A DNA stretch of 64,000 nucleotides from Tumebacillus lacus. Its GTDB lineage: Bacteria; Bacillota; Bacilli; Tumebacillales; Tumebacillaceae. A model generated the notes under the pieces. It did no database searches. It was not told where the DNA came from and saw only the letters and a list, made by a program, of their open reading frames with translations. This document shows positions 1 through 64,000 of the stretch, in pieces; within the stretch, counting starts at the first letter, position 1; the number at the start of each line of letters is the position of its first letter. The stretch lies in the NCBI RefSeq assembly GCF_026410385.1, contig NZ_JAPMLT010000004.1, forward strand, positions 248,001-312,000, given 5' to 3'. Made by a program: the position numbers and the translations under genes.

Positions 1-48
1 CGTCAAGTATGCCCGTCGAATGCAACTCTCATTCTAGGAGGATACGAT

Positions 49-411
49 ATGAAAACCCAAACTCTCGATTGGAAATCGTTCATGCGCGGCGAGGTGCGCC
101 CAAAGATGGAAGCGCCGCCGGCCGTACTCGCGACGGTGCTGGCGGCGCTGACTCTCACGCAGGCTACGTCAGCTCAAGCGGCAGTCGGCGACAAGATCGT
201 TCATGCTTTCGATCCGCTCATCAACGTAGTGCAGTCGATAAGCTATCCGGTCTGTTTTCTTTCGATGGCTGGCGGAATGTTGCTGATAATGGTCGGCCAG
301 CGCCATCGCGGGATCACGATGATAAAGTGGAGTGCGATCGGTTACGTCGGTATGCAGATGGTGCCGAGCATCATGGGAATCGTCGCGGACGTCGGCCGGA
401 GCATGAAATGA
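49..411 (+). CDS. small membrane protein of a conjugation module (VirB2/TrbC-like pilin candidate)
   Basis: 120 residues, preceded by an AGGAGG ribosome binding site 8 bases upstream of the ATG. The N-terminus has a basic stretch and a hydrophobic segment ending in an Ala-rich QAA motif that looks like a signal-peptide cleavage region (about residue 45). Two more hydrophobic segments follow (about 60-80 and 90-110). Size, cleavable leader and two membrane helices match the general layout of VirB2/TrbC pilins, but no diagnostic motif is present. It overlaps the next gene by 4 bases (ATGA), so the two are probably translationally coupled, and that neighbour is a conjugation-type ATPase. It lies inside the mobile element that ends near 7608. 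Confidence 0.5.
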   Translation: MKTQTLDWKSFMRGEVRPKMEAPPAVLATVLAALTLTQATSAQAAVGDKIVHAFDPLINVVQSISYPVCFLSMAGGMLLIMVGQRHRGITMIKWSAIGYVGMQMVPSIMGIVADVGRSMK

Positions 412-2630
412 TTGCGCTAACCCTCACGCCTGACCGCCGCGTCTCCAACACAAACGTCGAGACATTCGCAACGTCGCTCCATGCGTTACACAAAACGCTT
501 CTGGAACGAATAGAACGGGACGGGTGGCGAACGCACATCAGCCCGCAGAGCCATGTTGTCATGGAGTGGCATATCCGCCAGGGAGCGGCTGAGATTCGCT
601 TGCATATGCCGAAGAACAACCGTACCGCAGTCGAGCAGGCGATCAATACTGCGTGGCCTCGAGTGACCGTTTGCGAACCCGAAGCAGATTATCTCGTCGA
701 TTGGGATGTCAAGGCGGTGACCGGCGCTAACCTCGAACTGCGCGAACACTTCATGTTCTCGCTCAACGTTGACCGTCGTTCAGTCGCGCCCATGCCGTCT
801 ATCTTCGAAACGTTGCGCCTACTACGGGATGACGAGAGAGCGCTGGTGCAGATCGTCTTCGTGCCAGCCGACGCAGATTGGCATCTCGGCGCTCAGGAGG
901 CGTATGAGCGGCTTCGAAACGGTCAGTATCCGCAGAGAGTTGCGCTTGACGGTAAAGCCATAGCAAACGGAGCGGCACGGTTCGGGGCGAGATTCGCGCT
1001 TCATGCGTCAGCCCTTGTCGCCGAACTCATCACCGGAAAGGAAGTCGATCCTGAACCGGTTGATCCTCCGTCTCGACTGCGTTCGGAGCGGCCGATCTCT
1101 CACCACACGCAGCAGAAGACGAAGCACGGAGCTTTCGACGTTACGTTACGTTTAGTCGCTAAAGCAGAAGATTCTGGACGGAGGGACGTCATTCTTCGTG
1201 CGTTGACAACCGCATTCCGCTCGTTGGACGGCGACAACGCGTTCGAAGCAAAGACGGTGAAGGATATCTCCAAGTGGTGGCGACACGTGACGTCGAGAGA
1301 GCCTGCGCGTCTAAAATTGAACAGCGACTATCTGTCTATTCCGGAAGCAGCGCGGCTTCTGCAACTCCCGACCAGTGGGCTACAAGAAGAATTTTCGCTT
1401 AACAGTGTCAAGCACCGAGAAAGCGACCTCGTGGACGGCATCCTAAGCGAAGGCATTCCAATCGGAACGCGAACTTTCCGAGGCAAGACCGAGCCTATTT
1501 GCGTCCCTGTCGATGATCACGACGAGCTTTGCCTCCCGCGCGCCGTGATCGGTGGAATGGGTACGGGAAAGACGAAGGGGTTCGGCGGCAACTTCGGTGC
1601 TCACGCGCTCGCCAACGGCTTCTCGGTTATCTCAATTGACGTCGCCAAAGACGAACTCGGTGATGAGATCGAGGCAGGAGCGCGAAAACTAGGCGTGGAC
1701 CCTCGCAAGATTCTCCGACTCAAGTTCGGCGAGCGGGCGATCAAACTCGATTGGCGCGAAGCATTGCGCGGGAAGCGTTCAGCTAACCGATTGGCTGGCG
1801 AAATGCTCAATTTCTTCAACCTGCAAGGGGCGGACTCGGGCGTCGAGACTTCGCGGTATATCCGGCTCGCAGGCAAGACAATCGGCACGCTCGGCGGCTC
1901 GCTTGGCGACGGCATTCGCCTCTTCACCGATTCGGACTACCGGAAGGCAGCGATTGATCGCCTAGAGACGACTCGTCCGGACATCGCACAGGATTGGCGT
2001 GTGTTCGACAAGCTGAGCGAAGGTATGCGCGGCAAGGTCACGGAACCCGTCCTGAACCGCCTCGACATGCTCATAGGCGACGACTATCTGCGCGAATGCC
2101 TCGAATGTAACGACGGTATTGACTTTACACCCTACCTGACTGGCGGATACTACGTCGCGATCCACGTCCCGAAAGGCGGGCTAGACGGCCTAGGTGCTGA
2201 GGCTACGGATATACTTGTTGACTTCCTCATGTCGAAGATCGAACTGGCTATGTATGCGCGTCCAGAGGAAGACCAGCAGCCGTGCTTCGTTATCTGCGAT
2301 GAGCCGCACCAGTTCGCGAGTTGCGCTCCACGATGGAAACGCATGGCCGTCGAGAGTCGTAAGTGGAGGCTTGGGCTCATCTGGATGTTCCACCTATGGG
2401 ATCAAGTGCCACGTAGCCTCACGGAAACGATCAAAGCCGCTGGTCCTCACTACCATGTCTACACGACGAGCAAGACGATCCTTCGTGACTTGGCAGAAGA
2501 AATCGCACCGTTTGAGTTGAACGAGGCGCTTAAGACGCCGCGTCACCATGCGATTAATGTAATGAGAGCGGGCGGGGAGACGGTCACGCCGTTCATGGCG
2601 AAGATGTCGCCTCCTCCATGCCTGTGGTGA
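408..2630 (+). CDS. conjugation-type P-loop ATPase (VirD4/TraD/FtsK-like coupling protein)
   Basis: 740 residues from the ATG that overlaps the preceding stop codon; the reading frame stays open further upstream, but that part overlaps the upstream gene in another frame. A Walker A motif (GGMGTGKT, about residues 382-389) and a Walker B motif (FVICDEPHQF, about 626-635) mark a RecA-fold motor of the HerA/VirD4/FtsK type. No membrane helices are evident, so it may work with the small membrane protein upstream. The inferred role is pumping or coupling DNA during conjugative transfer of the element. The exact family (VirD4 coupling protein or an FtsK/HerA relative) cannot be settled by eye. Confidence 0.7.
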   Translation: MIALTLTPDRRVSNTNVETFATSLHALHKTLLERIERDGWRTHISPQSHVVMEWHIRQGAAEIRLHMPKNNRTAVEQAINTAWPRVTVCEPEADYLVDWDVKAVTGANLELREHFMFSLNVDRRSVAPMPSIFETLRLLRDDERALVQIVFVPADADWHLGAQEAYERLRNGQYPQRVALDGKAIANGAARFGARFALHASALVAELITGKEVDPEPVDPPSRLRSERPISHHTQQKTKHGAFDVTLRLVAKAEDSGRRDVILRALTTAFRSLDGDNAFEAKTVKDISKWWRHVTSREPARLKLNSDYLSIPEAARLLQLPTSGLQEEFSLNSVKHRESDLVDGILSEGIPIGTRTFRGKTEPICVPVDDHDELCLPRAVIGGMGTGKTKGFGGNFGAHALANGFSVISIDVAKDELGDEIEAGARKLGVDPRKILRLKFGERAIKLDWREALRGKRSANRLAGEMLNFFNLQGADSGVETSRYIRLAGKTIGTLGGSLGDGIRLFTDSDYRKAAIDRLETTRPDIAQDWRVFDKLSEGMRGKVTEPVLNRLDMLIGDDYLRECLECNDGIDFTPYLTGGYYVAIHVPKGGLDGLGAEATDILVDFLMSKIELAMYARPEEDQQPCFVICDEPHQFASCAPRWKRMAVESRKWRLGLIWMFHLWDQVPRSLTETIKAAGPHYHVYTTSKTILRDLAEEIAPFELNEALKTPRHHAINVMRAGGETVTPFMAKMSPPPCLW

Positions 2631-2641
2631 TCGCAATAGGC

Positions 2642-2670
2642 TTGTCAATCGGAATACGTCATGCTATGAT
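2642..2670 (+). promoter_or_regulatory. sigma-A promoter of a short transcription unit
   Basis: TTGTCA at 2642-2647 and TATGAT at 2665-2670 with a 17-base spacer and an extended TG motif just before the -10. A start near 2677 would give a transcript of only about 100 bases that ends at the terminator at 2744-2776. Confidence 0.55.
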
Positions 2671-2676
2671 GTTCTC

Positions 2677-2776
2677 AATTGATTGCGCTTCACGCGCCAA
2701 ACACGCACGGCAATTTGCAAGATATGGCCCACCAAGCGGCCCGAGCCCCGGATAGTATGACACCGGGGCTTTTTTT
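2677..2776 (+). ncRNA. candidate small RNA of the mobile element
   Basis: A strong extended -10 promoter (2642-2670) is followed about 100 bases later by a good intrinsic terminator, with no ORF having a ribosome binding site between them. The RNA would contain a small GCGC-loop-CGCGC hairpin near its 5' end. Function unknown; a regulatory RNA of the element (copy, transfer or antitoxin) is possible. Only the promoter and terminator are directly visible. Confidence 0.4.
2744..2776 (+). terminator. intrinsic terminator
   Basis: Eight-base stem AGCCCCGG/CCGGGGCT (2744-2751 with 2763-2770) followed by seven T. It ends the candidate small RNA and could also stop read-through from the ATPase gene. 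Confidence 0.8.
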
Positions 2777-2959
2777 ATGTTCTCAGCCTGCCTTCCTCCA
2801 GATCGCGAAGTAGATCCACACGACGGCCAGCAAGGGGGGCAGTGGGTCGAGCTGCGCTTTTGTTTCTGGGCGCAGTACCTGGAGTGGACGGAGACGGGCA
2901 ACCTGCGCACACGACGTTCAAGGACTTCCTATTTGATAAACGTCCCAAGGAGTGACGCT

Positions 2960-2990
2960 TTGCATCATAAAGCTCTGGGCGACGTATAAT
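2960..2990 (+). promoter_or_regulatory. promoter of the small-peptide gene
   Basis: A perfect TATAAT at 2985-2990 with a weak TTGCAT -35 at 2960-2965 (19-base spacer). It sits about 40 bases upstream of the GTG of the 30-residue peptide. The stretch 2777-2959 between this promoter and the previous terminator shows no convincing gene. Confidence 0.45.
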
Positions 2991-3032
2991 ATGATCGCAC
3001 CACCTATCCGTATTCAGAGGGGAGGGTGCGCA

Positions 3033-3125
3033 GTGAAAAAAATCAAATTTGATCGAGGGGCTTGGCTGATAATCATCGCGATCTCTCAGTTGATCGTAAA
3101 TCTGGCGAGTCTGTGCTTAAAGTGA
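3033..3125 (+). CDS. 30-residue hydrophobic peptide, candidate type I toxin
   Basis: GTG start preceded by a strong AGGGGAGGG ribosome binding site. The peptide begins MKKIKFDRG and continues as one hydrophobic helix (WLIIIAISQLIVNLASL) ending CLK, so it should insert in the membrane. Bases 3048-3058 inside the gene are the exact inverted complement of 3161-3171 downstream, so the mRNA could fold 5' to 3' over 11 bp. A promoter-like pair on the opposite strand (TTGATG 3202-3207, TTTAAT 3178-3183, 18-base spacer) could drive an antisense RNA across this region. That layout resembles type I toxin-antitoxin modules such as txpA/ratA, which in B. subtilis lies on skin. The peptide itself matches no toxin that I recognise. 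Confidence 0.4.
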   Translation: MKKIKFDRGAWLIIIAISQLIVNLASLCLK

Positions 3126-3212
3126 GGCACACCGATGGAGAGGATAAAACCTCTTCTCGGCCTCGATCAAAAATGAAATTAAAATACACGCGCACCGGCC
3201 GCATCAAATAAC

Positions 3213-3241
3213 TGACCCGCCAGCACACCGCTGACGGGTCT
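3213..3241. terminator. possible bidirectional terminator
   Basis: An 11-base stem with one mismatch (GACCCGCCAGC/GCTGACGGGTC) between the small-peptide unit and the YolD gene. The T-run is short on both strands, so its efficiency is uncertain. Confidence 0.4.
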
Positions 3242-3244
3242 TTG

Positions 3245-3568
3245 TCATCCTCCGGATACCCCAACCACATCCACAATCGCCACGCTGACCCGATCCCCAT
3301 CCCGATCCAGCCCGCGCAGTTTCCCGTCCGCGACCCGCTGCGGCAACATGTCAACTTCCTCTAGCCCGGTCGGCTTGAACACCAGCAACGTCACGAGTCG
3401 CCCGCGCTCCATCGCCTCGGCCAGAGAACGGTTCAGCTCCTCCAGCGCATCCTCATCGAGTGCCGGCCGTTCGATCAACGCTTGCCTATCTTCGTGTTCC
3501 ATAATTGCCCTGCGGTGTTCTGGTATGATCATCCGGTGTGACTCCCACAGCTTGTTTCCTCTTTGCAT
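3245..3568 (-). CDS. YolD-like protein
   Basis: 107 residues. The start is the ATG at 3568, with an AGGAG 9 bases upstream; longer TTG/ATG starts exist without a ribosome binding site. The N-terminus RGNKLWESHRMIIPEH is the hallmark of the YolD family (PF08863). YolD proteins are usually encoded next to Y-family DNA polymerases (UvrX/YqjW) in the SOS response and on phages; here no polymerase gene is adjacent. Its exact function is unknown. It is on the strand opposite to its neighbours and converges on the small-peptide unit; the hairpin at 3213-3241 could terminate both. Confidence 0.75.
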   Translation of the reverse strand: MQRGNKLWESHRMIIPEHRRAIMEHEDRQALIERPALDEDALEELNRSLAEAMERGRLVTLLVFKPTGLEEVDMLPQRVADGKLRGLDRDGDRVSVAIVDVVGVSGG

Positions 3569-3701
3569 CCGTATCATCTCCTGTTGGCTTTTCTCCATAG
3601 AGTACGCGATCCGGCACGTCTCCATCAAGGGTATGCACTTTCTCGCACTCCTCAAGCCTGTCAGCAGGTGCTATACTGTGTGCACGAGAGGAGAGATGAC
3701 G

Positions 3702-4028
3702 ATGAGAAATGAGATCGAAGTTTCAACTGTCATGACCAAGTCCGAGTTTTATAATTTCCTGACTGGCCTGTCCGGAAAAACCGTCGATGTTACGGTTTCG
3801 ACAGCAATTGGCGATGTGAGCTTTGATCTGACCGAAATCGTGGTCGACCCCAAATTCGAAGGAGAAGAATTGGTGGATGTTTCCCTTCTTACTGATTCGT
3901 CGGCTCATATGAGATTTGACTTTGCCGAGATCCAACGTCTGTTGAAGTCGTCGGATCACGAGGAACGAGTCTCCATCAGGGCACAGCGATCCACAGGCGA
4001 GATCACCGATTTTATTTTTGAGTTTTAA
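3702..4028 (+). CDS. unrecognised 108-residue acidic protein
   Basis: The start is the second of two in-frame ATGs (3696 and 3702), because the AGGAG is 8 bases from the second and too close to the first. A TATACT -10-like box lies about 30 bases upstream. The protein is soluble and acidic, predicted mixed alpha/beta, without a motif I recognise. The start region (AGGAGAGATGACGATG) is repeated exactly at the next gene (4038-4055), suggesting duplication of a translation-initiation cassette or common control. Part of the mobile element. Confidence 0.55.
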   Translation: MRNEIEVSTVMTKSEFYNFLTGLSGKTVDVTVSTAIGDVSFDLTEIVVDPKFEGEELVDVSLLTDSSAHMRFDFAEIQRLLKSSDHEERVSIRAQRSTGEITDFIFEF

Positions 4029-4052
4029 ACGCTACACAAAGGAGAGATGACG

Positions 4053-4697
4053 ATGACCCGAGATAACACGATCCCGATTCAACTCGGTCAATATGGCCCC
4101 GATCCGATCATCCAGTTCCGCTCGCGCAACGCCACCGTGCCGATCGATCCGGCGAAGATGTCGATTGCCCCGCCGCTGGCGAGATTCGTACCGACCGACC
4201 CGAGCCGCCGCCAAGAACCGCAGGGGCCGCTGATGAAGATCTTCGTTCCGACTGCTCTGCGGCCGATTGCTGAGCAACTACCGACACTCCCTGTACCGGT
4301 CGCTTTAATGCTCGGCTCTGATGTTGAACCGCGTTCGGACATCAAGCCGCCAGACCCCGCACTATTTGCCGGGCGGGAACCGCAGACGTCGAAGGCTCAG
4401 TTCCCGCCGGAGCCTGAGAGGGCGAGTGACCTGCCACCGGGCATGATTGACTTAGGGTCCGGACCGCTGGTCCAAAAGAATGCGCCTCCTATCCCGTACG
4501 TTTCCTGCGATATGGCGCTCTCGACTGCACCGCATGCCGAGCAACTTCCGACCGGCTACGAACCGATCAGCGCGCAGGAAGTGCCGCCGGGGCATTCGCA
4601 GTTTCCGCCGCAGCCGATTATGTCCGAGGTGCCGGTGGGCTTTGAACCGATCCGCGCAGAACAAGTCCCGGCCGGCTACGATCTGATCGCGGCATAA
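4053..4697 (+). CDS. proline-rich repeat protein
   Basis: 214 residues from the ATG at 4053 (also possible at 4047); the ribosome binding site is the same AGGAGAGATGACG as in the preceding gene. It is rich in Pro with few charged blocks, and the C-terminal third carries degenerate repeats of the form EQxPxGYEPIxA (e.g. EQLPTGYEPISA, EVPVGFEPIRA, EQVPAGYDLIAA). No signal peptide, membrane segment or catalytic motif. Likely an extended or structural protein, for example from a phage-like module. Function unknown. Confidence 0.55.
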   Translation: MTRDNTIPIQLGQYGPDPIIQFRSRNATVPIDPAKMSIAPPLARFVPTDPSRRQEPQGPLMKIFVPTALRPIAEQLPTLPVPVALMLGSDVEPRSDIKPPDPALFAGREPQTSKAQFPPEPERASDLPPGMIDLGSGPLVQKNAPPIPYVSCDMALSTAPHAEQLPTGYEPISAQEVPPGHSQFPPQPIMSEVPVGFEPIRAEQVPAGYDLIAA

Positions 4698-4747
4698 GAA
4701 AAGACCCCTGTGAGAAAGCAACATTCAAGTCGGAAGGTGGTATCATC

Positions 4748-5308
4748 GTGTTTCCAAATCTATCGAAGGCAATCAGCATAATAGAGCAGATCACCAGAGA
4801 ATTCAATGACATAAATGAGGACCGCGACGGGCTATTGAAACGAGCTACCGAAATGTCCGCTTACCACAAGGTTATCAACAATTTGAGAAGCGGACTTGAG
4901 TTTGACAAGATATTGGAGCGATCATACCTGACGTACTCTATGAACGGGATGTTGCTACCGGAAGATATGAGAATTCGCGAACGAAGTTACTTTGAAGTGG
5001 TTGGGACACTACTGTCTCAAAGCGGCGATGAAACAATCAATGAATTATGGCTACTTAAGGATGGTACTTTTATCGAGACAGAACTCAAGCAGGGTGAGGA
5101 CTGGATGAAGAGGGAAATCACCCAAAGAAATGTTGAGCCCTTTGGGGTCTGGAGCATGCACAAGATCTTGCAAACAGTGATACCGATCATGGAGAAGAAA
5201 TGCAAATATCTACAGTGGCAACTCGATACACAGAGGAACCAAGTGAACTACGCAAAGGGCCGACTCGATGAACTGTTGGAAGGGGAACAGCGAGGTGAAG
5301 ATCAATGA
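4748..5308 (+). CDS. unrecognised 186-residue protein
   Basis: GTG start with a GGAAGGTGG ribosome binding site. Predicted largely helical with coiled-coil-like stretches at both ends (residues 5-30 and 150-180) and an acidic C-terminus. The codon use is more AT-rich than in the flanking chromosome, as in the rest of this element. It overlaps the next gene by 4 bases (ATGA), so the two are likely co-translated and may act together. No family recognised. Confidence 0.55.
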   Translation: MFPNLSKAISIIEQITREFNDINEDRDGLLKRATEMSAYHKVINNLRSGLEFDKILERSYLTYSMNGMLLPEDMRIRERSYFEVVGTLLSQSGDETINELWLLKDGTFIETELKQGEDWMKREITQRNVEPFGVWSMHKILQTVIPIMEKKCKYLQWQLDTQRNQVNYAKGRLDELLEGEQRGEDQ

Positions 5309-5793
5309 TTTCGGCCAAAACACTGGAGAGAATGGAAGCACAGGTTGAAGAGGTAACACATTTCGTTAAGGAGTTTCTATCCAAGGAACGAATCAACACG
5401 AAAGAGTTGTTGGAAGTCGCTGTACAAGTATGTAAGCCAGTATTCTCATTTCATTATGAAATCGTCGTAAACTGCGAAGGTAACGTTAAGCGTCTTCTTA
5501 CAGATAGTTTAGCCCATAAAAACTACGATGATGGGCATGAAATAGATCAAAGTGAACTATTTGTTACTGAGGATGGTCTATATATTGTTGTTACAACACT
5601 TTCAAATCAGCAGGAAGGGGATGCGAGATTGGTAAGTGATCCATTCGAAGTCGGATGGGCTGAAGAAGAGATAAAGCACGGTATCGAAATGCAAATTGAT
5701 ATTGCACTTGACGAAATAAATTCTCAAATTGGAAGGTTGGAAGAACAACTGCGCGTTCTTAGAGGAGACAGGAGTAGATTAAACCTTTACTAA
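5305..5793 (+). CDS. unrecognised 162-residue protein
   Basis: Begins within the stop of the preceding gene (ATGA overlap). It has a central beta-rich region (FHYEIVVNCEGNV and ELFVTEDGLYIVVTTL) and a C-terminal helix with heptad-like spacing (residues about 130-160). No known motif. The two-gene unit is closed by the terminator at 5852-5873, so it does not read into the recombinase. AT-rich, element-specific gene. Confidence 0.55.
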   Translation: MISAKTLERMEAQVEEVTHFVKEFLSKERINTKELLEVAVQVCKPVFSFHYEIVVNCEGNVKRLLTDSLAHKNYDDGHEIDQSELFVTEDGLYIVVTTLSNQQEGDARLVSDPFEVGWAEEEIKHGIEMQIDIALDEINSQIGRLEEQLRVLRGDRSRLNLY

Positions 5794-5851
5794 ACTTCAT
5801 TGCTACTTTCTGCCGCAAACACTATTGGGTTTGCTGAACTCAAAGGAAAAG

Positions 5852-5873
5852 GACCTCCAAATGGAGGTCTTTT
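5852..5873 (+). terminator. intrinsic terminator
   Basis: GACCTCC-AAAT-GGAGGTC stem followed by TTTT. It separates the two-gene unit 4748-5793 from the recombinase gene. Confidence 0.75.
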
Positions 5874-5894
5874 GTTATTCCGGAAAAGGGACAG

Positions 5895-5919
5895 ACATAA
5901 TCACGTAGAAATCATTATG
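5895..5919 (+). promoter_or_regulatory. inverted repeat / possible sporulation promoter of the recombinase
   Basis: CATAAT at 5895-5900 and its inverted copy ATTATG at 5914-5919 lie about 30 bases before the recombinase start. The CATAAT ... CATTATGT arrangement loosely resembles sigma-E -35 and -10 elements. Control of the B. subtilis skin recombinase gene spoIVCA by sigma-E makes this worth noting, but the match is weak. Confidence 0.25.
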
Positions 5920-5951
5920 TATGTATTATCTGTGGAAAGGTGATGGGTTCT

Positions 5952-7583
5952 ATGGCTAACCGATACCGGGAAGCATATCGCGGCTTTCCGACAGACTTAG
6001 AGTCTGTCATTATGTATCTTCGGAAATCCCGTGAGGATCAGGAAGCAGAGGAGAAGGCACGTCGCGAGGGAGAGCGGTTAGATGTCTTGTCGAGGCATAG
6101 AAAAAGGTTGTTGGATCTCGCCCGTGAGTGTAATTACAACATCGTCGGGATATACGAAGAAGTTGTATCCGGCGAGTTGGTCGATGAGCGGCCTGAGATG
6201 ATCAGGCTGCTTGAACGTGTCGAGTCTGGTGACATTGATGGGGTTTTGACTGTGCACATCGACCGGCTCGGACGCGGTGATTCAGCAGACCAAGGGATTA
6301 TCCAAAGGGCATTCCGGGACTCTGAGACTTTGATCATTACCCCGGAAAAAGTATATGACCTCCTCGATGACAACGATGAGGAGCAGGTTGAGTTTAAAGC
6401 GTTCTTTGCTCGTCGAGAATTGAAGCGCATAACTAAACGTATGCAGGACGGTCGTGTCGACTCGGTCAAAGAGGGGAAATTCATAGGGACCTATGAACCA
6501 TATGGATACACTCGGGACAGAAACGTCGGATTGAAACTGATTCCTGGCGAACGAGCTGACGTGGTTCGCATGATCTTCGACTGGTATGTTAATGAAGGCA
6601 TGGGCGGGCCGACTATCGCGCAACGTTTGGAGTCGATGGGCCTACCTTCTCCCTCTAATGAAATTCGGGTCAGGTATGGAAAGCCGGTCGACCCAAAGAA
6701 AGTTTGGAAAGCGTCAACGATCAATGCGATCTTGAAGAACGAGGTGTACATCGGCCGGGTACAGTGGAGAAAGACAAAAACAGTCCGGCGCCGACAAGAG
6801 AATGGCAGGTATAAGAAAATAAAGAGTGTCGATCGAGCGAGAGAAGAATGGGTTGAACAAAAGGGGACGCATGAACCTTTGGTCACGATTGAGCAGTTTG
6901 AGAAAGCGCAGCAACTGATTGCCGAGAGGAGCAACAGGGAATACACCCAGAATCGAAAACCACAGAACCCGCTTAAGGGATTGATCATTTGTAAAATCTG
7001 TGGCACAAAGATGCAGCGGCGGCCATATGAGCGTCAGGCTCCGCACCTAATCTGCCCTACGAAGGGATGCAACCGAAGCAGCCAGTTCACCTATGTAGAG
7101 CAGAAATTATTAGATGCGTTACGAGCGTGGTACAATGAATACAAGGTGCAATACGACCTGCTTGAAAAACAGATGAAACGAGAACGAAAAAATAAAATCC
7201 CGACAAACCTGATTGATGAGGTTGAAAGAGAGATCGCAGCCACGAGGGAACAGAAGTCAAATCTTCATACGCTACTTGAACGCGGGATATACGATGCCGA
7301 CACCTTCTTGGAACGCAATAAACTTCTAATGGAGGTCATCGAGAAGCTGGAGGTACAACGTAGCGTCCTGATCGAGGAGATCGAAAAGCACGAGTCGATT
7401 GAAGATGCGCGAACAAATGTCATCCCGATGGTCAGGCATGTGCTTGATGTGTACGAAGCAACCGAGGACGTGAAAGAAAGAAACAACTTGCTCAAGCAGG
7501 TTGTTGAAAGGGTAGAGTACTTTAAGGCTCCTGATTGGGTTGATGACCAATTCGAACTTAGTGTGTATCCTCGCATGGGTTGA
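5952..7583 (+). CDS. large serine recombinase, SpoIVCA-like excisionase of the sigK intervening element
   Basis: 543 residues from the ATG at 5952, placed 7 bases after an AAAGGTGAT ribosome binding site. N-terminal resolvase domain with the nucleophile Ser26 in YLRKSRED; then the recombinase domain (about residues 175-300); a zinc ribbon with Cys347/Cys350 and Cys368/Cys373; and a coiled-coil C-terminal region (about 390-500). This is the standard large-serine-integrase order. Its stop codon lies 22 bases before the in-frame fragment of sigK, and an AATGA sequence sits at that junction. Location and family together indicate that it excises (and once inserted) the element to rebuild sigK, as SpoIVCA does in B. 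subtilis. Confidence 0.92.
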
Positions 7584-7595
7584 TTTGCACAGATA

Positions 7596-7622
7596 TAATA
7601 TCGGAGGTAATGAAATTACGCT
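7596..7622. other. attachment site, right junction of the sigK intervening element
   Basis: Homology to sigma-K begins at the codons for GGNEI (GGAGGTAATGAAATT). The five bases AATGA at 7609-7613 match the short repeat I recall as the crossover site of B. subtilis skin. The exact crossover can only be fixed by comparing with the left junction, which lies outside the window. Confidence 0.65.
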
Positions 7623-7890
7623 GATCGACGTGCTCGGCACCGAAACGGACGAGGTGCTCGACGAGGTGCAGCTCAAGTTGGAGAAGTTGAAGATCTACAA
7701 CCGGTTGCAGTTCCTCGACGAACGGGAGCAAGAGGTGATCCGCGGCCGCTTCGGCCTGCCGGACGGCGAGGAGAAGACGCAGCGTGAGATCGCGGAAGAG
7801 CTCGGGATCTCCCGCTCCTATGTGTCGCGGATCGAAAAGCGAGCGCTGACGAAACTGCTCCATGAGTTTCGGCCCAAGCGGGAGGATTGA
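7606..7890 (+). CDS. sigK: 3' part of sigK (sporulation sigma-K), SpoIIIC-like fragment
   Basis: 94 codons homologous to the C-terminal part of sigma-[11 protein letters not shown] at the start, then the region-4 sequence with [16 protein letters not shown] and the helix-turn-helix [20 protein letters not shown]. These match sigma-K better than sigma-E. Regions 1.2-2.4, which bind core and the -10 element, are absent, and no ribosome binding site fits this fragment: the open frame reaches back to 7540 only by overlapping the recombinase gene. It should be expressed only after excision fuses it to the 5' half. Mature sigma-K directs late mother-cell genes (coat, cortex). A strong terminator follows. 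Confidence 0.9.
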
Positions 7891-7906
7891 ACCGGGAAAA
7901 CAGAAA

Positions 7907-7944
7907 AACGCCCTGTGCTCCGAAGAGGAGGCAGGGCGTTTTTT
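7907..7944 (+). terminator. intrinsic terminator after sigK
   Basis: AACGCCCTG/CAGGGCGTT stem (7907-7915 with 7932-7940) followed by six T. Being nearly symmetrical, with A-rich 5' flank, it can also serve the converging carotenoid operon. Confidence 0.85.
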
Positions 7945-7959
7945 CGTGTTTCAAGCTCT

Positions 7960-8694
7960 TCAAGCTCGCTGAAAGACGCGGCGGTACCAGTCTCCTGTCG
8001 ACAGTTTGCCGCGCAGCACGTTGCGGTAGCCGGTCGCGTCGCCGCAGAGGAGCGCTGCCCGCTGCGAGTCTAGCTGTACGGTCAAGTGCCGTTCCAGCCG
8101 CGCCGTCAGATTCTTCGCTGAGTCAGGATCGGCTGCCAGCAGGTCACGGACCGACATCGGCTCGCTGAGCGCCAGAAACGCCTCCGGGCGCTGATCTTCC
8201 AGAAAGGAGTAGTTCAGCGTCGCCAAACAGATCTTCGCGTCAGGGGGAGCGTCTCGCAACGCCAGAGCCACGCCCGGTGCAAAGTCGAGCGGGCGCACCT
8301 CCTGATGGCGGATGCGCCCTTGCGGAAACAGGCAGACCAGCGCGTTCGGGCTCTGCAGCCGGTCGGCCGTGTAGCGCAGTGAAGCGCGGATGTCGGCGGT
8401 GGAGTCGCGCCGGATGGAATAGGCGCCGAGCTTGCGGAAAAACGGGTAGGCACGCAAGCCTTTTTCCTCCATCATCACGTAGAAGTCGCGCCGCAACAAG
8501 AGTTGATTGACCTGAAAGAGGAGCAGACCGTCCCACCAGTTGGAGTGGTTGGCGATCAAAACAACCGGACCGGACGCGCCCGTCCACCGCTCCAAGCCGC
8601 GTACGTGCAGACCGGCGAACGAACGGCCGATCAGCCAGCGGTTGTAGGCAGCGAACATCGTTTCAAACCATCGCTTTTTCTCTGCCGGAATCAA
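7960..8694 (-). CDS. 1-acyl-glycerol-3-phosphate acyltransferase family protein of the carotenoid operon
   Basis: 244 residues of the PlsC-type family: the catalytic NHSNWWD (HxxxxD) near residue 49 and the substrate-site motif FPQGRIR near residue 125. It is the last gene of the crt operon and overlaps the cruF-like gene by 32 bases. PlsC homologues often acylate phospholipid precursors, but in carotenoid clusters an acyltransferase (for example CrtO of staphyloxanthin synthesis) esterifies the pigment or its sugar. The context favours pigment acylation; the substrate is an inference. There is one hydrophobic N-terminal stretch and membrane association is likely. Confidence 0.75.
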   Translation of the reverse strand: MIPAEKKRWFETMFAAYNRWLIGRSFAGLHVRGLERWTGASGPVVLIANHSNWWDGLLLFQVNQLLLRRDFYVMMEEKGLRAYPFFRKLGAYSIRRDSTADIRASLRYTADRLQSPNALVCLFPQGRIRHQEVRPLDFAPGVALALRDAPPDAKICLATLNYSFLEDQRPEAFLALSEPMSVRDLLAADPDSAKNLTARLERHLTVQLDSQRAALLCGDATGYRNVLRGKLSTGDWYRRVFQRA

Positions 8695-9457
8695 CAGGCT
8701 TCCTCCCTTTCAGCCAAAAGGCGAGACTCCACGGGATCAGGCCATACAGGACGGGCAGTTGGTAGCCGATCTGCAAGGACAGACAGCTGAACAGGGCGAG
8801 CACTGTGAACAGCAGCAGAAACGCGTCAGACTCCACATCTCGTGACGGTGCGTGTGACGGGACGGCATCGCTTCTATGCACCAGCAGCACGACCGCCGTG
8901 TGGAGCAGCCACGCCGTCACGAACCAGCCGCTGAAGTTGGTCCACGGGATGCCGTAGTAGCGGCCCGTTTGCTCCCAGATCCAATATCCTTTCGCAGCCG
9001 CGACCGGGTCGAGAAGCAGATCGAGCGCGACGGCAAGCGTCGCCCCCGCGACAGGCAACGGCCAGCCCCGCACAGCATGGCGCAGCGCAAAATGGGACGT
9101 CGCCACCACCATCACCCATGCCGTCCCGATGGCGACCGGCACGCCGAACACCTGCGGTCCCAGCCAGTCGGTGTAGCGGTACGCCCCGAAGAGCCGCCCG
9201 GTATGAACGCCGACTCCCTCCAGCACCATCGCGCCGAGGGCGATAGTCACCGTGACCACGATCCCTCGCAGTCGCCCGTAAGCACGTACGAAAAGGGAGG
9301 CACCGACAGCACCCGCCAGATAGAGAAAGACCGGATTGGACCAGCGCAGCCACTCCGGCATCCAGTCGACGGTGAGCAGCACCGTCCCGACGGCAAACCA
9401 GAACAGATAGAGGCGGAACAGCCAGCGTATGACCACCCCGTTAGACCGCCTTTGCAT
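8663..9457 (-). CDS. carotenoid biosynthesis membrane protein, CruF/DUF422 family
   Basis: 264 residues with about seven membrane helices. The motif EGVGVHTGRLFGAYRY followed by GVPVAIGTAWVMV is characteristic of the CruF/bacterioruberin-hydratase (DUF422) family, which hydrates the terminal double bond of acyclic carotene ends (1',2'-hydratase). It overlaps the phytoene-synthase gene by 17 bases and the acyltransferase gene by 32, so the three form one operon read leftwards. With only one desaturase in the locus, the substrate is presumably the desaturated acyclic C30 or C40 carotene. Family assignment is good; the reaction in this organism is inferred. Confidence 0.75.
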   Translation of the reverse strand: MQRRSNGVVIRWLFRLYLFWFAVGTVLLTVDWMPEWLRWSNPVFLYLAGAVGASLFVRAYGRLRGIVVTVTIALGAMVLEGVGVHTGRLFGAYRYTDWLGPQVFGVPVAIGTAWVMVVATSHFALRHAVRGWPLPVAGATLAVALDLLLDPVAAAKGYWIWEQTGRYYGIPWTNFSGWFVTAWLLHTAVVLLVHRSDAVPSHAPSRDVESDAFLLLFTVLALFSCLSLQIGYQLPVLYGLIPWSLAFWLKGRKPVDSGREKAMV

Positions 9458-10319
9458 GGCTGCCCAAAAATTTCAACAGCAGCGGTTTGAGCAACTCCCG
9501 CTTTTTCACATCGCTCACGTAGACGCGCTCGGCAAACACGTCGTATTCCCGCCGGCCGATCTCGCGCAGGATCGCCCGGTACACTTCGCCTGACGCGAGC
9601 AACGGCAGGCGGGACGTCGCCGGATACAGCGAGAAACTGCGCATGCCTTCCTCGTACAACTGCTCGGCCTTCGACCCGAGCCACGCTGCCATGCGCTTCC
9701 ATTCGGCTGTGGGGACTCCTCGCCTCAGCATCTCAAGCGTCACGCCAAATCGCTCCAACTCCACCTGCGGGAGATAGACCCGCCCGCGACCCAGATCTTC
9801 TGCGACGTCGCGCAGGATGTTGGTGATCTGCATCGCGATGCCGAGCTTCACCGCCTCGGCGCGCAACGCATCCCCTCCTCCCGGTGCGAGGATCGGCAGG
9901 ATCATCTCCCCGACCGTGCCGGCGACCAGATAGCAGTACCGTTCCAGATCGGCCATCGTCTCCGGCTGCCGGAACGCCAGATCCTCACACTGCCCTTCGA
10001 TCATCGCAAAAAACGGCGGCCACTCCATCTCATAGCGGGCAAACACATCCTCCAACGCGATCCACATCGCGCTGTGTCGCGGCCACCGAACGTTTTGCGC
10101 CGCTTCCAGGTGTGCGGTGAAGCGTGCAGCCGCCAGTCGCCGCGCGTCCAAATCGACGCTTTCCTCATCGACCACGTTGTCGATCTCGCGGCAAAACGCG
10201 TACACCGCCCAAATCGCATCCCGGCTCTCACGGGGCAAATAGGAAAAAGCCTGATAAAAACTGGACGAGTATCGCTGTGTCACCCGTTCGCAAATCGAAT
10301 ACGCTTGAGCCAGTTTCAT
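9441..10319 (-). CDS. crtM: phytoene/squalene synthase family (diapophytoene or phytoene synthase)
   Basis: 292 residues; start ATG at 10319 with a GGGAG ribosome binding site, rather than the longer frame. The two aspartate-rich motifs that bind diphosphate-Mg are present: YAFCREIDNVVDE and the second region ITNILRDVAEDLGRGRVYLP. The enzyme joins two prenyl diphosphates head to head: farnesyl diphosphate gives C30 diapophytoene (CrtM), geranylgeranyl diphosphate gives C40 phytoene (CrtB). Which one cannot be read from sequence; crtM is given because C30 pathways are usual in bacilli. First gene of the leftward operon, divergent from the desaturase. Confidence 0.85.
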   Translation of the reverse strand: MKLAQAYSICERVTQRYSSSFYQAFSYLPRESRDAIWAVYAFCREIDNVVDEESVDLDARRLAAARFTAHLEAAQNVRWPRHSAMWIALEDVFARYEMEWPPFFAMIEGQCEDLAFRQPETMADLERYCYLVAGTVGEMILPILAPGGGDALRAEAVKLGIAMQITNILRDVAEDLGRGRVYLPQVELERFGVTLEMLRRGVPTAEWKRMAAWLGSKAEQLYEEGMRSFSLYPATSRLPLLASGEVYRAILREIGRREYDVFAERVYVSDVKKRELLKPLLLKFLGSHAKAV

Positions 10320-10331
10320 GCACCCACTCCC

Positions 10332-10388
10332 TTTACAAATGTTATACATTTATTCTAAGATATATGTAAAACGATTGTATAGGGTCAA
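10332..10388. promoter_or_regulatory. divergent crt promoter region with operator-like palindrome
   Basis: On the minus strand TTGACC (10388-10383) and TATATC (10364-10359), spacer 18, form a promoter for crtM. An imperfect palindrome TTTACAAAT (10332-10340)/ATATGTAAA (10362-10370, 8 of 9 paired) overlaps this -10 and lies between the divergent genes. It is a plausible operator for a repressor acting on both directions (carotenoid loci are often controlled by MerR-type light regulators), but no regulator gene is nearby. Confidence 0.4.
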
Positions 10389-10421
10389 ATGTTCAAATAC
10401 ATGAAAAAAGGATGGATGAGG

Positions 10422-11994
10422 ATGAAACGAGCGGTTGTCGTAGGGGCGGGTGTCGGCGGGTTGACGACAGCGTTGCGCCTGCTGCGTCAAGGGTGGCAGG
10501 TCACTGTCTTGGAAAAGAACGCACGACCGGGCGGGCGTCTTGGGCGGATCGAGCACGGGGGTTATCGGTTTGACATCGGGCCGACGATCCTGTTGATGCC
10601 CGACGTGTTTCACCAATTGTTTGCCGACCTCGGCCGCAAACTGGAGGATTACGTCGAGATCCAGCCGCTGGAGCCGAACTACCGCCTGCACTATGCGGAC
10701 GGCAGCCGCATCGACTCGACGCCGAATCTCCAGCGGATGCTCCAAGAGCTGGAGCGCGTCGCACCGCTGGACGTGGCGGGCTATCTGCGCTACCTCAAAG
10801 ACATGAACAAACGCTACCGGATCGCCCGCTACGATTTTATCGAACAGCCGATGCGCTCGCCGTTTGAACTGCTCCGGCAGCCGTCGAAGATCTACAAGCT
10901 CTATCAGCTCGACACGCTCGGCAGCATGTATGACGACATTAAAAAAATACGTCAAAGACGAGCGGCTGCGCATCGCCTTGACCTTCCAAAGCCTCTACAT
11001 CGGCATCGGCCCGTTCAAAGCTCCGGCGATCTACAACGTGATCGGCTATATGGAGCTCTCCTACAGCGGTGTCTGGTACTGCAAAGGCGGGTACCACGCC
11101 GTCGCCGAAGCGCTCGTGCGCCTGCTGGAAGAGATGGGCGGCGATCTGCGCCTGAACGCGGAAGTCAGTGAAGTGCTCACCGACGGCATACGAGCGGTCG
11201 GCGTGCGGCTCGCTGACGGCACGGAGATCGCAGGAGATGCGGTGATCGTCAACGCCGATTTCCCGCAAGCGGTGAAGAACCTGCTCCCGGATCACGTCCG
11301 CGGCACATACACGGAGCAAAAGCTCGACCGGATGGAGCAGTCCTGCTCCACGTTCATGCTCTACCTCGGTCTGAACCGCGACTATCGCGACGGAGATGTG
11401 CACAACGTGTATTTCTCCGGCGATTTTGCAGGCAATGTCGATGAGATCTTTCACCGCAAAGTGTTGCCGTCCGACCCGTCGCTGTACGTCCACCTGCCGC
11501 ATCTGATCGACGACCGTGTCGCACCGCCCGGCAAGACGGCCCTGTACGTGCTCGTCCCGGTGCCCAACCTCACCGCCGACATCGATTGGGCGACGGAGAA
11601 GGAAGCGTTCAAACAGCGCATCTACGACAAACTGGAAGCGAACGGCTATCCCGGCCTGCGCGACGCCATCGAGTTTGAAGCGGTGTATACGCCGGAAACG
11701 TGGCAAGCCGCCTTTGCTTTGCAGGACGGGGCGGCGTTTGGCGTGGCTCCGACCTTACTCCAGTCGGCCTACTGGCGTCCGTCGCTCAAATCGGACGGAG
11801 CGGAGGGCCTGTACTTCGTCGGAGCTTCTACTCATCCGGGCGGCGGCGTGCCGATCGTGATGACGGCTGCGCGGATCTTGGAGGACATCATGAGCGAAGA
11901 CTACCCGGATGCGTTCCAAAACTTGCGCACGGAGCAGACGATGACCCCGCGTCCGCCGGAGCACCGACTGCGGCCGTCTGCCATTTCACGCTAA
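10422..11994 (+). CDS. crtN: phytoene/diapophytoene desaturase (CrtI/CrtN family), frameshifted
   Basis: The start ATG at 10422 has an AAGGA ribosome binding site 9 bases upstream. The first part carries the FAD-binding motif VVVGAGVGGLTTALRLL and runs in one frame to the A7 tract at 10941-10947; the remainder (from KKYVKDERLRIALTFQ to the C-terminal motif YFVGASTHPGGGVP) is in the +1 frame. Removing one A gives an uninterrupted protein of about 523 residues, the normal CrtI/CrtN size. The enzyme introduces conjugated double bonds into (diapo)phytoene to make the coloured chain. The shift may be a sequencing or assembly error, a true mutation, phase variation, or be repaired by slippage on A7. 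Otherwise the protein looks intact. Confidence 0.85.
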
Positions 11995-12012
11995 TCTGAT
12001 AAAAAAATCAGC

Positions 12013-12053
12013 AAAGACGGACTTCCGGATGCTTTCGAAGTCCGTCTTTTTTC
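12013..12053 (+). terminator. intrinsic terminator after crtN
   Basis: Thirteen-base stem AAAGACGGACTTC/GAAGTCCGTCTTT followed by a run of T. Confidence 0.9.
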
Positions 12054-12099
12054 TGTATGATACGAGTAACGATTTTCCAATGGGGACTGGGGTGAGAGC

Positions 12100-12540
12100 A
12101 TGACGGAACGGTTTAAGATGGCGGTCGCGGTCCACCTGTTTTTGATACGCGGCTCGCAGGTGTTGCTCTTGCGACGGTACAATACCGGGTTTGAGGACGG
12201 CAACTACAGCGTGGTGGTCGGTCACCTCGACGGCGGAGAAGATGTGATTGCCGCTGCCGTGCGCGAGGCCAAGGAAGAGGCCGGCATCGACCTGCGACGC
12301 GAGGATGTGCGCGTGGTGGGCGTCATGCACCGCAAGGCACGCGACGAGCGGGTGGACTTTTTCGTCGCGGCCGACCGCTGGTCCGGGGAGATCGTCAACT
12401 GCGAACCGGACAAATGCGACGAACTGAGTTGGCATGACCGGGAGCGACTGCCGATCAACACGATTCCGTATATCAGGCAGGCTTTGGGCAATTTTAAAGC
12501 CGGGATCTGGTTTGACATCATGGGCTTTCAGGCAGAGTAG
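12100..12540 (+). CDS. Nudix hydrolase
   Basis: 146 residues; the Nudix box GHLDGGEDVIAAAVREAKEEAGI-like stretch (G-x5-E-x7-REAKEEAG) at about residues 41-62 binds the metal and diphosphate of a nucleoside-diphosphate-linked substrate. The ribosome binding site GGGGTGAG precedes the ATG. The C-terminal part (WFDIMGF) resembles short MutT-like NTP pyrophosphatases. Substrate not predictable. The stop is 14 bases before the dehalogenase-like gene, with its own AGGAGG, so the two are probably co-transcribed. Confidence 0.85.
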   Translation: MTERFKMAVAVHLFLIRGSQVLLLRRYNTGFEDGNYSVVVGHLDGGEDVIAAAVREAKEEAGIDLRREDVRVVGVMHRKARDERVDFFVAADRWSGEIVNCEPDKCDELSWHDRERLPINTIPYIRQALGNFKAGIWFDIMGFQAE

Positions 12541-12554
12541 AGGAGGACATACAG

Positions 12555-13214
12555 ATGATCAAAGCGATCGTCTTTGACGCGTACGGCACGCTGTTTGATC
12601 TGGACACGATCACGGAGGCTTGCGATGCGCTCTATCCGGGCAAAGGCACGGACATCCACCGGATCTGGCGGGACAAGCAGTTGGAATATACGTGGCTTCG
12701 CACGTTGATGAACCGCTATGCGGATTTTGAGCAGGTGACGCGCGATGCGCTGCGCTATTCCTTGGAACATTTGGGGCTGGAGCACGACGGCGGGACGCTG
12801 GAGGAACTGGCCGGGATCTATCTGAAATTGCGCCCGCATCCGGAGGTCGAGGAGGCCTTGTACGAATTTGCCCCGCGCAAAATGTTGATCCTCTCCAACG
12901 GCACCGACCGGATGTTGCATAAAGTGTTGGGCCACTCCGGGCTGTCGCTGTTTTTCTCCGGCATACTGAGTGTGGACAACGAACAAAAATACAAGCCGCA
13001 CCCGGACGTATACGGTCTGCCGGACAAGCATTTGCGCTTGCCGAAAGAGGAGATTCTCTTTGTCTCCTGCAACTCGTGGGACGTCGCCGGGGCGAAGTCG
13101 TACGGCTATCTCACCGCGTGGGTCAACCGGACGGGGGCGGCGCTGGAGCGTCTGGACGTCGAGCCGGACTATACGGTGAGCACCATTGCCGAACTGATCG
13201 ATCTGCTCGATTGA
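12555..13214 (+). CDS. (S)-2-haloacid dehalogenase-like HAD hydrolase (type II)
   Basis: 219 residues with all HAD motifs: nucleophile Asp8 in VFDAYGTLFD, SNG (about residue 115), a lysine in the YKPHPDVY segment, and SCNSWDVAGAKSYGY near residue 175, which is typical of L-2-haloacid dehalogenases rather than of phosphatases. That family hydrolyses the carbon-halogen bond of short 2-haloacids in the cytosol. Many family members have other physiological substrates, so the reaction is only likely. Second gene after the Nudix hydrolase; followed by a terminator. Confidence 0.8.
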   Translation: MIKAIVFDAYGTLFDLDTITEACDALYPGKGTDIHRIWRDKQLEYTWLRTLMNRYADFEQVTRDALRYSLEHLGLEHDGGTLEELAGIYLKLRPHPEVEEALYEFAPRKMLILSNGTDRMLHKVLGHSGLSLFFSGILSVDNEQKYKPHPDVYGLPDKHLRLPKEEILFVSCNSWDVAGAKSYGYLTAWVNRTGAALERLDVEPDYTVSTIAELIDLLD

Positions 13215-13231
13215 TCGGGTGGATGCACAAG

Positions 13232-13272
13232 AAAAAAATCGGCCGGGGCACAGAGCCTCGGCCGATTTTTTT
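13232..13272. terminator. bidirectional intrinsic terminator
   Basis: Long stem AAAATCGGCC...GGCCGATTTT with A-rich and T-rich flanks, placed between the dehalogenase gene (plus) and the YjcZ-like peptide gene (minus); it can end both. Confidence 0.85.
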
Positions 13273-13281
13273 CCTCTCTGC

Positions 13282-13374
13282 TTACCCGTGGTACGGGACC
13301 AGCAGGATGAACAGAACGAAGATGATCAGAAACACGACAGCCCATTGGGTGTAGTAACCGAAAGTACCAGCCAT
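13282..13374 (-). CDS. 30-residue YjcZ-like sporulation membrane peptide
   Basis: A short gene: ATG at 13374 with a strong GGGAGG ribosome binding site 8 bases upstream. It encodes MAGTFGYYTQWAVV followed by FLIIFVLFILLVPYHG: a Gly/Tyr-containing N-terminus and a single membrane helix with the FVLFILL core. This is the layout of the YjcZ family of very small sporulation proteins of bacilli. It converges with the dehalogenase gene and lies just upstream of, and divergent from, thrC. Role unknown; association with spore membranes or coat is inferred from the family. Confidence 0.7.
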   Translation of the reverse strand: MAGTFGYYTQWAVVFLIIFVLFILLVPYHG

Positions 13375-13503
13375 TAGAAATTCCCTCCCTTTGAAGTGCT
13401 ACTCTCAGTACATGCAGGGCGGGTCAATTCGGTTACGGGCAAGCACCTATCGCAAGTACCGGATTGACGTGATAAAATTGATTGGAGAAGGGGGAATTGT
13501 GTC

Positions 13504-14709
13504 GTGCAGAATTATTTGAGCCATTTGGAATGTCCGAAATGTCATCTTACATTTGAACCGGACGCGCAGCATCACCTGTGCGAATGTGCAGCGCCGTTGC
13601 TGGTCCGTTATGATTATGAAGCGATCAAAGCCGATTTTAAAAAAGAAGACCTCGTGAATCGCGAACCTTCGCTGTGGCGGTACCGGGAGCTGTTGCCGAT
13701 CCGCGATGAAAAGAACATCGTCACGCTGGGCGAGGGCATGACACCGCTGTTGCCGCTGCCGCTGGCGGGGAAGAAGATCGGCCTGTCGAACCTCTACCTC
13801 AAGGACGAAGGCGTGATCCCGACCGGCACCTTTAAAGCGCGGGGTGCGGCTGTCGGCGTGTCGCGGGCGAAGGAACTGGGCGTGGAGGTGCTGGCGATGC
13901 CGACCAACGGCAACGCAGGCGGCGCGTGGGCGACTTATGCGGCCAGAGCCGGGATCAAGTCGTACATCGTGATGCCAAAGGACGCGCCGATGATCACCCG
14001 CAACGAAGTGGCGATCGCCGGAGCGGAGTTGTACCTTGTCGACGGACTGATCTCCGACGCGGGCAAGATCGTCGGACGCGCGGTGGCCAAACACGGCTGG
14101 TATGACGCTTCGACGCTCAAAGAGCCGTACCGCATCGAAGGGAAAAAGACGATGGGGCTGGAACTGGCGGAGCAATTTGGCTGGGATGTGCCGGACGTGA
14201 TCCTGTATCCGACCGGCGGCGGCGTGGGTCTGATCGGCATCTACAAAGCACTGCGCGAACTGCAGGAGATCGGCTGGATCGGCGAGAAGATGCCGCGTCT
14301 GGTGGCGGTGCAAGCAACCGGATGTGCGCCGATTGTCAAGGCGTGGGAGGAGAAAAAGGCGGCTTCCGAGTTTTGGGAGAACGCATCGACCGTGGCGTTT
14401 GGGATCACCGTTCCGAAGGCGTTGGGCGACTTCCTCGTGCTGGAGGCGATCTATAAGACGAACGGATGCGCGATTGCGGTGAATGACGACGAGATCCTCG
14501 TTGCGCAGCGGGACCTCGCGACGCTCGAAGGCGCGTTTATCTGCCCGGAAGGCGCGGCCAACTATGTGGCCGCCCGCCAGCTGCGGGAACAGGGCTGGAT
14601 CGGCGCCGACGAGAAGGTCGTGTTGCTCAACACCGGCACCGGCTTGAAATACCCGGATACGGTGCAGGTCGATCCGCCGCTGTTGCAGCCGGAAGATGAT
14701 TTGGAGTAG
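13504..14709 (+). CDS. thrC: threonine synthase
   Basis: 401 residues; GTG start after an AAGGGGGAA ribosome binding site. A fold-type II PLP enzyme: an N-terminal zinc-ribbon-like segment (CPKCHLTF...CEC), the lysine that binds PLP in GTFKARGA, the phosphate-binding loop PTGGGVGL, and a Ser/Thr-type substrate loop (PTNGNAGGAW). It converts O-phospho-L-homoserine to L-threonine and phosphate. The N-terminal cysteines are common in thrC paralogues of bacilli. It stands alone: no hom or thrB is adjacent. A few functionally different homologues exist, but threonine synthase is by far the best fit. Confidence 0.88.
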   Translation: MQNYLSHLECPKCHLTFEPDAQHHLCECAAPLLVRYDYEAIKADFKKEDLVNREPSLWRYRELLPIRDEKNIVTLGEGMTPLLPLPLAGKKIGLSNLYLKDEGVIPTGTFKARGAAVGVSRAKELGVEVLAMPTNGNAGGAWATYAARAGIKSYIVMPKDAPMITRNEVAIAGAELYLVDGLISDAGKIVGRAVAKHGWYDASTLKEPYRIEGKKTMGLELAEQFGWDVPDVILYPTGGGVGLIGIYKALRELQEIGWIGEKMPRLVAVQATGCAPIVKAWEEKKAASEFWENASTVAFGITVPKALGDFLVLEAIYKTNGCAIAVNDDEILVAQRDLATLEGAFICPEGAANYVAARQLREQGWIGADEKVVLLNTGTGLKYPDTVQVDPPLLQPEDDLE

Positions 14710-14733
14710 AGAGTTTTGCAGGTAAAACATGTG

Positions 14734-14770
14734 AAAAACACCTCTCCCAGAGATGGAGAGGTGTTTTTAT
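14734..14770. terminator. intrinsic terminator between thrC and the DUF3231 gene
   Basis: Stem AAAAACACCTCTCC/GGAGAGGTGTTTTT followed by ATTTTTTAT; it overlaps the stop codon of the convergent gene. Confidence 0.88.
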
Positions 14771-15294
14771 TTTTTATACTCCGGCGGGACTTTGATCCAG
14801 CCGTTTTTGACCATCAGCGGTTTGAACGTGGCGCCAAACATCACTTTTTTGGTCATGATCTTCATGAAGACATAGCCGACATCGGCGCGGATGGTGTTGG
14901 TCAGATATTCAGCGGCATAGGTGATGCCTTGATTGAGATTGAAGACGACGAGGTTGGCGATCTGGGCATCGGTGGGTTTGGTACCGAATGAAGCTTCGCA
15001 AGGGCCGAGATCGGGAATCATCTCTGTCTCTTTCGGCAGGGGGACGCCTGCATCCAGAAGCAGTTTCTGCAAATCTTGGATCGCGGACAGATGCACGTCA
15101 TCGCGCAGTTCTTTGAGTTTGGCTCGCAGTTCAGGGTCGCTGGCGACGTTGTAAAAGACCATTTCGGTGCGAACCGTCTCTTGCGAGGCGGCGAGAAAAG
15201 TCCAGATGTTGAACGCCTCCCCGATGTGAAGCGGCGGTTTTTCGCCGTCGAGGTAGGGGGCAAAGCTGTCTCTCATGACTTCAAACAGGTTCAT
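14767..15294 (-). CDS. DUF3231 family protein
   Basis: 175 residues; the ATG at 15294 is chosen because GGGGTGG lies 6 bases upstream. It is helical, with the pattern seen in DUF3231 proteins of spore formers (paired four-helix bundles related to coat protein F and ferritin-like folds): LHIGEAFNIWTFLAASQETV near residue 25 and VFMKIMTKKVMFGATFKPLM near the C-terminus. Members are often small cytoplasmic or spore-associated proteins of unknown role. Single gene, converging with thrC. Confidence 0.65.
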   Translation of the reverse strand: MNLFEVMRDSFAPYLDGEKPPLHIGEAFNIWTFLAASQETVRTEMVFYNVASDPELRAKLKELRDDVHLSAIQDLQKLLLDAGVPLPKETEMIPDLGPCEASFGTKPTDAQIANLVVFNLNQGITYAAEYLTNTIRADVGYVFMKIMTKKVMFGATFKPLMVKNGWIKVPPEYKK

Positions 15295-15361
15295 GCAAGC
15301 CACCCCTTGAAAATGATTGTTTCGTTTAGAGAGTGCCCGAGAACAGGAGCGGTTTATTCAT

Positions 15362-15850
15362 TTAGATCAATCCTTTTAATCGGGCGAGCAGCAAGCCGTG
15401 TGACAGTTCCGGTTCGGCGATGCGACCGTCGGCGATGCGGGTGAAAAGTTCCGCGACGGGGAAGCGGAGGACGCGGACGTCTTCGTCCTCGTCGAGGTCT
15501 TGGCTCTCGACGGAGAGGATCTGGTCGGTGAAGAAAAAGTGGGTGCGGCGGTTCATCATGCAGGCGTAATTGTAGCAACTGCCGAGCGGGATCAGGTCGC
15601 CGCAGACCAGGCCGGTCTCTTCGCGCAGTTCGCGCCGTGCGCCGTCTGCCGGATCTTCGCCGGGGTGCAGCCCGCCGCCGGGGATTTCGTAGGTGAGCCC
15701 GCCGACCGCTTCCCGCGTTTGGTGGGCGATGACCACCTGCCCCTCGTGCAAGGCAAGGATGGCGGTGTATTCCGGCTGCGGCTGGTGCAGGTACAGCGAG
15801 CCGGTGTCGGTGATGTGGACTTGGTATTTGTCGTTTTCGTAGACGATCAT
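15362..15850 (-). CDS. Nudix hydrolase, ADP-ribose pyrophosphatase-like
   Basis: 162 residues from the ATG at 15850, which has AAGGAG 8 bases upstream; the frame is open further but overlaps the divergent promoter. The Nudix box GGGLHPGEDPADGARRELREETG is spread over about residues 64-86 and is preceded by the YEIPGGG motif of the ADP-ribose/NudF subgroup, and a GxxP-like region follows. The likely reaction is hydrolysis of ADP-ribose or a related nucleoside diphosphate sugar. Divergent from the DUF6687-like gene. Confidence 0.82.
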   Translation of the reverse strand: MIVYENDKYQVHITDTGSLYLHQPQPEYTAILALHEGQVVIAHQTREAVGGLTYEIPGGGLHPGEDPADGARRELREETGLVCGDLIPLGSCYNYACMMNRRTHFFFTDQILSVESQDLDEDEDVRVLRFPVAELFTRIADGRIAEPELSHGLLLARLKGLI

Positions 15851-15933
15851 GAGGGAGTCTCCTTTTTGGTAGGTTCTAGGAAGAGGACGGATGAGAACGG
15901 AATTGGTTACAGAACTTTTTATACAAATATGTA

Positions 15934-15962
15934 TTGAAAGTTCTTTCCGTTGGAAATATAAT
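15934..15962 (+). promoter_or_regulatory. sigma-A promoter
   Basis: TTGAAA (15934-15939), 17-base spacer, TATAAT (15957-15962). It places the start of transcription near 15969 and excludes the upstream in-frame codons of the next ORF as coding. Confidence 0.8.
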
Positions 15963-15999
15963 GAAGTCATCAAACGATTCGGCAAAGGGAGTGTCTGTG

Positions 16000-17076
16000 A
16001 TGATTTCGCAATTTTTCGTACTTGGCAGTCAGCAGGAGCGGCCGGTGAGTCGCCGCACCATTTTTGCGGACGGTTCGGCCGACAAGACGTTTCGTGAGGA
16101 GATCGATCTGGAACTGAGCCATTGGGTGCCGAACCGCACGCCGGAGCGCTATCAGGCGAATACGTCGACGGAGATCTGTTTGAATTTTGTCGCGCATCGT
16201 CCGGCCGGGGAATGGGACCTCGCGATCAACAATCACTTTGATGTCGACGGCATCCTCTCCGTGTTCTCGCTCGTCCATGCGGAGTATGCGCTCCAGCATC
16301 GCGACATCCTCGTGCAAGCGGCGGAGATGGGCGATTTCTGGGCGTGGGGGGAGCGTCCGGCACAGATTTTGTTTCAAGGGTTGACCCTGTTTTACAATCG
16401 GCTCCGTGCGGATCAGACAGATGCTCGCGAGATCTATGAGCAGAGTTTCAAGCTCGTGATTGACCTGATCGAACGGGGGATCGAGGCAGAGCCGGCTGTC
16501 AAGGAAGGTCTGGATGCGCTGGCACGCTCCGTCGAACGGGTGGTAGCGGGTGAGATCGAGCGTACCGTGTATCACGACCGCTTTGTGATGTACCGCATCC
16601 CGCGTCATCTCGCGGAGGCCGACCTCGGCAAAGCGTTGCACATACCGACTTTCAATGCACCGCTGGCAGACGACATGTGGCTGCATCCGCAAGCGCGTCA
16701 TCGCGACGATCTGGAAAAGATGCACTTGGTCGCTGTCGAGACGGCAGACGGCTGGCAGTATGACCTGCACGTCCCCGGTTACATGTGGGCCGACACCCTG
16801 CAGGCATGGCGGGCACCCGGCTTTGCGTTCAGCGGGAGCACGAACGGGCATTATTACGGATTCCTCGAATTGGAGCAGGCGGTCGCGGACTTGCAAGCAT
16901 GGGAAACGGGCAATGGGGAGTGGACGCTCGCCGCGCAACTGTCGCCGTTTGCGTCGATCAAAGGGCGGAACTACCCGGTGATTCTGTCGGTGATCGGCGG
17001 AGAGGCGTCGACCGTCAGTCGATTGCAACCGGAAGCGGTGGCAGAACGCTTGGCCGATGTCTTCCTTTCTCGGTAA
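16000..17076 (+). CDS. conserved protein, DUF6687-like
   Basis: 358 residues, ATG at 16000 after AAAGGGAG. No signal peptide or membrane helix. The segment INNHFDVDGILSVF resembles the NHxDxDG signature of DHH-type phosphoesterase folds, and I associate this type of bacillar protein with DUF6687. The remainder is mixed alpha/beta with no catalytic motif I can assign. Transcribed from its own promoter; the hairpin at 17231-17262 lies downstream. Between 17077 and 17230 there is only a weak short frame. Confidence 0.55.
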   Translation: MISQFFVLGSQQERPVSRRTIFADGSADKTFREEIDLELSHWVPNRTPERYQANTSTEICLNFVAHRPAGEWDLAINNHFDVDGILSVFSLVHAEYALQHRDILVQAAEMGDFWAWGERPAQILFQGLTLFYNRLRADQTDAREIYEQSFKLVIDLIERGIEAEPAVKEGLDALARSVERVVAGEIERTVYHDRFVMYRIPRHLAEADLGKALHIPTFNAPLADDMWLHPQARHRDDLEKMHLVAVETADGWQYDLHVPGYMWADTLQAWRAPGFAFSGSTNGHYYGFLELEQAVADLQAWETGNGEWTLAAQLSPFASIKGRNYPVILSVIGGEASTVSRLQPEAVAERLADVFLSR

Positions 17077-17230
17077 AGAAGAGGGAAACAGTCGATCAGA
17101 GGTGTTTGAGTATGGATGAGCGGGTGGAGCGTTTGTCGATCTCGTTGAAGATAAGGGAGACGGCTCTCAAAAGGGAGTGCATCGGCGGCGCAGAGGTTCG
17201 TTTGGCTACGGGCTTTGGTCAACATAGAAA

Positions 17231-17262
17231 GGAGCCGTCTCATCACGGCTCCGTTTTATTTT
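17231..17262. terminator. intrinsic terminator, probably bidirectional
   Basis: GGAGCCGT/ACGGCTCC stem followed by GTTTTATTTT; it lies between two converging genes and touches the 3' end of the ltaS-like gene. Confidence 0.75.
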
Positions 17263-19181
17263 CCGAGCAATCGGGGAAGTGAGTTTTGCTCCAGGATCAG
17301 GTCGCTCATCTGCCAGTCCCACTTGGCTTTTTTATAGACCGGCGCGCACCGGTCGAGCGGCAGTTCGGCTCCGGTACGGCGTTGTCGGCAGGTGCCGTGG
17401 GCAAAGAGGCCGTCTTTGCCGGCGTGGTAAAAGAGGTCCTCGGTGAAGAACGTTCCCGGCTCGGTGTGGTTGCGAAACGCGGCGTGGCCGGTTTTTGCGT
17501 TCAGCAGGTCTTGGCCGAAATAAAACATCCGCTCCCGTTCGATCCCGAGCAGGTTGGCGACGGTGGGCAGGAGGTCCATCTGTCCGGCGGTAATGTGCGA
17601 GACGCCTGCGTGTTCGCCTTTGGGAAAATGGATCAACAGCGGAACTTTGCGCATCTCCAGGCGCAGTTGGTCATCGAAGGGCTTGGTGATCCCTTTCAAG
17701 CGGGCCATCTCCGCTTCATCCGGCCCTTTTGCGTGGTGGTCGCCGTAGATGACGAGCAACGAGCGATCCAGCAGCCCGTCCCGTTTGAGACCGGTCAGAA
17801 ATTCTCCGAGGGCGCGGTCGGCATAGTGCTGGACATGGACGTATTTGCGCAGAATCTTGCTGGAGGACGACTCCGGGATCGTCAGTTCCTTTTTGTCGTC
17901 CGGGAGGGTGTAGGGCCAGTGGCCGGTCAAGGAAACAAAGAAGGAAAAGAACGGTTGCTTCATTTCCCGGAGCAAGGGCAGGGACTGGCGGTACATCGAG
18001 CCGTCGGAGAGTCCCATGCCGATCGACTCGTCGACCCGAAACGTGGAGGCGTTGTAAAACCGGTCAAATCCTTCGTTCGGGTACATCTGGTTGCGCTGGA
18101 AATAGGTCGGGATATAGTTGTGAAACGCCGCCGTTTGATAGCCCTTGTCGCGCAACAGTTTCGGGAGCGACCGGAGGGCGTTTTGATGTTTGTCGTTGTA
18201 GGTGATCCCGGCCGCCTGCGGGAACAGCGAATTTAACGTCATGAATTCTGCGTCGGACGTGTTGCCGTCGCCGACCTGCGGGTGATAGTCGTCAAAGTAG
18301 AGGCTTTCTTTGACCAGTTGATTGAGATGGGGCGTGATCTCTTGGTCGCCGATCTTGGTGTTTAGGAGGTAGCTTTGGAACGCTTCGAGTTGGATCAGGA
18401 TCAGATTTTGTCCTTGGGCCGCGCCGTGCAGGTAGGGGGCATTGCTGTTGCGTTTGACTTTCATATACGTTTTCAGCACGGCGACGTCGTTGGACGTCAG
18501 GATCGCGGGCTTGCTCTCCAGCATGTGGTAGAGGTCGGCGACGTGATAATTGATCAGCCCGAGCCGGCGCAGGACGGTGTCGTTGCCGTACAGATCGCGA
18601 AAGGCGGAGGAGCCGCCCGTCTCTGCCACCGCGCCGTACTGAGCGGCGAGGACGCAGGCACTGCCGACGAACACCGCGGTCGCTTGTCGGAACCGAGCGG
18701 TCCACGGGAGGTGAGAGTCGGCGACCGGTTCCGACCGGTGACGGCGTCTGCGTCGCAGGGCCAGCGGGACCAGCAGGAGAAAATCGGCGTAGAGCAGGAA
18801 CTCTTTTTTCGTAAACAGGGCGAGGACGCTGTCCGCCACGCCGCCGATCTGTCCGGCCTGGCGGACGACGACCAGCGGGATGACATGTTCGAAGTAGTTA
18901 AAAAACAGCGAATCGGCCAGCAACGCCGTGGTCAAGAGCAGGTCAAAGCAGACCAGACCGAGCATCCGCCTCTGTCTTGGCAACAGCAGGAGACAGGAGG
19001 AGAGCAGAAACAGGGAAGCCAGCGTGGCGACGAGCATGAACGGCGAGGCGTACCCGCTGCCAAATCCGAGCGAGAGGCAGGTGACTTTGATCAGCAGCAA
19101 AAGGTTGAGGCAGACGATCTCGCGGTGCGCCTTGATCCACTTCAAGGCGCGCGCCGGCGAGAACAGGGGCAAGGGGTTCAT
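17256..19181 (-). CDS. ltaS: lipoteichoic acid synthase-type membrane sulfatase (LtaS family)
   Basis: 641 residues: five N-terminal membrane helices (to about residue 190) and an extracellular sulfatase-fold domain. The catalytic threonine is Thr308 in GDGNTSDAEF, and the metal-site motifs YGDHH and HW are present (LTGHWPY, VIYGDHHAKG). LtaS enzymes transfer glycerol phosphate from phosphatidylglycerol to the growing lipoteichoic acid chain outside the membrane. Paralogues in bacilli (primase, stress or sporulation forms) cannot be told apart by eye. Single gene; divergent from the YdbC-like gene. Confidence 0.85.
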   Translation of the reverse strand: MNPLPLFSPARALKWIKAHREIVCLNLLLLIKVTCLSLGFGSGYASPFMLVATLASLFLLSSCLLLLPRQRRMLGLVCFDLLLTTALLADSLFFNYFEHVIPLVVVRQAGQIGGVADSVLALFTKKEFLLYADFLLLVPLALRRRRRHRSEPVADSHLPWTARFRQATAVFVGSACVLAAQYGAVAETGGSSAFRDLYGNDTVLRRLGLINYHVADLYHMLESKPAILTSNDVAVLKTYMKVKRNSNAPYLHGAAQGQNLILIQLEAFQSYLLNTKIGDQEITPHLNQLVKESLYFDDYHPQVGDGNTSDAEFMTLNSLFPQAAGITYNDKHQNALRSLPKLLRDKGYQTAAFHNYIPTYFQRNQMYPNEGFDRFYNASTFRVDESIGMGLSDGSMYRQSLPLLREMKQPFFSFFVSLTGHWPYTLPDDKKELTIPESSSSKILRKYVHVQHYADRALGEFLTGLKRDGLLDRSLLVIYGDHHAKGPDEAEMARLKGITKPFDDQLRLEMRKVPLLIHFPKGEHAGVSHITAGQMDLLPTVANLLGIERERMFYFGQDLLNAKTGHAAFRNHTEPGTFFTEDLFYHAGKDGLFAHGTCRQRRTGAELPLDRCAPVYKKAKWDWQMSDLILEQNSLPRLLGK

Positions 19182-19368
19182 GGCGATGCGGCTCCTTTCT
19201 GAGGCAGTTTCTGTTAGGGTGAGCGGTATTTTTCAGGTCATGCAGAGCTTGTGACAACTGGCAGGATGTTCCTGTTTCGATGTAAATGGCGAAAGGGAAT
19301 TCATCTGATGATGTCGAATGTTTATTTACAAGTGTAAACGGCGGATTGACAGTTGGGAGGGCTCGAAG

Positions 19369-20013
19369 ATGATCGTGAAATGGATAACCTGCGCGGTGCC
19401 GGAGGAGGAGCGCACCGCATTTGCCAAGGCGCAAAGCGAATGGTCAGCGCTGGCGTCGGTGGCTGGATTTGGCGGGCAGGTCGGCGGCTGGAACCTGCGC
19501 GACCCGCACCAAGCCTGCATCCTCGCCTTGTGGCGGGATGCGGACGAGTACCGCCGTTTCATGGCGGAGGAGCACGACCGCATCGTGGAGCGGAGCGAGC
19601 AGGGACGCACGTACTCGTCGATTGCGGTCTCGCTGTTTGAGAGCGTGATCGAGATCCCCGGCAGCGAACGGACGATACAGGAGGCGCTGTCGAGCGGGCG
19701 CGTGCTCCGCGTCGCCGACTGCCGGATCGGGGCAGGCAGGGAGCCGAGTTTTTATGCCGTGCAGCGCGAGATCTGGAATCCAGCCATGCTGGCCACGTCA
19801 GGGCAACTCGGCGGGCTGGTCAGCCGCGAACGGCTGACGGAGGGGGAGTCGCAACGCCACCTCGTCACCTCGTTCTGGACCCACGCAGCCGCTCACGACG
19901 ACTATGTCGCCAAACGGGAGAGCGCCCTGCGCAAACAGGCGCAGATCGAGCGCGACGTGGAGGAGATGCGCTCGACGTTGATTTTGTTGGAGCCGTCGTG
20001 GAGGGTGGGGTGA
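19369..20013 (+). CDS. YdbC-like / DUF4937 family protein
   Basis: 214 residues; ATG at 19369 after GGGAGG. The N-terminal half (MIVKWITCAVPEEER... with GFGGQVGGW and ILALWRDADEYRRFM) is a ferredoxin-like dimeric alpha/beta-barrel domain resembling YdbC (DUF4937) and antibiotic-biosynthesis-monooxygenase folds; the second half repeats the same pattern (FYAVQREIWN...SGQLGGLVSRER), so the protein is probably a tandem of two such domains. Function unknown; no cofactor site seen. Confidence 0.6.
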   Translation: MIVKWITCAVPEEERTAFAKAQSEWSALASVAGFGGQVGGWNLRDPHQACILALWRDADEYRRFMAEEHDRIVERSEQGRTYSSIAVSLFESVIEIPGSERTIQEALSSGRVLRVADCRIGAGREPSFYAVQREIWNPAMLATSGQLGGLVSRERLTEGESQRHLVTSFWTHAAAHDDYVAKRESALRKQAQIERDVEEMRSTLILLEPSWRVG

Positions 20014-20108
20014 ATTTTAGAAGAAATAACCTAGTATGGATAAGTCGCGCGATGTTTTTTTTTGTTTTGTGACTAAAAAGTGAATGAAGTAACATTGTGA
20101 TAAGTTTT

Positions 20109-20137
20109 TTGTTCTGATAAAGTGAGTTCGGTATAGG
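20109..20137 (+). promoter_or_regulatory. promoter of the first RCC1-repeat gene
   Basis: TTGTTC (20109-20114), 17-base spacer, TATAGG (20132-20137). A weaker version of the promoters in front of the two paralogues (TTGATA/TTGATG, 17 bases, TATGAT). Confidence 0.4.
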
Positions 20138-20180
20138 TTGAATATTTCCCAGTTTCGAAAAGAAAAGGAGGTGGCAATCG

Positions 20181-23048
20181 GTGAGACGTGTAACGAAAGT
20201 TCTCGTCGGCAGTTTGATCGCTACAATGGCGTGGGGCAGTGGCTGGTCGATGTCGTCACCGTACGGAATGACCGGGCAGACGGTGCACGCAGCAGGGGAC
20301 AAGCACATCTTCGCGGGTGCTGGAAATTCGTTTGTCGTAACCGACAATCGTGCGTTTGGCAGCGGGGTGCCGGGTGCGATGGGCTATCCTAATCCACCGG
20401 AGGGCTTGATGGTGGTGCCGACCGAACTGAATCTGTCTGATCGAGTGGTAAATCCGGCTGTACGAAAGATCAGCGCTGGCGCGGGGCAGACTGTAGTGTT
20501 GGATGATGACGGAAACGTCTGGGCGATTGGACGGCAAGGAAGAGATGAGGTCTATCGCGGAGCGTTCGGAGACAACGAGGTGATCCACACCGATTGGACG
20601 CCTGTGTATGGTCTTACGAACATCGTCGAGATCGCCACAGGCACAGATCACTCCCTCGCTGTGAAAGCGGACGGCACTGTCTATGCATGGGGATACAACT
20701 TGACAGGACAGCTTGGCGTTCCGGTCGACACCGTCACGACTGCGATTCCCGTGCAGGTTCCTGGTCTGACCAATGTCAAGTCGGTGAGCGCCGGTGACGG
20801 GTATTCTCTGGCATTGAAAACGGACGGCACAGTCTGGAGTTTTGGTAGCAATCAAAGGGGTGAACTTGGGGTCGGTACAACGTTCGAATCGACATACACG
20901 CCGCAGCAAGTCTACGGTTTGTTCAACGTCGCGTCTATCGATGCTGGGAGTCATCACGCACTAGCTGTTCTACAAGACGGCACTGTCTGGGGTTGGGGCT
21001 ATACGATGTCCGGCCAGGTGAATGACAGGAACGCGGCTTATGAGCCGTACCGGACGCAACCGCAAAAAAACCAGTTGGATCAGGTAACGGCGGTAAGTGC
21101 AGGCGAAACTTTCTCACTGGCGCTCAAGCAGGACGGCACGGTGTGGGCGTTTGGCAGCAATCTGTACGGCGAACTGGGCCAGGGCGGTCCGACAGCGAAC
21201 AATCTGCATAATCCGACACCTCTGCAGATCCCGCAACTTTCACAAGTCACAGAGATCGCGGCTGGCGATCGGTTTGCACTGGCGAAACGGGCCGACAACA
21301 GCGTCTATGGCTGGGGAGAAAACATGGGGCAGCTTGGGATCGGACCTGTCAGTGATCCGTATGTGACAGCGCCGGTGCGCATGAAGGAACCTTTGAAGTT
21401 AAGGGTCGGGTATAAATCCGCGTCCCAAAACAGTTCCGAGTACATGGTGCAATACAGCCTATATGACTACCAAAATCCTGCGCTCAACCCGCCCGCACGT
21501 TTTGTGGTAAAGCGAGCCGGTGTGGAGGAGAGCGTTTGCAACGGTTCAGAAACTACTTGCACAGTCAGCATCCCGTCGAACGCGAGAGTAGGGGTGTTTG
21601 AAGTCAGCGCATATGACCTGCAGGACGGAACATTAATCGGGTCGCGGCAGATCAGGATCACCAATGGGGCATCTCGTTCCATGGTAGCGGTCGGCGATTA
21701 TCACAGCATGTGGCGACAAGCGAACGGCACGCTGTACGGCTATGGTTTGAACAGCAACGGCCAGTTAGGGGACGGCACTTTCGATATGCGGTTGTCGCCA
21801 GTATCGACCCTATTCGGAGTTACCAATGTGACTGCAGGCAGTCGCTCGACACTCGTAAGCAAGTCAGACGGCACGATCTGGGCGTTTGGCGGAAACAGCA
21901 ATGGGGAACTTGGCATAGGGAATACAATTGATCAGACCCTACCTGTTCAGGTGAGTCGGGTAGGAGGCGCTCCTTTGATCGATATGGGAAGTCATCACGC
22001 GATGGCAGGTGTGTTAGAAGGTCAGTTAGGTGAGGAAGAGGTTGTGCTTTACAGTTGGGGTTTAAACACATATGGTCAACTTGGTAACGGTGATAAGGCC
22101 AACCGATCAGTCCCTGAACCGTTTATCGGTTGGGATAGTGTGCTCTTCGGTTCGACATTAACTTCCACCGGATTCGGTCACACTCTGTTCGTAGCCGGTG
22201 ACGGCAAAGTCTACGCAGTCGGTCGCAATGACTACGGTCAACTCGGCAACCGCACGACAACCGACAGCACTACACCGGTCGAAGTCCCCTATCTCTCCAA
22301 CGTCGTCGCGATCTCCGCAGGGCCTTTGCACTCGGCGGCGTTGACTCGTGACGGTTCGATCTACACGTGGGGGTACAATGCGAGCGGTCAACTCGGGGAT
22401 GGAACGTTCGAGCACAGTTCCGTGCCGGTCAAAGCCAAGACCGGGGCGTTCAACGTTGCAATGGACAGCGGGCGCGGTCATATGATCTCGACAGCCAGCG
22501 ACGGCTCCGTCTGGACATGGGGCTACAATTTCAAAGGGCAACTCGGCAACGGCACCCGAACCGACAGTGCGTACCCCGCAAAAGTGCCCGGTCTGACCGT
22601 TGCCGACATCTCGGCAGGCGGCGAGCGGAGTGCCGTCATCCAAGAAGACGGGAGTGTCTATATGTTCGGAAGCAATTCTTATGGCGAATTGGGCGACGGT
22701 ACCCGCACCTATTCGACCACTCCGGTCATAACAGGCGACTTGCTCGGACTTTCACTCTATGTGTCGGACAGTACGACATCCTCCCTGACGATCTCCACTT
22801 CGACGCTGACCCCCGTTGCCAAGCGGGTTGTGAAGCGTAACGGAGTCGTGATCTGTCAAGGCACTTGCGCGAATTTTGTGGATAGCGGCTTGACCGCCTT
22901 TACGCCGTATACCTACACCGTGGAAGCGTATGACGCCGTCGGCAAATTGCTCGCCAGCAAAACGCAGGTAGAAGCGACGCAAGCGTCTAACGGTCTGGAA
23001 GGATTTGAACAAGAGTACTTCCAAGAAGATTTCTACCCGTTGCAGTAA
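20181..23048 (+). CDS. secreted RCC1-repeat double beta-propeller protein (paralogue 1)
   Basis: 955 residues, GTG start after AAAAGGAGGTG. A signal peptide (residues 1 to about 38, cleavage after TVHA) is followed by RCC1-type repeats of the form GxxHSLALKxDGTVWAWGxNxxGQLG: about seven before residue 400 and seven between about 500 and 830, i.e. two seven-bladed propellers. A fibronectin-III-like domain with a Cys pair (VCNGSETTC) lies between them (about 400-495), and a second (Cys pair CQGTC) follows. The C-terminus ends in EQEYFQEDFYPLQ. No LPxTG anchor, so it is presumably released or held by the envelope non-covalently. No enzyme motif. Function unknown; propellers commonly bind proteins or glycans. 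Next gene 75 bases downstream. Confidence 0.8.
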   Translation: MRRVTKVLVGSLIATMAWGSGWSMSSPYGMTGQTVHAAGDKHIFAGAGNSFVVTDNRAFGSGVPGAMGYPNPPEGLMVVPTELNLSDRVVNPAVRKISAGAGQTVVLDDDGNVWAIGRQGRDEVYRGAFGDNEVIHTDWTPVYGLTNIVEIATGTDHSLAVKADGTVYAWGYNLTGQLGVPVDTVTTAIPVQVPGLTNVKSVSAGDGYSLALKTDGTVWSFGSNQRGELGVGTTFESTYTPQQVYGLFNVASIDAGSHHALAVLQDGTVWGWGYTMSGQVNDRNAAYEPYRTQPQKNQLDQVTAVSAGETFSLALKQDGTVWAFGSNLYGELGQGGPTANNLHNPTPLQIPQLSQVTEIAAGDRFALAKRADNSVYGWGENMGQLGIGPVSDPYVTAPVRMKEPLKLRVGYKSASQNSSEYMVQYSLYDYQNPALNPPARFVVKRAGVEESVCNGSETTCTVSIPSNARVGVFEVSAYDLQDGTLIGSRQIRITNGASRSMVAVGDYHSMWRQANGTLYGYGLNSNGQLGDGTFDMRLSPVSTLFGVTNVTAGSRSTLVSKSDGTIWAFGGNSNGELGIGNTIDQTLPVQVSRVGGAPLIDMGSHHAMAGVLEGQLGEEEVVLYSWGLNTYGQLGNGDKANRSVPEPFIGWDSVLFGSTLTSTGFGHTLFVAGDGKVYAVGRNDYGQLGNRTTTDSTTPVEVPYLSNVVAISAGPLHSAALTRDGSIYTWGYNASGQLGDGTFEHSSVPVKAKTGAFNVAMDSGRGHMISTASDGSVWTWGYNFKGQLGNGTRTDSAYPAKVPGLTVADISAGGERSAVIQEDGSVYMFGSNSYGELGDGTRTYSTTPVITGDLLGLSLYVSDSTTSSLTISTSTLTPVAKRVVKRNGVVICQGTCANFVDSGLTAFTPYTYTVEAYDAVGKLLASKTQVEATQASNGLEGFEQEYFQEDFYPLQ

Positions 23049-23123
23049 GGCAACCGGATAAATAATCGGTGCCCCTTTCGCTCAGGCTAGTGAAGAAATG
23101 GCTTGGGAAAGGGGCACCTCGTG

Positions 23124-23501
23124 ATGGATCATTTACAATCGCAATACCCGCAAGACTACGTGCAAGACTCGATCCTCGCTTATAAAGAAGGCATCGGTCA
23201 GTTCGTGCAAAAGATGCCGGAGCTTGGCAACAAGTATCTGGAGTTCACCGCCGCCTGCTTCCAAGGCGGGGTGATCGGCGAAAAGGGAAAGCACTTGATG
23301 GCGCTCAGCATCGCGATCTGCCTGCAGGATGAGTATTGCATCATGTACCACGGCAAAGAAGCGTTGGACAAAGGCGCGACCGAACAGGAGATCCTCGAGA
23401 CGGTCGGCGTCTGCGCCGCATTTGGCGGCGGGGCCGCCTTGGCGCAGGGCGTGACGCTGGTGAATGACATCGTCGTCGAGTACGGGCGACAAGGGTATTA
23501 A
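23124..23501 (+). CDS. carboxymuconolactone decarboxylase (AhpD-like) family protein
   Basis: 125 residues; ATG at 23124 (GTG at 23121 also possible) after AAAGGGG. All-helical small protein with the family core: KHLMALSIAICLQDEYCIMYH, where the second cysteine and the histidine form the CxxxH part of the thiol site, then GATEQEILETVGVCAAFGGG. The family includes decarboxylases and AhpD-type alkylhydroperoxide reductases; the spacing here (C-x5-C-x3-H) differs from the CxxC of AhpD, so peroxidase activity is not assured. A deleted copy of this gene follows the second RCC1 gene. Confidence 0.8.
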   Translation: MDHLQSQYPQDYVQDSILAYKEGIGQFVQKMPELGNKYLEFTAACFQGGVIGEKGKHLMALSIAICLQDEYCIMYHGKEALDKGATEQEILETVGVCAAFGGGAALAQGVTLVNDIVVEYGRQGY

Positions 23502-23520
23502 TCAAGTGAATAACTGGAAA

Positions 23521-23557
23521 AGTCTCGTGTGTAAAGTTGAGCGCACGAGGCTTTTTT
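23521..23557 (+). terminator. intrinsic terminator
   Basis: AGTCTCGTG/CACGAGGCT stem (one G-T pair) followed by six T. Confidence 0.8.
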
Positions 23558-23585
23558 ATGTTCTTAAAATAGATATAATATCATA

Positions 23586-23614
23586 TTGATAGCTAGACTT
23601 AACACGTGTATGAT
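23586..23614 (+). promoter_or_regulatory. promoter of the second RCC1-repeat gene
   Basis: TTGATA (23586-23591), 17-base spacer, TATGAT (23609-23614). Near-identical boxes and spacing stand in front of the third paralogue. Confidence 0.7.
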
Positions 23615-23676
23615 AGCGTTTGTGGAGATATTTGTGAATTTTACAAATGTCATCCAATTAAAAGGAGGTTTGTGCG

Positions 23677-26457
23677 TTGAGACCTATTCAAAAAGTGATG
23701 ATCGGCACCTTGATGACTACGATGGCATGGGGGGCCTGGTCGATGTCTGCCGCATACGCAGAAGAAACGCACATCTATGCAGGCGGTCAACTGACCTTTG
23801 TCACAATGGGCACCAAAGCGTTTGGCAGCGGCGATGGAGGAGCTTTGGGGTATTCCTACTCTACGACTGGCTATGCGTATGTCCCGACTGAGTTAAAACT
23901 GTCAGACGATGTGCGCAAGATCAGTCGGAGTGGACTGTTGACACTGGTGTTGAAGACTGACGGAACTGTTTGGGCGATGGGCAAGCAAGGGAAAGACGAT
24001 GCCTACAACGGATCGGAGTTGCTAAAAAATGTCGCATATTCTGACTGGAAGCCTGTCTACGGACTGACCGGTGTCGTCGATATTGCGGCCGGTTCGGATC
24101 ACGCGCTCGCCCTGAAAGCGGACGGCACGGTATGGGCGTGGGGACAAAATGATGTAGAACAGGTCGGTCTGCCAGTCGACACGCTTACGACAGCGATCCC
24201 GACGCGCGTGGAGGGGGTGACCGGTGTGAAGTCGATCAGTGCGGGAGATCGATACTCGCTCGCTTTGAAAACGGATGGGACCGTTTGGGGTTGGGGGATG
24301 AACAGCGGCGGACAACTGGGTGTGGGTACTCAAACAGACTCTTCCCGCACCCCCGTGCAAGTCCACAATCTAACCAACGTCGCGGCCGTCGATGCCGGCG
24401 ACAGACACGCGTTGGCCGTGTTGGCAGACGGTACCGTCTGGGGCTGGGGGGATACGTGGACCGGTGCGGTGAAGGAGTATGATCCGGAACAAGGGCCGTT
24501 TATCCTCGAACCGGAGCCGATTTCGTTGCAAGGGGTGACAGAGGTAAGCGCGGGCAATGAGTTTTCGATGGCTCTCAAACAGGACGGAACTGTATGGGCC
24601 TGGGGAAGCGACCAGTACGGTGTGCTAGGACAAGGCATGGGGACTACAAACACCTTTTATAATCCTTCACCGGTGCAGGTGCTGTCGTTGTCTCAAATCA
24701 CGGAAATCGCGGCGGGCGACAACTCAGCGCTGGCGAAGACGGCAGATAACAGCATCTACAGTTGGGGCGACATCTACGGAGGATTGGGTATCGGTTATGT
24801 CGAGGGAGTGAATGATTCCACCCCGAAGCGCATGAAAAATCCGCTGATGTTGAGCGCGGAGTGGGAAAAAACCGGCCCGTCCGAGATCACGCTGAACTAT
24901 CGCTTGCAGGACGCGGTCGACCCGACCCTCCAACCTGCCGCCCGGTACGTCGTGGTGCGCTCCGGGGACGGGGGACCGACTTGTGACGGGGCGGAGACGA
25001 CCTGTAACTTCAGCAACTTGCCGGGCAACGAGTCGGTGTTTGAGATCACTGCGTACGATGCGAACAACAACTGGGTCGCGCAAAAACGACTTTGGGTGCC
25101 CTCTGTTTCACTGGCGAAGCGCAGCGACGGCGACTACCACAGCATGTGGCTGAAAGAGGACGGCACGTTGCACGCCTTCGGGTTGAACAGCAACGGGCAA
25201 CTCGGCGACGGTACTCGCACCAATCGACTGTACCCAGTGCAGGTCATGAGCGGCGTTACGAATACGGCCGCCGGGTATCGCTCGACGCTTGCAAGCAAGT
25301 CGGATGGCACGCTGTGGGCGTTTGGAGCCAACAACTACGGACAACTCGGCTATGGAAATACGACGGAGCAACTCAAGCCCGTGCAAGTGAAAAACGTGTT
25401 GAACGTCACGGCTTTCGATCTGGAGGATCATCATGGCGCGGCTGTCACAGCGGATGGCAGTGTCTGGACGTGGGGCTCGAACAGCAACGGGCAATTGGCG
25501 ACGGGAGACAAGACCAACCGTCTGGCTCCGATCAAAGTCACAACGCTCACCGGCGTCAAGGACGTGAAAACCGGTTCGGGACACACGCTGTTTTTGAAAA
25601 ACGACGGCACCGTCTGGTCGGTTGGCCGCAATGACTTCGGCCAACTCGGCAACCGAACCGCTGTCGACAGCGCCGTGCCGGTGCAAGTAGCACATCTCGC
25701 CAATATCGTTGCGATCTCGGCAGGACCGCTTCACTCGGCCGCGCTGACTCGCGACGGAGACATTTATACGTGGGGCTACAATGTGAGCGGACAACTGGGA
25801 AATGGCAATCTCCTCAACAGCTCCGTTCCGGTCAAGACAAGTGCGTGGAAGTTTCACCTCTCGATGGATGCCGGCCGCGGTCATATGATCTCGACCGCAA
25901 GCGATGGCTCGGTCTGGACATGGGGGTACAATTTCAAAGGGCAATTGGGGAACGGTAGCCGCACCGACACCGCCACTCCGGTGGAACTGACCGGTCAAAC
26001 CGCCGTCAAGGTATCGGCAGGCGGCGAGCACAGCGGCGTGATCCAGGCGGACGGTAAGGCGTTTGCGTTCGGCAGCAACTCCTACGGCGAGGCAGGCGAC
26101 GGCACTCGCACGTACTCGACCACAGCCGTGCAGGTCGGCTCGCCGTACGCCCTGTCGCTGTACGTCACCTCTCCGTCCTCGACGACCATGTCGATCTCGA
26201 CATCGGCGACTGGCGTGGCGAAGCGGATGATCTTCCGCAATGACTTGAAGATCTGCGAAGGCATCTGCTCGGGACACACCGACAGCGGCCTGACCGCGTT
26301 CACGCCGTACACCTACCGCGTCGATGCGTTTGACGCGAACAACCAGTTGGTCGCCAGCAAGCAAGTCGTCGAAGCGACGAAGGCTGCAACTGCGAGCTCT
26401 GGTCTGGAAGGATTTGAGCAAGAGTACTTTGAGGAAGATTTCTATCCATTGCAGTAA
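23677..26457 (+). CDS. secreted RCC1-repeat double beta-propeller protein (paralogue 2)
   Basis: 926 residues, TTG start after AAAAGGAGG. Signal peptide with likely cleavage after AAYA (about residue 28). Same architecture as paralogue 1: a first RCC1 block (about 30-390), an Fn3-like domain with the Cys pair CDGAETTC, a second RCC1 block (about 480-800), a second Fn3-like domain (Cys pair CEGIC) and the tail EQEYFEEDFYPLQ. From about 26080 to 26390 it is almost identical to paralogue 3 (29180-29490), far closer than elsewhere, which points to recent gene conversion. No anchor or enzyme motif. Function unknown. Confidence 0.8.
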   Translation: MRPIQKVMIGTLMTTMAWGAWSMSAAYAEETHIYAGGQLTFVTMGTKAFGSGDGGALGYSYSTTGYAYVPTELKLSDDVRKISRSGLLTLVLKTDGTVWAMGKQGKDDAYNGSELLKNVAYSDWKPVYGLTGVVDIAAGSDHALALKADGTVWAWGQNDVEQVGLPVDTLTTAIPTRVEGVTGVKSISAGDRYSLALKTDGTVWGWGMNSGGQLGVGTQTDSSRTPVQVHNLTNVAAVDAGDRHALAVLADGTVWGWGDTWTGAVKEYDPEQGPFILEPEPISLQGVTEVSAGNEFSMALKQDGTVWAWGSDQYGVLGQGMGTTNTFYNPSPVQVLSLSQITEIAAGDNSALAKTADNSIYSWGDIYGGLGIGYVEGVNDSTPKRMKNPLMLSAEWEKTGPSEITLNYRLQDAVDPTLQPAARYVVVRSGDGGPTCDGAETTCNFSNLPGNESVFEITAYDANNNWVAQKRLWVPSVSLAKRSDGDYHSMWLKEDGTLHAFGLNSNGQLGDGTRTNRLYPVQVMSGVTNTAAGYRSTLASKSDGTLWAFGANNYGQLGYGNTTEQLKPVQVKNVLNVTAFDLEDHHGAAVTADGSVWTWGSNSNGQLATGDKTNRLAPIKVTTLTGVKDVKTGSGHTLFLKNDGTVWSVGRNDFGQLGNRTAVDSAVPVQVAHLANIVAISAGPLHSAALTRDGDIYTWGYNVSGQLGNGNLLNSSVPVKTSAWKFHLSMDAGRGHMISTASDGSVWTWGYNFKGQLGNGSRTDTATPVELTGQTAVKVSAGGEHSGVIQADGKAFAFGSNSYGEAGDGTRTYSTTAVQVGSPYALSLYVTSPSSTTMSISTSATGVAKRMIFRNDLKICEGICSGHTDSGLTAFTPYTYRVDAFDANNQLVASKQVVEATKAATASSGLEGFEQEYFEEDFYPLQ

Positions 26458-26510
26458 GGCACCAGGTCAATAATCGGGCCTCTTTTGCTTCAGGATAGTG
26501 GCAGCCCGCG

Positions 26511-26609
26511 ATGGATCAAGTGCAATCGCATACCTGCAAGACTACATGCAGGACTGGCGTGACGCTGGTGAACGACATCGTCGTCGAGTACGGGCGACAA
26601 GGGCATTAA
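26511..26609 (+). pseudogene. internally deleted copy of the carboxymuconolactone-decarboxylase-family gene
   Basis: After paralogue 2 the sequence again follows the pattern seen after paralogue 1: similar spacer, the 5' end of the CMD gene (ATGGATCA...CAATCGCA...GCAAGACTAC) and then directly its 3' end (GGCGTGACGCTGGTGAA... to the stop). About 280 bases corresponding to 23170-23447 are missing, and one base is lost near the start. By chance a 32-residue frame remains, but it lacks the whole helical core and active site. It shows that the RCC1 plus CMD pair was duplicated as a unit. Confidence 0.85.
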
Positions 26610-26619
26610 ATACGTAACG

Positions 26620-26650
26620 AAAGACCTCGCAGATGCGGGGTCTTTTTATT
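26620..26650 (+). terminator. intrinsic terminator
   Basis: AAAGACCTCGC/GCGGGGTCTTT stem followed by TTATTTATT. Confidence 0.75.
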
Positions 26651-26680
26651 TATTGCAGTAAAACTAGGGATAAAGACATA

Positions 26681-26709
26681 TTGATGAGTGTTTAAGATCC
26701 ATGTATGAT
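26681..26709 (+). promoter_or_regulatory. promoter of the third RCC1-repeat gene
   Basis: TTGATG (26681-26686), 17-base spacer, TATGAT (26704-26709); matches the promoter of the second paralogue. Confidence 0.7.
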
Positions 26710-26753
26710 AAGGCATATGGAAATTTTTGTTTTTTATATGAGGAGGAAGAGCG

Positions 26754-29597
26754 ATGAAAACGAGCAAGAAAGTCATCACCGGACTGTTGGCGACCGCGTT
26801 GGTGATGGGGGGAGTTCTCGCGCCCAATGCGGAAGCGGCCGGAGAGAAGCACATTTACGCTGGTGGCGGGGCGACCTTTGTGACGATCGACAACAAAGCG
26901 TGGGGTAGCGGCGGTTCGCTCAGCACGGGCTTTTATGACTATTATAGCGCTAACCAATATGCCAAGACTCCACAGGAATTGAATTTACAAAATGATGTGA
27001 AGAAGATCGCAAGCGGAGGCGGAGGGGGATTTAGCTATGTCCTAAAAACAGATGGCACGGTCTGGTCGATCGGCTACAACGTTTCATCACAGACGGGCAA
27101 CGGTGCGGTGCTGAGCCGTGGGTATACCGACAAATGGGCGGCGATCCCCAGTCTGACCAATGTGGTGGATGTGGCGGCGGGCAAGGACCACGGACTCGCC
27201 TTGAAAGCGGACGGTACGGTCTGGGCATGGGGGGACAATCATTCGAGAGAGTTGGGCGATATCGAATCGTATAGCCCGCGACTCCTTCCCTTCCAAGTAC
27301 CAATCACCGATGCTGCATCGATTGCTGCTGGAGATGATTTTTCGTTGGTGCTGAAAAAGGACGGGACGGTATGGGCATTCGGATCAAACGACTTTGGTCA
27401 ACAGGGCACGACCGATGTTGAGGTGTACCCTGGATCTTACATGTATCCCCATCAGGTGCAAGGACTCACCAACGTCAAATCGATTCACACTGGCCACCGC
27501 CACGCCTTGGCCGTGCTGCAGGACGGCACCGTTTGGGGCTGGGGCAACAATGATTATGGACAACTCGGCGACACGTCGTACATCGCTCCTGAACCTGTGC
27601 AACTTCCTCTGACTGACGTGGCAACGGCTGCAACCGGGGAATCTTTTACTCTTCTGTTGAAGACAGACGGGTCCGTTTGGGCGCTAGGCAGCAATGGATC
27701 GTACGGACTTGGACAAGGTGTGGATCTGGACGTGCTGCCGGGAAGCACCGTTCCGCTACAGATCAAATCCCTGAGCGGTATCACGGAAGTGGCAGCCTCT
27801 GGATCTGTCGGGATGGCTTTGGCGGCCGATGGTTCCGTCTATGTATGGGGAGAGGGCACGATGGGGGAGGTCGGACTGGGACTTTGCTCGCCGACCACAG
27901 ACCCGTGGTCGTACATCACGGCAACTGCCCCTACGAAATGGAACCCGTTACCGGAATTGACGGTGACAGCACAAACGGTCAGCACAACGCAGATCAATCT
28001 GACGTACGATCTACACGAGTATGAAAATATACTGTCTCATCCGGCTGTCCATTACAAGGTTCGCCGCGATTCGGAAGTGATTTACGAGGGTCCGAATACG
28101 AGCTATGCCGACACCGGACTGGAAGGCTCAATCTACTATTACAGCGTCGACGTCTATGATGCGGAAGGCAACCTGCTCGCACGCAAAGATCTGCGGGCCA
28201 AAACGTCCTCCCGTAAAATGCTGTCAAACGGCGACTATCATTCGTTGATGTTGCTCGAAGACGGCACGCTGAAGTCGTATGGCCTGAACAGCAACGGGCA
28301 ACTCGGTGACGGCACCCGAACCAACCTGCTTACGCCAAAGACGGTGCTTACCGGCGTTACCAAGGCGGCCGCTGGATATCGCTCCTCGCTGGCACTTAAA
28401 GAAGACGGCACGCTGTGGGCGTGGGGGGCAAACAGCTACGGGGAGCTCGGGTACGGCAACACGACCGAACAACTCAAGCCGGTGCAGGTGAAAAATCTGA
28501 CAAACGTCACCAACTTTGACTCAGAGAGCTATCACGGAGCAGCCGTGACGGCAGACGGCAGCGTTTGGACGTGGGGATTGAATACCAACGGGCAGTTGGG
28601 GACAGGGGACAAGACCAATCGCCTCGCTCCGGTCAAATCGCCGCTGATTTCCGGCGTCAAAGACGTGAAGACCGGATACGGTCACACCGTGTTTCTAAAA
28701 AACGACGGCACCGTCTGGACGGTCGGACGCAACGAATACGGTCAGCTCGGCAACGGCACCACCAACGAGTCTGTAACCCCGGTGCAAGTCCCGTATATTC
28801 ATGACGCCGTCGCCATCGTGACCGGCCCGTTGCACTCGGCCGCTATGCTCAGCGACGGATCGGTCTGGACGTGGGGCTACAACGCCAGCGGTCAACTCGG
28901 CATTAGTCCGGATTATTTTGGAACGTACAGCTCGCTCCCGGTCGAAACCCACATAGGAGGGGCAAAGTCCATTGACAGTGGTCGAGGCCACATTCTCGGA
29001 CTTCAATCAAACGGCATGATTGTCTCGTGGGGGTATAACTTCAAAGGTCAACTCGGCGACGGCACCCGAAAAGACGACTATTTCGGCATAACTATCAACT
29101 CGCCGAAAAACGTCATCGGCATCGCCGCGGGCGGCGAACACAGCGGCGCGATCACCGCGGATGGCAAGTATTATGCATTCGGCAGCAACTCCTACGGCGA
29201 GGCAGGCGACGGCACCCGCACCTACTCGACCACGGCCGTGCAGGTCGGCTCGCCGTACGCACTGTCTCTGTACGTCACCTCTCCGTCCTCGACGACCATG
29301 TCGATCTCGACGTCGGCCACCGGCGTGGCGAAGCGGATGATCTTCCGCAACGACTTGAAGATCTGCGAAGGCATTTGTTCGGGACACATCGACAGCGGCC
29401 TGACCGCGTTTACGCCGTATACCTATCGCGTCGATGCGTTTGACGCGAACAACCAGTTGGTCGCCAGCAAGCAAGTCGTCGAAGCAACGAAGGCCGACAC
29501 GACGACCAACGGAACGGACGCGTTTGAGAAAGAATACTTTGAAGAAGATTACTACCCGATCTATCCAGATCAAATGCAAACGAAAAAGAATCGATAA
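26754..29597 (+). CDS. secreted RCC1-repeat double beta-propeller protein (paralogue 3)
   Basis: 947 residues, ATG after GAGGAGGAAGAG. A clear signal peptide (LLATALVMGGVLAPNAEA, cleavage about residue 27). Two RCC1 propeller blocks separated by an Fn3-like domain (about 400-485, without the Cys pair of the paralogues), then the second Fn3-like domain with CEGIC. The C-terminal motif FEKEYFEEDYYPI matches the paralogues but is followed by a short basic extension (YPDQMQTKKNR). No cell-wall anchor. Its C-terminal third is nearly identical to paralogue 2. It has its own promoter and terminator, so the three genes are separately transcribed. Function unknown. Confidence 0.8.
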   Translation: MKTSKKVITGLLATALVMGGVLAPNAEAAGEKHIYAGGGATFVTIDNKAWGSGGSLSTGFYDYYSANQYAKTPQELNLQNDVKKIASGGGGGFSYVLKTDGTVWSIGYNVSSQTGNGAVLSRGYTDKWAAIPSLTNVVDVAAGKDHGLALKADGTVWAWGDNHSRELGDIESYSPRLLPFQVPITDAASIAAGDDFSLVLKKDGTVWAFGSNDFGQQGTTDVEVYPGSYMYPHQVQGLTNVKSIHTGHRHALAVLQDGTVWGWGNNDYGQLGDTSYIAPEPVQLPLTDVATAATGESFTLLLKTDGSVWALGSNGSYGLGQGVDLDVLPGSTVPLQIKSLSGITEVAASGSVGMALAADGSVYVWGEGTMGEVGLGLCSPTTDPWSYITATAPTKWNPLPELTVTAQTVSTTQINLTYDLHEYENILSHPAVHYKVRRDSEVIYEGPNTSYADTGLEGSIYYYSVDVYDAEGNLLARKDLRAKTSSRKMLSNGDYHSLMLLEDGTLKSYGLNSNGQLGDGTRTNLLTPKTVLTGVTKAAAGYRSSLALKEDGTLWAWGANSYGELGYGNTTEQLKPVQVKNLTNVTNFDSESYHGAAVTADGSVWTWGLNTNGQLGTGDKTNRLAPVKSPLISGVKDVKTGYGHTVFLKNDGTVWTVGRNEYGQLGNGTTNESVTPVQVPYIHDAVAIVTGPLHSAAMLSDGSVWTWGYNASGQLGISPDYFGTYSSLPVETHIGGAKSIDSGRGHILGLQSNGMIVSWGYNFKGQLGDGTRKDDYFGITINSPKNVIGIAAGGEHSGAITADGKYYAFGSNSYGEAGDGTRTYSTTAVQVGSPYALSLYVTSPSSTTMSISTSATGVAKRMIFRNDLKICEGICSGHIDSGLTAFTPYTYRVDAFDANNQLVASKQVVEATKADTTTNGTDAFEKEYFEEDYYPIYPDQMQTKKNR

Positions 29598-29599
29598 AA

Positions 29600-29632
29600 A
29601 AAGGCCGCTGGATCGCCAGCGGCCTTTTCTTT
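29600..29632. terminator. bidirectional intrinsic terminator
   Basis: AAAGGCCGCTGG/CCAGCGGCCTTTT stem between convergent genes, with A-run before and T-run after. Confidence 0.88.
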
Positions 29633-29792
29633 ACATGCGCACGTCGAGGTTCACGCCGACGCCCGACTGCAGGGCAGCCAGGTTGTTGACGATGCCTTGC
29701 GTGACGGGGGCGAGGGCTTGCACTTGTTGCATCGCCATCGCTTGTTGCATCGCCCAGAGGTTAACGGACGTTTGGACATTGCTTACATTCAT
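29631..29792 (-). CDS. 53-residue YjfB-like protein (putative motility family)
   Basis: ATG at 29792 with GGAGGTG 7 bases upstream. The peptide starts MNVSNVQTSVNLWAMQQAMAMQQ, written here in shortened form as MNVSNVQTSV...MQQAMAMQQ, and ends GVGVNLDVRM. Small size, the helical Gln/Met/Ala-rich core and the final (N/I)D(V/L/I)xV-like motif match the YjfB family (called putative motility protein in Pfam); no experimental role is established as far as I know. It converges with RCC1 paralogue 3. Confidence 0.6.
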   Translation of the reverse strand: MNVSNVQTSVNLWAMQQAMAMQQVQALAPVTQGIVNNLAALQSGVGVNLDVRM

Positions 29793-29897
29793 TCTTAACA
29801 CCTCCACTTCTTATTTTAAATAAGAAAGGAATCTTTGTCCAGATGTCGTAGAATGTAGCAAGAGAGTTAGAGAGTTAGAGAGTTTGACCTAGAGAGG

Positions 29898-30716
29898 ATG
29901 TGCACCGCTTTGTTGAACACGTTGCAACCTGCGCTGAATCAACTGCTTGCCGATGCGGACGGGACGTTCGCCGCGTCGATCTATCATTTTGAGTCCCATA
30001 CTTCGTTTGACTATCGGGCGGACGAAACGTTTTATGCCGCGTCGATCATCAAAGTGCCGATCATGGCCGCCGTCTACGAACAGGCGTTTCAAGGCCGTCT
30101 GCGCCTCTCGGAGCGCATCCGCGTGGAAGCGGAAGACATGGTGGTCGGCTCCGGCAACCTGCAACATCTGTCGCCGGGTCTGGAACTGTCGATCCATGAT
30201 CTGACCACGCTGATGATCATCGAAAGCGACAACACCGCCACCAACCTCCTGATCGACCGACTGGGCCGGACGACGATCCAAGCGGCGTTGGCCGGGTGGG
30301 ATCTGCCGGGCACGTCGTTCCACAACAAGCTCTGCATCATCCCGGCTCAGATCGAACACTACAACCTGATCACCGCCGCCGACATGACCCGCCTGATGAC
30401 GATGATCGGGCAAGGCAAGATCGTCTCGTGGCACGCCTGTAACGAGATGGTCAAGATCTTGAAAGCGCAAAAGTTTAACGACGGCATCCCGGCGAAACTC
30501 CCGGTCGACACCAACGCTCCCGTCGGCGCGATGCCCGCCTTTGAGATGGCGCACAAAACCGGCTGGGTGACCGGCACGGAACACGACGTAGGACTGCTCT
30601 ATTTCCCGGGACATACGTTTGCCGTCTCGGTGCTGAGCAAAGAGATTCGTGACCGCGCCGAAGCGAAACGCGTCATGTCGGAAGTGGGTCGCCTCTTATA
30701 TGAAGCGACAAAATAA
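29898..30716 (+). CDS. class A beta-lactamase-like serine hydrolase without signal peptide
   Basis: 272 residues. The three active-site motifs of serine beta-lactamases/PBPs are present: SIIK (Ser at about residue 50), SDN (about 113) and KTG (about 217). The class-A omega-loop motif ExxLN is not recognisable. No signal peptide precedes the domain, so the enzyme should stay in the cytosol, unlike a resistance beta-lactamase. The ATG directly follows GAGAGG; TTG codons at 29910/29913 would be better spaced and would shorten it slightly. Three short GAGAGTTA repeats (29860-29885) lie just upstream. Substrate unknown: a peptidase or esterase acting on cytosolic muropeptides is possible. Confidence 0.75.
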   Translation: MCTALLNTLQPALNQLLADADGTFAASIYHFESHTSFDYRADETFYAASIIKVPIMAAVYEQAFQGRLRLSERIRVEAEDMVVGSGNLQHLSPGLELSIHDLTTLMIIESDNTATNLLIDRLGRTTIQAALAGWDLPGTSFHNKLCIIPAQIEHYNLITAADMTRLMTMIGQGKIVSWHACNEMVKILKAQKFNDGIPAKLPVDTNAPVGAMPAFEMAHKTGWVTGTEHDVGLLYFPGHTFAVSVLSKEIRDRAEAKRVMSEVGRLLYEATK

Positions 30717-30727
30717 CCGGAAATCAG

Positions 30728-30759
30728 GCCCGACTTCACAGTGAAGTCGGGCTTTTTTT
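30728..30759 (+). terminator. intrinsic terminator
   Basis: GCCCGACTTCAC/GTGAAGTCGGGC perfect 12-base stem followed by seven T. Confidence 0.92.
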
Positions 30760-30832
30760 ACAGACGCTTCCAAAAGTCACTGAAATTTTGAAATTCCAGT
30801 CGAATATTTGGAAGATTTGAGTCTATGATCCG

Positions 30833-30861
30833 TTGATTTCTGACAATTGATATGCTAGACT
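30833..30861 (+). promoter_or_regulatory. extended -10 promoter of the riboswitch-controlled gene
   Basis: TTGATT (30833-30838), 17-base spacer, TAGACT (30856-30861) with a TG one base upstream. Transcription would begin near 30868, just before the riboswitch. Confidence 0.55.
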
Positions 30862-30874
30862 TCTGCATATCGCG

Positions 30875-31000
30875 AATATTGGCCGAATCTGGCAGAGATG
30901 CCAGTACGGGGGATGAACGTCTATTTTTTGGGGTGAAACCGCTGTGTGCGGAAGGGTGCTCTCGCCCGAACCCGTCAACTAACCTCGGAGGCATAGGGAG
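30875..31000 (+). ncRNA. ydaO/yuaA-type c-di-AMP riboswitch
   Basis: The leader contains the conserved 3' block of this class, CCCGAACCCGTCAACTAACC followed by TCGGAGGC (30964-30992), and the 5' conserved blocks (GGGGGATGAA and GGGGTGAAACCG, 30908-30942). The class binds cyclic di-AMP and usually turns expression off when the ligand is abundant; it is typically found before cell-wall hydrolase and potassium/osmolyte transport genes. The gene behind it is an NlpC/P60 wall hydrolase, the classic target. A separate terminator hairpin is not obvious, so control may be at translation or use an overlapping stem near the ribosome binding site. Confidence 0.88.
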
Positions 31001-31010
31001 GAAGATTTTG

Positions 31011-31691
31011 TTGAAAAAGTCTTTTCGCGCGGTGGCACTGGCTGCCGTTCTGTTCGGTTCTTTGTTGTCGACCCAATCGGCTTATGCCTTCTACGGGGAG
31101 AGCAGCGTGTTGACCATCGGTTCGCAAAACGCGGATGTGACCGCTTTGCAGGCTGACCTGCGTCTGCTTGGGTACTTCACCTACCCGACCAACACCGGCT
31201 ACTTCGGTGAAGTGACGGCAGACGCGGTCAAAGCGTTCCAAAAGGCGCACGGCCTTGAAGCGAACGGCAAAGTGGGTCTGACCACCGGCCCGATGATCAA
31301 AGCGGAAGCGAATGCGAAACGTCCGGCTGCCTCGGCTGTCGGCTCGCAACTGATCGAATCGGCTAAAACGTATCTCGGAACGCCGTACCGTTGGGCGGGC
31401 CGCGATGCAAACGGCTTTGATTGCTCCGGTTTTGTCGGTTTTATCTACGCACAGCAAAACATCAGCCTGTCCCGTACGGCAGCTGATATCTATAACCAAG
31501 GCAGCGCCACGTCGGACCCGCAACCGGGCGACCTCGTCTTCTTCAACACGTATGACAGCGGGGCGACGCACGTCGGCATCTACCTCGGCCAGAACCAGTT
31601 CATCTCGGCGACCACGTCGCACGGCGTCAAGATCGATACGTTTGACGGCTACTGGGGCCCGCGCTACCTCGGTGCTCGCACTGTCCTGTAG
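31011..31691 (+). CDS. secreted NlpC/P60 peptidoglycan hydrolase with PG-binding domain
   Basis: 226 residues from the TTG at 31011 (GGGAGG 9 bases upstream; TTG at 31008 also possible). Signal peptide with cleavage after SAYA (about residue 25); a peptidoglycan-binding domain type 1 (about 33-95, ALQADLRLLGYFTYPTNTGYFG); then an NlpC/P60 domain with Cys138 in FDCSGFVGF and His187 in THVGIYLG. It cleaves the D-Glu-meso-DAP type bond of stem peptides outside the cell. Expression is under the c-di-AMP riboswitch just upstream, which ties wall hydrolysis to osmotic or wall stress signalling. Confidence 0.9.
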   Translation: MKKSFRAVALAAVLFGSLLSTQSAYAFYGESSVLTIGSQNADVTALQADLRLLGYFTYPTNTGYFGEVTADAVKAFQKAHGLEANGKVGLTTGPMIKAEANAKRPAASAVGSQLIESAKTYLGTPYRWAGRDANGFDCSGFVGFIYAQQNISLSRTAADIYNQGSATSDPQPGDLVFFNTYDSGATHVGIYLGQNQFISATTSHGVKIDTFDGYWGPRYLGARTVL

Positions 31692-31725
31692 TCTCATCCA
31701 CTTATCTGTTGTATCAAATGTTTAA

Positions 31726-31753
31726 GTCTCCCGGATTACGGGAGGCTTTTTTT
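31726..31753 (+). terminator. intrinsic terminator
   Basis: GTCTCCCG/CGGGAGGC stem followed by seven T. Confidence 0.85.
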
Positions 31754-31850
31754 CTTTTGCAAGAAGGATAATTGTTCAGACTTATCGTATAATTTGTGTA
31801 GTGAAATGCTTTCATCAATTAAGAGAATACGAAAAGGGGGAGAGCACGAG

Positions 31851-33932
31851 ATGAAAAAAGGATTGCTCTCAATTCTGATCTGGACGGTAATCTCGGTCCT
31901 GGGAGCCTCTGCGTTTGCCCTGTTGGCGCTGAACAACAACGAAACGATCAGCGCGGCATGGGTCATCGTGGCGGCGTTCTGCACCTACGCGATCGGTTAC
32001 CGCTTCTACTCCAAATTTATTGCGAAAAAAGTCATGGAGCTCGACGACAAGCGGGCGACCCCGTCTGAGGTCAACGACGACGGCAAGGACTTTGTGCCGA
32101 CGAACAAATGGGTTCTGTTCGGCCACCACTTTGCGGCGATCGCAGGCGCAGGTCCGCTGGTCGGACCGATCCTCGCCGCACAGATGGGCTATCTGCCGGG
32201 GATGCTCTGGATCCTCGTCGGCGTCGTGCTCGGCGGCGCGGTACAAGACTTCGTGATCCTGTTCGGCTCGATGCGCCGCAACGGCAAATCGCTCGGTCAG
32301 ATCGCCAAAGAAGAGATCGGGCCGGTCGGCGGCTTCCTCGCCGGTTTGGGCATCATCATGATCATGGTCATCCTGATCGCCGTGCTGGCAATGGTCGTCG
32401 TCAATGCGCTGTACCACAGCCCGTGGGCGACCTTCACGATCGCGATGACGATTCCGATTGCGATCTTCATGGGTGTGTACATGCGCTTCATCCGTCCGGG
32501 CCGCGTCCTGGAAGGGTCTCTGATCGGCTTTGTGTTGATGATGGCAGCGCTGGTCGCCGGCCAATATGTGGCCGAGTCTTCCATCGCGCATTGGTTCGAC
32601 TATGAAAAGACCACGCTCGCGTGGCTGATGATGGGCTACGGCCTGATCGCTTCCATCCTGCCGGTCTGGCTGCTGCTGGCACCGCGCGACTATCTCTCTT
32701 CGTTCCTGAAGATCGGCACCATCGTGCTGCTGGCGGCCGGCATCCTGATCACCCTGCCGGAATTGCAGATGCCGAAAGTCACCAAGTTTATCGACGGTTC
32801 CGGTCCGGTGTTTGCAGGTCCGCTGTTCCCGTTCCTCTTCATCACCATCGCGTGCGGCGCGATCTCCGGGTTCCACTCGCTGGTCTCGTCGGGCACGACG
32901 CCGAAGATGATTCAACGGGAAAGCAACTCTCGCTTGATCGGTTACGGCTCGATGCTGATGGAGTCGGGCGTCGCGATCATGGCGCTGATCGCAGCCTGCG
33001 CCCTGACGCCGGGTCTGTACTTCGCCATCAACTCGCCGGCAGCTGTCATGGGCCCAGACGCGGCCTCGGCTGTCGCAGCCGTGCAAAAACTCGGCTTCAC
33101 CGTCTCGGCGAACGATCTGACCCAACTCGCCAAAGACATCGGCGAGAGCACGATCATCTCCCGCACGGGCGGCGCTCCGGCGCTGGCGATCGGCATGGCG
33201 ATGATCTTCAAGGACTTCCTCGGCGGTCCGACGATGATGGCTTTCTGGTATCACTTCGCGATCCTGTTCGAAGCGGTGTTCATCCTGACCACCGTCGATG
33301 CAGGCACCCGGATCGGCCGCTTCATGCTCCAAGACTACATCGGCAACTTCGCTCCGTCGTTTGCGAAAACTGACAAGTTCCTGCCCAACCTGATCGCATC
33401 GGGTCTGGTCACGGCAGGCTGGGGGTACTTCCTCTACGCCGGGGTCGTCGACCCGCTGGGCGGCATCAACTCGCTGTGGGCGATGTTTGGCATCGCCAAC
33501 CAGATGCTGGCGGGGATCGCGTTGATCGTCGCGACCACCTATCTGCTGAAGATGGGCAAAGCTCGACACATCTGGGTCACGATGATCCCGCTGTCGTGGC
33601 TGTTGATCACGACACTGAGCGCAGGCTGGATGAAGATCTTCTCCGACAAACCGGGCCTTGGCTTCCTCGCTCACGCCAATCAGTTCGAAGCGGCGCTGGA
33701 TCAAGGCAAGATGCTCGGCGCGGCCAAGACGCCGGCGCAGATGGAGCAGATCATCTTCAACGACCGTCTCGACGCCTTTGTCTGTGCGTTGTTCATGTTG
33801 ATCGTCATCGCGACCTTGATCGACGCCGTCCGCGTCTGGATCAAGATCCTGCGCAACCAAAACACGCTGCCGCTGGCCGAGTCGCCGTACGTCGCTTCTA
33901 AAAACTACACGGACACCGGGATCTCGGCATGA
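31851..33932 (+). CDS. cstA: CstA family peptide/pyruvate transporter
   Basis: 693 residues; ATG at 31851 after AAGGGGGAG. About sixteen membrane helices and the CstA signature regions (FGHHFAAIAGAGPLVGPILA near residue 90; SGTTPKMI and GAPALAIGMA further on). CstA proteins take up peptides or pyruvate during carbon limitation. It overlaps the next small gene by 4 bases; cstA followed by a YbdD/YjiX gene is a widely conserved pair. No cre or other operator identified in the short leader. Confidence 0.93.
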   Translation: MKKGLLSILIWTVISVLGASAFALLALNNNETISAAWVIVAAFCTYAIGYRFYSKFIAKKVMELDDKRATPSEVNDDGKDFVPTNKWVLFGHHFAAIAGAGPLVGPILAAQMGYLPGMLWILVGVVLGGAVQDFVILFGSMRRNGKSLGQIAKEEIGPVGGFLAGLGIIMIMVILIAVLAMVVVNALYHSPWATFTIAMTIPIAIFMGVYMRFIRPGRVLEGSLIGFVLMMAALVAGQYVAESSIAHWFDYEKTTLAWLMMGYGLIASILPVWLLLAPRDYLSSFLKIGTIVLLAAGILITLPELQMPKVTKFIDGSGPVFAGPLFPFLFITIACGAISGFHSLVSSGTTPKMIQRESNSRLIGYGSMLMESGVAIMALIAACALTPGLYFAINSPAAVMGPDAASAVAAVQKLGFTVSANDLTQLAKDIGESTIISRTGGAPALAIGMAMIFKDFLGGPTMMAFWYHFAILFEAVFILTTVDAGTRIGRFMLQDYIGNFAPSFAKTDKFLPNLIASGLVTAGWGYFLYAGVVDPLGGINSLWAMFGIANQMLAGIALIVATTYLLKMGKARHIWVTMIPLSWLLITTLSAGWMKIFSDKPGLGFLAHANQFEAALDQGKMLGAAKTPAQMEQIIFNDRLDAFVCALFMLIVIATLIDAVRVWIKILRNQNTLPLAESPYVASKNYTDTGISA

Positions 33933-34123
33933 ACAACACGCTGGTCTGGATGAGCAAAGCTCGCTCCACCGTCAAGACGATGTTCGGCATGCCGGATTAT
34001 GAGAAATATTTGGAACACCACCGGGCCAATCACCCGGATCAAGAACCGATGAACGAAAAAGAATTTTATCTGCAACGTCTCAAAGACCGCTACGAATCGG
34101 GCGGCGCCACGCGCTGCTGCTGA
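33929..34123 (+). CDS. ybdD: YbdD/YjiX family small protein
   Basis: 64 residues, overlapping cstA by ATGA. It has the family pattern MPDYEKYLEHHRANHPDQEP with EFYLQRLKDRY and a C-terminal CC. It is the usual partner of CstA/BtsT-type transporters and probably acts with the transporter at the membrane; its biochemical function is not defined. Confidence 0.88.
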   Translation: MNNTLVWMSKARSTVKTMFGMPDYEKYLEHHRANHPDQEPMNEKEFYLQRLKDRYESGGATRCC

Positions 34124-34154
34124 TTGAATGAGCTGTCGTTAACCGATTTGCGAC

Positions 34155-34192
34155 AAAAAGCGACCTGTTTGATTACAAACAGGTCGCTTTTT
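34155..34192 (+). terminator. intrinsic terminator after cstA-ybdD
   Basis: Seventeen-base stem AAAAAGCGACCTGTTTG/CAAACAGGTCGCTTTTT with an ATTA-like loop. Confidence 0.92.
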
Positions 34193-34278
34193 GATGTAAT
34201 TTAGACTAAAATAGAGGTAGATTGAAATGTAGACCACGGATGGTAAAATCCCCCAGAATAGGAGGGGTAGGGGCAAGT

Positions 34279-35820
34279 ATGGAAGCCTATAAAGTATTTG
34301 TGCGCCATCTCATTCGCAACTACGTATTGGGATCGCTCGTTGCGATATTCTGTGTGGCCGGATTTTTTGGCATGCCGATCTTGCAGATCGCAAGGGAGGA
34401 TGCCGGTCTCTTGTCGTTGACGCTCGCGCTGTCCACTGTGTCGCTGCTGGTCGTGGAGATCGCGGCGTTCCGCAGACAGTTGCGGCCGATTCGGGATTTT
34501 TTTGGGGAAAGGCCCCGTTCGGCTGAACAATTCATGAAAGTCTATCTGTATGTCCATCGCATGCCGCTGATGGCGGTCAAGCGGATCTTCGGCCCGCACC
34601 TGCTGGGATTTTTGGTGCCGGCTGTGGCGATCACCGTCTGGCAGATCGAGGCGGGCATCTTGGATCTGTCGTTCCATTACATCTATTTGGCTCTGATCGG
34701 CTCCGGGCTGATGGCCGGGATGCATGCGGTCGTCGAGTTTTTCCTGACCGCCGAAGCGATCCAGCCGCTGCTCAATGAACTGCGTGGACTGGCCACTCGC
34801 GAGTTTGCCGTCAAAGACGTCAAGCTCGACGGCAACGTGATCGTCTCGATCAACCGCAAGTTTACGCTGAGTGCGCTTTTGATCGGCACGTTCCCGCTGT
34901 TTCTGTTTTCGTTTGCCGCGCAACTCCAGTTTCAGGAGGCCAACGTGCTCGTCGGCGACTACTGGCGCTGGGCTGCGACGATCCTTGTGCTCGGCATTGC
35001 CTTCGCCGCCTTGAGCGCGTGGCTGATGGCGCGAGCGGTGCACAAGCCGATCGACCAACTGGAAAACCTGATGGCCGACGTGCAAAAAGGCCAGTTTGAC
35101 GTGCGGGCGACCGATCTGTACTCGGACGAGTTCTCCCGCCTTGTCACCGGCTTTAACTTGATGGTCGACGGTTTGGCACGCCGGGACGCGTTGAACAGCC
35201 AGTTGATGGATTCGTACTTTGCCACGCTGGCGGCGGCGCTCGATGCCCGCGATCCGTACACGGCGGGTCACTCGATCCGCGTGGCGAACTTCTCCGTCCA
35301 GATCGGCAAGCAAGGCGGTCTTGGCGTCACCGAACTGGATCTGCTGCGCAAATCGGCTTTGCTGCACGACATCGGCAAGATCGGCATCCGCGACTCGGTG
35401 CTGCTCAAAGAGGGCAAGTTGACCGACGAAGAATTTGACCAGATCAAGATGCACCCGGCGATGGGCGAGGCGATCTTGCGCCAGATCCAGCCGCACGAAG
35501 CGATGGCTCCGCTGCTGCCGGGTGTGCGTTCCCATCATGAGCGCTATGACGGACGCGGCTACCCGGACGGGCTGGCCGGCGAGGAGATCCCGCTGTTTGG
35601 GCGGATCATCGCGGTCGCCGACGCGTTTGACGCGATGACGTCCGACCGGCCGTACCGCAAAGGGATGCCGGTGGACAAGGCGCTGTCGATTCTCGAAGAA
35701 GGACGCGGCACGCAGTGGGACCCGGCGTTTGTCGAGACGTTTGTCAACTGGGTGCGGGCGCAGGAAGGCTCTCTGGAAAAAAAGTTTGACCATCTGGACA
35801 AGTTGGAACGGGTGATGTGA
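34279..35820 (+). CDS. membrane HD-GYP domain protein (c-di-GMP phosphodiesterase candidate)
   Basis: 513 residues from the ATG at 34279, 7 bases after GTAGGGG. Several membrane helices in the first half (about 15-40, 50-70, 115-135, 145-165, 215-235, 245-265), a HAMP-like linker (about 270-320, HKPIDQLENLMADVQKGQFD) and an HD-GYP domain (about 335-500) with AALDARDPYTAGHS, LLHDIGKIGI and HHERYDGRGYP. All metal and GYP residues appear present, so degradation of c-di-GMP is likely. No periplasmic sensor domain is evident between the helices. Confidence 0.88.
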   Translation: MEAYKVFVRHLIRNYVLGSLVAIFCVAGFFGMPILQIAREDAGLLSLTLALSTVSLLVVEIAAFRRQLRPIRDFFGERPRSAEQFMKVYLYVHRMPLMAVKRIFGPHLLGFLVPAVAITVWQIEAGILDLSFHYIYLALIGSGLMAGMHAVVEFFLTAEAIQPLLNELRGLATREFAVKDVKLDGNVIVSINRKFTLSALLIGTFPLFLFSFAAQLQFQEANVLVGDYWRWAATILVLGIAFAALSAWLMARAVHKPIDQLENLMADVQKGQFDVRATDLYSDEFSRLVTGFNLMVDGLARRDALNSQLMDSYFATLAAALDARDPYTAGHSIRVANFSVQIGKQGGLGVTELDLLRKSALLHDIGKIGIRDSVLLKEGKLTDEEFDQIKMHPAMGEAILRQIQPHEAMAPLLPGVRSHHERYDGRGYPDGLAGEEIPLFGRIIAVADAFDAMTSDRPYRKGMPVDKALSILEEGRGTQWDPAFVETFVNWVRAQEGSLEKKFDHLDKLERVM

Positions 35821-35940
35821 CGGCGTTTGCGGTCGATTTTTCGCACGTGTGGAAAAACGTCAATAAATTACCAATCGTGTCGAAAAGGATTTTTGCAGAC
35901 GTTTGTCTAATACAATGATTGCAACAGTGAAGTACCACAC

Positions 35941-35986
35941 GAAAAAACCTCTGTCCTACCCTCGAGCCGGGAGCAGAGGTTTTTTC
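35941..35986 (+). terminator. intrinsic terminator
   Basis: GAAAAAACCTCTG/CAGAGGTTTTTTC stem around a GC-rich loop. The surrounding non-coding stretch 35821-36082 holds nothing else I can identify. Confidence 0.85.
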
Positions 35987-36082
35987 GCGTTTTCTATGGC
36001 GTGTGATTTGCCTTCTGTGATATCCTCTACAGGTGATGGATGAAATGGAGAATCTTTCACATTCTAGAGGAGACGATACAGA

Positions 36083-36595
36083 ATGAAAAGACTGATCCCC
36101 GACTTATTCGTCGAGTCGGTTTACAACATCGATCTCGATCAGCTGCAGGCGCGCGGCATCAAAGGCATCATCACCGACCTCGACAACACGCTCGTGCGTT
36201 GGGATGAGCCGGATGCCACCCCCCGGTTGATCGAATGGCTGGACCATGTGCGGGACACGCGCGGCCTCAAAGTCTGCATCGTCTCGAACAACCAGGACCA
36301 TCGGGTCGAACGATTTGCCAAACCGCTGAACATCCCGTGGATCGCCAAGGCGCGCAAACCGATCAACGCCCCGTTCCACAAAGGGTTGCAGGTGCTGGGC
36401 ACCACGCGGGAAGAGACGGTCGTCATCGGCGACCAACTGTTTACCGACGTGCTCGGGGGCAACCGGATGGGCATGTACACGATCCTCGTCGTGCCGGTGG
36501 GCGAAAAAGAATTTATCGGCACCAAGGTGTTGCGGATGATGGAGCGCATCGCGCTGCGCATCTTGCGCCGCCGGGGATTGATCCCTTGGGACTAG
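36083..36595 (+). CDS. yqeG: YqeG family HAD phosphatase (IIIA)
   Basis: 170 residues with the HAD nucleophile pair in ITDLDNTLVRWD (Asp37/Asp39), SNN (about 72) and GDQLFTDVLGGN (about 119). It has the usual length of YqeG. First gene of the conserved yqeG-yqeH-aroE-yhbY-nadD-yqeK-rsfS-yqeM cluster of Firmicutes; the substrate is unknown but HAD phosphatase chemistry is expected. A second YqeG homologue is encoded at 49540-50061. Confidence 0.9.
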   Translation: MKRLIPDLFVESVYNIDLDQLQARGIKGIITDLDNTLVRWDEPDATPRLIEWLDHVRDTRGLKVCIVSNNQDHRVERFAKPLNIPWIAKARKPINAPFHKGLQVLGTTREETVVIGDQLFTDVLGGNRMGMYTILVVPVGEKEFIGTKVLRMMERIALRILRRRGLIPWD

Positions 36596-36625
36596 TCGAG
36601 AGAATACGGGAGTGAACCTACACAC

Positions 36626-37744
36626 ATGTCAGAACTGGATTTGATCTGCACCGGATGCGGCATCGGCATTCAGACGGAAGAAAAGGACCGGCCGGGCTAC
36701 GCACCGCTCAACTCGGTCGTCGAACGCGAATACCCCGTCTGCCAGCGCTGTTACCGCATCAAACATTACAGCGACGTGGCACCGGTCACGCTCGACAATG
36801 AAAATTTCCGCAAGATCCTCTCCGACATCGCCAAGCGTCCGGCACTGGTCGTCAAGGTCGTCGACCTGTTCGACTTTGCCGGGAGCTGGGTGAAGGAGAT
36901 CAAGCAATACGTCGGCAAAAACCCGATCGTGCTGGTCGCCAACAAAGCCGATCTGCTGCCGCGCAGCACCAACTGGGACAAAGTCGAGACCTGGTTGCGC
37001 CATGAGGTGGCCAAGCAGGGCGTTGAGGTGTCGAGCATCATCCTGATCTCCGCCAAAAAGCGCCTCGGCATCGAAGAGGTCAAAACGGCCATCGAAGCCA
37101 AGGGGAAAGACAAGGACGTCTATGTCGTCGGCACGGCAAACGTCGGCAAATCGACGCTGATCAACGGCCTGATGAACTTGTTTGGCGAAGAGAACGGCGG
37201 CGAACTGACCACGTCACGCTATCCGGGCACCACCTTGTCGACGATCCGCATGGACCTGCCGACCGGCCGCTCGATCATCGACACGCCGGGGATCATGACC
37301 ACGCACCGCCTGACCGACCTCGTGTCGGCCAAATCGCTGCGCATCATCACGCCGGAGACGTACATAGACCCGAAAACGTATCAGCTCAACGACCGTCAGA
37401 CGCTGTTCCTCGGCGGGCTGTGCCGCTTTGATTATCTGGAAGGTCCGAAGCAAGGCTTCACCATCTACGCGGCCAACCAACTGGAGGTTCACCGCACCAA
37501 ATTGGAAAACGCGGACAATCTCTATGAAAAGCATCTCGGCACGCTGCTGACCCCGCCGCTGGAGCAGGACTCCGACCTGCTGCGCAAACTGTACACCCAT
37601 TCGTTTACGCTCAAGTCGGGCCATCCGCAGGACATCGTCATCTCGGGTCTCGGTTGGATCACCCTGCGCGGCCGGGACGGCGCACAGGTAAAGATCCACG
37701 CGCCCAAAGGCGTCGACGTGCATCTGCGGCGCGCGCTGATCTGA
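36626..37744 (+). CDS. yqeH: circularly permuted ribosome-assembly GTPase YqeH
   Basis: 372 residues. N-terminal zinc finger (CTGCG...CQRC, residues 8-42), then GTPase motifs in permuted order: G4 NKAD (106-109), G5 SAKK (142-145), G1 GTANVGKST (169-177), G3 DTPG (219-222). The C-terminal domain is the RNA-binding part. YqeH acts in maturation of the 30S subunit. It follows yqeG by 30 bases. Confidence 0.95.
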   Translation: MSELDLICTGCGIGIQTEEKDRPGYAPLNSVVEREYPVCQRCYRIKHYSDVAPVTLDNENFRKILSDIAKRPALVVKVVDLFDFAGSWVKEIKQYVGKNPIVLVANKADLLPRSTNWDKVETWLRHEVAKQGVEVSSIILISAKKRLGIEEVKTAIEAKGKDKDVYVVGTANVGKSTLINGLMNLFGEENGGELTTSRYPGTTLSTIRMDLPTGRSIIDTPGIMTTHRLTDLVSAKSLRIITPETYIDPKTYQLNDRQTLFLGGLCRFDYLEGPKQGFTIYAANQLEVHRTKLENADNLYEKHLGTLLTPPLEQDSDLLRKLYTHSFTLKSGHPQDIVISGLGWITLRGRDGAQVKIHAPKGVDVHLRRALI

Positions 37745-37861
37745 TCCTGCCACCCCGGTCTGATGATCTAGCATCGACAGGTTCCCGTGTCATATTTCAA
37801 CATAACTCCCCATACACCTTAGATACACACCTTGAAACGACGAGGACGGAGGGGACGCTTG

Positions 37862-38086
37862 TTGGAAACGATGACGAAGGAACGCCGCCGCACGATCACC
37901 CGCCTGTTGGTAAACCGCTATGGTCGAGGAGAGCATCTGCGCATTGAACAGTTGATGGACCACCTGCGCCAAGAAGTCGATCATGTCCGGGAGGAACAGC
38001 CGGAACTCTCCGAGTATCAACTCTACGATCTGACATTTTCCTTTGGTGAGAACGGCCTGGTGCTCCAGATGGAGTTTCGCCGATAG
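37862..38086 (+). CDS. small unrecognised protein between yqeH and aroE
   Basis: 74 residues from the TTG at 37862, 7 bases after GGAGGGG; an ATG follows at 37871. A charged, soluble protein (TMTKERRRTITRLLVNRYGRG..., C-terminus SFGENGLVLQMEFRR). The position inside a conserved cluster and the good ribosome binding site make it likely real, but I recognise no family. Confidence 0.5.
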   Translation: METMTKERRRTITRLLVNRYGRGEHLRIEQLMDHLRQEVDHVREEQPELSEYQLYDLTFSFGENGLVLQMEFRR

Positions 38087-38100
38087 CTCCCTAGACCTCT

Positions 38101-38134
38101 AGACCTGCTGAGAGATAGCTCGGCAGGTCTTTTC
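38101..38134 (+). terminator. intrinsic terminator before aroE
   Basis: AGACCTGC...GCAGGTCT stem, extended by TGAG/CTCG, followed by TTTTCG. aroE therefore probably has its own promoter. Confidence 0.7.
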
Positions 38135-38166
38135 GTGTTACACTGAGAGGAAAAGGGGGAATGGAC

Positions 38167-39009
38167 ATGATTTCCAGCCAAACGCGCTTGACAGGCCTGT
38201 TTGGACACCCAGTCGCGCATTCCAAATCGCCGCAGATGCACAACGCCGCGTTTGAAAGCGTAGGTCTTGATTGCCGCTACCTGGCGTTCGACGTCGCACC
38301 GGAGCGGCTCGGCGAGGCGGTGGCGTCGATCCGCGCCTTGCAGATGCTCGGTGTCAACGTGACGATCCCGCACAAGGTCGAGGTCATCCCCTATCTGGAC
38401 GAGCTGTCGGAAGAGGCCCGGCTGATCGGCGCGGTCAATACCATCGTGCTGCGGGACGGCCGGCTGATCGGATACAACACCGACGGGATCGGCTACATTT
38501 CCGCTCTGCAGGAAGAGACCGGTGTGACGGTGAGCGGCAAAAGGGTGCTGATGCTGGGAGCGGGGGGTGCCGCCCGGGCGGTGGCGGCGCAGATGGCGTT
38601 GCAAGGCGCTTCGCACCTGACGTTTGTGGCGAGGGAAGCGGAAAAGTTGGCCGCTCATCTGGCTCATCTGACGCAGACGGACGGGATCTCCTTTGCTCAG
38701 CTGCAAGAGCGCGGAGCCGACTTTACAGCCGGATATGATCTGATTGTCAACGCCACCCCGGTCGGCATGCACCCGCATGTTGACGCCGTGCCGATGCCGA
38801 CCGAGTGGCTGCGCGAGGGGCAACTGGTCAGCGACTTGATCTACAACCCGCGCATCACCCGCTTTTTGAAGGAAGCGGCTGCGCGCGGTTGCAGCGTGCA
38901 CGGCGGCCTTGGCATGTTCATCCACCAAGGGGCGCACTCGTTTGAGATGTGGACGGGATCGAAAGCACCGACGGATGTGATGCGGCAAACGGTGGAATCC
39001 TATTTGTAG
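38167..39009 (+). CDS. aroE: shikimate dehydrogenase
   Basis: 280 residues from the second ATG (38167), 7 bases after AAGGGGG; the first ATG (38161) is only one base from that site. The substrate-binding motif LFGHPVAHSKSPQMHN is at the N-terminus, the catalytic Lys lies in TIPHKVEV (about residue 68), and the NADP loop LMLGAGGAARAV is near residue 130. The enzyme reduces 3-dehydroshikimate to shikimate in aromatic amino acid synthesis. Confidence 0.94.
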   Translation: MISSQTRLTGLFGHPVAHSKSPQMHNAAFESVGLDCRYLAFDVAPERLGEAVASIRALQMLGVNVTIPHKVEVIPYLDELSEEARLIGAVNTIVLRDGRLIGYNTDGIGYISALQEETGVTVSGKRVLMLGAGGAARAVAAQMALQGASHLTFVAREAEKLAAHLAHLTQTDGISFAQLQERGADFTAGYDLIVNATPVGMHPHVDAVPMPTEWLREGQLVSDLIYNPRITRFLKEAAARGCSVHGGLGMFIHQGAHSFEMWTGSKAPTDVMRQTVESYL

Positions 39010-39065
39010 AGTGTGGTATACTCTACACTTGGCAACAGCTGACAGAAGAAGGAGTTACACAAACT

Positions 39066-39356
39066 ATGCTAACCGGAAAACAAAAGCGTTACCTGCGTTC
39101 GATGGCTCACCATGTCACCCCGGTCACTCAGGTCGGAAAAGGCGGCGTGTCTGACAACATGATCGAGCAAATCAACATGGCGTTGGAGACGAAAGAATTG
39201 ATCAAAGTCTCGATTCTGCAAAACTGCGAAGAAGACAAAGACGTCGTAGCCAAAGAGCTTGCCGAGCGCTCGGGTGCGGAACTCGTCCAACTGATCGGCA
39301 AGCAGGTCGTGCTCTACAAAGAGTCTGTAGACCACAAGCAGATCGAGCTGCCGTAG
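39066..39356 (+). CDS. yhbY: CRS1-YhbY domain RNA-binding protein
   Basis: 96 residues, beginning MLTGKQKRYLRSMAH with VGKGGVSDNM, the GxxG-like loop of YhbY (CRM domain), and ending in IGKQVVLYKES. YhbY associates with pre-50S ribosomal subunits. A palindrome around TATACT (39009-39029) lies upstream and may be its promoter. The nadD gene begins 4 bases after the stop. Confidence 0.92.
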   Translation: MLTGKQKRYLRSMAHHVTPVTQVGKGGVSDNMIEQINMALETKELIKVSILQNCEEDKDVVAKELAERSGAELVQLIGKQVVLYKESVDHKQIELP

Positions 39357-39360
39357 TCCG

Positions 39361-39960
39361 ATGCGTCTCGGGGTGTTTGGCGGCACGTTTGACCCGATCC
39401 ACATCGGCCATCTTGTGATCGCGCAGGTGGCGCTGGAAGAGGCGGGGCTCGATCAGGTGCTGTTCGTCCCCGCGGGGGTCAATCCGCTCAAAGTCGGCAA
39501 AGCGGCGACACCGGGCGAGCACCGGTTGGCGATGGTCAAATTGGCGATTGCCGGCACGCCGCAGTTTGCGGTCACCGACTGGGAACTGCGCCGCGACGGG
39601 CCGTCGTACACCGCCTTGACCTTGGCATACATACGGGAACAGCATCCGGATGATGAACTGTTTCTGATCATCGGGGCGGACAACCTCGAGATCCTGCCGA
39701 ACTGGCGGGATGTCGAGCGTATCGCCGAACTGGCGACGATCCTCGCCCTGACGCGTCCGGGCACCGATCTGCAGGCGAGCGCGGCCGCTGCGGGCGCACA
39801 ACTGGCGGGACTTCGTTCCCGCATCCGGCTGGTGGAGATTCCCGGACTCGACATATCTTCCACTTGGCTGCGCGACCGGCTTGTAAAGAATCGATCGGTC
39901 GCGCATCTCCTTCCCGCCGAGGTCATAGGGTATTGTAAGGAGAACAAGTTATATGAATGA
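39361..39960 (+). CDS. nadD: nicotinate-nucleotide adenylyltransferase
   Basis: 199 residues with the nucleotidyltransferase motif GGTFDPIHIGHL at the N-terminus and the C-terminal ISSTWLRDRL (ISSTxxR) motif. It joins nicotinate mononucleotide with ATP to form deamido-NAD. It starts 4 bases after yhbY and overlaps yqeK by 8, so translation is coupled. Confidence 0.95.
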   Translation: MRLGVFGGTFDPIHIGHLVIAQVALEEAGLDQVLFVPAGVNPLKVGKAATPGEHRLAMVKLAIAGTPQFAVTDWELRRDGPSYTALTLAYIREQHPDDELFLIIGADNLEILPNWRDVERIAELATILALTRPGTDLQASAAAAGAQLAGLRSRIRLVEIPGLDISSTWLRDRLVKNRSVAHLLPAEVIGYCKENKLYE

Positions 39961-40528
39961 ACAATCGATGCAAGAGTTGGTCCGCCAAGCGATCTCCCCG
40001 GCAAGGTTTTGCCATGTCGAAGGCGTTGTGCAGACGGCCGACGAATTGGCCAGACGCTTTGGCGTAGACCCGGATCAGGCGCGGCAGGCGGCGTGGGCGC
40101 ACGATTATGCTCGCGAATGGCCGGTCGACCGCTGGTATGAAGTGGCGAAAGAACGCGGTGTCGACGAACAATTTTTCGCGGTGGCGGAGCTTTTGCACGG
40201 CCACATTGCGGCGGCGATGCTGCCGGAGTTGTTCGGCATCGACAACGAGGATGTCGCCAATGCGGTGCGTTATCACACGTCCGGTCGGGTCGGCATGTCC
40301 GCTTTGGAAAAAGTGGTCTGCCTCGCCGACTACATCGAGCCGGGACGCACGTTCCCCGCTGTGGAAGACCTGCGCAAATTGGCGGAGCAGGACCTCGATC
40401 TGGCCCTCGCGTCCGCGTTCGACAACACGATTCGCTTTTTGCTGGATCGTCAGAAGCCAATTTTCCCTCTGACCGTGCTCGCACGCAATCATCTGTGGAA
40501 AGAGATCGCGGACAGGCGGAAACTTTAA
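39953..40528 (+). CDS. yqeK: YqeK family HD hydrolase (symmetrical Ap4A hydrolase type)
   Basis: 191 residues with HD-domain metal ligands: FCHVEGVV, AAWAHDYAR, LLHGHIAA and VRYHTSGR. The family binds two irons and cleaves diadenosine tetraphosphate into two ADP. It overlaps nadD by 8 bases. Confidence 0.92.
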   Translation: MNEQSMQELVRQAISPARFCHVEGVVQTADELARRFGVDPDQARQAAWAHDYAREWPVDRWYEVAKERGVDEQFFAVAELLHGHIAAAMLPELFGIDNEDVANAVRYHTSGRVGMSALEKVVCLADYIEPGRTFPAVEDLRKLAEQDLDLALASAFDNTIRFLLDRQKPIFPLTVLARNHLWKEIADRRKL

Positions 40529-40602
40529 GCATAGTACGCGAATAGGATGTAGCAAGGTGTAGTCAAAATAGTGTGACACTTCACCACTTAGGAGGCATGT
40601 GA

Positions 40603-40950
40603 ATGAGCGACCGAGTTTTGGAATTGGCGCGGAGTGCGGCTGATGCAGTCGCAGATAAGAAGGCGAACGAAGTGGTGGTGCTGGACATCCACGATTTGTC
40701 AGTGATCGCCGATTATTTCATCATCTGCAGCGGGAATTCCAACACTCAAGTGCAGGCGATCGCCAAAGGCGTACGCGAGAAATTGGCGAAGATGGATTAT
40801 CATCTGAAGGCGATGGAAGGGTACGACGAAGCGCGATGGGTGCTGCTTGACTATGGGGACGTGGTGATCCACGTGTTCCGCCAAGAGGAGCGCGAGTTTT
40901 ACAACCTGGAACGGGTGTGGGGCGACGCTCCGCAACTGAGTCTCGTATAG
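40603..40950 (+). CDS. rsfS: ribosome silencing factor
   Basis: 115 residues with the RsfS/YbeB pattern: VVVLDIHDLSVIADYFIICSG, ARWVLLDYGDVVIHVF. It binds uL14 of the large subunit and blocks joining of subunits in starvation. AGGAGG precedes the ATG; position after yqeK is as in most Firmicutes. Confidence 0.95.
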   Translation: MSDRVLELARSAADAVADKKANEVVVLDIHDLSVIADYFIICSGNSNTQVQAIAKGVREKLAKMDYHLKAMEGYDEARWVLLDYGDVVIHVFRQEEREFYNLERVWGDAPQLSLV

Positions 40951-40972
40951 CGGTAAAGCGAGGTCATTCTCT

Positions 40973-41740
40973 GTGTACGAAGAAGAATACGAAGAATCGT
41001 CATACGGGGAGTTCGCCGCCTATTATGACCTGTTGATGGGAGACGCTCCGTATGACCGCTGGATGGCCTTTTTTGAAACGGCGGTGGCGCGGTACGGTCT
41101 GGATCCGCGCCATATCGCCGACCTGGGCTGCGGGACGGGCACGATCTCGTGGTTGCTGCAGGAGCGCGGCTACAAGGTGACCGGCGTCGATCTGTCAGAG
41201 GACATGCTGGCGATCGCCCAAAGCAAAGGGGAGCCCAGCAACCGGCTGCGTTTTCTCTGTCAGGATCTGCGGGAGTTGCATCTGCCGGAGCCGTGTGATC
41301 TGGCTCTGTCCTTTTGTGATTCCTTCAATTATCTGACGGAGGAAGCGGACGTACAACAGTCGTTTGTGCGCGTCAAAAAAGCCCTGCGCGACGGCGGGGT
41401 GTTTCTGTTCGATCTGCACAGTCCGTACAAGCTGCGGGAACAACTCGGCGATCACGTCTTTTACGAAGTCGGAGAAGACGTGAGCTATATCTGGCAAAGC
41501 CGCTTTGATCCGGAACGGGTGAGCGTGGAGTACGACATCACGTTTTTCGCTCGGGCTGAAGAGGAAGAGGAGGAGTTGTACCGGCGCTTTCAGGAAGTGC
41601 ACGTGCAGCGCGCGTACGAAGCGGACCTCGTCATCGGCTGGTTGCACTCCGCCGGATTCCAAACAGTAGAAGTATATGCGGACTTTGCGTGGGACGTGCC
41701 AAATGAAACCAGCGAACGACTGTTTTTTGTTGCGAAATAG
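40973..41740 (+). CDS. yqeM: class I SAM-dependent methyltransferase YqeM
   Basis: 255 residues with a GTG start. The SAM motif ADLGCGTGTISW is near residue 45, then GVDLSEDML and a post-motif LSFCDSFNYL. Last gene of the cluster; in B. subtilis the corresponding protein is a putative methyltransferase of undefined target. A terminator follows immediately. Confidence 0.9.
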   Translation: MYEEEYEESSYGEFAAYYDLLMGDAPYDRWMAFFETAVARYGLDPRHIADLGCGTGTISWLLQERGYKVTGVDLSEDMLAIAQSKGEPSNRLRFLCQDLRELHLPEPCDLALSFCDSFNYLTEEADVQQSFVRVKKALRDGGVFLFDLHSPYKLREQLGDHVFYEVGEDVSYIWQSRFDPERVSVEYDITFFARAEEEEEELYRRFQEVHVQRAYEADLVIGWLHSAGFQTVEVYADFAWDVPNETSERLFFVAK

Positions 41741-41741
41741 G

Positions 41742-41771
41742 GCGCCTTGTCGAGACAGGGCGCTTTTTTGC
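41742..41771 (+). terminator. intrinsic terminator after yqeM
   Basis: GCGCCTTGT/ACAGGGCGC stem (one G-T pair) followed by six T. Confidence 0.88.
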
Positions 41772-41841
41772 GTTTTCAACCGGGCACTCACCCATCCTCA
41801 CCGTCGAGAATAGGCTGGAGATACTCCCGGGTCAGGAGGGG

Positions 41842-43137
41842 ATGAGTCAGGTTATGTATGTGCATGTTGTGAAACGAGGGGAAAATCTGCTGCAGATCGG
41901 CCGTGGTGTGGGTGTCAGCGCCGAGGAGTTGATCGGGATCAACGGAATCACCGACGAGGACCTCGTGCCCGGGCTGTCGTTGCTCGTGCCGACGAAAGTG
42001 CCGACTGCGCTTCACACATACACCGTGCGGGCGAGCGAAACGCTGCGGGGGGTGGCCAACCGTCATCGCGTACCGGAGCGGATGGTGATCGATGCCAATC
42101 TGCCGCTCCCGGTGGACGGACTGCCGGTCGGCCGGGTGCTGACGCTGCCGGTGCCGATGAACAAGCGGGGCGCCATCGAGGTGAACATGCGGCTGGAGGT
42201 GCAAGGCGAGCCGGAGGAGGTCGACACGGTGGAGGAGGCGGGAGCGTGCCTGTCGAGCGTTTCCCTCTGCGCGGCTGTGGTCGAAGGGGACGGCGAGCTG
42301 CGAGAGCCCTTTTTTGAGCGGGGACGCCTCGGGGAAGCGATCAAAGGGGCGGACCTCGGCCGGTTGCTGCTGATCGCTCCCAGCGACCCGCAAGCGGCGG
42401 AGCGGGTGGTGGCGCACGGACCGACGCGGCGGGCTTTTTTTGCCGAACTGCGCCCGCTGATCGGCCACGACGGCTACCGGGGCGTGCATCTGGAGTTTAC
42501 CGCGCTGCCGCCGAAGTTGCGATTTTTGTTCACCGGGTTTGTGCGAGAACTGCACACGAGGTTGCGGCAGTGGCGGGGGGAGCTCTATGTCTCCGTACCG
42601 CCGATGACCGAGAGCGACGAGGATCATCCGCGCACCGGGGCGTACGATCTGGAGATGATCGGCCAGTATGCCGACCGGGTCGTCTGGAACGCCGATGAAG
42701 CGTACGGGCGCTGGGACAGCCCGCCGACGTCGCTTGCACCGCTGCATCTGATCCGCCGCACGCTGACGTTTGCGCAAGGGCGTGTCGCGGCGGGGAAGCT
42801 GTTGCTCGGGCTGCCCTTTTACGGCTACGACTGGGAAGTGCCGTATGAACCGGATCTGTCGCCGAGCCTCGTGCTGCAAGTGCCGCCTGTGCCGGAAGAA
42901 GTGACCGAGCGTCCCGGTCTCATCCATTGGGACGACCGGGCGTTGTCTCCGATGTTTCAGTACAGGGATGAAACGGGCAAAAAGCGGGAAGTCTGGTATG
43001 AAGATGTGCGCAGCCTCGCCGCCAAGCTGCATCTCGTGCGCGAATACGGACTCGCCGGGATCTCCTGCCACGTGCAGGGCATCGCACCTGTCGCCATTTG
43101 GCAGATGTTGTCGGAGTCGTTCTCTGTGCGAAGATGA
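41842..43137 (+). CDS. LysM and GH18-fold protein (spore peptidoglycan hydrolase YaaH/SleL-like)
   Basis: 431 residues; AGGAGGGG lies directly before the ATG, and an in-frame ATG four codons later is also possible. Two LysM motifs (about 6-50 and 57-105) precede a GH18-like TIM barrel (about 125-430) with PFYGYDWEVPY and ISCHVQGIAPVAIWQML strands typical of YaaH/SleL. No signal peptide, as in spore YaaH proteins. The catalytic strand reads YRGVHLEFTALP, where active family members have a DxxDxDxE-type pattern, so the general acid Glu is displaced or lost. A spore wall-binding or cortex-related role is likely; catalysis is doubtful. Confidence 0.78.
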   Translation: MSQVMYVHVVKRGENLLQIGRGVGVSAEELIGINGITDEDLVPGLSLLVPTKVPTALHTYTVRASETLRGVANRHRVPERMVIDANLPLPVDGLPVGRVLTLPVPMNKRGAIEVNMRLEVQGEPEEVDTVEEAGACLSSVSLCAAVVEGDGELREPFFERGRLGEAIKGADLGRLLLIAPSDPQAAERVVAHGPTRRAFFAELRPLIGHDGYRGVHLEFTALPPKLRFLFTGFVRELHTRLRQWRGELYVSVPPMTESDEDHPRTGAYDLEMIGQYADRVVWNADEAYGRWDSPPTSLAPLHLIRRTLTFAQGRVAAGKLLLGLPFYGYDWEVPYEPDLSPSLVLQVPPVPEEVTERPGLIHWDDRALSPMFQYRDETGKKREVWYEDVRSLAAKLHLVREYGLAGISCHVQGIAPVAIWQMLSESFSVRR

Positions 43138-43177
43138 AAGTCCACTGATAAAAAACATTTTCCAGAGTTTGTTTTTG

Positions 43178-43207
43178 TTGACAAAACGAATTTCGACTGC
43201 GTATACT
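43178..43207 (+). promoter_or_regulatory. sigma-A promoter of the leuS T-box leader
   Basis: Perfect TTGACA (43178-43183), 18-base spacer, TATACT (43202-43207). Confidence 0.88.
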
Positions 43208-43213
43208 ACAGAC

Positions 43214-43531
43214 AACAGGAAACGTCACAATGCGTCGAAGAGGATCAGTATCTGTTGCGGAGCCTTTCAGAGAGCCGACGGTCGGTGCGAGTCGGCAGGA
43301 CACCGGATAGAGAACTCACCTTGGAGCTGCGGCCGGGAACTGTCTTGGACCAGACCTTCTGGAAGAGACATACTACTTGCCGCCGGATTCGTCCACGTTA
43401 TCGGATGTGTGAAAGGGCAGACCGCGGGATGTATGATGCGGTTTTGCTGAAGTAGGGTGGTACCACGAGAACGCATACGCTAACCTCTCGTCCCTAGCGA
43501 ATTGACGCTGGGGGTGGGAGGTTTTATTTAT
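43214..43531 (+). ncRNA. T-box leader of leuS
   Basis: The T-box sequence AGGGTGGTACCACG is at 43454-43467, followed by a terminator stem (AACCTC...GAGGTT, 43482-43526) and a T-rich tail; base pairing of the T-box with the 5' part of that stem makes the antiterminator. Stem I contains GAACTCACC, whose CTC is a good leucine specifier codon. Uncharged tRNA-Leu would stabilise antitermination and switch leuS on. This accounts for the whole non-coding interval 43138-43552. Confidence 0.92.
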
Positions 43532-43552
43532 TTTCCAAGGAGGAATCCCGCC

Positions 43553-46015
43553 ATGGCTGCTGAACACCGTTACGCACCTGCTGAGATTGAGAAAAAATGG
43601 CAACGCATCTGGGACGAGACACACGCGCACAAGACGCAAAACGACCCGGAAAAGCCGTACTACTACTGCCTCGAACAATTCCCGTACCCGTCTGGTCGCC
43701 TGCACATGGGCCATGTGCGCGTGTACACGATCGGCGACGTGGTGGCTCGCTTCAAGCGGGCGCAAGGATTTAACGTGCTCCATCCGATGGGCTGGGACGC
43801 GTTTGGGATGCCGGCTGAGAACTTCGCGATCAAGCACGGCGTACACCCGAACGTCTCGACCTGGGACAACATCAACTTCATGCGCGGCCAGGACAAAGAG
43901 CTCGGCATCTCCATCGACTGGGACAAAGAGCTGGCGACCTGCTCGCCCGACTATTACAAGTGGACGCAGTGGCTGTTCCAGCTTTTCTACGAGCGCGGCC
44001 TCGCGTATAAAAAGGAAGCGGCTGTCAACTGGTGCCCGGACTGCTCCACCGTCCTCGCCAACGAACAGGTGGAAGACGGCGGTTGCTGGCGTTGCGGCAC
44101 CGAAGTGGTGAAAAAGGACCTCGCGCAGTGGTTCTTCAAGATCACCGACTATGCGGAGCGCCTGCTGACCGACCTTGACAAACTGCCGGGCTGGCCGGAA
44201 AAGGTCAAGACGATGCAGCGCAACTGGATCGGCAAGAGCACAGGCGCGGACATCACGTACAAGATCGCCGGACGCGACGAGACGGTGACCGTCTTCACCA
44301 CCCGCCCGGACACGCTGTACGGCGTTTCCTATCTGGTACTGGCACCGGAGCACGCGCTCGTGCAACAGTTGATCGCCGGATATGAAAAGGAAGCGGATGT
44401 CCGCGCGTTCATCGATCAGGTCCGCAAAGCGTCCGAGATCGAGCGCACCTCCACCGACGCGGAAAAAGTCGGCATCTTCACCGGCTCCTATGCGGTGCAT
44501 CCGCTGACCGGGGCGCAAGTGCCGATCTGGATCGCCAACTACGTGCTGCCCGACTACGGCACCGGCGCGGTGATGGGCGTGCCGGCGCATGACGAGCGCG
44601 ACTTTGAGTTTGCTTCCAAGTATGAGCTGCCGATCCCGGTCGTCATCGAGCCGGAGGGCGGCCACCAAGGCCCGCTGACCGCCGCGTTCACCGAGGATGG
44701 CACGATCATCAACTCTGCTGAGTTTACCGGCCTGCACAACCGCGACGCGCTGACCAAGATCACCGCGCATCTGGAAGCGCAAGGCATCGGCAAAGCGACC
44801 ACTTCCTTCCGCCTGCGCGACTGGCTGGTCTCCCGCCAACGCTACTGGGGCGCACCGATCCCGATGATCTACTGCGACTCCTGCGGCACGGTGCCGGTAC
44901 CTAAAGACCAACTGCCGGTGCTGCTGCCGGAGAACGTTGACTTTGGCGTCAAAGGCAAATCGCCGCTGGCGACCAATGAAGAATTTGTCAACACGACCTG
45001 CCCGTCTTGCGGCGGCCATGCACAGCGCGAGACCGACACGATGGACACGTTTATCGACTCCTCGTGGTACTACCTGCGCTATGTGAGCGCGCAGGACGAC
45101 AGCCAGCCGTTCTCTACTGAAGATGCCAACAAATGGCTGCCGGTCGACAAATACATCGGCGGGATCGAGCATGCGATCTTGCACCTTCTTTACAGCCGCT
45201 TCTTCACGAAGGTGTTGCACGACGCAGAACTGGTCAACTTTGATGAGCCGTTCGAGAGCCTGCTCACTCAGGGGATGATCGTCATGAACGGGGCGAAAAT
45301 GTCGAAGTCCAAAGGCAACGTCGTCTCGCCGGAAGACATCATCGGCAAATACGGCGCTGACACCGCACGCGTGTTTATCCTGTTCGCCGCACCGCCGGAC
45401 CGCGACCTCGAATGGAGCGATCAAGGCGTCGAGGGGGCGAACCGCTTCCTGAACCGCGTCTGGCGCCTTGTCGATAACAACCTGCACCAGATCCGCTCCT
45501 CCAAAGGGGCAAATGCGGAAGGCGCAGAGGCGAAAAAACTTCGCACCGCGATGCATGCGGCGATCAAAAAGGTCACCGAGGACATCGGCGACCGCTACCA
45601 GTTCAACACGGCGATCTCAGCGGTGATGGAACTGGTCAACGCGATCTACGCGTACCCGGAACACGCAGATCCGGGCACGAAAGCAGACGCGATCAAGACG
45701 GCGGTCATCCTGCTGTCTCCGGCCGCTCCTCACATCACCTCCGAACTGTGGGAGATGATGGGGCACAAGACCCCGCTGCATCAGGTGGTCTGGCCGACCT
45801 ACGACGAATCGGCGCTCGTGTCTGACGAGATCGAATACGTGGTGCAACTGAACGGGAAGGTCAAAGACCGCATCGTCTTCCCGAAAGACACCACAAAAGA
45901 AGAGATCGAGCAGACCGTTCTCACTTCTGAAAAAGTGCAAGCGTTGCTGGAAGGCAAGTCGATCAAAAAAGTGATCGTCGTGCCGGGCAAGCTGGTCAAC
46001 CTCGTCGTTGGGTAA
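43553..46015 (+). CDS. leuS: leucine--tRNA ligase
   Basis: 820 residues; ATG at 43553 after AAGGAGG, downstream of the T-box terminator. Class I motifs: HMGH (residues 51-54, within [12 protein letters not shown]) and KMSKS (582-586). A CP1 editing domain ([21 protein letters not shown]) lies between. It charges tRNA-Leu. The long frames on the opposite strand are shadows of its codon bias. Confidence 0.97.
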
Positions 46016-46026
46016 TGTTGCTAAAG

Positions 46027-46056
46027 TCCTGCGGAGTGGCCCTCTGCAGGATTTTT
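46027..46056 (+). terminator. intrinsic terminator after leuS
   Basis: TCCTGCGGAG/CTCTGCAGGA stem followed by five T. Confidence 0.8.
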
Positions 46057-46111
46057 CTTCTGTGCGGAGAATAGATAGCTTTACGGAAAATAGTCAGGGG
46101 GAACTACAGAG

Positions 46112-47170
46112 ATGAGTGAAAACAAGTATTTCATAAAACAAGTCTGGCGTTTGAAGGGGGATGCCCTGTTCGATCGCATTCCGTTTAAGGAAGAGAACAA
46201 GGCGCAGGACCTCAGCCAGACGACTCGTCCTGTGCTGTTGATCGAAACGAAATCGAACGGCGGAAGCAACAGCGTGTTTGCGCTCGGTCACGTGACCGAG
46301 GCGAGTGTGCAAGAAGATGCGCTGACCTTCCCGAATCAGACCGGGGAATTTCTGTACCATGTGCCGTTCGCTTATGACCTCGTGCTCGAAGACAAACAGG
46401 CCGGGATCACCCGCGATGAACTGCAAGAACTGGCAGGACAGAAATTTACCCCGCAGGCGAAAGGCGGCCTGTACGAGATCGAGGCGGACGTCTTTGAGCA
46501 GATCGTCGCGATCTTGAAAGAGCGAAACGGCGGCGCGGCAGCACCGGCTCCTGCAAAAGCAGAGGCTTCGGTAAAGGCAGAGGCTTCGGCTAAAGCAGAG
46601 GCTTCGGCTAAAGCAGAGGCTTCGGCTAAAGCAGAGGCTTCGGCTAAAGCAGAGGCTTCGGCTAAAGCAGAGGCTCCGGCAAAAGTTGCTGCTGAAACCG
46701 CTGTCAACACGGAACTGGCGGGTGCGCTGGCTGACGCACGCGCGAAACTCGCAGGCGAACCGGCTCTGCGCTTGCTGGTCGAAGAGGGTCACGTCACCTT
46801 CTACCCGGCTTCGCTGCTCGGCGCGGCTGACAATTTGGTCGATCTCCAGCAGATCCTCAATGAATACGTCACCAAAGGCGGACAAGCAGCACTGGAAGCG
46901 GCTTCCGCAGAAGCAGCAGCCGCGGCAGAAGCGACCACTGGTCCGCTGTACGCCAACGTGATCGGCCTCGTCGAGCGCCTTGTACGTGAAGGCCGCTACG
47001 AGACCGTCCAGATCCCGACGCTGGAAAAAGCGTTCTACCGGGAAAACAAACTGCCGCACCCGTACCTCTCCATCGAGCTCAAGGGTCGCCAAGGCCACCA
47101 CGTCCTCGGCGCAGACGGCACGCTGTACACGACGGAAGGCAAAGTCGTCCAACATTATCTGGGCCTGTAA
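46112..47170 (+). CDS. unrecognised protein with Ala/Lys/Glu hexapeptide repeats
   Basis: 352 residues. An N-terminal globular domain (about 1-140: YFIKQVWRLKGDALFD..., FALGHVTEASV) with a beta-rich layout; a linker of six ASAKAE hexapeptides (about 150-190), encoded by an 18-bp tandem repeat; and a C-terminal domain (about 200-352) with PYLSIELKGRQGHHVLG near its end. The first domain might be a PUA/EVE-like fold, but this is a weak impression. No signal peptide or membrane helix. The hexapeptide linker should be helical and extended, joining two domains. Single gene with its own terminator. Confidence 0.6.
   Translation: MSENKYFIKQVWRLKGDALFDRIPFKEENKAQDLSQTTRPVLLIETKSNGGSNSVFALGHVTEASVQEDALTFPNQTGEFLYHVPFAYDLVLEDKQAGITRDELQELAGQKFTPQAKGGLYEIEADVFEQIVAILKERNGGAAAPAPAKAEASVKAEASAKAEASAKAEASAKAEASAKAEASAKAEAPAKVAAETAVNTELAGALADARAKLAGEPALRLLVEEGHVTFYPASLLGAADNLVDLQQILNEYVTKGGQAALEAASAEAAAAAEATTGPLYANVIGLVERLVREGRYETVQIPTLEKAFYRENKLPHPYLSIELKGRQGHHVLGADGTLYTTEGKVVQHYLGL
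46565..46672 (+). repeat. 18-bp coding minisatellite
   Basis: Five identical copies of GCTTCGGCTAAAGCAGAG (46583-46672) preceded by one variant copy (46565-46582) and followed by a partial one. Each unit adds six residues (ASAKAE). Because unit length is a multiple of three, copy-number changes would alter linker length without breaking the frame. Confidence 0.95.
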
Positions 47171-47181
47171 TTCGTCCCTGC

Positions 47182-47224
47182 AAAAGACCCCCGTGCGTCC
47201 ATTCCGGTCGCGCGGGGGTCTTTT
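47182..47224 (+). terminator. intrinsic terminator
   Basis: AAAAGACCCCCG...CGGGGGTCTTTT stem with a GC-rich loop, then TTTTC. Confidence 0.9.
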
Positions 47225-47293
47225 CTAAATGGAGCATACCCAGTCGTAAGCGCGGGCATGATATTCGCAAACGCTTATTTGCAGGAGGGGACG

Positions 47294-47758
47294 ATGAATC
47301 TAGTAAATCTGATGATGGTCGTGCCGGGCGTCCTGTGGACGATCCTCGCGATTTTGATTGTCAAGAGATTGTCACCTGCGGAAAAATACGCCGTCTGGTT
47401 TTTCACGATGGCATTTGCGTTGCTGTTCGATGTGTTCATCGGAGGCAGTCTCGATCTTTACGACTATGGGGGGGAAGGTGCGATACAGTGGCAGGACCTA
47501 GTTAACATCTCCTTGGTCAATCCCTCGCTTGCCTTGTTGTATCTGAACTTTCTCCCGCGTCGACGCTTTGCCATCCTGGTCTACACGGCGGTCTGGATCG
47601 GCTTCCTGCTCGGCTATGAGTGGCTGTTCCTTTACCTGAAGATCATGAAATACAAAGGATGGAGCATGTGGTACTCGCTCCTGATCTACCCGTTCCTCTT
47701 CTGGATCATGGTCCGGAATTTGCGATGGTTTCGTCATCTCATGCAAAAGTCTTCCTAA
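47294..47758 (+). CDS. multi-pass membrane protein, CBO0543-like
   Basis: 154 residues; ATG at 47294 after GGAGGGG. Five hydrophobic helices; the C-terminal part (LKIMKYKGWSMWYSLLIYPFLFW followed by RNLRWF, here only in outline) resembles the CBO0543 family of small membrane proteins of spore formers. Function unknown. Separate transcription unit bounded by terminators. Confidence 0.55.
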   Translation: MNLVNLMMVVPGVLWTILAILIVKRLSPAEKYAVWFFTMAFALLFDVFIGGSLDLYDYGGEGAIQWQDLVNISLVNPSLALLYLNFLPRRRFAILVYTAVWIGFLLGYEWLFLYLKIMKYKGWSMWYSLLIYPFLFWIMVRNLRWFRHLMQKSS

Positions 47759-47800
47759 AAAACGGCTGCCCGTTCCGGGATGGAGCGGGCAGCCGTTTTT
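47758..47800. terminator. bidirectional intrinsic terminator
   Basis: AAAACGGCTGCCCG/CGGGCAGCCGTTTTT stem between the membrane-protein gene and the convergent ddl. Confidence 0.9.
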
Positions 47801-47810
47801 CGATATTGAA

Positions 47811-48899
47811 TTACCGCGAGCGGTTTTGGTCTTGGTGGCGTTCGATCGCCAAATGGACCAATTTTTCGAGCAGTTGATCGTAGGGCAGACCGGTCACTTC
47901 CCACAGTTTTGGATACATGCTGTAGATCGTGAAGCCGGGGAAGGTGTTGATCTCGTTGACGAGAAACTCACCCGTTTTGCGGTCGAGGAAAAAGTCGACG
48001 CGGGACAGACCGGAGCCGTCGATGGCCTGGAAAGCCTTTAGAGCCAGTTCGCGCACTTCGTCGCTTTGTTCAGCGGACATCTCAGCCGGGATGACCATGA
48101 CGGAGTTGCCGTCGACGTATTTGGCGTTATAATCGTAAAACTCGTCGTTGCCGGAGACGATCTCGCCCGGCACCGAGGCAAGCGGGTCTTCGTTGCCGAG
48201 CACCGCCACTTCGATCTCGCGGCCGTCGACCGCTTCCTCGACGATGATCTTGCGGTCATAGCGGGCGGCGATGTGCAGCGCTTCGATCAGGGAGGCGCGG
48301 TCTTTCGCCTTTGTTACACCGACGGAAGAGCCCATGTTGGCCGGTTTGACGAAGCATGGGTAACCGAGGTGCTCCAGCGACTGTGCCGTCGTCTCCGGGT
48401 CTTTTTCAAAGCGGGAGCGCAACACCGTCTCGTAGCGGCATTGTCTAAGACCCGCTTGGGCAAAGACCGCCTTCATCATCGCTTTATCCATCCCGACGGC
48501 CGAGGCGACGACGCCCGCGCCGACGTAGGGGAGGTTCATCAGTTCGAAAAGCCCTTGCACGGTGCCGTCTTCGCCGCGCGGGCCGTGCAGGACGGGAATG
48601 ATCACATCGATGTCCTGCGCAGACTGAACAGGCAGGACTTGCGACACCGCTTCCGGCAGCAGCGCTTTGGCTTCTTCTTCGGTATATTCTGCCTGCAGCA
48701 GTTTGGCCGGGATCGGAGCGCCGAGGGCGTTGTAGGCGCCAAGGCCGACGTGCCAGGTACCCTCCTTGCTGATCCCGATGGGCAGGATGTCAAATTTCTC
48801 CGGGTCGAGGTTTTCGATCACCGACCGTGCGGATTGGATGGAGACTTCGTGCTCGCCTGACTGGCCGCCAAAGACGACACCGACTCTGATTTTCTTCAT
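47811..48899 (-). CDS. ddl: D-alanine--D-alanine ligase
   Basis: 362 residues with ATP-grasp signatures: VVFGGQSGEHEVSI at the N-terminus, KPANMGSSVGV in the glycine-rich loop, VDFFLDRKTGEFLVNEINTFPG at the metal/catalytic end (shortened: FLVNEINTFPGFT). It makes the D-Ala-D-Ala dipeptide of peptidoglycan stem peptides. The motif around the second substrate site cannot distinguish D-lactate ligases with certainty, but the lack of van-type neighbours favours Ddl. murF does not follow. Confidence 0.94.
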   Translation of the reverse strand: MKKIRVGVVFGGQSGEHEVSIQSARSVIENLDPEKFDILPIGISKEGTWHVGLGAYNALGAPIPAKLLQAEYTEEEAKALLPEAVSQVLPVQSAQDIDVIIPVLHGPRGEDGTVQGLFELMNLPYVGAGVVASAVGMDKAMMKAVFAQAGLRQCRYETVLRSRFEKDPETTAQSLEHLGYPCFVKPANMGSSVGVTKAKDRASLIEALHIAARYDRKIIVEEAVDGREIEVAVLGNEDPLASVPGEIVSGNDEFYDYNAKYVDGNSVMVIPAEMSAEQSDEVRELALKAFQAIDGSGLSRVDFFLDRKTGEFLVNEINTFPGFTIYSMYPKLWEVTGLPYDQLLEKLVHLAIERHQDQNRSR

Positions 48900-48964
48900 C
48901 CGCTCACTCCTCTCTTGATAACCATTTTATTATGCTCGACGTCTGGGCGTGTGTCCAGTGGAAC

Positions 48965-48990
48965 AAAAAAAGCCCCGAGATCGGGGGCCG
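48965..48990 (-). terminator. intrinsic terminator of mntR
   Basis: Read on the minus strand: GCCCCCGA/TCGGGGCT stem followed by seven T. Confidence 0.85.
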
Positions 48991-48991
48991 T

Positions 48992-49441
48992 TTATTGGTT
49001 CGAGGAGTCGAGGTCTTGGTTCAACTCTTCGAGTTCGTCGCAAAAGGTGTTGAACTCCTGCAAGCAATCGGTGTTTTGTTGGAAAAACAGCACGAGGTTG
49101 TTGAGCGCGTTCATCGTCGCCGGGGAGACGTGGTGCTCGATCCCTTCGACGTCGTTTTGGATCGTCTCTTCTTTGATGCGCAACATGCGCAAAAATTCTT
49201 CCAGCCGCTTGTGGCGTTGCTTCATTAGTTTGCCGAGGTGCTCGCCTTTGGCGGTGAGCACGATGCCCCGGTATTTTTCGTAGGTGACGAGCTTTTTCTC
49301 GTCGAGCTTTTGAATCATTTTCGTGACGGAAGAAGGCTGGACGGAAAGTGAGGAAGCGATGTCGGAGACGCGTGCGTAACCCTTTTCTCGCATCAGCTCA
49401 TAGATTTTCTCCAAGTAGTCCTCCATGCTGGAAGTGAGCAT
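48992..49441 (-). CDS. mntR: manganese-dependent repressor MntR (DtxR family)
   Basis: 149 residues; ATG at 49441 with GAGAGG 7 bases upstream. Winged helix (MEDYLEKIYELMREKGYARV, SSVTKMIQKLDEKKLV) and metal-binding residues as in MntR (Asp near the start, Glu/His in EGIEHHVSPATM, EEFLRMLRIKEE). It represses Mn(II) uptake genes when Mn is sufficient. No mntH or mntABC lies adjacent here, so targets are elsewhere. Confidence 0.9.
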   Translation of the reverse strand: MLTSSMEDYLEKIYELMREKGYARVSDIASSLSVQPSSVTKMIQKLDEKKLVTYEKYRGIVLTAKGEHLGKLMKQRHKRLEEFLRMLRIKEETIQNDVEGIEHHVSPATMNALNNLVLFFQQNTDCLQEFNTFCDELEELNQDLDSSNQ

Positions 49442-49539
49442 CCGAAATCCTCTCTTTCCCCTAGGTTTGCAAGGCACGTATTATTTTACCCGAAACAAAG
49501 GGAATAAGCAAATATTGTTAATGGGTGTTAGAGAAAGAT

Positions 49540-50061
49540 TCAGAGATGATCGTCCCATTGCATGAAACCGCGTTTTTTGAGCGATTTGTAAATGATGCGC
49601 TCGAAAAAGCGGTTGATTTTGGTGGGCAGGCCTTCGTAGTCGGAGATCGGGTCGACCCAGATCGTGTAGAAGCCGAAGCGGTTGCCGCCGTAGATGTCGG
49701 TGAGCAGTTGGTCGCCGACGACGACCGTGTCGCGAGAGGTGGTGTGAAGCAGGCGCAAGGCGCGATGGAACGGCTGCCCCCACGGCTTTCTGGCTTCATA
49801 GACAAACGGGATGCCGAGCGGGCGGGCAAATTCGCTGACACGTGTCTTGCGGTTGTTCGAGACGATCACCACTTTCATGCCGTGGTCGCGCACGTCTTGC
49901 AGCCACGAGCGGAGTTTTTCCGGGGCATCGGGGCTGTCTTGGACGACGAGCGTGTTGTCGAGGTTGGTGATGACGCCTTTGATGCCGCGGTTGCGGAGGG
50001 CTGTCAAGTCGATGTCGAAGATCGAGTGCAGGTGCAGGCTCGGGATAAATTTATCCAGCAA
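49540..50061 (-). CDS. second YqeG family HAD phosphatase
   Basis: 173 residues from the TTG at 50061, 11 bases after AAGGAGG (a CTG one codon earlier would be 8 bases away). It has the same motifs as the copy at 36083: GVITNLDNTLVVQD, SNN and GDQLLTDIYGGN, and a C-terminal YKSLKKRGFMQWD like that of YqeG. One difference is Asn for Asp in the position before LDNT (TNLDNT versus TDLDNT), which replaces the usual nucleophile aspartate of the DxDxT motif. Divergent from comEA. Confidence 0.85.
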   Translation of the reverse strand: MLDKFIPSLHLHSIFDIDLTALRNRGIKGVITNLDNTLVVQDSPDAPEKLRSWLQDVRDHGMKVVIVSNNRKTRVSEFARPLGIPFVYEARKPWGQPFHRALRLLHTTSRDTVVVGDQLLTDIYGGNRFGFYTIWVDPISDYEGLPTKINRFFERIIYKSLKKRGFMQWDDHL

Positions 50062-50206
50062 CAGGGGGACCGCCTCCTTGTCCTCGTATAGTCGTTGGGG
50101 ATAGGGTGAGCCGGTCGTGGGAGGCGGATACGAGGAGAAAGGAGGAAATCGTTTCCCGAAAGGAGAAGAGAGCAACCGAATTTCCATGCGAAAGGAGGAA
50201 TTGAAT

Positions 50207-50791
50207 GTGCAAAAGAAAGAGCGGTTTTTGATGTTGACGCTGTTGGTTGGGATCTTGCTGGCGGGGAGTGTGTATCTCTACGGCGGGAAACCAAATCAAG
50301 AGGCGATGGTGCCCGTAACGGCAGACCGGGCGGACGGGACCGGGCAAAAGGACGCGGCCGAAGCGGCGGTGATGATCAAGGTCCACGTGAAAGGAGAGGT
50401 CAACCGACCGGGCGTGTATCAGATCCCGGCCGATTCGCGCGTGATCGACGCTGTGGAAGCGGCAGGCGGGGCCAAGGACAGCGCAGATGTGAACGAGTTG
50501 AATCTGGCTGCGGTGCTGAGCGACAGCATCGAGATCGTCGTGCCGCAGACGGGTGTCGCCGCAAAGGAACAATCTGCGGCGCAGGGGGAACAGTCCGGCA
50601 AGATCAACCTCAACACCGCCACCGCCGATGAACTGGACAAACTCCCCGGCATCGGTTCGACGCGAGCACAAGCGATCGTCGACTACCGCCAGTCGAACGG
50701 CCGCTTTCTGACGGTCGACGATTTGAAGAACGTCCCCGGATTTGGCGTAAAGCTCGTCGATCAAGTGCGCGGCTCGGTGTTTGTCAAGTGA
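50207..50791 (+). CDS. comEA: competence DNA receptor ComEA
   Basis: 194 residues from the GTG at 50207, 9 bases after AGGAGG. One N-terminal membrane helix (FLMLTLLVGILLAGSVYLYG), a SLBB domain (about 62-120, VHVKGEVNRPGVYQIP), and a C-terminal helix-hairpin-helix pair (about 135-194, INLNTATADELDKLPGIG and LKNVPGFG) for binding double-stranded DNA. It is the surface receptor for transforming DNA. comEC starts 10 bases downstream. Confidence 0.95.
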   Translation: MQKKERFLMLTLLVGILLAGSVYLYGGKPNQEAMVPVTADRADGTGQKDAAEAAVMIKVHVKGEVNRPGVYQIPADSRVIDAVEAAGGAKDSADVNELNLAAVLSDSIEIVVPQTGVAAKEQSAAQGEQSGKINLNTATADELDKLPGIGSTRAQAIVDYRQSNGRFLTVDDLKNVPGFGVKLVDQVRGSVFVK

Positions 50792-50801
50792 GGCGGGAAT
50801 C

Positions 50802-53126
50802 ATGACGCATCGGTTGTTGTTGCTCAGTTTTGTTGCTTTTTTGAGCGGTGTCATCCTCGCAGAACGGTATCCGGAATCTTGGAGTCCAGTGTGGGTTTTG
50901 ATGCCTGTGCCGCTCTGTTTCTTGTTTCGCAAAAGACAGCTCAGCGCGCTGCTCACCGTTTCCCTGCTGACCGGGCTCTTTTACTCGGCCGCGTATCAGG
51001 CGCATCAGCGGCCGACGCTCGACGCATGGGTCGGGCAGGAGGTCGAGTTGCGCGGGAGGGTCGCACAGGAGCCGACGGTGAAGGCGAGCGGAACTTCTTT
51101 TACGCTGGAGGTCACCGCTGTCCGGATCGGGACTGCGTGGCGTCAGACGGAGGAGAAGGCCGTTGTGCGGCTGCGTGAGACGCGCGGCGGTACCGTGCGC
51201 GCCGGTGACCTGCTGTCGGTCGAACGCGCCCTGCTGGAAAAGCCCGTACCGTCTCGAAATCCCGGTGCTTTTGACGCGAAGAGCTTTTATGGCAGACAAG
51301 GGATCTTTTACTCACTGTCCCTCACCGCCGCGCAACTGACGGTGACCGGTCACGACGAAAAAGGTCTGTCCGGACGATTTTTTCTCCCGCTGCGGCAACG
51401 TTTGCTGCTCGTGTTGAATCAACAGTTCTCCCCGCAGCACGCCGCAGTCTTTGCCGGTCTGTTGTTTGGGATCACGGAGAACATCGACCAGGATCTGATC
51501 GAAACGTTCCGCGTACTCGGCGTCGTCCACATCCTCGCCGTCTCCGGCGCGAATGTGGCGATGATCACGGTGCCCTTTCTGCTCGTGCTGAAAAAATGGC
51601 AAGTCCCCGCACGTCCCCGCTATACCCTGACGATCCTCCTGGTCCTTCTCTACGCCGGCATCACCGGCTGGGAGCCCTCCGTCACACGCGCAGCCGTCAT
51701 GGCGATCCTCTTGCTCGTCGCCCGCATGCTGACCCGCGCCGCCGATCCGCTCACCGCATGGGCGCTCGCCGGGTGGATCGCGCTGCTGCTCCATCCCCGG
51801 ATCTGGCAAGACCTCGGCTTTCAACTCACGATGATCATCACCCTCGGATTACTCCTGATCCCCTCTCGATTGGAAAAACGGTTCCCCCGTATCCCCCGCA
51901 GTGTCCTTTTTACTCTCACCGCAGAACTGATGTCCGTTCCGCTCGTCCTCTCGGTCACTCCCGTGTGGACACCGTTGTCTCTCCTCGCCAATCTGTATCT
52001 CATGCCGCTGCTGGCCGCGCTCGTGCCGCTGGGGCTGGTCACGGTGTTGCTCGGGCTGGTGCACCCCGCTGCGGCGACGCTGCCCGCTCTGCTTGCAAAG
52101 TGGGGGCTGCAAGGGCTGTTTCTGGACCCTTTGCAGCGGGCCGGAGCGAGCGGCATCGGGGTCACGCATGTGCAAGCACCGCCGGTGTGGTGGCTCGCCG
52201 TGTATTACTCGATGTGGATCCTCTACGCATCCGGCCGGTTGAAACACCGATGGCGGCAGGGGGCGCTTTTCGGTCTGGCGTTCCTTTTGGCGGCCGGGAT
52301 GTTGTGGCGTTCGTATGGGCCTGCGCCATTGACTGTCACGTATCTCGATGTGGGACAGGGCGATGCGATCCTCATCCAAACTCCGCAGCGGCACGTCTGG
52401 CTCGTCGACGGCGGCGGGGTGCCGGGCTTTTTGAAAACGGACTATGATGTCGGCGAAAAGGTCGTCGTGCCGGCGCTCGCCTCGCAGGGCATCGACGAGA
52501 TCGACGTGCTGGTGATCACGCACCCCGACGAAGATCATATCAAAGGGCTGGGAGCGGTGTTGAAACACGTTCATGTCAGGCACATCATCACCTCGTTCGC
52601 GGCACAAACCTCCGAAGAGGCGCCCTTTTACCACGAGTTGATCGCGGATGCAAAACGGCGCGGCATCGCTGTCACAAACATCCAAAAAGGCGACCGCCAC
52701 ACCCCCGAACCGGGCCTCGAAGTTCTCTATCACAATCCTCCCGGACAACCTTTTCAAAACACTCGCTCAGACAGCAATGCAAACTCAATCGTCTTTTCCA
52801 TGATCTACGGACAGCGGCATTTTCTCTTTGCCGCCGATCTGGAAGGCGAGGTGGAACGCAGGCTTGGCTCTCTGCCGCGGACGGACGTGCTGAAAGTGGC
52901 TCACCACGGCAGCGCGCACTCGACGACTCCGGAATTTTTGCGGATGGTAAAGCCCCGTCACGCCGTGCTGTCGGCAGGGGCGCGCAATCGCTACGGGCAT
53001 CCGGCACCTGCCGTTGTGGAGCGGCTGACGGCGGCGGGGAGCACCGTGTGGCGAACAGACAGGCAAGGGGCGATCCGCTGTCAGACGGACGGCGAGGAGT
53101 TGAAGTGTCTCGCGTGGGCAGACTAA
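50802..53126 (+). CDS. comEC: competence DNA channel ComEC/Rec2
   Basis: 774 residues; ATG at 50802 after GAGGCGGG. DUF4131 N-terminal part with an OB fold, a competence membrane domain with several helices (HILAVSGANVAMITVPFLLV), and a C-terminal metallo-beta-lactamase-like domain (LDVGQGDAILIQTP, THPDEDHIKGL, VAHHGSAHSTTPEF). It forms the channel and probably degrades one strand on import. The comEB gene is not between comEA and comEC here. With mntR and ddl nearby there is no other competence gene in view. Confidence 0.95.
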   Translation: MTHRLLLLSFVAFLSGVILAERYPESWSPVWVLMPVPLCFLFRKRQLSALLTVSLLTGLFYSAAYQAHQRPTLDAWVGQEVELRGRVAQEPTVKASGTSFTLEVTAVRIGTAWRQTEEKAVVRLRETRGGTVRAGDLLSVERALLEKPVPSRNPGAFDAKSFYGRQGIFYSLSLTAAQLTVTGHDEKGLSGRFFLPLRQRLLLVLNQQFSPQHAAVFAGLLFGITENIDQDLIETFRVLGVVHILAVSGANVAMITVPFLLVLKKWQVPARPRYTLTILLVLLYAGITGWEPSVTRAAVMAILLLVARMLTRAADPLTAWALAGWIALLLHPRIWQDLGFQLTMIITLGLLLIPSRLEKRFPRIPRSVLFTLTAELMSVPLVLSVTPVWTPLSLLANLYLMPLLAALVPLGLVTVLLGLVHPAAATLPALLAKWGLQGLFLDPLQRAGASGIGVTHVQAPPVWWLAVYYSMWILYASGRLKHRWRQGALFGLAFLLAAGMLWRSYGPAPLTVTYLDVGQGDAILIQTPQRHVWLVDGGGVPGFLKTDYDVGEKVVVPALASQGIDEIDVLVITHPDEDHIKGLGAVLKHVHVRHIITSFAAQTSEEAPFYHELIADAKRRGIAVTNIQKGDRHTPEPGLEVLYHNPPGQPFQNTRSDSNANSIVFSMIYGQRHFLFAADLEGEVERRLGSLPRTDVLKVAHHGSAHSTTPEFLRMVKPRHAVLSAGARNRYGHPAPAVVERLTAAGSTVWRTDRQGAIRCQTDGEELKCLAWAD

Positions 53127-53168
53127 GCGGTGTACCGCCCAAACTCCGGTCAAAGGGGGAATCTTCTC

Positions 53169-53645
53169 ATGGGGAACAATCGCAACCGCAACCGAGTCGA
53201 AGTACCCGGCGCACGCGCTGCATTGGATCACCTCAAAACAGAAGTTGCTTCCGAACTGGGCATTCCGAACTATGACCAGCTGGATTTGGGTGCTCTGCCA
53301 TCCCGCCTGAACGGGAAAGTCGGCGGCTTGATGGTGAGAAAGATGATCGAGTTCGCCGAACATGCGATGCAGGGATCGCCGCAAGTCTTGCAAGCGGTTG
53401 AAGCGGAGCCGGGAGCTACTCAGGAAGACATCCGCGTGGCCCAGCAATCGATGCAGGCCGCGAATGCTTTCGTGGGGCAGTTCAACCAAACGGGGCAACT
53501 GCCGCAACAACAAATGCAGGCGACGGGGTTGCCTTTGCAAGCATTTAATGAGCAGTTGCAGGCGTTGAACCAGCAACAGCCCATGCCGAATCCCGCGATG
53601 CAACAGGATGCGCAGGCGTTCCTTGAAGGACCATCGTTCCAGTAG
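53169..53645 (+). CDS. alpha/beta-type small acid-soluble spore protein with Gln-rich C-terminal extension
   Basis: 158 residues; ATG at 53169 after AAAGGGGGA. Residues about 13-70 form an alpha/beta SASP domain: ALDHLKTEVASELGIPNYDQ with the GPR-type cleavage region, then SRLNGKVGGLMVRKMIEFAE. Such proteins coat spore DNA and are degraded on germination. The family is usually 60-95 residues; here about 85 further residues rich in Gln, Met and Ala (QLPQQQMQATGLPLQAFNEQ and similar) follow. The extension could be an additional amino acid store or mediate assembly. Confidence 0.85.
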   Translation: MGNNRNRNRVEVPGARAALDHLKTEVASELGIPNYDQLDLGALPSRLNGKVGGLMVRKMIEFAEHAMQGSPQVLQAVEAEPGATQEDIRVAQQSMQAANAFVGQFNQTGQLPQQQMQATGLPLQAFNEQLQALNQQQPMPNPAMQQDAQAFLEGPSFQ

Positions 53646-53670
53646 AACTCCGTCTTTGGTACGCAACAAG

Positions 53671-53703
53671 GCGGCGCACCCACGCGGTGCGTCGCTTCTT
53701 TGA
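53671..53703 (+). terminator. intrinsic terminator after the SASP gene
   Basis: GCGGCGCACC/GGTGCGTCGC stem (one mismatch) followed by TTCTTTG, a weak T-run. Confidence 0.55.
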
Positions 53704-53799
53704 CAAATTTCTGAACATTTGGCAAAGATTGATCGTTGCTCAGGCAGGACCGGGTGTCGTACCCTGACTATAAGAGAGACAGCAGGAGGAACAACTGCC

Positions 53800-54057
53800 A
53801 TGACACCGAATGTTCATCAAATCGTTTTGCAAATGTCAGAACTGTCCAAGCAATTATCTGAACATCAGAACGAGATTCTCAAGCTGCAGACGAGCGACTT
53901 CATTCGTGCCTTTGTCTCGATGACCACGGCGATCGAACAGTTGGACAGCGTCCGCGAAGTGATGCGGGGTCGCGCCGACAATCTGCTCTCCCGCCCGGAC
54001 GCCACCGAGCGCAAACTGCGCAAAGAGCATCTCAAACTGGTTGTCAACAACAAATAG
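53800..54057 (+). CDS. small unrecognised helical protein
   Basis: 85 residues; ATG at 53800 after AGCAGGAGG. Entirely helical in appearance (MSELSKQLSEHQNEILKLQT), with coiled-coil potential over the first 35 residues and a basic C-terminus (KLRKEHLKLVVNNK). No family recognised. Own unit, about 100 bases before the next gene. Confidence 0.5.
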   Translation: MTPNVHQIVLQMSELSKQLSEHQNEILKLQTSDFIRAFVSMTTAIEQLDSVREVMRGRADNLLSRPDATERKLRKEHLKLVVNNK

Positions 54058-54157
54058 ATGTGACAAAAGCCCCTACTTTTTGCCTGCATAGCAAGTTCGG
54101 TAACGTCAGATATTAGGACAAGTACCGATCTCACGGCAAAAGGGAAGGGGCATTGTT

Positions 54158-54667
54158 ATGTACGAAACTTGGGTCAAAAGCATGATTGACATCCTTGATG
54201 AACTGGCACCGGTCACGGTCGTCCGCACGCGGTATGAACTTCCGCTCGGCTCGGTGACCGGCGATCACAGCACGCACGTGCACGCGCGGCTCGACCTGAT
54301 CGACGATGACAGCCCTTGGTGCGACCTCGTTATGGAAGAGGCGGGCGATCAGGTGTCGATCGGATACATGATCCACATCCCGAACTTGAACAAGCGCACC
54401 GACAAGGAGATCGTCGCCAACATCAAGACGATCGGCGAAGTGTCGGACGTATTTTTGCTGACTCCAGTGGGCGAAATCGGTCAAGAGACCTATGTGATCA
54501 AAGGCACGATCACCGCAACCATGGAACATCCCACCGACAATTTCAACAGCGCCACGCACGACATGGCGGAAAAGATCGTCCGTCTGATGCAAGCGGGCGG
54601 CTATGATGTCACCCAAGGTCAGGACGGAGTGCGGGACGACGATCTCGTCACGTGGCCTGTCGAATGA
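54158..54667 (+). CDS. unrecognised 169-residue protein
   Basis: ATG after AAGGGAAGGGG. Acidic, soluble, mixed alpha/beta protein (STHVHARLDLIDDDSPWCDL; DVFLLTPVGEIGQETYVIKG), with neither signal peptide nor recognised motif. It overlaps the following gene (ATGATGG), so the two are likely translated together. Confidence 0.55.
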   Translation: MYETWVKSMIDILDELAPVTVVRTRYELPLGSVTGDHSTHVHARLDLIDDDSPWCDLVMEEAGDQVSIGYMIHIPNLNKRTDKEIVANIKTIGEVSDVFLLTPVGEIGQETYVIKGTITATMEHPTDNFNSATHDMAEKIVRLMQAGGYDVTQGQDGVRDDDLVTWPVE

Positions 54668-54906
54668 TGGAGAACGAAAGCCGACAACCGCTCGACAAAG
54701 AGCTGGTGCAAAAATTGTTCCTCATGCAGCCAGACAATCGCCTGACTCCTGCCCAGATGGTGCGGCGTTCGCTGTTCCCCAGATGGGAAGTGATCACCCC
54801 GGCGGAGCACAATCCCGTGGACGAGGAAGACCGCAGGATCACGGAGATTTTGTCCGCCGCAACCCCGGAAACTCAAGCAGAATCAGCAAAACACCCCGAC
54901 GCATGA
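54664..54906 (+). CDS. small unrecognised protein coupled to the preceding gene
   Basis: 80 residues from the ATG at 54664 that overlaps the preceding stop; no separate ribosome binding site, so translational coupling is expected. Central segment LTPAQMVRRSLFPRWEVITP; acidic tail. No family recognised. A strong terminator overlaps its 3' end. Confidence 0.5.
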   Translation: MMENESRQPLDKELVQKLFLMQPDNRLTPAQMVRRSLFPRWEVITPAEHNPVDEEDRRITEILSAATPETQAESAKHPDA

Positions 54907-54924
54907 GCGCGGGGTGTTTTTTTG
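54889..54924 (+). terminator. intrinsic terminator
   Basis: ACACCCCG.../CGGGGTGT stem followed by eight T. It isolates the polyketide operon from upstream transcription. Confidence 0.88.
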
Positions 54925-54977
54925 TATCTTTTTGATGTGATTGTCTTATATATAAAATTAATTATTTTATAACTATC

Positions 54978-55007
54978 TTGACAAAAAGTTAGGTTCGTTG
55001 TGATAAT
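54978..55007 (+). promoter_or_regulatory. promoter of the polyketide operon
   Basis: TTGACA (54978-54983), 18-base spacer, GATAAT (55002-55007), in an AT-rich stretch. The predicted leader is about 110 bases before the first start codon; I see no known riboswitch in it. The whole operon to the window edge lacks another obvious promoter. Confidence 0.75.
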
Positions 55008-55124
55008 AGCTACTGAGGGACAGATTCTATCAACTTTGTAAATCAGGTTGTAGAAGTAATTTCTCGAAAGATAGCATCATCTGAAGAAAAACGTAGATTT
55101 TGATCGGTGGAGAGGTGACAAAGT

Positions 55125-55865
55125 TTGCTGAATGGGAAGCGGTACTTAGTGACCGGCGGGTCCCGCGGCATTGGCCGTGCGACCGTTTTGGCTCTGGCAG
55201 AGGCAGGAGCTGACGTCGCGTTTACCTACAGCAGCAACGAAGAGGCGGCTCACGATGTCTGTAAGGCGGCGGAGGGCTACTCGGGCAAGGTGCTGGCGAT
55301 TCAGGCAAACGCAGAAGATTTCGCAGCGGCGAAATCGGCGGTCGAACGGGTTCACGATGAGCTCGGCGGCTTGGATGGCGTTGTGATCAACGCGGGCATC
55401 ACGAAAGACCGCCCGCTGGTGATGATGCCGGAGGGAGACTGGGATGATGTGATCGCCACCAACCTCAAAGGCACGTTCAACTACGCACGGGCTGCCGTCT
55501 ACGGCATGATCCGTGAGCGCAGCGGCCGCATCGTCTGCGTCTCCTCGGTCAGCGGACTGACCGGCGTGCTCGGACAATCGAACTACTCGGCGACAAAAGC
55601 CGGACAGATCGGTTTCGTCCGCTCCTTGTCCAAAGAGGTGGGACCGTACGGCATCACCGTTAACGCGGTGGCCCCCGGTTTTATTGAGACCGACATCTGG
55701 GAACAGATCCCGGAGAACAAGCGCGAAGGCATTCTGGCCAGCATTCCGGTCGGACGTCTCGGTCAAGCGCAGGAAGTCGCGGCGGCGATCCGCTACTTGC
55801 TCTCGCCGGATGCGGCGTACATCACCGGCAGCGTTCTGGTGATCGACGGCGGGCTCAGCTCGTAG
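55125..55865 (+). CDS. FabG-like ketoreductase (SDR) of the type II PKS operon
   Basis: 246 residues; TTG start after GGAGAGGTG. The SDR cofactor motif TGGSRGIGRA (residues 8-17), NAG, and the catalytic Tyr154/Lys158 in NYSATKAG, with the Ser about 13 residues before, are all present. Close in form to FabG (beta-ketoacyl-ACP reductase, NADPH). As first gene of the operon it most likely reduces the growing beta-ketoacyl chain on the ACP. A second SDR is encoded at 60419. Confidence 0.88.
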   Translation: MLNGKRYLVTGGSRGIGRATVLALAEAGADVAFTYSSNEEAAHDVCKAAEGYSGKVLAIQANAEDFAAAKSAVERVHDELGGLDGVVINAGITKDRPLVMMPEGDWDDVIATNLKGTFNYARAAVYGMIRERSGRIVCVSSVSGLTGVLGQSNYSATKAGQIGFVRSLSKEVGPYGITVNAVAPGFIETDIWEQIPENKREGILASIPVGRLGQAQEVAAAIRYLLSPDAAYITGSVLVIDGGLSS

Positions 55866-55935
55866 TCGTCTCATCATCGAAATAATCAAAATAGTTTTTA
55901 CTTAATCTAACTTACTATTCTGGGAGGAATCAATC

Positions 55936-56184
55936 ATGAACGAAATGGAACTGAAAGGTCAACTGAAAGAAATCATCGCAGAGATCATCGAAGTCGACGA
56001 GTTCGGCGACGACGAAAACTTTGTCCGCGACCTCGGCGTCGACTCGATGATGGCACTGGAGATCGTCGCTCGCATCGAGAAGAGCTACCGTATCCGCATC
56101 CCGGAAGAATTCCTGCCGGAGATCAAGACCCTGACGGACGTCACCCGTGTCGTCTCCAACGTTATGCAGCCGATCAACGGCTAA
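55936..56184 (+). CDS. acyl carrier protein
   Basis: 82 residues; AGGAGG before the ATG at 55936. The attachment Ser37 for phosphopantetheine is in DLGVDSMMALEI. An acidic four-helix protein like ACPs of type II PKS/FAS. It sits directly before the KS/CLF pair, as expected of a minimal PKS. No phosphopantetheinyl transferase is in view. Confidence 0.93.
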   Translation: MNEMELKGQLKEIIAEIIEVDEFGDDENFVRDLGVDSMMALEIVARIEKSYRIRIPEEFLPEIKTLTDVTRVVSNVMQPING

Positions 56185-56238
56185 TTCCGTCTGAAGCTAT
56201 AGGAAATACTTCATATACGAATAAAAGGAGGAACCAGG

Positions 56239-57450
56239 ATGTCACGACGCATTGCGATCACCGGTCTTGGCGTGTTGTCGCCGATCGGGATCGGTCATCA
56301 GGAGTTTTGGAACAACCTGATCGCCGGCACGGTGGGCACCAAGAAGATCAAAGCGTTTGACACTTCGATCTTCGACGTGCACAACGGCGGCGAGGTCGAC
56401 GGTTTCGTACCGGATCAATATTTCAAAGTGATCAACCCGGAAGTGGCGGGCCGCACGACTCAACTGGCGGTCGCCGCAGCCCGGATGGCTGTCGAGGACG
56501 CAGGTCTGACGGGCGACTCGTATGAAGGCGAGCGCATCGGGGTCTGCATGGGCACGACGATGGGCAACCAATCGGTCGTCGAGGATGACAACGATGCGCA
56601 GATCAAGGGCGGTTCGCCGTTGATCCCCGATCTCGTCTCTCACTACGCGGAGGTGTACATCTCGGCGGCGGTGGCGGAAGAGATGGGCGCAGAAGGTCCG
56701 ATCTCCGTAGTCCCGACCGCATGCGCGGCCGGCAACTACGCGATCTCTTGGGGCGCGGACCTGATCCGCGACGGGCTGGTCGATGTCGCCATCGTCGGCG
56801 GTGCAGACGCGATCTCGCGCGGTTGCTTCGCGGTGTTCCATCGCCTCGGTGCCATCGCACCGGAGGTCTGCCAGCCGTTCGACGTCAACCGCAAAGGGAT
56901 GATGGTCGCGGAGGGCGCCGGCTGCGTCATCCTTGAGGATTACGACAAAGCGGTCGCTCGCGGCGCGCACATCTACGCCGAACTGCTCGGCTACGGTCTC
57001 GCCTGCGATGCGCATCACCCGACCGCTCCGCACCCGGAAGGTCTCGGTGCAAAAGGCGCGATGCAACGCGCATTGGTGGAAGCCGGGATCGGCGCCGAAT
57101 CGGTCAACTACGTTTCAGCACACGGCACCGGCACCCGCGCCAACGACTCCTCGGAGTCGCGCTCGGTCCGCGACGTGTTTGGCGTTCGTGCTGATGAACT
57201 GCCGACCTCCTCGATCAAATCGATGCTCGGTCACACGATGGGTGCCGCCTCCGCGATTGAAGCGGTCACCTGTGCGCTGACGATCAAGCACGGCGTGATC
57301 CCGCCGACGGTCAACTTTAAAGAATCGGACCCGGACTGCCTCAATCAGATCGTTCCGAATGAAGCGATGTCCTATCCCGTGGAAGTGGCGCTGAGCAACT
57401 CGTTTGCATTTGGCGGCAACATCTCCACGATCATCATGGGGAGAGTGTAA
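56239..57450 (+). CDS. ketosynthase alpha (KAS II/FabF-type) of a type II PKS
   Basis: 403 residues with the full catalytic set: Cys162 in PTACAAGN, His295 in SAHGTGT, His332 in MLGHTMGAAS. It catalyses Claisen condensation of malonyl-ACP onto the growing chain. It is followed after 3 bases by a non-catalytic paralogue, so it acts as the KS half of a heterodimer. FabF of primary metabolism is an alternative, but the CLF neighbour argues against it. Confidence 0.93.
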   Translation: MSRRIAITGLGVLSPIGIGHQEFWNNLIAGTVGTKKIKAFDTSIFDVHNGGEVDGFVPDQYFKVINPEVAGRTTQLAVAAARMAVEDAGLTGDSYEGERIGVCMGTTMGNQSVVEDDNDAQIKGGSPLIPDLVSHYAEVYISAAVAEEMGAEGPISVVPTACAAGNYAISWGADLIRDGLVDVAIVGGADAISRGCFAVFHRLGAIAPEVCQPFDVNRKGMMVAEGAGCVILEDYDKAVARGAHIYAELLGYGLACDAHHPTAPHPEGLGAKGAMQRALVEAGIGAESVNYVSAHGTGTRANDSSESRSVRDVFGVRADELPTSSIKSMLGHTMGAASAIEAVTCALTIKHGVIPPTVNFKESDPDCLNQIVPNEAMSYPVEVALSNSFAFGGNISTIIMGRV

Positions 57451-57453
57451 GCG

Positions 57454-58692
57454 ATGACCTATCAAGCAGACTCCATTGTCATCACAGGGATCGGCGCTGT
57501 GTCCGCCTTCGGTCTCGGTGCCGACGCGGTCTGGGCGGCGCTGGAAAACGGCGAGACGCCGCGCGCGCTGCTCGAAGGCGAAGCGACCTCTTCCCCGCAG
57601 ACCCCGTACGGGGTGAAGGTGGGCAACTGGAACCCGGTCGAACTGCTCGGCAAACGGGGCTTGCAATTCCTGCGCCCCAGCACCCAGTTCCTGCTCGGCG
57701 CGTCGCAACTGGCACTCGCCGAAGCGGGTCTGAACGAGCAGATGCCCGATCCGGACGACCTCGGCGTCGTCATCGGCACCAACCTCGCCGGGCTCCAATC
57801 GATCACCAACTACGACTTCACCGCTGTCACGGAAGGGCCGCAGTACGTCTCGCCGATGGAAGCGCCGAACACGCTGGCGAACGCACCGGCCTCGCATCTC
57901 GCGATCCGCGTGCAAGCCCGTGCGCTGAACACGACGATCGCGTCCGGCCAGTGCGCAGGGTTTGACGCGCTCGGCTATGCGTCCAAGATGCTGCGCGAAG
58001 GCCGTGCCCGCTATGTGCTGGTCGGCGGCGTCGAAGAGCTGAACGAGCGGGTGCTGTGGATGTACCAAAATTCCAACGTCCTGCCGCACGAACGCCCGGA
58101 AGACGCGGGTCGTCCGTTCGACGGCAAGAGCACCGGCTGGGTGCCGGGCGAAGGCGCGGCTGTGCTCGTGCTGGAGCGCTACGAAGATGCGGTCAACCGC
58201 GGTGCGAAACCGCTGGCTGAACTGGTCTCATGGGCAGCGTCCTTCTCCGCACCGTCCTCGGTGGAAAAACGGGCGAAGGGACTCGCTCGTGCGGCGAAAA
58301 ACGCGCTGCAGATCGCGAAATTGTCTGCCGAAGAGATCGACCTCGTCGTCTCCGGTGCGAACGGGCATCACGAACAGGACCGTGCGGAAGCGATGGCGAT
58401 CACCGAACTGTTCGGCGAGCAACGTCCGAACGTCGACGTGTGTGCGATCAAAGGCACGCTCGGCGAGTCGTACGGCGCGAGCGGCCTGTTCCAGGCTGTG
58501 GCTGCTGTCGGCGCGCTCCAGCGCGGCACCGTTCCGGCGACCGCAGGCTATGAATCTGAAGATTCCGAAGCTCCGCACCTGCCGGGCCTGCGCGCCGAAT
58601 CGCGCAGCTTTGCAGGCAACCATGTCCTCCTGACCGGCCAAGACCTGTTCGGCTCGGCCAGCGCGGTCGTGCTGCGCGGTGCCGGCGCGTAA
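57454..58692 (+). CDS. chain-length factor (ketosynthase beta)
   Basis: 412 residues of thiolase fold aligned to the KS upstream. The nucleophile Cys is replaced by Gln166 (SGQCAGFDAL aligned to TACAAGNYAI; the adjacent Cys167 is one position off), the first His motif reads SGANGHHEQD in place of SAHGTGT, and the second His is Glu338 (LGESYGAS). Gln at the Cys position is the classic mark of chain-length factors, which pair with KS and set chain length. The start is 3 bases after the KS stop. Confidence 0.88.
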   Translation: MTYQADSIVITGIGAVSAFGLGADAVWAALENGETPRALLEGEATSSPQTPYGVKVGNWNPVELLGKRGLQFLRPSTQFLLGASQLALAEAGLNEQMPDPDDLGVVIGTNLAGLQSITNYDFTAVTEGPQYVSPMEAPNTLANAPASHLAIRVQARALNTTIASGQCAGFDALGYASKMLREGRARYVLVGGVEELNERVLWMYQNSNVLPHERPEDAGRPFDGKSTGWVPGEGAAVLVLERYEDAVNRGAKPLAELVSWAASFSAPSSVEKRAKGLARAAKNALQIAKLSAEEIDLVVSGANGHHEQDRAEAMAITELFGEQRPNVDVCAIKGTLGESYGASGLFQAVAAVGALQRGTVPATAGYESEDSEAPHLPGLRAESRSFAGNHVLLTGQDLFGSASAVVLRGAGA

Positions 58693-58709
58693 CGAAAGGG
58701 GTTTCCTCA

Positions 58710-59159
58710 ATGACGACGACTATCAAGCTCGGCTTTGATCAAGTTCGCCGCCTGCTGCCTCAGGCGTACCCGTTTTGCCTCGTGGACGTAGTCGAAGAAC
58801 TGACACCTGGCGAGCGGATCGTCGCCCGGAAAAACATCTCGGGGAACGAGTGGATGTTCCCCGGGCATTTTCCGGACAAAGCGATCTATCCGGGCGTGCT
58901 GCTGATCGAAGGCATGGCCCAGACCTCGATCCTGCTGTTCAAAGGGGCGGAAGATCAGGACGCTGATTTTGAAGGCGCGACCTTCATGATCGCCTCGGTC
59001 AAATCGAGATTTCTCGCGCCGGTCGTGCCGGGCGATCAAGTCCGCTACACCTGTGAAGTGGTCAAGGTGGTCTCCACCGGCGGCGTGATGGAATGCACAG
59101 CGACTGTTGACGGCAACGTGGTCGCCAAGGCAGACCTGACCTTTGCGGTTCAACGATAA
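58710..59159 (+). CDS. FabZ-like 3-hydroxyacyl-ACP dehydratase
   Basis: 149 residues of the hotdog fold with the FabZ signature MFPGHFPDKAIYPGVLLIEG: His53 is catalytic and the Glu 14 residues later acts with it. It should dehydrate the hydroxyacyl chain made by the ketoreductase, leaving double bonds. With KS, CLF, ACP and KR it completes a set that can build a polyene. Confidence 0.9.
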   Translation: MTTTIKLGFDQVRRLLPQAYPFCLVDVVEELTPGERIVARKNISGNEWMFPGHFPDKAIYPGVLLIEGMAQTSILLFKGAEDQDADFEGATFMIASVKSRFLAPVVPGDQVRYTCEVVKVVSTGGVMECTATVDGNVVAKADLTFAVQR

Positions 59160-59174
59160 AGGGGAGGGGTCTTT

Positions 59175-60404
59175 GTGAAAACGGATGTTGTCGTGATTGG
59201 CGGCGGTGTGGCCGGAGCCGCATCCGCCTTTTTCCTCGCAATCAAAGGGCTGCGCGTCGTCGTGCTCGACAAGACGCGGTTTCCCCGCGATAAGATCTGC
59301 ACCTCGACGGTCAACCCGCGCACGATGACCTATCTGCTCCAGATGGGCGTGATGAAAGAGCTGCTCAAAGACGGCATGCTTCCGGTCGAAGGGATGCAGG
59401 GTGTGTCCTATGAAGGCAACTCCTTCAGAGGCTACTACGGGGAGAGCCATTACCCGTATGTGAACTTCGGCCACACGATCCCCCGCCACCGCCTTGACAG
59501 CGCGATGGCCGACCGGATCAAAGCGTTGCCGAATGTGGAATTTCTGGAAGACTGGGCGGTCGAAGAAGTTCTGTACGACGCTTCCGGACGCGCCGTCGGC
59601 GTGCGCGGCAACCACGAGGGCATCGTGACCGACATCCATGCCGACATGGTGATCGACGCAGCGGGACGCGGTTCCATCGTCGCCCGCCAAAACGGATTTT
59701 TCGAACCGGTCACCGACCATGAACGCTATGCGGTCGTCTGCCAGTTTGACAACGTCGACCTGCCGCACCCGCTGTTCACCATCGGCACCGACGATCAGAC
59801 CGGCCCTGGCTACTACTGCGTGTTCCCGGTGACGGAGACGACGTCGATCCTCGGCTTTATCATCGACAAAAAAGTCTATGAAAAAGTCCAGGCCGATCCG
59901 GGTGCTTGGGTGGACGAGTATGTGCGCCGTCCGGACTGGCACTGCCGCGAGTGGCTGGCGAACGCCGTCCGCTCGACCGATGTGGTCACGTTTGGCCCGC
60001 TGGCGTTCAACTCGAAGCAGATCACGAAGAACGGCATTTTGATGGTCGGCGACACGACCGGATTTTTCGATCCGCTGACCGGCGAAGGCATCGGCAACGC
60101 CCTGCGCTCCGGGGAGCTGGCGGCCGACACGGTCGCGAAGCTGCTCGGCGGCGGCGCAGACTGGGACGCGGAGCATGAGTTCTACGCGAAACAACTCATG
60201 TCGGAGAAAAAGGAAAGCGTCGATCAACTGATCCAGATGAACCGGATGCTCAAACGTCCGATCGTCTACAACCGCTTTGTCGACGCGCTCTCTCAAAACC
60301 AAGAAGCTGCAAACTGGGCAGCGCGCTCCTTTGCCAACATGTTGCCGGCGGGTGAACGCTCGTCCGGACGTCTATTTGAGCTTGTCGCAGCGCGGCAAGC
60401 GTAG
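59175..60404 (+). CDS. FAD-dependent oxidoreductase, geranylgeranyl-reductase/FixC-like
   Basis: 409 residues; GTG start after GGGGAGGGG. N-terminal FAD motif VVVIGGGVAGAASAFFLA, the RxxxxR-type region PRHRLDSAMADR, and a second FAD contact GDTTGFFDPLTGEGIGNAL typical of the geranylgeranyl reductase and flavin-halogenase superfamily. The halogenase WxWxIP motif is not seen. A double-bond reductase or hydroxylase acting on the polyketide chain is plausible; the reaction is not determined. Confidence 0.8.
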   Translation: MKTDVVVIGGGVAGAASAFFLAIKGLRVVVLDKTRFPRDKICTSTVNPRTMTYLLQMGVMKELLKDGMLPVEGMQGVSYEGNSFRGYYGESHYPYVNFGHTIPRHRLDSAMADRIKALPNVEFLEDWAVEEVLYDASGRAVGVRGNHEGIVTDIHADMVIDAAGRGSIVARQNGFFEPVTDHERYAVVCQFDNVDLPHPLFTIGTDDQTGPGYYCVFPVTETTSILGFIIDKKVYEKVQADPGAWVDEYVRRPDWHCREWLANAVRSTDVVTFGPLAFNSKQITKNGILMVGDTTGFFDPLTGEGIGNALRSGELAADTVAKLLGGGADWDAEHEFYAKQLMSEKKESVDQLIQMNRMLKRPIVYNRFVDALSQNQEAANWAARSFANMLPAGERSSGRLFELVAARQA

Positions 60405-60418
60405 CGGAGGGAACCACG

Positions 60419-61240
60419 ATGAATGAGACGTTTACAGGCCGCACCTACCTCGTCACCGGCGCGGCTCGCGGCATCGGCCGCGAACTGGTCAAAATGCTGG
60501 CTGCCGAAGGGGCAGAGGTCTTTTTCACCTATTACCAAGAGCAAGACAAAGTCGATTCCCTGCTCGATGAACTCGGTCCGCTGGCTGCCAACGTCGCGTG
60601 CGTCGAACAAGACGCTCGCGTGCCGGAAGGGGCGCAGCGCGTCGTCGATCTCGCCATCGAGCGTTTTGGCAAAATCGACGGTCTGATCAACAACGCCGGC
60701 TACAAAGTCGACCGTTCGTTTGTGATGATGCATCAGGAAGACTGGGATGACCAGATGAACATCAACCTGAACAGCGTCTACCACTACTCCCGCGCAGTCG
60801 CCTACCACATGATGCGCCGCAAATACGGCCGGATCATCGTCATGGGCGCCGTCTCGGGCTCGCTGATCGCAGGTCCGTATCAAGTGGCGTACGGCGCGTC
60901 GAAGGCCGGTCTGATCGGCTTCACCAAATCGCTGGCCTACGAACTGGCCCGCTTCAACGTCACCGTCAACATGGTCACCGGCGGCATGATCAACACCGAC
61001 GGCATGAAATTCCCGGAGGACATCCGCAAAGTCTGGGCGGAGCACATCCCGCTGCAACGGCTCGGCAACGCGCCGGAAGTGGCGTCGATGGTCAAATATC
61101 TGCTCACCCCGATGTCCGACTACATCACCGGACAAAACTTCGTCATCGACGGCGGCATGACGCTGCTCGGCTTTACGAAGATCGAAAATATGTTGCCGTC
61201 CTACAACAAGGGCGCATCGAATCTCGGCCAAACGATTTAA
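60419..61240 (+). CDS. second FabG-like short-chain reductase
   Basis: 273 residues with TGAARGIGRE at the N-terminus, NNAG, and Tyr158/Lys162 in AYGASKAG. The C-terminus is about 25 residues longer than usual (LGFTKIENMLPSYNKGASNL). It begins 14 bases after the oxidoreductase stop. It may serve a different chain position or a tailoring reduction. Confidence 0.87.
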   Translation: MNETFTGRTYLVTGAARGIGRELVKMLAAEGAEVFFTYYQEQDKVDSLLDELGPLAANVACVEQDARVPEGAQRVVDLAIERFGKIDGLINNAGYKVDRSFVMMHQEDWDDQMNINLNSVYHYSRAVAYHMMRRKYGRIIVMGAVSGSLIAGPYQVAYGASKAGLIGFTKSLAYELARFNVTVNMVTGGMINTDGMKFPEDIRKVWAEHIPLQRLGNAPEVASMVKYLLTPMSDYITGQNFVIDGGMTLLGFTKIENMLPSYNKGASNLGQTI

Positions 61241-61255
61241 GGAGGGCATTCCAAT

Positions 61256-62884
61256 ATGTCGAAAGTAACCGGCGCCGTCGAACAAGCGCTGAAAAACCCC
61301 GCACCGCTGGCATCCAGCTATGACGCAATCGTAATCGGAGCCGGCATCGGCGGCCTGTTCTGCGCCAACTTCCTGGCACACGCAGGCGTCAAGACGCTGC
61401 TGATCGAACGCCACGACCTCGTCGGCGGCTATATGCAAGGCGGCTGGCACCGCGGCTTCTATTTTGACTACGGCACGCAGTCCAACGAGATCAAAGGCGC
61501 GATCGAACCGGCGCTGGAAGTACTCGGCCTGTCTGACCGCGTCACGTTCCACCAGTGCCACCACCGCTTCATGACCCCGGACGGCCTCGACCTGTCCTAC
61601 CACACCCTCGACGACGCGGAGCGCGAGTTTTCCGCTGCGTTCCCGGAGACGGCAGACGGCATCAAAAAGTACTTCGACTACTACCGCCGTGTCACCGAAG
61701 TCTCCAAGATGGTCAACATCGACGGCCTCGGCTCGATCATCAAGGGCAACTCGATGGAGTGGATGCCGGACTACCACGCGTATTGGAAGACCAAACCGTA
61801 CTACGAAGAGATGATGGAGTACGATTCGATCCACTCCTGGCGCAAAGCCCGCGAGTTCCTCGGCGGCGACTCCCGCATCGCCCGCGTCCTGACGCACTTC
61901 GGTTATCGCAACCAGTCCTGCCTCTCCACCGGGATCTTCTGGCACATGTGGCGCGAGGACTACTTCTACAATGAAGGCGGCAAACAAGTCTTCATGGACA
62001 TGCTGGCAGACGCGTTCGTCGAGCGCGGCGGCACGCTCGCGATGAAGACCGACGTCGAAGAGATCCTCATCGACGGCGACACCGCAGTCGGCGTGCGCCT
62101 CGCAAACGGCAAAGTGGTTCGCGCGTCCAACATCATCTCCAACGCCGACATGAAGCTGACGTTTGAAAAGCTGTGCGGCGGCCACGAACTGCTCCAGCCG
62201 TGGATCCAACAGATGCGCAAAACCACGCTGTCGGAAGCGTTCTTCTCCGTCTACCTCGGCCTCGACATGCCGGTCGAAGAGCTCAACGAGCACCTCAAAG
62301 GCGCGCATCACTCCTGGATCTTCCCGACCGACAACCCGGTCGCCGAACCGTTCGACCTGTCGTTCCACGGCGGCTTGCCGGTCGAAATCTCCGCTCCGTG
62401 CCTGCATGACCCGTCGCTGGCACCGGAAGGCCAGTCTTCGGTCGTACTCCAGACGTTCTCGTTCTTTGACTGGATGAACCGCTGGAACATCACTGCCGAC
62501 GGCCGTCGCGCAGGCGACTACCGCGACACGAAAAAAGCGGTCGAGCAGCAGATCATCGAAAACTTTGCCAAAGTCGTGCCGGGCGTGCAAGACAAGATCA
62601 AGTTCCAATTTTCTTCCACGCCGCTCACTCACAAGCGTTACACGATGAACGAAGAGGGTGCGACCGGCGCTTGGACGTGGAACCCGAAGCGCACGTTCGT
62701 CAAACTGACCGAACAGCGCGTGACCACGCCGATCAAAAACCTGTACTGCGGCGGCCACTGGGCGCTCTATCCGGGCGGCCTGCTCACCGCGACCATCGCG
62801 GGCAAGATGGCGGCCGACTGCGTCATCCACGGCTACGACCCGGAAAAAGCGGCAGCATCCGCTGAGATGGTCGGTTCCAACTAG
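61256..62884 (+). CDS. CrtI/phytoene-desaturase-like FAD oxidoreductase
   Basis: 542 residues. FAD-binding motif AIVIGAGIGGLFCANFLA near residue 24, a GG doublet (LVGGYMQGGW), and the C-terminal FAD contact LYCGGHWALYPGGLLTATIAG, as in carotenoid desaturases/isomerases and retinol saturases. Its company is a polyketide operon, and the carotenoid desaturase of this strain is encoded at 10422, so its substrate is probably the polyene chain: desaturation, isomerisation or saturation. AGGAGG before the ATG. Confidence 0.82.
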   Translation: MSKVTGAVEQALKNPAPLASSYDAIVIGAGIGGLFCANFLAHAGVKTLLIERHDLVGGYMQGGWHRGFYFDYGTQSNEIKGAIEPALEVLGLSDRVTFHQCHHRFMTPDGLDLSYHTLDDAEREFSAAFPETADGIKKYFDYYRRVTEVSKMVNIDGLGSIIKGNSMEWMPDYHAYWKTKPYYEEMMEYDSIHSWRKAREFLGGDSRIARVLTHFGYRNQSCLSTGIFWHMWREDYFYNEGGKQVFMDMLADAFVERGGTLAMKTDVEEILIDGDTAVGVRLANGKVVRASNIISNADMKLTFEKLCGGHELLQPWIQQMRKTTLSEAFFSVYLGLDMPVEELNEHLKGAHHSWIFPTDNPVAEPFDLSFHGGLPVEISAPCLHDPSLAPEGQSSVVLQTFSFFDWMNRWNITADGRRAGDYRDTKKAVEQQIIENFAKVVPGVQDKIKFQFSSTPLTHKRYTMNEEGATGAWTWNPKRTFVKLTEQRVTTPIKNLYCGGHWALYPGGLLTATIAGKMAADCVIHGYDPEKAAASAEMVGSN

Positions 62885-62898
62885 GAGGTGCTGGCCCC

Positions 62899-63420
62899 GT
62901 GCCGACGAGCAAAGAAGAAGAAAAGCTCTATATGATGTGGTGGCTGCATGACGGCCAATGGTACCAAAACGTCGCCAAGCGATTCGGATTTGATGCGGCG
63001 AACGAGATCAACAAGGAAGCGGCCCGCTTTATGGCTCGCCGCTCCATGCAGTTGCTCGTTCGCGAGCGCGGCATCGACCCGGATGAGATCACGTTGGAAG
63101 AAGCGGTCGAACTGTACATGACCGCTGCGAAAAACATGTGGGCAGACGGCTGGGTCGAGCTGGAGGCTTCGATCACCGGCGACGATACGTTTGACGTCAC
63201 CACCACGAAAAACTTTGCCCTGCAATGGATCGACAAAGCGGGCACCCTCGACAAATACGACTGCCCCTGCCTCGAACTGCGCGAAGGCTGGTTCAAAGGC
63301 CTTGGCATTCGTAAATTTGAACAGGGCAAAAACTCCTGCATGTGCGACGGCGCAGAGGCGTGCACCTTCTGGGCGAAGGTCAACCTGCCGAGCGCCGCAA
63401 ACAAGGAGGAAGCGAAATAG
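62899..63420 (+). CDS. DUF6125 / ATC-hydrolase-like protein
   Basis: 173 residues; GTG start after AGGAGGTG. N-terminal helical pattern WWLHDGQWYQNVAKRFGFD and INKEAARFMARR, and a cysteine-containing C-terminal half (DCPCLELREGWFKGLG, NSCMCDGAEACTFW). This resembles DUF6125 proteins related to L-2-amino-thiazoline-4-carboxylate hydrolases; the Cys cluster might bind metal. Function in the operon unknown. Its stop is followed directly by the next ATG. Confidence 0.55.
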   Translation: MPTSKEEEKLYMMWWLHDGQWYQNVAKRFGFDAANEINKEAARFMARRSMQLLVRERGIDPDEITLEEAVELYMTAAKNMWADGWVELEASITGDDTFDVTTTKNFALQWIDKAGTLDKYDCPCLELREGWFKGLGIRKFEQGKNSCMCDGAEACTFWAKVNLPSAANKEEAK

Positions 63421-63831
63421 ATGGACAAGCTGCTCTATCAAATCGATGGCCGCTTCGTCAAGCGCGAAGTGATCGGCCATGTGCCGAGCGGGGAGCGCAC
63501 CAACTTCCACTACATGGCGGAGATCGACGGGCCGGAGCTGAAAGGCTCCCTGCGCGGCATCGACTACGCCTTGACGGTGGACGGCGTGGTGAACGTCCAC
63601 ATCCATGAAGTGCTGACCACCGAGGAGGGCGACCTGATCACGCTGGAGCGGATCGGCCGCTCCCTCCCCTCCGAGGAGGAGGGCATCACGATCATCCAAG
63701 GCGAAGGACGGGCGCAGACCGCGTCCGCCAAGTATGCGTGGGTGAACGAGATCCCGCTGGTCTGGCAGGCGCGCTTCGATCAAAATTCGATCCACTTCAA
63801 AGCTCAAGTCCATCGCGGGGACGAAGCGTAA
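63421..63831 (+). CDS. DUF3237-like small barrel protein
   Basis: 136 residues, starting immediately after the preceding stop. The pattern GHVPSGERTNFHYMAEIDG, GSLRGIDYALTVDGV and SAKYAWVNEIPLVW matches the layout of DUF3237 proteins (small beta-barrels). A cyclase or lipocalin-like role in product folding can be imagined, but nothing in the sequence proves it. The next gene is its paralogue. Confidence 0.55.
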   Translation: MDKLLYQIDGRFVKREVIGHVPSGERTNFHYMAEIDGPELKGSLRGIDYALTVDGVVNVHIHEVLTTEEGDLITLERIGRSLPSEEEGITIIQGEGRAQTASAKYAWVNEIPLVWQARFDQNSIHFKAQVHRGDEA

Positions 63832-63857
63832 GAAGTGGACGCAGAGGAGGACAAAGC

Positions 63858-64000
63858 ATGGAAAACGTGCTGTTCCATGTAACGGGTCGCTTTACCCGTG
63901 CGGACCGCATCGGTCGCGTGCCGGAAGGAGAGCGCGGCAACTTTCACTTCAACGGTGATGTGACGGGCGAGATCAACGGCACGCTCGACGGCTGCGACTA
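63858..64000 (+). CDS. second DUF3237-like protein, cut by the window edge
   Basis: ATG at 63858 after AGGAGGACAAAGC; 47 codons before the window ends. The visible part (VLFHVTGRFTRADRIGRVPE, GERGNFHFNGDVTGEINGTL) aligns residue by residue with the N-terminus of the preceding protein, so the two are tandem paralogues. The operon continues to the right. Confidence 0.65.
   Translation, partial: MENVLFHVTGRFTRADRIGRVPEGERGNFHFNGDVTGEINGTLDGCD

What the first reader, a model, noticed from the sequence alone, without database searches (positions are those of the whole stretch)
55125..64000. Type II polyketide synthase operon in a Firmicute
ACP, KS with intact Cys162-His295-His332 and a chain-length factor with Gln166 and Glu338 at the catalytic positions form a minimal type II PKS, joined to two ketoreductases, a FabZ-like dehydratase and two FAD oxidoreductases. 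Type II PKS is typical of actinomycetes; in Gram-negatives similar sets make aryl polyenes. A reducing, polyene-forming system in a spore former may yield an unknown pigment or antioxidant.
Basis: partly seen in the sequence, partly recalled or inferred. Interest (0 to 1): 0.82.

Follow-up and report, generated by a model that had tools for sequence, protein, structure and literature searches.

The report
Polyene-type polyketide operon in Bacilli
A spore-forming bacterium carries a conserved, uncharacterised gene set that probably builds and then remodels a chain of alternating double bonds, with core enzymes whose nearest solved relatives appear to come from the anammox bacteria that make ladder-shaped membrane lipids.

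Summary
Window 55125-64000 holds a one-strand operon with an intact ketosynthase (Cys162/His295/His332), a chain-length factor (Gln166/Glu338), ACP, two ketoreductases, a FabZ-like dehydratase and two flavoproteins. Three Bacilli genomes outside the window's order carry 11 of these genes in the same order (40-80% identity); two of them compared show purifying selection. KS and CLF lie outside primary FabF and aromatic type II PKSs. They sit in the reducing (polyene) radiation shared by ishigamide/cinnamoyl-type synthases and the anammox 'ladderane-candidate' locus; the closest solved KS-CLF pair appears to be anammox. Most likely function: iterative assembly of a conjugated polyenoyl-ACP, then flavin-dependent isomerisation or desaturation, trimming and methylation. 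Nothing found supports an aryl polyene. Type II PKSs in Firmicutes are already in print, so the novelty is the conserved tailoring set and the anammox-like core. The CrtI-like enzyme does not group with the anammox one and no anammox-type radical SAM gene was found, so a ladderane product is unlikely. The product is unknown.

The parts
54978..55007 (+). promoter-like site TTGACA-N18-GATAAT with TG before the second hexamer
   Evidence: consensus match 11 of 12; 1 found, 0.5 expected in shuffles
55125..55865 (+). KR1, FabG-like ketoreductase (YxxxK at 154)
   Evidence: (PF13561, PF00106); 70-76% identical in three syntenic operons
55936..56184 (+). acyl carrier protein, DSM motif with Ser37
   Evidence: PF00550 50.8 bits
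56239..57450 (+). ketosynthase with Cys162-His295-His332
57454..58692 (+). chain-length factor: Cys replaced by Gln166, second His position Glu338
58710..59159 (+). FabZ-like dehydratase (His/Glu motif GHFPDKAIYPGVLLIEG)
   Evidence: NF000582 above its cut-off, TIGR01750 below its own; 46-49% to anammox-locus FabZ, 35.5% to own primary FabZ
59175..60404 (+). flavoprotein of the geranylgeranyl-reductase/FAD-halogenase superfamily, without a WxWxIP motif
   Evidence: TIGR02032 136.6 bits, below cut-off 158.8; best PDB 3e1t, named halogenase; motif scan
60419..61240 (+). KR2, second SDR ketoreductase (YxxxK at 158)
61256..62884 (+). CrtI/CrtISO-like FAD oxidoreductase
   Evidence: PF01593 66 bits; TIGR02730 carotenoid isomerase E 4.6e-45, below cut-off; tree
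62899..63420 (+). ATC-hydrolase/DUF6125-like protein
   Evidence: PF19620 23.4 bits, below cut-off 27; a Streptomyces homologue passes PF14196; present in 3 of 3 full syntenic operons
63421..63831 (+). DUF3237 protein, copy a
   Evidence: PF11578 22.5 bits, below cut-off 24; copy b and the G586 homologue pass it, the G674 one does not
63858..64000 (+). DUF3237 protein, copy b; continues past the window to 64259
   Evidence: L017:1858-2259, PF11578 29.4 bits over cut-off 24; 49% identical to copy a. A class I SAM methyltransferase follows to window coordinate 65041, with a terminator-like stem at its end

Best explanation
A highly reducing (polyene) type II polyketide synthase operon. Shown by sequence: the KS-CLF pair, ACP, ketoreductase and dehydratase with their catalytic residues, and no recognised FabI-type enoyl reductase beside them. 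Inferred from that: KS-CLF condenses malonyl-ACP repeatedly, KR1 reduces and the FabZ-like enzyme dehydrates each new unit, giving a conjugated polyenoyl-ACP whose length CLF helps set. Inferred and less sure: the CrtI/CrtISO-like flavoenzyme isomerises or desaturates the polyene (cinnamoyl peptides are proposed to go E to Z, 6-pi ring closure, desaturation). The second flavoprotein and KR2 adjust its redox state. The ATC-hydrolase-like protein is a candidate for release. The DUF3237 proteins may decarboxylate the freed acid, since a DUF3237 protein elsewhere resembles known decarboxylases, and the methyltransferase methylates the product. The genome has two PPTase-family proteins elsewhere. 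The product is a tailored, possibly cyclised polyene of unknown structure.
For: Catalytic residues and families. KS outside FabF and on a separate branch from aromatic type II KS, in one Bacilli clade (SH-aLRT 98) inside the radiation that holds Iga11 and cinnamoyl-type KSs. CLF in a CLF-only clade (SH-aLRT 100), not FabF. Nearest PDB for KS: 9s5h_B then Iga11 (6kxd; the name Iga11 for it is recalled), both ahead of every FabF. Two related Bacilli KS-CLF sets abut NRPS genes, as in ishigamide and cinnamoyl peptides. A CrtI-like protein also occurs about 40 kb from KS in a Streptomyces plasmid cluster that I read as cinnamoyl-type. Full synteny in 3 genomes with purifying selection between two. 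Two PPTase-family proteins in the genome, in frames of 134 and 254 aa. The DUF3237 protein PinX is 42% and 38% identical to two decarboxylases, PhcG and PhcF (PMC12607616, one passage).
Against: No product, expression or activity is known to me for this operon or its three syntenic copies. The window operon has no recognised NRPS, thioesterase, DsbA-type isomerase or starter-unit gene. SDRs of this kind could include an enoyl reductase, so full conjugation is not proved. The roles of the two flavoproteins, the ATC-hydrolase-like protein and DUF3237 rest on distant homology; kinship of these DUF3237 proteins with PinX was not tested. The single-sequence structure models were too poor to use (pLDDT 42 and 44).
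Confidence: 0.75

Rival explanations
1. A secondary fatty-acid system that makes polyunsaturated acyl chains for membrane lipids, as Rattray et al. suggested for the related anammox and Desulfotalea clusters, rather than a secreted specialised metabolite.
For: Closest solved KS-CLF appears to be anammox. PMC2649909 (abstract and section 9 read) proposes anaerobic PUFA synthesis by such clusters. No NRPS, thioesterase or starter gene recognised here.
Against: The ATC-hydrolase-like and DUF3237 genes are in 1 of 14 genomes of the order, so this is not a core lipid system; an MFS transporter lies upstream and a FAD-binding protein downstream of two of the three syntenic copies; a methyltransferase and DUF3237 proteins are not expected for membrane acyl chains.
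Confidence: 0.15
2. Ladderane-like chemistry: the operon makes strained cyclobutane-containing lipids as anammox bacteria do.
For: KS 47-50%, CLF 32-35% (five anammox loci) and FabZ 46-49% identical to those of anammox loci; same kinds of genes ACP, FabZ, KS, non-canonical FabF and CrtI-like as kuste3603-3607 (PMC4790861 passages).
Against: The CrtI-like protein groups with Bacillota proteins that are not beside PKS genes (SH-aLRT 98-99), not with the anammox one; no match to the anammox radical SAM gene in the three syntenic copies and none recognised in the window operon; the KS radiation spans many phyla not known (recalled) to make ladderanes.
Confidence: 0.03
3. An aryl-polyene or flexirubin-type pigment.
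Against: No aryl-starter, ligase, acyltransferase or thioesterase gene recognised in the operon (one 4HBT match of the FabZ-like protein falls below the cut-off). No reference APE KS was put in the tree, so kinship was not excluded directly.
Confidence: 0.04
4. An aromatic polyketide of the actinorhodin kind.
For: CLF carries the Gln seen in aromatic CLFs, 3 of 3 here.
Against: KS and CLF do not group with the three aromatic pairs; no aromatase or cyclase family matched at E 0.001; a dehydratase and two KRs are present.
Confidence: 0.03

Closest known systems
Anammox ladderane-candidate locus kuste3603-3608 and its relatives (L107, L108, L110, L113, L128)
   Same: ACP, FabZ-like, KS, non-canonical FabF/CLF, CrtI-like flavoprotein; CLF with Glu at the second His position in 6 of 6 rows; 9s5h KS and CLF are 86% and 81% identical, over the printed parts, to the Kuenenia hertensis pair and are the best PDB hits of the window's KS and CLF
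   Different: Window has KR1, KR2, a second flavoprotein, ATC-hydrolase-like, DUF3237 and methyltransferase genes and no recognised radical SAM; Gln instead of Val or Thr at the Cys position; CrtI-like protein from another clade
Ishigamide (Iga11) and cinnamoyl-type type II PKSs
   Same: KS 46-48% identical, discrete KR and DH, KS in the same radiation; a CrtI-like oxidoreductase in the NBC_01431 cluster
   Different: No NRPS and no DsbA-type isomerase recognised; their CLFs have Asp at the Glu position in 7 of 9 rows; their FabZ-like proteins are only 28-37% identical (7 proteins from 4 loci)
Other Bacilli operons: G586, G456, G674 (full), G534, G424, Paenibacillus xylaniclasticus, Shouchella tritolerans (core)
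   Same: Full set: 11 genes in the same order in 3 genomes; core KR1-ACP-KS-CLF-FabZ in all seven
   Different: One DUF3237 instead of two in the full copies; G534 and G424 have NRPS genes; Shouchella has an acetoacetate-decarboxylase-family gene and a PPTase beside the core

Membership tests
Type II polyketide synthase (minimal PKS) | KS with Cys-His-His beside a CLF lacking the Cys, plus discrete ACP | tested here: met
Type II polyketide synthase (minimal PKS) | KS and CLF separate from primary FabF in phylogeny | tested here: met
   KS tree of 64 rows: nine FabF rows plus one other Bacilli KS (L205) split off at SH-aLRT 97; CLF tree of 60 rows, CLF clade 100, FabF apart 100
Type II polyketide synthase (minimal PKS) | KS and CLF form a heterodimer and make a polyketide | not testable with these tools
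   needs protein work
Highly reducing (polyene) type II PKS | KS kinship with Iga11 and cinnamoyl-type KSs | tested here: met
   one radiation: 38-row fork SH-aLRT 88; 9-row KS clade 100 with Bacilli and Iga11/L048 joined at 96
Highly reducing (polyene) type II PKS | discrete KR and DH, no dedicated FabI-type enoyl reductase | tested here: met
   an SDR acting as enoyl reductase cannot be excluded
Cinnamoyl-containing peptide (CCNP) cluster | isomerase and NRPS beside the PKS | tested here: not met
   neither recognised in the operon or in the 11 scanned + strand ORFs up to the contig end
Anammox ladderane-candidate locus | radical SAM enzyme next to the CrtI-like gene | tested here: not met
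   none recognised in the window operon; no blast match to the anammox enzyme in the syntenic copies
Anammox ladderane-candidate locus | CrtI-like protein of the kuste3607 kind | tested here: not met
   groups with Bacillota proteins not beside PKS genes
Anammox ladderane-candidate locus | cyclobutane lipid product | not testable with these tools
   needs chemistry
Aryl polyene cluster | aryl starter supply, thioesterase and acyltransferases | tested here: not met
   none recognised by Pfam in the operon or the scanned flank
Aryl polyene cluster | KS-CLF kinship with ApeO-ApeC | not tested
   no named APE reference in the trees
Primary FAS II | KS inside FabF clade | tested here: not met

The most novel reading that the evidence does not exclude
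The Bacilli operon and the anammox ladderane locus inherited the same chain-building half (KS-CLF, FabZ-like, ACP) and each recruited a different CrtI-family flavoenzyme to rearrange a similar polyenoyl-ACP. In the Bacilli the outcome would be a polyene-derived carbocycle, decarboxylated by DUF3237 proteins to a methylated hydrocarbon. That would be a new class of natural product, and a possible culturable stand-in for the first half of ladderane assembly.
Probability: 0.13. Interest if true: 0.87.

Novelty: new variant of a known kind. Interest (0 to 1): 0.62.

Why it matters
How anammox bacteria build ladderanes is an open question in the papers seen, and PMC4790861 (2016, passage) notes that anammox bacteria had not been isolated in pure culture. 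A conserved operon in Bacilli whose KS and CLF are closest, among solved structures, to what appears to be the anammox pair offers a system in which the shared chain-building step can be expressed and deleted. It also adds an uncharacterised polyene-type gene-cluster family in Bacilli, with small and redox tailoring proteins whose substrates could be assigned.

Tried and rejected
Considered and set aside: primary FAS duplication (KS and CLF trees); aromatic type II PKS (same trees); FAD-halogenase for the 59175-60404 protein (no WxWxIP motif; the motif is recalled, and the best PDB hit is a halogenase); direct ladderane synthesis (no radical SAM recognised, other CrtI clade). The idea that the whole anammox module was shared was weakened by my own CrtI tree.

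Led nowhere: a single-protein CLF scan of genome contigs found no relative; the viral scan found none; AlphaFold of DUF3237 and of the ATC-hydrolase-like protein gave pLDDT 42 and 44, so no fold search was made; profile searches of PDB with A3 and A4 gave only weak hits, best E 0.028 and 0.054; of the phylum-wide hits of the CrtI-like protein, 10 loci from other genomes were looked at and none had a KS or CLF match in the stretch fetched; an apparent split KS in G012 is, by my reading of its neighbours, the primary FAS operon; a paper search for 9S5H gave nothing of use.

The DUF3237 phylum search (1 of 398, the own genome) drew genomes that did not include the three with the syntenic operon. 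The class search scored at most four candidates per genome. Trees are quick builds with SH-aLRT only; 23 of 61, 27 of 57, 32 of 65 and 7 of 40 inner branches are starred. One row that I had labelled anammox (L121, an unnamed bacterium) fell with Nitrospirota. FabD of this genome was not searched. The - strand ORFs right of the operon were not scanned.

Rows dropped: KS rows under 321 aa and CLF rows under 301 aa were dropped before the trees; 30 of the 80 loci were offered to the KS and CLF trees; the CrtI tree took at most two proteins of over 380 aa per locus.

Full report
What is there. Window 55125-63831 carries ten genes on one strand: KR1, ACP, KS, CLF, FabZ-like dehydratase, a flavoprotein, KR2, a CrtI/CrtISO-like flavoprotein, an ATC-hydrolase/DUF6125-like protein and a DUF3237 protein. 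The window is G000:C21:248001-312000 and the contig ends at 321656. The operon continues past the window with a second DUF3237 gene (window 63858-64259) and a class I SAM methyltransferase to window coordinate 65041 (UbiE family among its Pfam matches), with a terminator-like stem at its end. A promoter-like site with 11 of 12 consensus matches ends 118 bases before KR1. Right of the methyltransferase, 11 + strand ORFs of at least 100 aa were Pfam-scanned. None matched an acyltransferase, PPTase, exporter or starter family; RHS/Hint, YxiJ and DUF7674 matches lie there. The - strand ORFs there were not scanned. The genome has two PPTase-family proteins elsewhere. An alpha/beta-type spore protein gene at 53166-53645 supports a spore-former.

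Residues. In the alignment, 7 of 8 Bacilli CLFs have Gln at the Cys position and the most distant one (L202) has Arg. All 8 have Glu at the second His position, as do 6 of 6 anammox rows, while the three aromatic CLFs have Gln and Arg at the two places.

Conservation. A KS search of 398 Bacilli genomes (own included) gave 12 with E of 1e-95 or less; 5 of the 398 have a KS of at least 65% identity: the window's own, G586 and G456 (74%), G674 (71%), G534 (65%). G586, G456 and G674 carry KR1-ACP-KS-CLF-FabZ-FAD-KR2-CrtI-ATC-DUF3237-methyltransferase in the same order, gene by gene 40-80% identical to the window. Between G586 and G456, 10 of 11 genes show dN/dS 0.024-0.129 and dS of the eleventh is saturated; dS exceeds 1 in all, so only strong purifying selection can be read from this. 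Within the window's own order, the ATC-hydrolase-like and DUF3237 proteins are found in 1 of 14 genomes, the own one. So the operon is patchy and probably moved horizontally (inference). G534 has KR1-ACP-KS-CLF-FabZ-CrtI, then an NRPS of 2157 aa with two condensation, two adenylation and two carrier domains. G424 has the core with a CrtI-like gene, an acyl-AMP-ligase-like gene and an NRPS of condensation, adenylation, methyltransferase, carrier and reductase domains.

Phylogeny. In a 64-row KS tree the window KS is in a Bacilli clade of 8 rows (SH-aLRT 98), inside a 38-row fork (88) with anammox, Omnitrophota, Nitrospirota, Acidobacteriota and the actinobacterial polyene clade that holds Iga11 (its own support 100). 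Nine FabF rows, with one other Bacilli KS (L205) among them, lie apart (97), and three aromatic KSs form a long separate branch. In a 60-row tree the CLFs form one clade (100) and 7 of 8 Bacilli CLFs group at 99; the eighth (L202) has a very long branch. Against PDB, KS scores best with 9s5h_B (423 bits), then 6kxd (356), then FabF (291 at most); CLF scores best with 9s5h_C (218), then FabF (177). That 6kxd is Iga11 is recalled. I never saw the title of 9s5h; that it is anammox rests on 86% and 81% identity to the Kuenenia hertensis KS and CLF. The FabZ-like protein is 46-49% identical to those of the anammox loci, 35.5% to the genome's own primary FabZ and 28-37% to seven actinobacterial cluster dehydratases. 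Its best PDB hits 8ayd and 7qv0 are, from memory, anammox FabZ structures. The FabZ tree itself is weak (7 of 40 branches starred); it supports only the four-operon group (97).

A result against a simple ladderane link. The CrtI-like protein does not join the anammox CrtI-like proteins. It joins Bacillota proteins that are not beside PKS genes in the stretches fetched (SH-aLRT 98-99), and lies apart from four carotenoid enzymes. No radical SAM gene was recognised in the operon, whereas 20 of the 80 loci hold a match to the anammox one, 12 of them at 50% identity or more, and 42 of 80 have a CrtI-like protein. None of the 80 has the DUF3237 or ATC-hydrolase-like protein by blast at E 1e-5, and 2 have a match to the second flavoprotein (many loci are cut short). 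So what is shared with anammox is the chain-building part.

How it probably works. KS-CLF, KR1 and the FabZ-like enzyme without a FabI-type reductase fit iterative polyene assembly, the scheme described for reducing type II PKSs in PMC10698177 and PMC6510318 (passages). PMC6510318 gives the later steps hypothesised for cinnamoyl chains: isomerisation, 6-pi electrocyclisation, desaturation. A CrtI/CrtISO-like flavoenzyme could do the isomerisation or the desaturation (inference). The DUF3237 protein PinX is 42% and 38% identical to the decarboxylases PhcG and PhcF (PMC12607616, one passage), and a DUF3237 gene also lies in a lichen polyketide cluster (PMC8262933, one passage), so decarboxylation of the released acid is the most economical guess; kinship with PinX was not tested. 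The ATC-hydrolase-like protein has a 40% identical relative beside KS and CLF genes in one Streptomyces plasmid cluster, the only plasmid record matched, so it can accompany such synthases; hydrolytic release is a guess.

Known or new. Type II PKSs in Firmicutes are in print (PMC10132072, PMC11744666; passages). Wexrubicin and metamycin appeared only in a search listing; their Firmicute origin is recalled. I saw no paper on this operon in the listings of searches; the library lacks most subscription journals. That antiSMASH calls such loci 'ladderane' is recalled. Verdict: a real, conserved variant of reducing type II PKS, uncharacterised as far as these searches show.

Noticed in passing
G000:C5:6507-25129 (L060, L061): A second type II PKS-like cluster in the same genome: methyltransferase, ACP, KS, a CrtI-like flavoprotein and a weakly similar ORF without a Pfam match, FtsX-type permease, two DUF4872 proteins (one with a BtrH domain), FabZ, CLF-like KS, two SDRs, class III aminotransferase and another CrtI-like flavoprotein.
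   Followed up: partly
L053, L054, L055, L059 (G008, G009, G010); L070:17114-19408 (Pseudalkalibacillus plasmid): ORFs of 764-824 aa with two KS-like halves each (5 of 5), apparently fused KS-CLF. The Pseudalkalibacillus one sits with FkbH-type, KSIII, ACP and E2-type genes, which suggests a tetronate-like pathway.
   Followed up: partly
L056, L057, L058 (G008, G009, G010): A compact operon of KS, KR, second KS-like and FabZ in three same-genus genomes, with a thioesterase and two ACPs checked in L056; the KSs of L056 and L058 do not group with the window KS.
   Followed up: partly
L049:10551-28548 (Streptomyces sp. NBC_00335 plasmid): A type II PKS-like cluster with annotated aminodeoxychorismate synthase and class IV aminotransferase genes, an ATC-hydrolase-like protein and a diiron oxygenase, perhaps a 4-aminobenzoate-started polyene.
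   Followed up: no
L202:931-19646 (G424): Bacilli KS-CLF core near an NRPS with a terminal reductase, an acyl-AMP-ligase-like protein and an AcrB-family RND transporter.
   Followed up: partly
L109:12387-13631: An HMG-CoA reductase gene (Pfam match over nearly the whole model) lies between CLF and KR inside an acidobacterial KS-CLF operon.
   Followed up: no
L102-L181: KS-CLF-ACP-FabZ sets of this kind turn up in uncultured Omnitrophota, Nitrospirota, Acidobacteriota, Fibrobacterota and Planctomycetota; 42 of the 80 loci also hold a CrtI-like protein.
   Followed up: partly
L103:8191-8940: An acetoacetate-decarboxylase-family gene lies just before the Shouchella KS-CLF core.
   Followed up: no
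L069:9762-11002 (G012): What reads as the primary fabF of this genome is split into two overlapping ORFs, a frameshift or sequencing error.
   Followed up: no
L017:5289-6531: RHS-repeat/Hint fragment with a weak WapI-immunity-like match next to it, right of the operon near the contig end.
   Followed up: no
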